The notes beneath the pieces are model-generated. The model searched no databases, was not told the origin of the DNA, and saw nothing but the letters and a program-made list of their open reading frames with translations. Made by a program: the position numbers and the translations under genes. Of a stretch of 22,474 nucleotides of DNA, positions 1 to 22,474 are shown in pieces. Position 1 is the first letter of the stretch; each line of letters opens with the position of its first letter. The stretch comes from a virus. Where the stretch lies: positions 1 to 22,474 of the IMG/VR virus record IMGVR_UViG_3300025889_001044, one strand, 5' to 3'.

Positions 1-111
1 GAGCCATCGCTGGATATCGTGAACTATCCGGTGGATCGCCGAGAGGTTCTTGATGTCGTGGTTTATGTGGTCGAGCGCCAGGAGCTGCTCGAGCAGTTGG
101 TCGTTACCCAT
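1..111 (-). CDS. Small protein, 3' end outside window
   Basis: An ATG at 111 opens a frame that stays open for all 37 codons to the window edge, so only the N-terminus is visible (it begins MGNDQLLEQLLALDHINHDI). A GGAGAA ribosome binding site lies just upstream. The visible part is leucine-, isoleucine- and histidine-rich and looks helical, possibly coiled coil. I do not recognise a family. The gene starts just after the terminator at 128-155, so it needs read-through or a promoter I could not find. That it is a real gene is an inference from the ribosome binding site and the open frame. Confidence 0.5.
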   Translation of the reverse strand, partial: MGNDQLLEQLLALDHINHDIKNLSAIHRIVHDIQRWL

Positions 112-127
112 TGGTTCTCCCCCATCG

Positions 128-155
128 AAAAGGCCCGGCCGTTTCCGACCGGGCC
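128..155 (-). terminator. Rho-independent terminator after the SSB-like operon
   Basis: On the minus strand a 10-bp stem (132-141 with 146-155, one G.T wobble) closes a GAAA tetraloop and is followed by TTTT. It lies 8 bp beyond the stop codon of the gene ending at 164, as expected for the end of the two-gene operon 900-164. Confidence 0.85.
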
Positions 156-163
156 GTGTCTGC

Positions 164-418
164 TCACTTCAACTTTGAACTGATTTCCTGCAGTGTCTCG
201 TTCAGATCATTCAGATGATTCGCGATGATCATCAGGATCAGATCAGTTCGTCCACCAGAAGCGTGCTTGTAGAACGCCAAATCGACATTGGCGAATTCTC
301 CCATGCACTCATCTGCAAAAACCGCTCGACCAGCTTGGTATTTGTGTTCTTCTTCTTGCAGAACCCAATCACCAGCTGGGCTTGGCTTCATTTTCCGATC
401 CCATTGTTCTTGAGTCAT
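164..418 (-). CDS. Hypothetical 84-residue phage protein
   Basis: The ATG at 418 overlaps the TGA of the preceding gene (ATGA at 418-415), so the two are probably translationally coupled; GAGGA lies about 12 bases upstream. The frame is open further upstream, but that part is antisense-type sequence overlapping the preceding gene, so the short start is preferred. The product begins MTQEQWDRKMKPSPAGDW, has a charged middle (residues 20-45) and ends in a hydrophobic-heptad helix (residues 58-84) that could be a short coiled coil. I do not recognise a family. Its place behind an ssDNA-binding-like gene suggests a role in replication or recombination, but that is inference only. Confidence 0.72.
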   Translation of the reverse strand: MTQEQWDRKMKPSPAGDWVLQEEEHKYQAGRAVFADECMGEFANVDLAFYKHASGGRTDLILMIIANHLNDLNETLQEISSKLK

Positions 419-900
419 TCGGCGAACGGATCCTCGATGCCATCGGTCTCGTCGACCAAGGGCTTGCGAAGCGGCTTGCGGGCCGGTTGTTTCCAAGGCT
501 TGACGCTCTGGATCGTGTTGACCTCGCGACCCTTGGCGGACATGACGGTATCGACCGTGACCGCCCAGGACGCCGCCTTGAGTTCGTCGAGATCGAGCCC
601 GGCGAATTCCTGCGGGGTGAGTCGCCGTCCGAGCATACCGTCGAGCAGCTTGGTGAGTTTGGCGGCATCGTAACCGTAGGCCGTCTTGGTGAACTGGGTG
701 AAGCGGAACGGCCGTCCGTCCTCGTCGCCGACCTCGACCGTCTCGAACACCCATCGGAAGTTGGGTTCCAGCCGGTCGCGATCCTCGAAGCTGGGCCGCT
801 CGGTCTGTTCGACATCGACCAGGACGCACTTGTACTGGCCGGCATCGGCCACCGGGAACGATCCGCCACTGAAGCTGGCGTGTTTTGCGAAAAAGCTCAT
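415..900 (-). CDS. Probable single-stranded DNA-binding protein (DUF669-like)
   Basis: The 161-residue product has a beta-rich core (residues about 20-70, with GQYKCVLVDVE and FRWVFETVEV), then KLTKLLDGMLG (81-91) and a further strand pair (111-133). This layout resembles the DUF669/phage SSB-like family that sits beside recombinases and primases. A basic linker (137-148) leads to an acidic tail ending DGIEDPFAE, similar to the acidic tip by which SSB proteins recruit partners. The start at 900 is chosen because AAAGGAAA lies 5-12 bases upstream; an in-frame ATG at 921 sits in a hairpin loop. The gene has its own promoter (956-984) and overlaps the next gene by four bases. Assignment rests on pattern and context, not on alignment. 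Confidence 0.68.
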   Translation of the reverse strand: MSFFAKHASFSGGSFPVADAGQYKCVLVDVEQTERPSFEDRDRLEPNFRWVFETVEVGDEDGRPFRFTQFTKTAYGYDAAKLTKLLDGMLGRRLTPQEFAGLDLDELKAASWAVTVDTVMSAKGREVNTIQSVKPWKQPARKPLRKPLVDETDGIEDPFAE

Positions 901-912
901 GTGTTTTCCTTT

Positions 913-950
913 GCCGGACATCCGGCTGCGTTATCGCCGGAAGGTCCGGC
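913..950 (-). promoter_or_regulatory. Tandem leader hairpins of the SSB-like gene
   Basis: Two hairpins with identical GCCGG/CCGGC stems lie in tandem (936-950 and 913-926). The first is at or next to the predicted transcription start; the second lies just before the ribosome binding site, and its loop holds the alternative ATG at 921. Identical stems allow arms to swap partners. A role in mRNA stability or translational control is inference. Confidence 0.5.
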
Positions 951-955
951 AGGGC

Positions 956-984
956 ATGGTACACGGCGATATACCGCCTGTCAA
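956..984 (-). promoter_or_regulatory. Sigma-70-type promoter with internal operator-like palindrome
   Basis: On the minus strand a perfect TTGACA (984-979) is followed after 17 bases by TACCAT (961-956; four of six matches to TATAAT). The spacer contains the near-perfect palindrome GGCGGTATATCGCC (978-965; six of seven base pairs symmetrical). A DNA-binding protein here would block RNA polymerase. The 9-mer GTATATCGC is repeated at the start of the repressor gene (4792-4800). The start of transcription would fall near 949, giving a leader of about 50 bases for the gene starting at 900. Confidence 0.75.
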
Positions 985-1019
985 CCTCCAGCATAAATAA
1001 CCATCGAACCACTTAGGCA

Positions 1020-1165
1020 GGCCGGCTTGGTTCTGCCGCCGCGAAGCGTAGCGGCGGAACCTTGCCGGCCCTAGGATGGAAGGGGGTCTGGGGGAAACCA
1101 AAGGTGGTTCCCAGACTGATTCCCACCTAAAGCCCCCGTAGGGGGCTAAGGGCCGGGAACCACCT
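1020..1165 (-). other. Structured intergenic region with competing hairpins
   Basis: No convincing gene lies between 984 and 1164; instead there are several inverted repeats. (1) AGGTGGTTCCC (1102-1112) pairs with GGGAACCACCT (1155-1165), enclosing the 7-bp hairpin AGCCCCC/GGGGGCT (1131-1147). (2) The 1102-1116 segment can instead pair with 1086-1100 (GTCTGGG/CCCAGAC plus AACCA/TGGTT). (3) AGGTGG (1102-1107) can also pair with CCACCT (1123-1128). (4) A separate long three-part hairpin spans 1020-1070 (GGCCGGC, GGTT and CCGCCGC arms). Structures 1-3 exclude one another. There is no good T-run, so a simple terminator is not obvious; an attenuator, a 3' stability element or a replication origin are possible. 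Confidence 0.6.
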
Positions 1166-2507
1166 AAGCGCCCGCCACGAACCAGATCGGCCACTTGTCC
1201 TTGGTGACCGACTCGATCAACCCGCCGGTCTCGAGTTCGGCCAGAACCGCCTGGCACGTCTCACGCTTGACCTTCGCAAGGGCTTGCACCCGGTTCAAAC
1301 CAATGCCCGGATTTTCGCTCAGGACGGCGAGAATTCGGTCGGATGGGCTAGGAGTACCATCTTTGGCCTTGCGCCCCTGTACGGGCAACGTGGAGGCCGT
1401 ATCGGGCAATTCCGAATGGCAGAGCGAAACGAGGTTGTCGTCGGACGTCTCGATTCCGAATCCGACGTCCTCGACGGCCCCTTCTTCAAGGTGCCGGTGC
1501 TTCGTGACGTGGAACCGGTAAACGCCGTCCCGCTTGTCGATCGACGCGATCAAATCCGCCTGGGCGGCGATCTCGCCCGCGCCTCGCATCGCCTCGTGCT
1601 CGACGGGTCCACCGCCGGCCGCGGACTTGCGGTGGTGGTGGAGGCAGACAACCGCGGCGCCCGCCTCGGACATGGCCTTGAGCCGCTGGTAGAGGGAGGC
1701 CATCTCCACATTGGAGTTCTCGTCGAGGCGGTGCACCCGCACGAAGGTGTCCACTATCACGAGCCGGATGCTCCTGCCCTTGATGTGCTCGACGATCTGA
1801 TCAAGGTCGCCCGGAGAGTCCAGCCGGACGCCAGAGCGCTGGAGAATCGTGAGCCCTTCGGATGGCACGGACATCCGCGAAAGACGGTCGAAAAAGGTCC
1901 CAGGCGACATCTCCTCGTTTATATAAAGGCACGATATACGCTGGGCCTGATGGTTCAGCAGCCACTTGGTTCCGGTGAGGCAAGCGCGCAGCAAATCGAC
2001 CGCCACCCATGTCTTCCCGCCGCCCGGCGGAGCGGTCACGAAATGGATTCCGCCCGAGATGATCAGGTCCTGCACGATCCACTGGGTGTCGCTTGCCGCC
2101 GCCGCGAGCTCCGCCAGACGGTCGAGCCCAATGAACTCCAGCAGGTGTTCGCCGGACTTGCCGACCGAATCCGGACGGTCGTCCGGTATCCCGCCGTCGA
2201 GCCACTCCACCCAGCCGCGGGACATCTTGTCGCGGATCGCAAGCGGTCCGAGCGGCGGGTCGACGAACTTGGCATCCCACCATTCCGCGATCGCGAGGGC
2301 CACCTGATACGGGAAACTCTTCGCCCGCAGGAACCCGAGCAGCTTGACCAGCGCATTGTCGCGCCCGCCGAACGGGCCGCCGCCTTCGGGGTGCCGCTCG
2401 AACAACGCGGCCCACTGGCCTCCCTCGATGCGCGGCGCGTCCGCGCCCGTATGCTCCTTCGCATGGTCGTGCAGGAGGCTGTAGAACTCCTCCTCAGAGA
2501 TTGGCAT
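1164..2507 (-). CDS. RepA-like replicative DNA helicase (AAA_25/RecA fold)
   Basis: This 447-residue product is a RecA-fold ATPase of the hexameric RepA/AAA_25 type, expected to unwind the phage origin and fork. The Walker A motif is APPGGGKTW (159-167), the likely catalytic glutamate lies in INEE (196-199), Walker B is RLVIVDTF (248-255), and a sensor-like VVCLHHHRKS lies at 286-295. The N-terminal 130 residues resemble the helical extension found in primase-helicase proteins. Residues about 388-445 look like a winged helix that may bind origin DNA. The ATG at 2507 has GGAGG six bases away. The gene overlaps the upstream primase by 14 bases, and the pair together match the two halves of a primase-helicase. 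The stop (TAG) falls at the edge of a structured region. Confidence 0.88.
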   Translation of the reverse strand: MPISEEEFYSLLHDHAKEHTGADAPRIEGGQWAALFERHPEGGGPFGGRDNALVKLLGFLRAKSFPYQVALAIAEWWDAKFVDPPLGPLAIRDKMSRGWVEWLDGGIPDDRPDSVGKSGEHLLEFIGLDRLAELAAAASDTQWIVQDLIISGGIHFVTAPPGGGKTWVAVDLLRACLTGTKWLLNHQAQRISCLYINEEMSPGTFFDRLSRMSVPSEGLTILQRSGVRLDSPGDLDQIVEHIKGRSIRLVIVDTFVRVHRLDENSNVEMASLYQRLKAMSEAGAAVVCLHHHRKSAAGGGPVEHEAMRGAGEIAAQADLIASIDKRDGVYRFHVTKHRHLEEGAVEDVGFGIETSDDNLVSLCHSELPDTASTLPVQGRKAKDGTPSPSDRILAVLSENPGIGLNRVQALAKVKRETCQAVLAELETGGLIESVTKDKWPIWFVAGA

Positions 2508-3405
2508 CCGATTCCTCCATTGACAATCGCGCCGATTGGATCTCGGCTTTGCTGATTCCTTCCGCCGCGGCGAAGTCCAGGATCGACTCCTTCGAATCCC
2601 CGCGGGCCATCATACGCTGGAGGATCCGGATCACCCACGAGTACCGATCCTCGAGCGCCGACTGGTCGGGCCACGGCTCGGACGCCTCGCGGAACCGGCC
2701 GGCGTGGCTGAGAAGCGGATCCATTCGGTGGATCCTGCGGTACGTCGCCTCTTCCTCCTGCGTCCAACCCGGAGGCGGCGCCACGCTCGACGGCCTGCCT
2801 TGCCGGATCACCGCCGGCCGCGGCTTCGGGTCGGACTCGACGATGCGGACCCGCTTCGGGTTCGCCCGGTCCTTGAAGTTGAGCGTTCCCGCGAGGCGAA
2901 GGATGCGGGTCAGGTCGGAGACGTTGTCGGTACCCGGGAGGATCCGATCCTGCCATTTCCGGATGGCCGTCTTGACCTTCCGGCGCTGGTCCTTGGTGGT
3001 CGCGGAAAAGATCGTCGGGGCGGTGATGTATCCATGCCATCCGTTGCCGGACTCGACCACCAGATCGCAGGATGCAAGCGCGTCGAGGGATGATCCCGGT
3101 ATCTTCCGGTCGGCATCGATCCAGAGGACGCCGACCTGGGACACGAACTCCTCGCCGACCTTGCCGGATGCAATGTGCGAAACGTCCCGCGGGAGGACGC
3201 CCAGGTAGATGTCCCGCCCTTGGGACATCCACTGCTCTATCTGGGCGTGTACGATATCAATTCCGCCGAACAATGCGGCGAGCTCGATGCTCGATCGGTC
3301 CGGTCTCATGCCTTCGCGCAGGGCCCGTAGTTCGACGTACCCAGCCTCGTACCGGTCGAAAAGGAAGTGCAGATGCCTCTCGGCATCGCCTCTCATGTAA
3401 TCCAT
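2494..3405 (-). CDS. Archaeo-eukaryotic-type primase (PrimPol-like)
   Basis: The 303-residue product shows the three hallmark motifs of AEP primases: a metal-binding DxD in VLWIDADRK (D97 and D99), the nucleotide-binding SGNGWHGY (119-126), and the RILRLAGTLNFKD block (167-179). It should make primers, and perhaps extend them, at the phage origin. The rest (about 215-303) is helical and charged and may contact the helicase. It is encoded immediately before the RepA-like helicase with a 14-base overlap and follows the nuclease gene by 20 bases. The ribosome binding site before the ATG at 3405 is weak (TTAGGA about 11 bases away); a second in-frame ATG at 3396 is no better. Domain order is clear; details of the C-terminal part are uncertain. 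Confidence 0.85.
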   Translation of the reverse strand: MDYMRGDAERHLHFLFDRYEAGYVELRALREGMRPDRSSIELAALFGGIDIVHAQIEQWMSQGRDIYLGVLPRDVSHIASGKVGEEFVSQVGVLWIDADRKIPGSSLDALASCDLVVESGNGWHGYITAPTIFSATTKDQRRKVKTAIRKWQDRILPGTDNVSDLTRILRLAGTLNFKDRANPKRVRIVESDPKPRPAVIRQGRPSSVAPPPGWTQEEEATYRRIHRMDPLLSHAGRFREASEPWPDQSALEDRYSWVIRILQRMMARGDSKESILDFAAAEGISKAEIQSARLSMEESDANL

Positions 3406-3425
3406 TGTGCAGTTGTCCTAACGGG

Positions 3426-3794
3426 TTATTTCGGCCGCTCGTCCTCGGGGATGCCGATATGCTCGGCGATGGCCCATGCGGCCGTGGGCCAATCATACGC
3501 TATTTCGAACCGATATCCAAACGGCTCCAGACGGTCGCGCCATTTCGCCTGGTCGGGCGTGAGCCGGTTCTTGCCGGCCTTCATCTCAACCCAGAGGCCC
3601 GGCGCCGGCAGCGGAACGTAGATATCCCAGATACCGGCGCGAACGCCCAGTGCCTTGAACTTCGCCGCGGTGCGCGGGTCCCGGTACCCGCCGTTTGGCG
3701 TGTGGTAGACCAGCTCGAGCATCGGGTACCGCGGCGCCATGGTCCGCACCCAGTGCATCAAGGCGATCTGCGCCATGTCCTCATGATGCCTCAT
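3426..3794 (-). CDS. VRR-NUC domain nuclease
   Basis: This 122-residue protein is a stand-alone VRR-NUC nuclease of the PD-(D/E)XK fold, a family in phages proposed to act on branched DNA or as Holliday-junction resolvases. The active-site pattern is visible: D57 in GIWDIYV, then E70 and K72 in WVEMKAGK, followed by LTPDQAKW (78-85). HTPNGG (31-36) is the usual N-terminal signature. An excellent AAGGAG lies seven bases before the ATG at 3794. The gene overlaps the sigma-factor gene by 14 bases and precedes the primase by 20 bases, so it belongs to the replication operon. The exact substrate cannot be told from sequence. Confidence 0.88.
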   Translation of the reverse strand: MRHHEDMAQIALMHWVRTMAPRYPMLELVYHTPNGGYRDPRTAAKFKALGVRAGIWDIYVPLPAPGLWVEMKAGKNRLTPDQAKWRDRLEPFGYRFEIAYDWPTAAWAIAEHIGIPEDERPK

Positions 3795-4590
3795 CGGATA
3801 GCTCCTTCCTGAGCCGCTCCATCGCCCGAATCAGCGCGTCGTGCACCGCCTGGCGGGATATCCCGCGGCGGGCCGATATCTCCTCGAGCGTGAGCGGCTC
3901 CGAACCGTCGAACCCGAACCGCGCCAGGATATAGTCCCGGTGGTTTGGCCGCAGGCGATCGATGGCCGCCCGGATCGATGCGGATTCCTCACCCGATATC
4001 ATCGCCGCCAGCGTGTCCATCTGGTCGGCCTCGAGGTACTCGATCGGCGAGATGCCACCGGGCTGGTAGGTGTCGTCCAAGCTGAAGAACTCGGATTCGA
4101 TGATCCGGCGGGAGTCCGCGATGTTCTCGGGCTGGAGCCCGAGCAACTCGGCGATATGCTCGTTGGTCGCCTCCGGTTGCGCCTTGAGGATCTTGACGAT
4201 TCGGAAGGCCCGGTACGCGGCGTACTCGGGGAGCCGTATCCCCCAGTTGTTCGCCACGCAGTATCGCCGGACCCGGTTGAGGATATGGTAGGTGGCGAAG
4301 GTCGAGAACTTGACCTGCCGACCTGGATCGAACCGATCGGCCGCGGCCGCGATGCCGAGCTCCGCTTCGAGCGCGGCGTCCTCGATCATCTGGGGCCGAG
4401 CATAGGCACGGACGATGGCAAGGCCGAGACCGCGATGCGCCTCGAGGAGCGCGTCGATCGCCACCTGGCGCTCGATCCCTTGCTGGTACGCGAGAACGAG
4501 CAGGGTATCCTCGGCGCTGGTGATGCCTTGGTAATGTCTGGCTCGGAGCCGAGCCGCCACTCCGCGGACGCGGGCTCCGGTCGGCTTCAC
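3781..4590 (-). CDS. Sigma-70-family RNA polymerase sigma factor
   Basis: The 269-residue product contains sigma regions 2, 3 and 4. Region 2.3/2.4 is seen in DRFDPGRQVKFSTFATYHI (85-103) and the following NRVRRY, then IRLPEY (118-123) marks the region 2/3 border. Region 3 spans about 125-175. Region 4 with its helix-turn-helix lies at 205-262 (LTLEEISARRGISRQAV, 233-249). It should direct host RNA polymerase to chosen promoters, plausibly the late ones. The start is a GTG at 4590 that overlaps the repressor stop as GTGA, with AAGGAG 13 bases upstream. The open frame runs on to 5193, but that extension is antisense to the ERF gene and is rejected. No region 1.1 is present, and region 2.1 is weakly conserved. 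Confidence 0.87.
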   Translation of the reverse strand: MKPTGARVRGVAARLRARHYQGITSAEDTLLVLAYQQGIERQVAIDALLEAHRGLGLAIVRAYARPQMIEDAALEAELGIAAAADRFDPGRQVKFSTFATYHILNRVRRYCVANNWGIRLPEYAAYRAFRIVKILKAQPEATNEHIAELLGLQPENIADSRRIIESEFFSLDDTYQPGGISPIEYLEADQMDTLAAMISGEESASIRAAIDRLRPNHRDYILARFGFDGSEPLTLEEISARRGISRQAVHDALIRAMERLRKELSDEAS

Positions 4591-4802
4591 CGCTTCGCCA
4601 GATGCTCCTTGTGCCGGCGATAGAGGATCGACGCGAGATCCTCCGGCGTCGTCCCCATCGCCTCCGCCAAGCGCATCAGGTTGGCGGGACTGGGGATACG
4701 CTTGCCGGCCAGCCATGTCGATACGTTCGACTGGTGCGACCCCATCCGCCTGGCGATCTCCTCTTGCGTGATGCCTCGAATCATGCGGCGAGTATATCGC
4801 AT
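4587..4802 (-). CDS. XRE-family helix-turn-helix regulator
   Basis: This 71-residue protein is a lambda-repressor-like DNA-binding domain. The helix-turn-helix covers about residues 11-32 (ITQEEIARRMGSHQSNVSTW) and is followed by LAGKRIPSPANLMRLAEAMG, typical of XRE proteins. It lacks a separate dimerisation or peptidase domain, so it resembles a Cro-type or minimal repressor. The ATG at 4802 is used here because GGCAAGG lies upstream; an ATG at 4784 has no ribosome binding site. The gene is translationally coupled to the sigma factor and divergent from the ERF operon. It probably binds the palindrome at 4824-4844 and perhaps the related sites at 4788-4800 and 965-978. Confidence 0.85.
   Translation of the reverse strand: MRYTRRMIRGITQEEIARRMGSHQSNVSTWLAGKRIPSPANLMRLAEAMGTTPEDLASILYRRHKEHLAKR
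4788..4800. promoter_or_regulatory. Operator-like motif at the repressor gene start
   Basis: GCGAGTATATCGC is an imperfect palindrome inside the first codons of the repressor gene. It shares the 9-mer GTATATCGC with the palindrome in the promoter at 956-984, found there on the opposite strand. A second-site operator for autoregulation is an inference. Confidence 0.4.
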
Positions 4803-4815
4803 GGTACGATGGACC

Positions 4816-4845
4816 TTGCCAGTTTATATCGGCATCCGATATAAC
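4816..4845 (+). promoter_or_regulatory. Promoter of the recombination operon with 21-bp operator palindrome
   Basis: TTGCCA (4816-4821) and TATAAC (4840-4845) are separated by 18 bases. A perfect palindrome with 9-bp arms, TTATATCGG/CCGATATAA and a CAT centre, covers 4824-4844, so it fills the spacer and the -10 box. This is the standard place for a repressor operator, and the XRE gene starts 22 bases to the left. The same palindrome offers a -10-like TATAAA on the minus strand (4828-4823) for the repressor gene, but no matching -35 is seen. Confidence 0.7.
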
Positions 4846-4861
4846 GTCGGCGGAGGTGGAG

Positions 4862-5344
4862 ATGCAGACATCGGAAGAGATCGACCAGATCGCCACGGCG
4901 CTGGTCCAGATCCAGCGGGATATGCCGGCGGTCGGCAAGGATGGCCGAAACCCGGCGTTCAAAAGCCGGTACATGACGCTCGACGGGATTCTCGGCACCG
5001 CGGTGCCGGTCCTGGCGAAGCACGGCGTCGCGGTCGTGCAAGGCTCGGCGATCGCATCGCTCGACGATGCGTTCCGCCCAATGGCGGTGACCGTGAGCAC
5101 CCGCCTGATCCATCGATCGGGACAATGGATCGCCATCGACGCGATCATCCCGATCACCAAGGCCGACGCCCATGGCATGGGCTCGGCGATCACCTACGGG
5201 CGGCGATACGGCATCGCCTCGATCCTCGGCATCATGGCCGACGAGGACGACGACGCCAACGCCGCGACCAACGTGCAGCGACCAACCGGGCAGGTCGCAC
5301 CGCAACGCACCATGCGCCCGATCGGAGGACAATATGACCGTTGA
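4862..5344 (+). CDS. erf: ERF-family single-strand annealing protein
   Basis: The 160-residue product has the signatures of the ERF recombinases: FKSRYMTLDGI (33-43), PVLAKHGVAVVQ (49-60), GSAITYGRRYGIASILGI (107-124) and the acidic DEDDDANAA (127-135). ERF proteins form rings on ssDNA and anneal complementary strands, giving RecA-independent phage recombination. The ATG at 4862 has GGAGG five bases upstream; a GTG at 4856 lies within that site and is less likely. It is the first gene of the only plus-strand operon and overlaps the next gene by 11 bases. The C-terminal 25 residues are low-complexity and variable, as is usual. Confidence 0.92.
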   Translation: MQTSEEIDQIATALVQIQRDMPAVGKDGRNPAFKSRYMTLDGILGTAVPVLAKHGVAVVQGSAIASLDDAFRPMAVTVSTRLIHRSGQWIAIDAIIPITKADAHGMGSAITYGRRYGIASILGIMADEDDDANAATNVQRPTGQVAPQRTMRPIGGQYDR

Positions 5345-5909
5345 GATTGGTGGAGAACTCTGGGACGACGAGACCGGAGAATATATGGGGCCGGTCTCCA
5401 ATTGGATCGACGGGCCGGTTGACTCGCTCGACGTGGCGATGCAGGTGATGCGCCGACACCTCGAATTGGAGTCGGCCCACGCGGCGAAGATGGCCGAACT
5501 CGAGGCCGTCTCCGAGAACGTCCGCAAACTGGTCCGCGAATCCGCGTCGCGCCTGGACTGGTTCAAGCGGCGATATCAGGAGGAGATCGCCGGCTTCGCG
5601 CTCACCCAGCTTCCGCGGGACCGGGAAGGCAACCTGAAGTCCAAGACGTGGCGGACGCCCTACGGCACCGTATCCTTCCGCACCTCGTCGCCGAAGATCG
5701 AGGTCCAGGACGAGGAGGAAGCGCTGAAATGGGCCGAGCGCCATTGTCCCGCGGCGGTGAAGGTCAAGCGCTCGATCCTCGTCTCGAATATCCCGGCCGA
5801 CGTCAAGGCCGCCATGATCGAGAAGCCCGACGATGCCGAGTTCATCGGCTTTGGCGTCGTGCACGGCGAGGAATCGGTTCGCATCAAGGGACTGGAGAGC
5901 AACGCATGA
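5334..5909 (+). CDS. Gp157/Gam-like protein (possible host nuclease inhibitor)
   Basis: The 191-residue product begins with an acidic leader (1-30), then a long helix or coiled coil (about 34-90), then a beta segment TWRTPYGTVSFRTSSPKIEV (105-124) followed by an alpha/beta end. Helix plus a strand carrying an RxxxPxxxV-like motif is the pattern of the phage Gp157 and Gam-like families, found beside ERF, RecT or Red recombinases; Gam proteins shield DNA ends from RecBCD-type nucleases. The start at 5334 has GGAGG six bases upstream and overlaps the ERF gene by 11 bases. Choice between Gp157 and Gam cannot be settled by eye, so the functional call is tentative. Confidence 0.72.
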   Translation: MTVEIGGELWDDETGEYMGPVSNWIDGPVDSLDVAMQVMRRHLELESAHAAKMAELEAVSENVRKLVRESASRLDWFKRRYQEEIAGFALTQLPRDREGNLKSKTWRTPYGTVSFRTSSPKIEVQDEEEALKWAERHCPAAVKVKRSILVSNIPADVKAAMIEKPDDAEFIGFGVVHGEESVRIKGLESNA

Positions 5910-6157
5910 AGAAGCAGGAAACCACCCATTCGCGCCTGGAGGCGGTCGTCGCGAACCTATACGACGCCGCCACCATGCTCAAGATGGTCCGCATGAGCGG
6001 CGATCCCGCGGTCAACGCGGAGACATTCGCCGACATCGAGCTCGGCATCGATACGCTGAACCAGCTCGTGGTGAAGGCGATGGCCTTGGACGGCATCCGG
6101 CCGAAACCACGCCGGCCGCGATGGTACGACGGCATCCTCGCCGTGATCCAGAGCTGA
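5906..6157 (+). CDS. Small helical protein of the recombination operon
   Basis: This 83-residue protein starts at an ATG overlapping the stop of the Gp157/Gam-like gene (ATGA, 5906-5909), with GGAG eight bases upstream. Residues 8-30 and 38-62 look like amphipathic helices, followed by a basic proline-rich stretch (GIRPKPRRPRWYDGI, 63-77) that could touch nucleic acid. I recognise no family. Being the last gene before the terminator at 6162, it is co-expressed with the annealing protein, and a recombination accessory role is inferred from that only. Confidence 0.75.
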   Translation: MKKQETTHSRLEAVVANLYDAATMLKMVRMSGDPAVNAETFADIELGIDTLNQLVVKAMALDGIRPKPRRPRWYDGILAVIQS

Positions 6158-6161
6158 CGAC

Positions 6162-6195
6162 AAAAAGCCCCGAAGGACAACCTTCGGGGCTTCTT
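6162..6195. terminator. Bidirectional terminator between convergent operons
   Basis: A perfect 10-bp stem GCCCCGAAGG/CCTTCGGGGC (6167-6176 and 6181-6190) with an ACAA loop is flanked by AAAAA on the left and TTCTT on the right. It can end transcription of the plus-strand operon finishing at 6157 and of the late minus-strand operon finishing at 6230. Confidence 0.92.
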
Positions 6196-6229
6196 GCTGG
6201 ATTGAAAGGAGAACCCGACCGATTATACC

Positions 6230-6763
6230 TCACCAATTTATTCGAGCAAACCCGCCAAGCTTTCCGAGCTCGGACCAGGTCCGAATCTTGCGGTAGACGC
6301 CATCGCCTTCCCGGTTGACTCCGTCCGGATCGTCCGGTCCGGTGTTCCCCTCGACCGTGACAACGCCCCAGTTCTTGCCGGACTCGACGACGATTCCGAT
6401 ATGCCCGATCCGCTGCTTTGCGGCAAACCAGAAGAGCGCGAGGTCGCCAACCCTGGGAACCACCGTACCCGATTCCGCGGTCGAGACCGGAATCCAGAAC
6501 CCGTTCGCTTTGGCCCAATTGGCGTAATCAGGCGTCCACCCAGAGTCGGGGAAGGATGCCGGCACGGTCGTACCAAGCGCCGCCGCGGCACGCTCCAATC
6601 GGTACCGAACGAACGCCGCGCACCACGGGCTTCCCGGCGGGATCCCGACCGCCGCCTGGTACGTTTCCACCCAGCGGCCACGGTTCTCGCCGTCCTCGAC
6701 GACGCCAACGTTCAGCAGCGCATCCGCCGCCGCCTTGAGCGCTATGGGCCGGTTGCTTGTCAC
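6230..6763 (-). CDS. CHAP-domain endolysin
   Basis: The 177-residue product is a single-domain CHAP peptidoglycan hydrolase (amidase or endopeptidase). The catalytic cysteine is C48 in GSPWCAAFVRY, the histidine is H121 in RIGHIGIVV, and the third polar position is in VEGNTG (137-142). PRVGDLALFWF (103-113) is the usual strand before the histidine. There is no signal peptide or visible cell-wall-binding domain, so release would need a holin. The start is GTG at 6763, overlapping the stop of the tail-fibre gene as GTGA, with GGGAGGA seven bases upstream. It is the last gene of the late operon. Because of its position, a virion-associated role is possible. Confidence 0.9.
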   Translation of the reverse strand: MTSNRPIALKAAADALLNVGVVEDGENRGRWVETYQAAVGIPPGSPWCAAFVRYRLERAAAALGTTVPASFPDSGWTPDYANWAKANGFWIPVSTAESGTVVPRVGDLALFWFAAKQRIGHIGIVVESGKNWGVVTVEGNTGPDDPDGVNREGDGVYRKIRTWSELGKLGGFARINW

Positions 6764-9657
6764 GAGTAAGTCCTCCCGCCATCGGTCGAGCGTACGACCG
6801 TGATTCCGTTCGTCGTGTGGTTGTATACGATGTAGAGGTCGTCCAGGCGCTCGTAAATGTCCAGCGAGGAGTCGGCCACGTTCGCGGCCACCAGCGTCGT
6901 CGCGGACATGATCACGGTTCCGTTCGCGTCGAGCGTCTTGCCTTGGATCGCTCCGCCGCTGGTGCGCCAGATGTAGTATTCGATGCCCAGGTCGTCGACG
7001 CAGAAGGCCGGCTGCGTTCCGGTGCTATTGATCACCGTGCTCACGAACGATGCTCCTTCGTCCTTGGTGTATTGGCGGTCGAGGCCGCCGGAGGTCTTCT
7101 CGACGAACAGGACGATGCCGAGGTCCGGATCCGGTTGCAGGCATCTCAGGTGCAGGTTCGCCGCGCCGGTGATGCTGGTGATCGTCTGCGTGTAGGCGGT
7201 CGCCAGCGGGCCTGCGGCCTTCCATAGGCTGATCGTGCCCGATTGGATCGTGGCGTAGTAGTGCTGGTTCAGGATGTTCCTGTCCGCGGACACGAACGTC
7301 CCGCTCGGGCTGGTGAGCTTGAACACGGCCCGCTGTTGCTTGTTCGTGTAGAGCGGGTCCGGATCGCCAGTGTCGAGCGTGTTGCAGACCGTATTATGGT
7401 TCGCCATCCCGAGGCCGCCTGGGAGGCCAGTACCGTAGTTCCCGATCGTGTTGCTGGCCGCCGAGCCGCGGCTCGCCAGCGTCGAGTCCAGACGCAGGTA
7501 GACGGTCTGGAGCGGGTACGGCTCGGTATCGGTTCCAAGGACCAGCCCATGGGCGCGGCCGCGGGCGTAGTTGACCGCGAGCAGGCTCATGTACTGGACG
7601 CCGGAATCCTCGATCTCGAAAGCATCGAAGGCATCCGGCACAAAGTCCCCGTTTATCTTGCGGTACATGGTCTGGGCGTATACTTGCACCTCCGCGCCGC
7701 CAGCGCTCTGGTCTGTCCCGAGCCATGTCTTGTCGCCCTGGCTTCGCCGGCGGGTGAGGCCACCGAGCCAGATGGCGTGCCCGTTCACGCTGTTGGCGTA
7801 GCCGTTCTTGATGTAGGTAGGACTTGAGTTCGTCGTGCTGGCGGTCGCCGTGTACCCTTGGTGCCGAACCACGGAACCATCGCTCGCGTTGATTTCATTC
7901 ACGAAGTCGGTGATCGTCATCAAAGCGTTGGAAGCCGGGCTGGTTTGCCAGAGCGCCCATCCTTCCTCGCTCTGGGTATTGCCTTCCGTATCGCCCTGGA
8001 ACAGCCGGTTCGTCGTCCAAGTGTTCCCGCCGAAGGATGTCTTTTGCAGCTTGGTCCACGTCCGCGTCGGCGCCCAGTAGCCTGTGCACCACGCGGTCGC
8101 TCCGCTCGACGCGGAGAGATGGATATCCCCCATTTCGACCGAGGTCCCGGTGATGGCGATCTGGGTGGCCCGCGTGATGCCCCAATAGTCGCCATCGAGG
8201 AGCTGGCCAGCGTTCGTCGGGTCCGACGGGTTCATCCTAGGATACGGACTGTCGGTCTCGTCGATCGTGCTGGTCTTGTTGTCCGGCGAACAAAGGTCGA
8301 GGTAGATGTACTCAAAGGTTCCGCTCGACGTCGAAAAGTCCCAGCTCTTCACAACCGAGCTCGGCTGCGTCGTGATGCTGATCGTGCCGCTCTGCGTCGT
8401 TCCGGCCGTGCGCCGGACCTGTACGCGGAGGTACCGGTAGGAGTTGAGTCCGACGCCCTCGGATGCGAACGTGCGCGTCGCGGTCGTCGTCCCGGTCGAT
8501 ATCGCCTTGGTTTGCGATTGCTGAACGGATGCGCCCGCGAAGTGCCATCCGCGCAGATACATCACCGTGTTCGCTGTATCGTCGCCCAGGCTCGACAAGC
8601 TCGAGCTGCTCACGTCGGCGTATACCCACGCCGGCACGGTGTTCGCCGAGGCCGAACTGGTGGACGGGCTTCCGTACGCTGGATCGGTGAAGCTCGATGA
8701 GATGGAGTACTTCTGGAAGGTATCGGATGCGTCGAAGGATCCGGAGACCGCCGAGACATCCCGATAACCGGTCGCGCCATCGAAGCCGGTTACGCGGCAG
8801 GTGAGCGTGTCTGGGTAGCTTTGGTTGAACGCCAGGATGCGGCCTCGAACCGTAACATCGCGCTTGAACGTGATCGACGTGTTGACCGTTGCGTAGGAGT
8901 TGACGCCGTAATACGGTGCGCCGATCCCATGACCCGTTACGATGCTTTGGGTGGCGGTGCAGGACTGAAGGTTGCCCGAATGGCTGTAGGTTGGAATCGA
9001 GCCGGAAAACGATAGGCTGTTCATCGACTCGTTCGATACCGTGAACGTCTTTGCCGTCGTCGTGTTGTTGTAATAAGTCCAGTCGATGTCGAGCGTGTGG
9101 TTCAGGTTCGAGGCGGTCCCGACCGAACCGGTCGCGGTCACCGCTGTTCCATTCACCGTGATCTTCGCGAGCGCCGTGGCTCCGGTTTCCGCCCGCTCGT
9201 ACATCGTGTACGAGATGTCCGGATAGGCGCTTCCCGCGGTTCCCAGCGCGTTCTCGACGATGTCCCACTTGATGGTCGATGCATCAATGCTCGCGTCCCA
9301 TTGGACGGTGCAAGCGCCCACGTTCACGCTGATACCGGTCGCCGCCTGCGCCGCGGTGCCAGTCCCGGAAGCAAGCGTCACGTTCGTCGTGGTGGTCGCT
9401 CCGAAACCATTGTCGACCGTCACCGCCGCCTTGACCGAATAGGTCCAGGTCGTCGTACCGAATCCCGAGGTCGATGCAGTCCAGGTCGTATCGCAGGTGC
9501 CGCTTTGCTGGTTCGATGAGAACGTGATCGGGCTGGGGAAGTACTGCTCGAGGATGTCCGGTGTGGGAACATCGCCTGGAAAGACATGAACCCGCAGATC
9601 GAATGAGCAGAGCGCGGTGAACGTCGATAGCCGGGTCCGATCGATGTACGTTGCCAT
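6760..9657 (-). CDS. Large tail fibre or receptor-binding protein with Asp-box repeats
   Basis: The 965-residue product is rich in Ser, Thr, Gly and Asn and looks almost wholly beta-structured, as tail fibres do. The N-terminal part (about 1-400) resembles stacked Ig-like beta-sandwiches. The C-terminal 200 residues contain two Asp-box-like motifs, YTKDEGASF and RSTDGGRTY, suggestive of a BNR/sialidase-type beta-propeller that could bind or cut sugars. It lies after another tail-tip protein (TGATG overlap at 9657) and before the endolysin, the usual place for a receptor-binding protein. Catalytic ability cannot be claimed, since only two Asp-boxes are evident. Confidence 0.72.
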   Translation of the reverse strand: MATYIDRTRLSTFTALCSFDLRVHVFPGDVPTPDILEQYFPSPITFSSNQQSGTCDTTWTASTSGFGTTTWTYSVKAAVTVDNGFGATTTTNVTLASGTGTAAQAATGISVNVGACTVQWDASIDASTIKWDIVENALGTAGSAYPDISYTMYERAETGATALAKITVNGTAVTATGSVGTASNLNHTLDIDWTYYNNTTTAKTFTVSNESMNSLSFSGSIPTYSHSGNLQSCTATQSIVTGHGIGAPYYGVNSYATVNTSITFKRDVTVRGRILAFNQSYPDTLTCRVTGFDGATGYRDVSAVSGSFDASDTFQKYSISSSFTDPAYGSPSTSSASANTVPAWVYADVSSSSLSSLGDDTANTVMYLRGWHFAGASVQQSQTKAISTGTTTATRTFASEGVGLNSYRYLRVQVRRTAGTTQSGTISITTQPSSVVKSWDFSTSSGTFEYIYLDLCSPDNKTSTIDETDSPYPRMNPSDPTNAGQLLDGDYWGITRATQIAITGTSVEMGDIHLSASSGATAWCTGYWAPTRTWTKLQKTSFGGNTWTTNRLFQGDTEGNTQSEEGWALWQTSPASNALMTITDFVNEINASDGSVVRHQGYTATASTTNSSPTYIKNGYANSVNGHAIWLGGLTRRRSQGDKTWLGTDQSAGGAEVQVYAQTMYRKINGDFVPDAFDAFEIEDSGVQYMSLLAVNYARGRAHGLVLGTDTEPYPLQTVYLRLDSTLASRGSAASNTIGNYGTGLPGGLGMANHNTVCNTLDTGDPDPLYTNKQQRAVFKLTSPSGTFVSADRNILNQHYYATIQSGTISLWKAAGPLATAYTQTITSITGAANLHLRCLQPDPDLGIVLFVEKTSGGLDRQYTKDEGASFVSTVINSTGTQPAFCVDDLGIEYYIWRTSGGAIQGKTLDANGTVIMSATTLVAANVADSSLDIYERLDDLYIVYNHTTNGITVVRSTDGGRTYS

Positions 9658-12410
9658 CAGACGGCCTTGTAGAGTCCGCGGTAGGTGCAGTTGCGAACGT
9701 GCATCATGTCATCCGTTACGCCCTCGCGGGTGAACGTGATGCTCGGAATCGCGATCACTTGGTAGGTGCCAAGCAGTCCAGGATCGACCCCCACCGTGGC
9801 TTCCGGCAGCGAGATCCCGACGGTATCTCCGATCCAGACCACATTGGTATGCTGGCTCCCGTCGAACAGGTAGACCTTGCCGTATTCGGTTGGCGCGATG
9901 AACGCTCCACCGGACGTTGCTGAAAGCTGGAACAGGCCTGTCGCTGTCGCCACGACGTAGTACGTTGTCGAGCTCGTGAACCCGCCGATCGATATCTCGA
10001 AGGTGACGGTATTTCCGACCGAGAAGGAATGGACGCCCTCGAGCCATGGGGCGTCCAGGATCACCGTCCCGCCGGCCGTCGGGGTGATCGCCGTCCCGCC
10101 ACTCGTCGTCGCGAGGCCGAGCGTCGTGGCCGTCCGGTTCACAACGTAATATGTGGTCCCGCCCGTGATGTTGCCGACCGTCGTGCGCGGTACCACGCGG
10201 ACGCCGTCCACAAAGCTGTTCGTGCAGCTGATGGTCGCGTTGCCATTTGTCACCGTGGCCGTGGCGCTCGGTCGCAGGAGGGCCTTGGTTGGCGCCGGCG
10301 AGTAATAGGTGAGCAGGTCGGATTCCCACTCGACGAGGTATCGACCTGTCCCCAAGCGGTTGTAGAGCAGCGAGGCCGCGGAGTCGACTGCGCTCTGGGT
10401 GGTGAGGTTCTCGTTCGTTAGGATGTACTGGATCGGCCTTCCGCGCCAGTTGTCCGGCCGCGATGCCGGCGCGGTGCCGGGCGTCTGGGATGCCGTGTCG
10501 ATGGTCGTCTTTACCAGCAGCTTGTTCGTCTTCGGATCCTGCCCGACCACCGTTACCTGGTTCGCTTCCGGCGACTCGTAATACCGCCGAAGCCCGCGAA
10601 TGGTCTTCGTCGATGCAAGGTAATACGGATAGCCGCCCCACGCGTCCGCGTCCTCCATCCGCTGGTACAACGTCATGCAGGACGTGGTGCCGACCGAAGC
10701 CGGATCGGAGACTTGGAACTTGTAACCGCCGGTCGGGCTCGTCGCCGACGTCGGACGCCATCCGAGGTACCAGGTCGCGAAGTACTCGTCGCGGAAGGCG
10801 TTGATGTAACCGCCAACGTAATCGCCGCGCTTGGGGACCATGGCGTAGTTCCCGCGGCTGATGTCGGCCGAGAACGGTACCGTGAACGTGCTTGAGTAGT
10901 TCGACGAGAGGTACGTGGTCGTCGAGTATCCGGCCACCGGGAACACCTTGTCGAAGAACTGTGCGATGGTGTTGTTGTCGTTTGGAACCGCCTCGGGGAA
11001 CATGGTGACGTCGAAGTCGCCGAAGCGGTCGACGCCCTGGAACTTGAACGTTCCGTTCGTGTAGGCATCCGACGATGGCTCGTAAATGATCTCCGGCGGA
11101 CCGAGCGTACCGCGGAACAAGTCAACCCAGAGGGCGCCGGTTTTCGGGCTGCTGATCTGGATCGCGATCGGACGGTCTCCGGTCTGGCTGATCTTCGGGA
11201 CCGCCAGATCGATCATCGGCCTCACCCGGCAGGTCATATCGAGCGTGGTGCGCCCATCCTCGCCCGTCGATAGGCTCATGGTCTGCACCGCGGTCGTGAT
11301 ATCGATGGTGCCGTCATACGTCGAGCTGGCCGTTTGATCCACCCAGGCGTCCGCGCAATACACGCCGGCGTTGCATCCGCCACTCGATCCCGACCACGCA
11401 ACCTTGATTCGCACGTCGGTCTTCGTGCCGTCCCCGGCGAACGTTGCAAACGGCGATGTCGCATCGACCACCGTGGTCGTGAGCGTCGGATTCGATCCGC
11501 CGGTCCCGAAGTTGTCCGAGTAAACTTGCGTCGAAGGCGTGGTCCATTCGCCGGAAGTCGGCGCGAAGCGGAACGTCTTCGTCGCGCCCATGATGTACCC
11601 GCTGGTCTCGAAGTAGCACCGCGCCACTTGGAGCGCCAGCTTCCCGGTCGGGACCACGAAGGAAAGCTTCCCGGCCGGCACTATCGGGTTCGCCGCGGGA
11701 TCGTTGGGGTAGGACAATCCCTCGAAGGTGTGGACGCAGCAGGTGCCATTATCGGTCCAGATCAGGAGTTCCCGCGTCCTGAACGGAATGATCATAACGT
11801 TCACCCACTTTTTGGCGGGATTAAAGATCGACGTGTACGCCCTGGCGCTCGAGAAGTTGGAACCGCTCCGATCGTATGTGGCCTCGAGCACTCCGCTTTT
11901 GAAGACCGAGATCGAACCATTGGACCGGAACTTGATCTGGACCGAGAAGTTGTCGGGAGCCGATCCGCCGGCGCCGTCGTTGTACTGGACGACCAGGAAC
12001 GGATCGTCGCTCGAGTCCTGGACCTGATTCCGGTAGTACCGGAACCAGAACGGCGTATTGCGGGAGTAGCTCGCCGTGGTCTCGATCTTGTTGGTCGTGG
12101 TCTCCTTCATCCGCACCGCGGTGTCGGATGCGTTCTTCGAGACCGCGAACCCTTCCCATTTGGTGATGTCGGTCCCGGTGAAGTCGGCATAGGCCAGTCT
12201 GGCGTAGTTGCCGGAGAACGTCGTGGGCCATGCGCTGGTGACCGGCAGAGGGGCCAGCATGGCCGTGCTGGTGCACGGGTCGATCCACACATTGCTGACC
12301 GTGGTGCCCGGCTTGAAGTCCCAAGTGGAACCATCGGCACCGACGGCCAGCCTACCCTTTACCGGGCGCGGCTCTGGGACATCGATCAGGACTCGAACAC
12401 GCCTGGACAT
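9657..12410 (-). CDS. Tail-tip/baseplate hub-like protein
   Basis: The 917-residue product directly follows the tape measure (TGATG overlap at 12410), the place of distal-tail and hub proteins in siphoviruses. Residues 1-300 look like beta-sandwich or lectin-like domains, with VSKNASDTAVRM and WFRYYRNQ suggesting a concanavalin-like fold. Residues about 480-720 look like the hub core (IAQFFDKVF, LLYNRLGTGRYLVEWESDLL). Two related units of about 60 residues, each with TTYYVV and TSGG, occupy about 728-849. The end (850-917) returns to hub-like sequence (IGDTVGISLPE, GTYQVIAI). The order suggests a hub with an inserted adhesion module. Assignment is by position and general pattern. Confidence 0.66.
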   Translation of the reverse strand: MSRRVRVLIDVPEPRPVKGRLAVGADGSTWDFKPGTTVSNVWIDPCTSTAMLAPLPVTSAWPTTFSGNYARLAYADFTGTDITKWEGFAVSKNASDTAVRMKETTTNKIETTASYSRNTPFWFRYYRNQVQDSSDDPFLVVQYNDGAGGSAPDNFSVQIKFRSNGSISVFKSGVLEATYDRSGSNFSSARAYTSIFNPAKKWVNVMIIPFRTRELLIWTDNGTCCVHTFEGLSYPNDPAANPIVPAGKLSFVVPTGKLALQVARCYFETSGYIMGATKTFRFAPTSGEWTTPSTQVYSDNFGTGGSNPTLTTTVVDATSPFATFAGDGTKTDVRIKVAWSGSSGGCNAGVYCADAWVDQTASSTYDGTIDITTAVQTMSLSTGEDGRTTLDMTCRVRPMIDLAVPKISQTGDRPIAIQISSPKTGALWVDLFRGTLGPPEIIYEPSSDAYTNGTFKFQGVDRFGDFDVTMFPEAVPNDNNTIAQFFDKVFPVAGYSTTTYLSSNYSSTFTVPFSADISRGNYAMVPKRGDYVGGYINAFRDEYFATWYLGWRPTSATSPTGGYKFQVSDPASVGTTSCMTLYQRMEDADAWGGYPYYLASTKTIRGLRRYYESPEANQVTVVGQDPKTNKLLVKTTIDTASQTPGTAPASRPDNWRGRPIQYILTNENLTTQSAVDSAASLLYNRLGTGRYLVEWESDLLTYYSPAPTKALLRPSATATVTNGNATISCTNSFVDGVRVVPRTTVGNITGGTTYYVVNRTATTLGLATTSGGTAITPTAGGTVILDAPWLEGVHSFSVGNTVTFEISIGGFTSSTTYYVVATATGLFQLSATSGGAFIAPTEYGKVYLFDGSQHTNVVWIGDTVGISLPEATVGVDPGLLGTYQVIAIPSITFTREGVTDDMMHVRNCTYRGLYKAV

Positions 12411-13996
12411 CAGCGCACCGGGAGGCTTCTACCGCCGTTCACGGCGAAGGACAAGTTATTCTGGATCATCTGCTTGATGCCTCTGGTGACCATCGTATCG
12501 CTGGATACCGGCTTGGCACGGCTCAGTTCCGTTTGGGTGCGAACGCCCATTCCGGCCAGTTCGGTACCAGTCACGCCCAGCGCTCCGAGGCGTCCACCGC
12601 CGATCGTCTGCGTCCGCAGGTCGAGCGCATCCGCGGATCGCCTGGTATTCGATTCGATCCGCTGCAAGGTCTTGTGCGTTTCCTTGCCCTTCTTGTCCGC
12701 ATCCGCCGCCGCGGCGCCAGCCTTGGTGGCTGCCCCGCCGCCGAAGTTCAAGCCCTGCGGCAAACCCTGAGGACCAAGGTTTTTCATTATCCGTTGTTCA
12801 AACGCAAACGCCTGGGCGCCGATATCCCCAGCCACCGCCGCGGTTCTGCCGCCATATTGGCGCCGCTCCTCGGGAGCCATGATGCTGCTGATCTTCCCAG
12901 CCGCGGTGTTCAGTCCCAGAATCTTCGCAATGTCGATCGCGAACTGGCCGGCGGATCCGAGCATCTCGCGGAGCGTGTTTCGGAAACCGATCCCGATGTT
13001 CGCCGTGAAGGTATCCCAGATGCCGGAGATGTCATCGACCATCGCACGCCAGAGCTGCGGGATATGGGCCACGAAGGCCATGGTGTTCGCCGTGGCGGTG
13101 ATCAAACCTTGCTGCCACCCCTTGCCGAACTTCATGCTCGAATCGAACAGCGTGGCGAACATCTCTTCGACCACGCCGGACCGGCCGATCGCCGAGAGCA
13201 CCTCGCCGAACGCGGTTGTCATCCGCGTGAGCGTATCGATGAGGCGATTCCCGCCGTCGCTCGACGCTTGGAAGATGTCCAGGATTCCGGTGCCGATCGG
13301 GCGCACCATCGCGTTGAACGCATCGCCGAGGTTCTCGAAGGTGACGCGGAAGCCGGTCGTGGCCTTTGGGAGCTGCTCCATCGCGGCGATGATCTTGCCG
13401 ATCGCCTCGTTCGCCGATATGCCCATCTTCTGGATCGCTTCGGTGCTCGACGTGCCGAAGGCCTTCTGGAGCGCCTGCCGGATCTGGGGAACCCGTTCGG
13501 CCATCTGGTTGATCTCTTCCGCGGAGATCTTGCCCTTCGAGGCGATCTGCCCGAGCGCAAGTATCACGCCGTCGAGCTCGGCCTTGCCGCGTCCAGCAAG
13601 CGCCAGCGCATTCCCGAATGCCTTGATGGCACGTTCGCTCATCTGGGCCGATAGGCCGGCCGCCTCAAGCGATAGGACACCCTGCGCCACTTCGGGGAGA
13701 CCAAGTCCGGGAAGCTTCGCGATCTCGACCAGGCGGCCGAGCTGCGCCTGCAACGCCTGGGCGTTCTTCTGGTAGGCCGCCAGACCGCGCACCTGCGCGT
13801 CGTACGACATCGCGGCTTCGATGCCGGAGATCTTCGCGAGCGCGTTGGTGGCGATGTCGAGGAGGCGGGTCGCATCGGCCGCGGAGCGGATCGCTTCGCC
13901 GAAGGACCGGGCCGATTTGCTGATCCCGTCCAGTGCCCGTTTCGCCGGCTCGACGCCGACCACCGAGACACGAGCGGTGAGCTCTGCTACCGTCAT
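12410..13996 (-). CDS. Tape-measure protein
   Basis: The 528-residue product sets tail length and is packed inside the tail tube. It is helix- and alanine-rich; residues about 40-230 match the N-terminal tape-measure domain, including LAAYQKNAQALQAQLG, QIASKGKISAEEINQM and VPQIRQALQKAFG. Residues 285-380 have hydrophobic stretches that may insert in the host membrane. At the general rule of about 0.15 nm per residue the tail would be near 80 nm, which is short for a siphovirus. The ATG at 13996 overlaps the stop of the frameshifted chaperone frame (ATGA), which supports both. It overlaps the next gene by one base. Confidence 0.9.
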   Translation of the reverse strand: MTVAELTARVSVVGVEPAKRALDGISKSARSFGEAIRSAADATRLLDIATNALAKISGIEAAMSYDAQVRGLAAYQKNAQALQAQLGRLVEIAKLPGLGLPEVAQGVLSLEAAGLSAQMSERAIKAFGNALALAGRGKAELDGVILALGQIASKGKISAEEINQMAERVPQIRQALQKAFGTSSTEAIQKMGISANEAIGKIIAAMEQLPKATTGFRVTFENLGDAFNAMVRPIGTGILDIFQASSDGGNRLIDTLTRMTTAFGEVLSAIGRSGVVEEMFATLFDSSMKFGKGWQQGLITATANTMAFVAHIPQLWRAMVDDISGIWDTFTANIGIGFRNTLREMLGSAGQFAIDIAKILGLNTAAGKISSIMAPEERRQYGGRTAAVAGDIGAQAFAFEQRIMKNLGPQGLPQGLNFGGGAATKAGAAAADADKKGKETHKTLQRIESNTRRSADALDLRTQTIGGGRLGALGVTGTELAGMGVRTQTELSRAKPVSSDTMVTRGIKQMIQNNLSFAVNGGRSLPVR

Positions 13997-14534
13997 CCGA
14001 TACCCCCTATGGCCGACAACGCCTCGGCCTGGCTCTGCTCGATCTGCCTTCCAATGAACGCCACCTCGGCGATCTGGTCAATGGTGAGATCGAGTTCGCT
14101 CGGGTGCCGGTGAAGGTATTTCACGGAGTACCAGAGGACCTGCCCTGCTACTCCGCGGAGTCGTTTTTTGCTTCGTCCACCTTGGCGTCGAAACCATCGA
14201 GCGGGAACTTCGCCGTGTAGTCCCCGACGATCCGGAAGAAGACCGCCTTCGACGCCCGCGCCAGATTGCCGAATGCCCGCATCGGACTTTCGCCGTCGTC
14301 GTCCGGTCCCGGAAGGTAGGTTCGCGAGATCAGGTAGATTTGGTAGAGCATCGGATCGGGGAACTCGGGGAACGCGATCCGCATCGCGCCGAGCTCCTTG
14401 GAATCTGGGAAGATGTCCGCCGCCTTCGGTTCGCGGAACCGGAAGATCGCGCCTTCGCCCGCCACGTCCGATAGATCCACCGAAAGGACCCCGAGATCGG
14501 GGTCCTTGGCGATATTCGCGAGGGACTTAAGCAT
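13993..14534 (-). CDS. Tail assembly chaperone GT (-1 frameshift product)
   Basis: Zero-frame translation from 14534 reads GCA AAA AAC at 14171-14163. The heptamer A AAA AAC has the X XXY YYZ form needed for -1 slippage. After slipping, the new frame is open from 14163 to a TGA at 13995-13993 and adds 56 residues (WYSVKYLHRHPSELDLTIDQ is within it), giving 180 residues in total. The stop overlaps the tape-measure ATG by four bases. This is the G/GT design of phage lambda and most long-tailed phages: the T part recruits tube protein to the tape measure. ACTCCGCGGAGT, a palindrome, begins two bases after the slip site. There is no independent ribosome binding site for the T part. Confidence 0.88.
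14148..14534 (-). CDS. Tail assembly chaperone G (zero-frame product)
   Basis: The 128-residue zero-frame product precedes the tape measure, as lambda gpG does, and should coat the tape measure during tail assembly. It has an early beta part (residues 12-40; FRFREPKAAD at 31-40 resembles the REPKA-type start of tail chaperones) followed by helices (60-72 and 84-110). The ATG at 14534 shares one base with the stop of the tail tube gene (TAATG). The stop (TAG, 14150-14148) lies 12 bases past the slippery site, so most ribosomes end here and a few make GT. Confidence 0.85.
   Translation of the reverse strand: MLKSLANIAKDPDLGVLSVDLSDVAGEGAIFRFREPKAADIFPDSKELGAMRIAFPEFPDPMLYQIYLISRTYLPGPDDDGESPMRAFGNLARASKAVFFRIVGDYTAKFPLDGFDAKVDEAKNDSAE
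14163..14169 (-). promoter_or_regulatory. Slippery heptamer for -1 ribosomal frameshift
   Basis: A AAA AAC lies exactly in the zero-frame phase GCA AAA AAC. Both tRNAs can re-pair on AAA AAA after a one-base backward slip. The following 12-base palindrome may form a small stimulating hairpin, though its stem is only four pairs with a four-base loop. Confidence 0.88.
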
Positions 14535-14974
14535 TAGGCCCAGGCCGTCGCAACACCATTGGCGCCGAGCGTCACGCTGACGTTCTCCACAACGGCTTCA
14601 CCATTGCCAGCCGACAAGCCCCAGCCGGTCACCACGCCGACGTAGGTTTTGATGGCGGTGGTGAGGCCGCCGAGCGTCAGGACCACTTGGATATAGTAGC
14701 CTTCCTTGAGCGAGCAGATCGGGCCGACAACCGAATCGACCAGCAGCTCGAGCTCGAGGGTACCGGAGGACTTGGTGGTCTGCGCCTTGCTCACGGTGTC
14801 GCAGAGGGCCGAAACATCGACCGTGGCGGTGGTGGTGGAAACACGGGCGGTCCGCGCCAGACAAGTATACGTGTCGGCGGTGAAGGTGGAAGGCGAACCA
14901 TCCTGGGCGCCGCCGAAGGCGATGGTGACGGTGCAGTTTTCGCCGATCAGCGCGGCGGTTCGAGAGAATGGCAT
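14534..14974 (-). CDS. Major tail (tube) protein
   Basis: The 146-residue product is a beta-rich protein beginning MPFSRTAALIGENCTVTIAF, with a regular strand pattern (about 14-20, 44-56, 72-88, 95-115, 125-140). Its position between the tail-terminator-like gene and the G/GT chaperones is that of the tail tube protein in siphoviruses. TLELELLVDSVVGPI (72-86) and GEAVVENVSVTLGANG (125-140) are in the style of lambda gpV-like tube proteins, in which a small beta-barrel stacks into rings. Gene length is on the short side for the family. It sits 12 bp after the previous gene and shares one base with the next. Identification is mainly by order. Confidence 0.78.
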   Translation of the reverse strand: MPFSRTAALIGENCTVTIAFGGAQDGSPSTFTADTYTCLARTARVSTTTATVDVSALCDTVSKAQTTKSSGTLELELLVDSVVGPICSLKEGYYIQVVLTLGGLTTAIKTYVGVVTGWGLSAGNGEAVVENVSVTLGANGVATAWA

Positions 14975-14986
14975 GGTCTTGTATCC

Positions 14987-15463
14987 TTACGACTGCGTGA
15001 TCGCGTTGTAGACCGCCGTCACGCCGATATCGGTGCGTCCTCCGGTGTTGAGCACGAAGCTCTCGGCCGTGCTGCCGCGCCTGAAGTAGAACCGTGGGCT
15101 GGTTGATGTCACCGTCTGGTTATCCAGGAGCGTGTCGATCCGGTCCATGATCTGCTGGGCGCGAAGCATCGAGATGCTCCCGCTCTGATTATCCCATACC
15201 GTGACCCTGAAGCTCGGCCTGGCGAAGGCCCGTGAACCGCAAAGCGCCGTCTCGTCCTCGCTGCTTCCGCCCATCGCGAACACAACGTAGGGGAACCTCG
15301 GGGCCTTGCGCGATACCGGGTCGATCTCCGGCGCCACGGTGTTGTAGATGCCCTGCTGGTAATTGGCCGGGAGGTTGTCCGCCGCGAGTAGATCATCGAG
15401 CGTCGAGTCCGCCACCAACGTAGCGTATATCCATCCCTCGATCACGCCTGCCTCGAACGCCAT
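14987..15463 (-). CDS. Tail terminator/completion-like protein (DUF3168 type)
   Basis: The 158-residue product begins MAFEAGVIEGWIYATLVADS and has the layout of DUF3168/tail-terminator proteins: an N-terminal helix, an early FPYVVFAMGGSSED strand (57-70), FRVTVWD (85-91), an SMLRAQQIMDRIDTLL helix (97-112) and a closing strand TDIGVTAVYNAI (144-155). Such proteins cap the tail tube where it joins the head. It lies between the gp10-like neck gene (TGATG overlap at 15463) and the tube gene, the usual order. Fold is inferred from pattern, not alignment. Confidence 0.78.
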   Translation of the reverse strand: MAFEAGVIEGWIYATLVADSTLDDLLAADNLPANYQQGIYNTVAPEIDPVSRKAPRFPYVVFAMGGSSEDETALCGSRAFARPSFRVTVWDNQSGSISMLRAQQIMDRIDTLLDNQTVTSTSPRFYFRRGSTAESFVLNTGGRTDIGVTAVYNAITQS

Positions 15464-15888
15464 CAGAAACCTCCCAGGATCGAACGGATGGCCTTTTGGA
15501 ACGCCTTCTCATGTCGACGAACAGCGGGACCGAGGAACGGCCTGGCGGGGATATGCTTGCCGTTCTCCGCGATCCAGCCGATCTCGAGCGGGATACCGTA
15601 CTCCGCGCCGACGTTCACCTCCGCGGTCGTCCGGTTGATCCGGCGATGCTTGATGCTGTTCGCAAGGTTGCCCGTATCGCTGTTTGGCGGGAACCCGGGT
15701 GGCGAGGACCAGTGCACCTTGCCACCGCGGTCGTATGGCAAGTGCTGGCCCGAGCTTTGCAGGATCGATTGCTTGGTATCGCCCTCGATGTTCGCCGCGG
15801 TCGCCATCACCACCATCTCGAGCTTGTCGAGGTTGTCGTGGTACCTCCGCAGGTTCGCCAGGCGGATATCGACGCCCAATCGGATCAC
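15463..15888 (-). CDS. HK97 gp10-like neck/tail-completion protein
   Basis: The 141-residue product matches the gp10-like family: an N-terminal helix (LANLRRYHDNLDKLEMVVM, 10-28), then GNLANSIKHRR (73-83), a strand VNVGAEYGIPLEIGW (90-104), and the signature IPARPFLGPAVRR (112-124) before a final helix. These proteins join the head-tail interface and the tail end. The start is GTG at 15888, overlapping the stop of the preceding gene (GTGA). It precedes the tail terminator, as in HK97-like gene orders. Confidence 0.86.
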   Translation of the reverse strand: MIRLGVDIRLANLRRYHDNLDKLEMVVMATAANIEGDTKQSILQSSGQHLPYDRGGKVHWSSPPGFPPNSDTGNLANSIKHRRINRTTAEVNVGAEYGIPLEIGWIAENGKHIPARPFLGPAVRRHEKAFQKAIRSILGGF

Positions 15889-16238
15889 GGCGCCAGCACC
15901 TTGATCTCGAGCGGGCCGAACCGCCTAACCACGCTGCCGACGGTAAACCCGATCGTGAGCCGCACCAGCGCGGACGTTGGGTAGGCCGCCGGGTTGAGGA
16001 TCGATACGATGCCCTGCGCCGAGTACTGTTTCGTGAGGGTCACCGTACCGCCTCCAAACGAGTACGCCGAGCCCGTCGCGATATTCGTGTAGGTGGCCGA
16101 CAAGGTGCCGGTCGTGATGTCGATCGGCGATCCGTTCTCGTCGACCAGACGAACAACGTAGACGTGCCAGTCGCCCGTCCAGGCACCGAGTTGCTGGATC
16201 TTGTCTGGATCCTCATAAAGATCGATAATCTCGGCCAT
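15885..16238 (-). CDS. Small Ig-like structural protein
   Basis: The 117-residue product looks like a single beta-sandwich. Its pattern resembles the end of the preceding fibre protein (16240-18378): both have a short lead, a VRLVDENG/CTLVDGTG strand, a DIT-G-TLSA stretch, and a closing FGPL-I-V strand (FGPLEIKV here, FGPLRIYV there). This suggests they share an Ig- or BppU-like fold and may derive from one another, or dock to the same partner. It starts one base after the fibre stop and overlaps the gp10-like gene by four bases. A head or neck decoration role is possible but unproven. Confidence 0.7.
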   Translation of the reverse strand: MAEIIDLYEDPDKIQQLGAWTGDWHVYVVRLVDENGSPIDITTGTLSATYTNIATGSAYSFGGGTVTLTKQYSAQGIVSILNPAAYPTSALVRLTIGFTVGSVVRRFGPLEIKVLAP

Positions 16239-16239
16239 C

Positions 16240-18378
16240 TCAAACCTCCCTCACATAGATGCGGAGCGGGCCGAAGACCTGCGTGTCCGAAGCGCCCGTG
16301 GTGCGGGTGATCGTGGCGGTGTAGGTTCCAGCGGTGTTCGTCGTGGTCGTGGTGATCGTCCAGGTGAGCTGCCCGCCAGCGGCGTAAGTTGCCGTCCCGG
16401 TGAGCGTCTCGACGAGCGTTCCCGCGGAGTTGTACACCTTCGCCGAGAGCGTCGCGCCGGTGATGTCGACGCCGGTTCCGGTGCCGTCCACCAGCGTGCA
16501 GTCGATGCCGTGCGTCGCGCCCTTCTGGAGGTCGAGCGGCTGGTCGGCGCCTTGTCCGTCCGCCTTGACCTCGAACGGCCCCATGCGGACGGTCGTCGCG
16601 CCACCGCCTCCACCACCTGCGGGAGCCTGCTCGAGCGCCTGGGCCGTGTACCGGTAACCTGTCGGGCTGTCGGCCTCGATCAACGTGGCCAGTTTGGCGT
16701 AGGTGGACGCCGAATTGTAGTCGGCATCGACGATGGTTCCCGGCTGGATTTCGTGAACGTCCGCCGCGACATGGTGTGCGGCCGTGACCTTGACCTCGTT
16801 GCCATTCGTGCCGTCAGATCGGATCACGAGGCCGCCGAAGGTACCAGCGGTCGTGTGCGACGCCGTGGTGGCGTTCCACACGGCATTCTCGGCCTGCGCC
16901 GCAGTGAGCGTCGAGAGACCCGACTGGATCTCGGTGACCGCGTCCGCGGCGATCGCGTCCGCGTCGATGGCGTTGGTGGCGATGCTCGCGGCGGTGATCA
17001 CGTTCGCATTTATAGTCCCGACGGTAACGGCCGACGTCACCGATCCGACGGATCCTGTAACCGATCCTACGGCCCCGGTAACGCTCGCGGCGCGGACACC
17101 GTCGCCGGTAATGGCCGACGCACCGCCACCCAGAACCTTGCCGCCGACATCTCCGGTGACCGAACCGACCGCGCCTGTAACCGAGCCTACGGCCCCAGTA
17201 ACAGAACCAACCGCGCCCGTAACGCTTCCAACCGAACCCGTAACCGAGCCGACCGAGCCGGTCGTCGAGAAGGTCTGGCTGCTGGCCAAGGTTACGCCCG
17301 AGGCCGACGTGATGTTCGTGGTCGATGCCACCGTCGTCGGGAACGTCGCGGCGAGGAACCCGGTCGGCTGGGTATAGGTTGCCATGCGGCTCGTGATCGT
17401 CGCGTTGAGGTTCGTACCGACAATGTAGCCGGCCGTACCCACGCCGTAGGAGCCAGGAATCGCCGTCGACCACGGATCGCCGGAGGATCCAGCGCCCTTG
17501 AGGTAGGTTCCGGCATATCCAGCGGTCGTGTAACCGCTGATGTCCGTTTGCCAGACATTGGCCGCGGTGAGGCTCGATACCGAGCTGGGGAACGTCACGC
17601 CGGCTGCGGCGGTGACCGTCTGGCCAGCAAGTTGTGTCGTGTTCGCCGTGACCGTGCCGGTAACCGATCCAACGGAACCAGTGACCGATCCCACCGATCC
17701 CGTCGTGCTGAAGGTCTGCGATCCGGAGAGGCTGTAACCGGTCTTGTCCGAGACCGTTCCCGCGGTGACCGCGCCGCCAACGGTGATCGCAAGGCTCGAG
17801 AAGTTTGCCGGGAAGGCTTGCGTGAGGCTATAGCCGGTCTTGTCGTTGTTGGTCGCCACGGTGACGTTGCCGCTCGTGGTGCTAAGTTGGGCGGTGCCGG
17901 TGCCGCTGGTAATGATCGCGCCCGCGGATCCACTCGCCACGTTGGGGAGCGCCGTGAGGCCGAAGCGCACCGTATCCATCAGATCGACGAGCACCAGCTG
18001 ATACTCGACGTAGACTGGAGCCACGCCGGTGCATTGGATCGCGACAATCAACTGCGTCGAGTTCGACACGTTGTACCTCGCGTCCGCGATCTGAATTTCG
18101 TAGATACCGGGAAGGTTAGTCGCGTCAACCTCGCGGAACCGGCATTTGCCAGCGGTCGGAGCCGCGAAGGTACCCAGCGTCGTGATCGTTTCGACGTTCG
18201 TCGCCGCGGATGTATAGGTGGTCGCCGTCGCCTCGACATCGGCAATCGTCGAGATGATCAGACCGCTCGAGCTGGAGGTGAGGCCGGTCTTCCCTGCGCC
18301 GGTTGTCACCGTCGAGTCCTGGAGAAACACGCGGAGGATATTGGAGGTTGCGCCTCGTTTGATGATCTCTTTGGCCAT
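16240..18378 (-). CDS. Repeat-rich fibre-like structural protein
   Basis: The 712-residue product has three parts. Residues 1-135 form a beta-sandwich-like start (KRGATSNILRVFLQDS, and LPGIYEIQIADARY at about 90) like head or tail fibre attachment domains. Residues about 135-590 are low in charge and rich in Gly, Ser, Thr and Val, with blocks of seven-residue AVGSVTG/SVGSVTG repeats at about 222-243, 370-410 and 430-446. Residues about 600-712 form an Ig-like domain after a glycine run. An extended fibrous shaft with a terminal domain is likely. The gene sits among head-tail connector genes, not after the tail genes, so a head or neck fibre is possible. Confidence 0.72.
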   Translation of the reverse strand: MAKEIIKRGATSNILRVFLQDSTVTTGAGKTGLTSSSSGLIISTIADVEATATTYTSAATNVETITTLGTFAAPTAGKCRFREVDATNLPGIYEIQIADARYNVSNSTQLIVAIQCTGVAPVYVEYQLVLVDLMDTVRFGLTALPNVASGSAGAIITSGTGTAQLSTTSGNVTVATNNDKTGYSLTQAFPANFSSLAITVGGAVTAGTVSDKTGYSLSGSQTFSTTGSVGSVTGSVGSVTGTVTANTTQLAGQTVTAAAGVTFPSSVSSLTAANVWQTDISGYTTAGYAGTYLKGAGSSGDPWSTAIPGSYGVGTAGYIVGTNLNATITSRMATYTQPTGFLAATFPTTVASTTNITSASGVTLASSQTFSTTGSVGSVTGSVGSVTGAVGSVTGAVGSVTGAVGSVTGDVGGKVLGGGASAITGDGVRAASVTGAVGSVTGSVGSVTSAVTVGTINANVITAASIATNAIDADAIAADAVTEIQSGLSTLTAAQAENAVWNATTASHTTAGTFGGLVIRSDGTNGNEVKVTAAHHVAADVHEIQPGTIVDADYNSASTYAKLATLIEADSPTGYRYTAQALEQAPAGGGGGGATTVRMGPFEVKADGQGADQPLDLQKGATHGIDCTLVDGTGTGVDITGATLSAKVYNSAGTLVETLTGTATYAAGGQLTWTITTTTTNTAGTYTATITRTTGASDTQVFGPLRIYVREV
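17040..17092 (-). repeat. 21-bp coding repeats, block A
   Basis: Degenerate 21-base units encoding AVGSVTG-type heptapeptides, with the core GTAACCGATCC on the plus strand. Units are diverged, so this is an old in-frame repeat. Confidence 0.65.
17152..17269 (-). repeat. 21-bp coding repeats, block B
   Basis: At least five adjacent 21-base units, starting at 17165, 17186, 17207, 17228 and 17249, each encode SVGSVTG or AVGSVTG. They share CC-ACCG and GTAAC cores and differ mainly at third codon positions, so the peptide is under selection and the length may vary by recombination. Confidence 0.8.
17650..17715 (-). repeat. 21-bp coding repeats, block C
   Basis: Three 21-base units encode GSVGSVTG repeats after QTFSTTG. 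Block B is also preceded in the protein by QTFSTTG, so blocks B and C, with their flank, look like an internal duplication. Confidence 0.65.
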
Positions 18379-18381
18379 AGC

Positions 18382-19500
18382 CTAACCTCTCATGCCTCCT
18401 GCCATGCCGGGATGGACGATCATGCCGCCAGACCCGCCCGCAGTTGACTCGTAACCGTCGATGTACAAATCCCAAACCATTCGACGCGTCGTCGTCTCCG
18501 TAAACGATCCACTCCCGGCGGTTGTCCTGGTGATGTAATACGCCTCGTAGTTTTGATTCAAAGCCTTGAAATAATCAGTTCCACCGGTTTTGAAATCCAA
18601 ATACGCATGGTTTTGGTCGTTGGTCCCAGACGTGCGCTTGACGGCAAGATAGTATTTCGTCCCGGCCTGTAAATCGATCGCTCCGTTGAAATAATAGACA
18701 CGAGAATTGCCTATCGCAGATCGCGCGTAAATAACATCCGTGTCCATTGATGCGGTTGCATTAGCCATTGGCGTGGTGCCATTTACGGTGTCGTAGATAT
18801 TCAGCTGTGTGTCGTTGGTGTTGGCTGTGTGGCCCCAAACTCGGACACCGGTCACGCGGAATGCCTTTATGCCAGAGCAAATCAATTTGATGCTGTTTCC
18901 GCTCTCCTGCGTCGTGATTGGATCATTCGCCTCAGCGGACCATGGATACCCGTACCATGTAGTCGATGTTCCATATGCGTACAATGGTGCGCTATTAATG
19001 GTTTTGGCACCGTTGGTGCAAATATATGGGAGATATTCCGCATTGGACGCATACGAGTCGGTCCCATGGTTGCGATTGATGGTGATCGTATCCGATGCGC
19101 CGAATCCACTCCGCGGCTCGAGCACCACCGCGAATGCGGTCCCTCGAGTCAATGTGGCAGATGTACCCAGCGTCACGCTGACGAACGTGGCATTGTTTGC
19201 CGATGTCACGGTGTAATCGCCGTAGTTGGTCCAAGTGCCACTAGGCAATCCATTCGTGGCTGAGACGGTCTGGATACCGCATCGCAAAACCTTCGTCGCC
19301 GCACCTGCGGAAGAGGATTGATAGAACGCAACACGAGTGCAGGTGATCGAATCTTCCGGCATGAATACACCGGCGACATAAGTCCCGAATGACGTGCTAT
19401 TGGAGTTGAAAACGGTCGTCGTAAGGTCAACGCCCGCGGTGCGTATTTTGACCGTCTTCCAGGCGGGCAGGATCATTGTTGGTCCAGCTGTTGTTGCCAT
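18382..19500 (-). CDS. Fibre-like structural protein, AT-rich gene
   Basis: The 372-residue product begins MATTAGPTMILPAWKTVKIR and is beta-rich. It appears to have two tandem domains of similar style: residues about 25-165 (VAFYQSSSAGAATKVLRCGI, then a VVLEPRSGF strand) and about 215-340 (VRVWGHTANTNDTQLNIYD, then YYLAVKRTSG). It ends in a glycine-rich tail, GGMIVHPGMAGGMRG. The start is the ATG overlapping the previous stop (TAATG at 19500). The gene is more AT-rich than its neighbours (24 of 60 bases are G or C at 18541-18600), which suggests recent exchange. A sugar-binding or adhesion role is inferred from style and position only. Confidence 0.72.
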   Translation of the reverse strand: MATTAGPTMILPAWKTVKIRTAGVDLTTTVFNSNSTSFGTYVAGVFMPEDSITCTRVAFYQSSSAGAATKVLRCGIQTVSATNGLPSGTWTNYGDYTVTSANNATFVSVTLGTSATLTRGTAFAVVLEPRSGFGASDTITINRNHGTDSYASNAEYLPYICTNGAKTINSAPLYAYGTSTTWYGYPWSAEANDPITTQESGNSIKLICSGIKAFRVTGVRVWGHTANTNDTQLNIYDTVNGTTPMANATASMDTDVIYARSAIGNSRVYYFNGAIDLQAGTKYYLAVKRTSGTNDQNHAYLDFKTGGTDYFKALNQNYEAYYITRTTAGSGSFTETTTRRMVWDLYIDGYESTAGGSGGMIVHPGMAGGMRG

Positions 19501-19778
19501 TAGGGCACCACCTGGACCCAAATATCCGATGGATTGGAAACGTCGAACAGGGCCCGTTTGCTCATAACCTGCTCTTGCAACCAATCCAATACCAGCATTC
19601 TGCGGATCATTTCTTTGTATTGATTCGGGTCGTTGAAAAAGTCGGCCGAATTTGCATAAGAAAACTCGGTCGTGGTGTCATCGTCAAACATTGCGATGAT
19701 CTTTTCGCCTTCGGTCCTTGCGGATACGAGCTGGAGCGAGAGGACAACGGGGCTTGCATTGGCCGGGATGTCTGGCAT
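19500..19778 (-). CDS. Small protein of the AT-rich cassette
   Basis: This 92-residue protein begins MPDIPANASPVVLSLQLVSA. It has a beta-like first half, an acidic middle (AMFDDDTTTEFSY, 29-41), a helix (PNQYKEMIRRMLVLDWLQEQ, 51-70) and a hydrophobic end. I do not recognise it. It abuts the membrane protein upstream with no gap and shares one base with the fibre gene downstream. Its base composition is also AT-rich (28 of 60 G+C at 19621-19680), so it probably moved together with the fibre gene, perhaps as its partner or chaperone. Confidence 0.76.
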   Translation of the reverse strand: MPDIPANASPVVLSLQLVSARTEGEKIIAMFDDDTTTEFSYANSADFFNDPNQYKEMIRRMLVLDWLQEQVMSKRALFDVSNPSDIWVQVVP

Positions 19779-20045
19779 TTATTCGTCGCCCTTTTTGGTC
19801 AGCGCGAACACCGGCTCGGTCTTGTCTGCGCGGGTGAAAAAGCCCATCAGCGCACCGACCATCGCGGGGATTAAAGCATTGACGCTCATCATCCCGGCGA
19901 ACTTGATCCGCGCGGCGATCTCCTCCAGCCCTGCCTCCTGCGGCATGGGAGTTGCGAACGCCTGCTGCATGGCCGGAGATACCACCGCGATAGTCGTCGC
20001 CAGCATCACCGTGACCAGCCTCTTGATCGACACATTGCGGATCAT
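19779..20045 (-). CDS. Small membrane or exported protein
   Basis: The 88-residue product starts with basic MIRNVSIKR, then a hydrophobic run (10-29) ending AMQQAFATP, which looks like a signal peptide with an AxA site near residue 32. A second hydrophobic stretch (about 49-70, GMMSVNALIPAMVGALMGFF) is a likely membrane span, followed by a charged tail. The ATG at 20045 shares its A with the stop of the preceding mini-gene (TGATG), with GGAGG seven bases upstream; an earlier ATG at 20051 is too close to that site. Two spans or an exported form are both possible. A holin or lysis accessory is one reading. Confidence 0.74.
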   Translation of the reverse strand: MIRNVSIKRLVTVMLATTIAVVSPAMQQAFATPMPQEAGLEEIAARIKFAGMMSVNALIPAMVGALMGFFTRADKTEPVFALTKKGDE

Positions 20046-20158
20046 CACCATGCCTCCGAAAAACCGCCAACGACGGTAATGAACTGGTAGGCCATGATCG
20101 CGCATCCGATCACCGCGAATACCTTGATCACGAACCCAATGATCTTGTCTTGGTTCAT
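20045..20158 (-). CDS. 37-residue single-span membrane protein
   Basis: The product begins MNQDKIIGFVIKVFAVIGCA and continues with IMAYQFITVV, giving one membrane span at about residues 7-30, and ends GGFSEAW. It is too short for usual gene finders. Support comes from exact coupling on both sides: its ATG overlaps the stop of the upstream gene (ATGA, 20158-20155) and its TGA shares one base with the next ATG (20045). Function unknown; small single-span proteins in this setting are often holins or antiholins. Confidence 0.7.
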   Translation of the reverse strand: MNQDKIIGFVIKVFAVIGCAIMAYQFITVVGGFSEAW

Positions 20159-20367
20159 TGCGCGCCGTGCCTTAGGATAATTTGCAAGACGTTCTTGACC
20201 TCGTTTTCGAGAGAGTCAAGCCGTCGCCCATGGTCCTTGAGCGTGGCCGCCGTCCCGGTGATCTCGGCCTCCATCTTGTACATCATATGGATCAGCTTGC
20301 CAACACCACCACCAATGGCGATGATGCCCATAACGATCACCGCGGCCCATCCGCTGTCGAGTGTCAT
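20155..20367 (-). CDS. Membrane-anchored coiled-coil protein, holin-like
   Basis: The 70-residue product has one N-terminal membrane span (about 6-26, GWAAVIVMGIIAIGGGVGKL) followed by an amphipathic helix or coiled coil (30-65) with a heptad-like LKDHGRRLDSLENEV. This form resembles XhlA-type holin-associated proteins and other short phage membrane proteins. The ATG at 20367 overlaps the stop of the head-closure gene (ATGA). The open frame extends upstream to 20679, but that part overlaps the head-closure gene and has no ribosome binding site evidence. It is first of three consecutive small membrane proteins. Confidence 0.75.
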   Translation of the reverse strand: MTLDSGWAAVIVMGIIAIGGGVGKLIHMMYKMEAEITGTAATLKDHGRRLDSLENEVKNVLQIILRHGAQ

Positions 20368-20729
20368 TGCGCACGCTCCTCGAGGTCGATGTGCTGGATA
20401 AGCAGGTCCGTCGTCCCCGCATCGCTGCCAGTCACTTCCCAATATCGGTTGTTGTCGCCCGGTATGTAGACCCGGTCGCGTGGCTCGATATCGGCCGACA
20501 ACGGCAAGAGTAGCGCCCATCGGCTTACCGCCTCGATACCACCAGCCACCTGCGTCTCGGTCCCGATCCCCGCGGTCATGCGCCCCTTGTGCGTCCCAAT
20601 CTTGCGCCAGGAGAGCGTCGTTCCTCCACGCCCGTCCGCGGTCATCGTGAAGCGGTGCACCTCGACGGTGTCGGGACAAAGCCGCGCCACGAAGCGGGCC
20701 GATAGACGCTCGCGCAGACCGGTGTTCAT
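20364..20729 (-). CDS. Head-closure/head-tail joining protein
   Basis: The 121-residue product is a small beta-barrel-like protein with the head-closure pattern (SPP1 gp16/HK97-like connector): an N-terminal helix (RERLSARFVARLC), a TVEVHRFTMTADGRGG strand pair, GRMTAGIG, then DRVYIPGDNNRYWEVTGSD (84-102) and a final strand HIDLEER. Such proteins close the portal after DNA packaging. It follows the connector gene with a TGATG overlap and precedes the membrane protein genes with ATGA. Position after the connector agrees with the call. Confidence 0.8.
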   Translation of the reverse strand: MNTGLRERLSARFVARLCPDTVEVHRFTMTADGRGGTTLSWRKIGTHKGRMTAGIGTETQVAGGIEAVSRWALLLPLSADIEPRDRVYIPGDNNRYWEVTGSDAGTTDLLIQHIDLEERAQ

Positions 20730-21229
20730 CAGATGATCACCAGCGGACGAAACACCTCCGCCTGCCCGAGACAATGCGTCCGCAGCTGCGAGAGCTTGAC
20801 ATCCTGAGCGCCGTCCTTGGCATCGATCTCGCCGGCCACGCGGGACGCCTTGATGAGCCAGACCTGCCGCGCCGCGGAGCGGACATCGTACCGCTCGACG
20901 TGCGCTGGTCCGACGTCCACCCAGAGAAGCTGGGGATCGGATGGTCCCTCCGAGTAGGCCCAGCCTTGGAACAGGTTGCCAGGCGCGGTCGGCCAGTCGG
21001 GCTCGGTCGAGGCCGTCGTGCCCGCCGTGCGGCACTCGTACACGCGTCCATTGGGCGTGGTCGGGACCACCCGAGAGCCGACGCTATAGGCCGTCGCGGC
21101 CGTCCAGGAGCTGAACCGCTCGAACTGGTCGACCACCGTGCCGATATCGGTCGTCGATACCTCGGGGTACGCGGTCGCATCGCACCAGAGGGAGACGCGA
21201 GCAATAGCCTCGGATCGGGTGAGTCCCAT
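20729..21229 (-). CDS. Head-tail connector (adaptor) with inserted sugar-binding-like module
   Basis: With the ATG at 21229 the product has 166 residues. Residues 1-40 (LTRSEAIARVSLWCDA, then VVDQFERF) and 111-166 (VERYDVRSAARQVWLIKASR, then a charged stretch) look like the helices of a connector/adaptor protein of the HK97 gp6/SPP1 gp15 kind. Between them, residues about 41-108 have W-T-A-A-T-AYSVGSRVVPT, YECRTAG and a late LLWVDVG strand, the pattern of carbohydrate-binding module 5/12-type beta modules common in phage proteins. A TTG at 21247 is an alternative start, but it lies in the tail of a terminator; no strong ribosome binding site precedes the ATG. Confidence 0.74.
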   Translation of the reverse strand: MGLTRSEAIARVSLWCDATAYPEVSTTDIGTVVDQFERFSSWTAATAYSVGSRVVPTTPNGRVYECRTAGTTASTEPDWPTAPGNLFQGWAYSEGPSDPQLLWVDVGPAHVERYDVRSAARQVWLIKASRVAGEIDAKDGAQDVKLSQLRTHCLGQAEVFRPLVII

Positions 21230-21241
21230 GGTTGGATTATC

Positions 21242-21281
21242 CCACAAAAGAGAAACCCTCCCGGTGCGTCCACCGGGAGGG
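21242..21281 (-). terminator. Terminator-like hairpin after the capsid gene
   Basis: CCCTCCCGGT (21256-21265) pairs perfectly with ACCGGGAGGG (21272-21281) around a six-base loop; on the minus strand TTTCTCTTTTG follows. It lies 21 bases after the capsid stop. Partial termination here would give far more capsid message than downstream message. Confidence 0.9.
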
Positions 21282-21302
21282 TCCGATCAGCCAAAGCCCG
21301 TA

Positions 21303-22474
21303 TCAGGTGGCCTGGGAAGCACCGACGATGAGGGCGCCGGGAACGCGGGCCGAAGCCGTGGCGCTCACGTTGCCCGTGTCGAACGCCGAGAAGGCGAACC
21401 GCTCGGTGCCCTTGAACGCCAGCGAGTCTTCCACGAAGTACCGCTGGTCGGAGACATCGATGGTGACGCCGCGGCGGTCGCCGAAGACGGAACCCATCGA
21501 GAGGTCGCCGAGCAGGATATACGGGGTCGACGCGGCGAGCGTCTTTTGCATATTCTGCACGAACACCACGGGGTACCCGAACAGGGTCGGGTTGGGCCCG
21601 TAGGCGTTCTGGATATCGCCGATCGCGTTGCCGCTCAGAGCTTGGAGCAACGGCGCGATGGCGTTGAACCAGATCTCCTTGTGCATATACCACTTGGCAT
21701 TCGCGGCGTAGGTGGGCAGCTTGCCGACCATCGTCGCGAGGTTCGCCAGGGTCGGGCTGTAGGTGATCGTCTGGCCGGTCGCGAACAGCACCAAGGAGGC
21801 GATATTGGCCTTCGTGGCGTTGAGGTTGTAGACCGCCCAGAGCGCACCGTCGATGCCGGACGTGGCGTCCGCGGCGTTGTTGAAGATAACGCGGTCTTCT
21901 TCCTTCGCCATCACGAAGGCCATGTCGCGGGCCAACGTGGCGCCGAAGTCGATCACCGAGTCCTCGGCAAGTTCCTTCGAAACCTGCGTGAGGACGGCCA
22001 TCTTCTTCGCGGTCAAGCTCACCTGCGCGAACGTGAGGTCCGACGCGGTGATCGCCGTGTTTTCACCCGGATAGTAGACCGTGGTGGAGGCCGTCGCGTT
22101 GGGGACCAGGAGCGTGTCGGAGGACATCGGGTAGATGCGGCAGTTCTGCCGACCGATACCAAAACCTTCCCGAAGGTAGATCAGGTCGCTCGAGAGCGGG
22201 TCCGGAACGGTGAAACCACCAGCGGTGGTCGTGCCTTCCGACTGGGCCTTGAGGTTGTTCTTCACCCAGTCCGCGGCCTTCTTGTTGCCCATGATCGAGC
22301 GCGCCCACTGGCCGAAGGCATAGGCCTTGAAGTTGGCCTCTTCGCGGGTGCCGGTGAACGGGTTGCGGACCACGCCGCCGGACTTCCAAGGCTCGTCGAT
22401 CTGGGCCGGCTTCGCGGCCACGGGCTGCATCTCGCCGAGGGACTTGATGGCCTCGATGCGCTGGGCGATCTGCT
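21303..22474 (-). CDS. HK97-type major capsid protein, 5' end outside window
   Basis: The frame is open to the window edge, and residues before the first ATG at 22430 (IAQRIEAIKSLGEMQP) form a helix that fits the N-terminal delta or scaffold domain, so the true start lies outside. Visible are the N-arm, GGFTVPDPLSSDLI, the E-loop/P-domain start (VLTQVSKELAEDS), LARDMAFVMAKEEDRVI (spine helix) and the A-domain end (LFGYPVVFVQNM, YILLGDLSMGSVF, FVEDSLAFKGTERF). This pattern is typical of HK97-fold capsid proteins. The protein forms the shell. A terminator follows. Whether it is processed by a protease cannot be seen, since the preceding genes are missing. Confidence 0.93.
   Translation of the reverse strand, partial: QIAQRIEAIKSLGEMQPVAAKPAQIDEPWKSGGVVRNPFTGTREEANFKAYAFGQWARSIMGNKKAADWVKNNLKAQSEGTTTAGGFTVPDPLSSDLIYLREGFGIGRQNCRIYPMSSDTLLVPNATASTTVYYPGENTAITASDLTFAQVSLTAKKMAVLTQVSKELAEDSVIDFGATLARDMAFVMAKEEDRVIFNNAADATSGIDGALWAVYNLNATKANIASLVLFATGQTITYSPTLANLATMVGKLPTYAANAKWYMHKEIWFNAIAPLLQALSGNAIGDIQNAYGPNPTLFGYPVVFVQNMQKTLAASTPYILLGDLSMGSVFGDRRGVTIDVSDQRYFVEDSLAFKGTERFAFSAFDTGNVSATASARVPGALIVGASQAT

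Follow-up and report, generated by a model that had tools for sequence, protein, structure and literature searches.

The 154-nt element that directly follows the helicase gene (minus strand, 1163-1010) is most probably a phage replication origin. The window, namely, the whole stretch of DNA analyzed, is IMG/VR record IMGVR_UViG_3300025889_001044 and comprises 22,474 bases. As judged from sequence comparisons and predicted structures, the origin would resemble that of the plasmid RSF1010, with the initiator fused to the helicase. Relatives of this phage keep the layout of the element and trade the element and the helicase together for versions with a different sequence. We lean towards the view that a single exchangeable cassette contains both the initiator specificity and the origin and is swapped between otherwise near-identical replication modules, with at least six mutually distinct origin types.

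The element lies on the minus strand between the helicase gene (2507-1164) and a small gene for an SSB-like protein (900-415), and the primase gene (3405-2494, minus strand) is located upstream of the helicase gene. The primase, helicase, and SSB-like genes adjoin, and no RepC-like gene was seen between them in these contigs, which are possibly fragments. The SSB-like gene probably starts at 900 rather than at 921. Its annotation is weak: one homologue matched the PHROG SSB family with an E value of 0.0034. Since searches of PDB and Pfam did not reveal a relative of the SSB-like protein, the SSB label rests on this single weak match. Protein searches with it of named phages and of 84,980 prokaryote genomes returned no match, and a nucleotide search of the phage collection also returned none. 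A sigma-70-like promoter of the SSB-like gene (TTGACA-17-TACCAT, 984-956, minus strand, 10 of 12 matches) is located outside the element, and relatives carry TTTGACA..TATATA-like promoters at the equivalent place. The hairpins of the element are outside the leader of the SSB-like gene because this promoter separates them from the gene. The promoter spacer contains a near-palindrome, GGCGgtatatCGCC, and the leader contains two GCCGGA..TCCGGC inverted repeats (984-900, minus strand); these are likely to be operator sites.

Read in the direction of transcription, an iteron-like site (AGGTGGTTCCC, site 1, 1165-1155, minus strand) overlaps the helicase stop codon and is the 5' arm of a nested inverted repeat. 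The 3' arm is an inverted copy (site 3, AGGTGGTTCCC on the plus strand, 1102-1112). The two arms are perfectly complementary over 11 bp and enclose a perfect 7-bp hairpin at 1131-1147 (AGCCCCC-GTA-GGGGGCT, or AGCCCCC-TAC-GGGGGCT on the minus strand), which is identical in the closest distinct relative, L139. A degenerate site (AGGTGGGAATC, site 2, 1128-1118, minus strand) is an alternative partner of site 1, and its CCACCT (1123-1128) is able to pair with AGGTGG (1102-1107) of site 3. A competing hairpin, GTCTGGG..CCCAGAC (1116-1086, minus strand), in which 1110-1116 pairs with 1086-1092, holds site 3 and part of the C-tract. The three mutually exclusive partners that the sequence-only reading had given for 1102-1116 are thus all present in the sequence, as is the strong 7-bp hairpin enclosed by one of these choices. 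No other primary sequence in the element is as well conserved as the doubled C-tract core, TTTGGTTTCCCCCAGACCCCCTTCCA (1102-1077, minus strand). The separate three-part hairpin that had been described at 1020-1070 was confirmed; it is a long bulged hairpin with 20-nt arms that are 85% complementary, and we propose that it provides the primase with a single-strand initiation site. Another degenerate iteron-like site (CCTAAGTGGTTCGATGG, site 4, 1017-1001, minus strand) lies between this hairpin and the promoter. The window element has no clear AT-rich stretch. Its 11-bp inverted repeat considered alone reaches only borderline significance (p about 0.06), given how C/G-rich the sequence is; it becomes convincing because the same layout is present at the same place in all relatives.

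Searching with the major capsid protein revealed many related contigs, and 80 loci were retrieved with a profile built from the SSB-like protein. Together with loci found through the primase, the SSB-profile loci provided 57 loci with a recognizable helicase gene, representing 42 distinct sequences. The element follows straight after the helicase stop codon in all 57 loci and occurs as six sequence types with one layout. The repeats are AGGTGGTTCCC in type W, GACCGTTTCCC in type C, GACCTGTTCCC in type D, GACCGGTTCCC in type F, AAAGTGTATCC in type E, and CGGTACAAA in type B. They lie no more than a few bases from the stop codon and, in most types, are direct repeats. In types B, D, E, and F, the next part is AT-rich and contains CTTAAG or TATATA, and a G/C hairpin takes its place in types W and C. 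This part is followed by an inverted copy, two C-runs, a small hairpin (D and E), and the long bulged hairpin, the arms of which often include iteron-like cores. The core TTTGGTTYCCCCCAGACCCCCTTCC is near-identical between types W and F and similar in type C. Inverted repeats exceeded those of shuffled sequences in types B and D and in most of type E, and direct repeats did so in type F; types W and C were borderline. In L139, the 154-nt hairpin cluster is 95% identical to that of the window and thus better conserved than its surroundings, where identity falls to 88% in the SSB-like gene, 87% in the helicase gene, 85% in the promoter and leader, and 80% in the primase gene. The long hairpin of L139 has lost one base in each arm with pairing retained. 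In many relatives, an extra gene separates the element from the SSB promoter, and the element remains next to the helicase gene. This optional gene (approximately 110-165 aa) was noted in L141, L142, L154, L162, L205, and others, and the four proteins tested had no Pfam match. In L244 and L307, type D-like iterons occur together with CCTTAAGG and several additional copies in a mirror arrangement of larger size, which is apparently a different version of the element.

The helicase consists of an N-terminal PriCT-like region (PriCT_1 was found in 13 of 15 homologues), a RepA-type AAA_25 core (E value of 9e-32), and a C-terminal winged helix (about residues 385-447). Its best sequence match in PDB was RSF1010 RepA (1g8y), with E values of 3.4e-8 for the single sequence and 1.8e-11 for the profile, and RSF1010 RepA was also among its best fold matches. 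In the predicted model, residues 388-445 form a helix-helix-helix-strand-strand unit (helices at 388-427 followed by two strands), which on this model is a winged helix; the C terminus also showed weak sequence matches to winged-helix families. Searches of PDB and Pfam with the primase sequence returned no match. However, its model (pLDDT 71.5) had only two significant Foldseek matches in PDB, namely, RSF1010 RepB' (3h20, E value of 2.9e-7) and RepB' with initiator DNA (3h25, E value of 5.9e-5). The predicted fold assigns the primase to the RepB'-like family.

Winged-helix identity was at least 57% within an element type and at most 36% between types; therefore, every locus combines a helicase class with the matching element type. 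Seven phage pairs share primases that are 90-97% identical and SSB-like proteins that are 90-99% identical, yet carry unrelated helicases and elements. For example, L194 (type B) and L208 (type E) have 96% identical primases and 99% identical SSB-like proteins, whereas their winged helices are only 14% identical and their elements are unrelated. DNA similarity between these two phages ends inside the helicase gene and returns 162 nt past its stop codon. A like pattern was observed for L201 (type B) and L177 (type E), in which similarity returns at 167 nt. A return at 162-167 nt past the helicase stop codon corresponds to the promoter. Mapped on the SSB tree, the element type changed at least 14 times; on the primase tree, it changed at least 21 times. 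Since primases that are 97% identical are found with different elements, the helicase is the likelier reader of the variable repeats, and the results point to it in this role. Adjacency of the gene and element alone could account for part of this linkage. We also performed a gene-blind search with one type D iteron pair against 2.9 million viral contigs, which yielded 83 contigs. Among the 51 hits with an inverted copy, 49 were located within 150 nt past the end of a homologous helicase gene and the other 2 were at a contig edge. The remaining 32 hits were without the inverted copy and the C-tract, and many were visibly coding repeats.

The sequence-only reading had remarked that a place next to primase and helicase genes would suit a replication origin. 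This idea is supported by the layout of iterons, C-tract, and hairpin conserved after the helicase gene in relatives, by the likeness of the helicase to RepA and of the predicted primase fold to RepB', and by the joint exchange of the helicase and its element in a cassette. We propose that the RepA-type helicase uses its C-terminal winged helix to bind the iteron-like repeats beside its own stop codon. The helicase would then assemble and open the neighboring DNA, which is AT-rich with CTTAAG or TATATA in most types, and the strands of the C-tract would be exposed. The long hairpin may form on the single-stranded DNA and serve as the single-strand initiation site at which the RepB'-like primase would prime. 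The SSB-like protein, expressed from its own promoter just past the element, would coat the displaced strand. That the winged helix binds the repeats, that the element acts as an origin, and that priming takes place at the hairpin are inferences, as is the direction in which replication proceeds. Cumulative GC skew, which had been put forward as a check for an origin, did not agree with this expectation: the skew of seven long contigs was without a switch at the element. Its extreme was located 4-6 kb upstream of the element in several of the seven and apparently follows gene direction. The lack of a clear AT-rich stretch in the window element, its near-chance repeats, and a GTG motif that varies beside the hairpins also count against an origin.

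In RSF1010, the iterons are bound by RepC, the DNA is unwound by RepA, and priming by RepB' takes place 3' of the ssi hairpins (PMC4234260, PMC4434180). The phage system shares with this IncQ plasmid (oriV, ssiA, ssiB) a RepA-type hexameric helicase, a primase with the RepB' fold, iterons, and hairpins that may form single-strand initiation sites (PMC4234260, PMC4434180). However, no separate RepC was seen and the winged helix is fused to the helicase C terminus, the phage origin would follow the helicase gene, and the iterons are inverted and the C-tract doubled. The GTG start motif of ssiA is also not constant beside the phage hairpins: by eye, GTG follows the hairpin in type W and most of type B and is absent in types D and E, and no GTG motif beside the hairpins was constant across types. 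We likened the element to the RSF1010 origin rather than classing it as a member because no separate RepC was seen and the hairpin start sites are candidates. In the archaeal plasmid pRN1 and Bordetella phage BIP-1, the origin is a stem-loop directly 3' of the rep gene, which encodes a helicase with a C-terminal winged helix and an archaeo-eukaryotic type primase, and the stem shape is retained despite sequence changes (PMC4234260). The hairpins of the present element likewise lie directly 3' of a gene for a winged-helix helicase. The pRN1 and BIP-1 proteins are single primase-SF3 helicase polypeptides and their origins are without iterons, whereas the present phage has separate RepA-type helicase and primase genes and iterons. 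The alpha protein of satellite phage P4, a helicase-primase, binds origin repeats through its winged helix (PMC4234260), as we infer for the present helicase; however, alpha combines its functions in one polypeptide, has a Toprim-type primase, and belongs to other protein families. The primase/helicase module of the actinophage AAA_25 group (Gordonia phage Azira) has a related helicase domain and a strongly folding non-coding stretch after the gene. However, identity is only 26%, the primase is fused, and a repeat search of this stretch revealed no iterons. The Azira stretch (L312:3605-3815), right after the primase/helicase gene, had a folding z-score of -6.7, which hints that 3'-located structured origins are common in the AAA_25 helicase family.

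The sequence-only reading had regarded the alternative pairings as typical of attenuators and switching RNAs. A structured RNA in the helicase mRNA, such as an attenuator, a switch, a 3' stabilizer, or a terminator, would fit the strong RNA folding, the alternative pairings, and the location of the element toward the 3' end of the helicase transcript. The stretch at 1010-1175, folded as RNA, had a z-score of -5.7 on the minus strand and none of 200 shuffles was as stable. When the window was scanned in 372 sliding 160-nt segments, the lowest folding energy and two of the four lowest z-scores fell on the element stretch. However, the plus strand folds equally well (z-score of -5.3, again with 0 of 200 shuffles reaching its stability). 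The compensating base changes that had been sought among homologues are present: when the long hairpins were compared within types B, E, and D, 9 pairs had changed on both sides and none on one side only, as counted from few sequences (4, 6, and 7, respectively). The changes were always from one Watson-Crick pair to another, with no G-U pair. In RNA stems, G-U steps are usual. DNA pairing fits better than RNA pairing because there are no G-U intermediates among the compensatory pairs, and we consider that the covariation points to DNA. The claim of an attenuator or switching RNA was not borne out in other respects: the promoter at 984-956 intervenes, and the structures are not in the leader of a controlled gene; where relatives have an insertion before the SSB promoter, the element keeps its place beside the helicase gene and does not follow the downstream gene; and an Rfam search revealed nothing significant (best hit preQ1-II, located elsewhere, at 24.6 bits against a threshold of 47, E value of 0.86). 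As also noted previously from the absence of poly-T, the element is not a simple terminator, which we rejected because there is no U-run after the hairpins, and no terminator was called at the site. Therefore, an RNA role is very unlikely.

Readings at the DNA level other than an origin were also considered. The repeats may be an operator through which the winged helix regulates its own operon or the SSB promoter, making the element a regulatory switch. This would also explain the co-inheritance of winged-helix class and repeat type, and in the window and several relatives the element ends at the SSB promoter. However, the place and form of the element are unchanged in the many relatives with an extra gene before that promoter, the long covarying bulged hairpin and the conserved doubled C-tract are superfluous for a simple operator, and the adjoining RepA-like and RepB'-like proteins indicate an origin. 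We consider an operator unlikely. A packaging, partition, or recombination site appears highly improbable; hairpins and inverted repeats are found at such sites too and the cassette recombines often, but the element is strictly beside a replicative helicase in every locus, it adjoins the gene for a primase of the hairpin-recognizing RepB' type, and no packaging, partition, or integrase gene was recognized beside it in the window.

RSF1010-type hairpin-primed replication is known mainly from plasmids. If the element is an origin, this mode of replication is also used by uncultured phages of a widespread group, with the initiator built into their helicase. The six types would then represent natural initiator-origin pairs, some with a near-identical primase, and provide a test of how a helicase chooses its origin. 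These pairs would also address why phages diversify their origins; parasites, competing phages, or origin-targeting defences possibly select for this diversity. Furthermore, origins in uncultured phages could then be sought directly after genes for RepA-type helicases that carry a winged helix at the C terminus.

Other features of the window were noted. In the structural gene region, a 712-aa protein (18378-16240, minus strand) carries VGSVTG-type repeats in tandem and did not match any PHROG. A sigma-70-like factor (Pfam regions 2 and 4, PHROG 351) is encoded in the phage early region (5193-3781, minus strand). The hairpin AAAAAGCCCCGAAGG..CCTTCGGGGCTTCTT (6162-6195), the fold z-score of which is among the strongest in the window, lies between convergent genes that end at 6157 (plus strand) and 6230 (minus strand), and is probably a bidirectional terminator.
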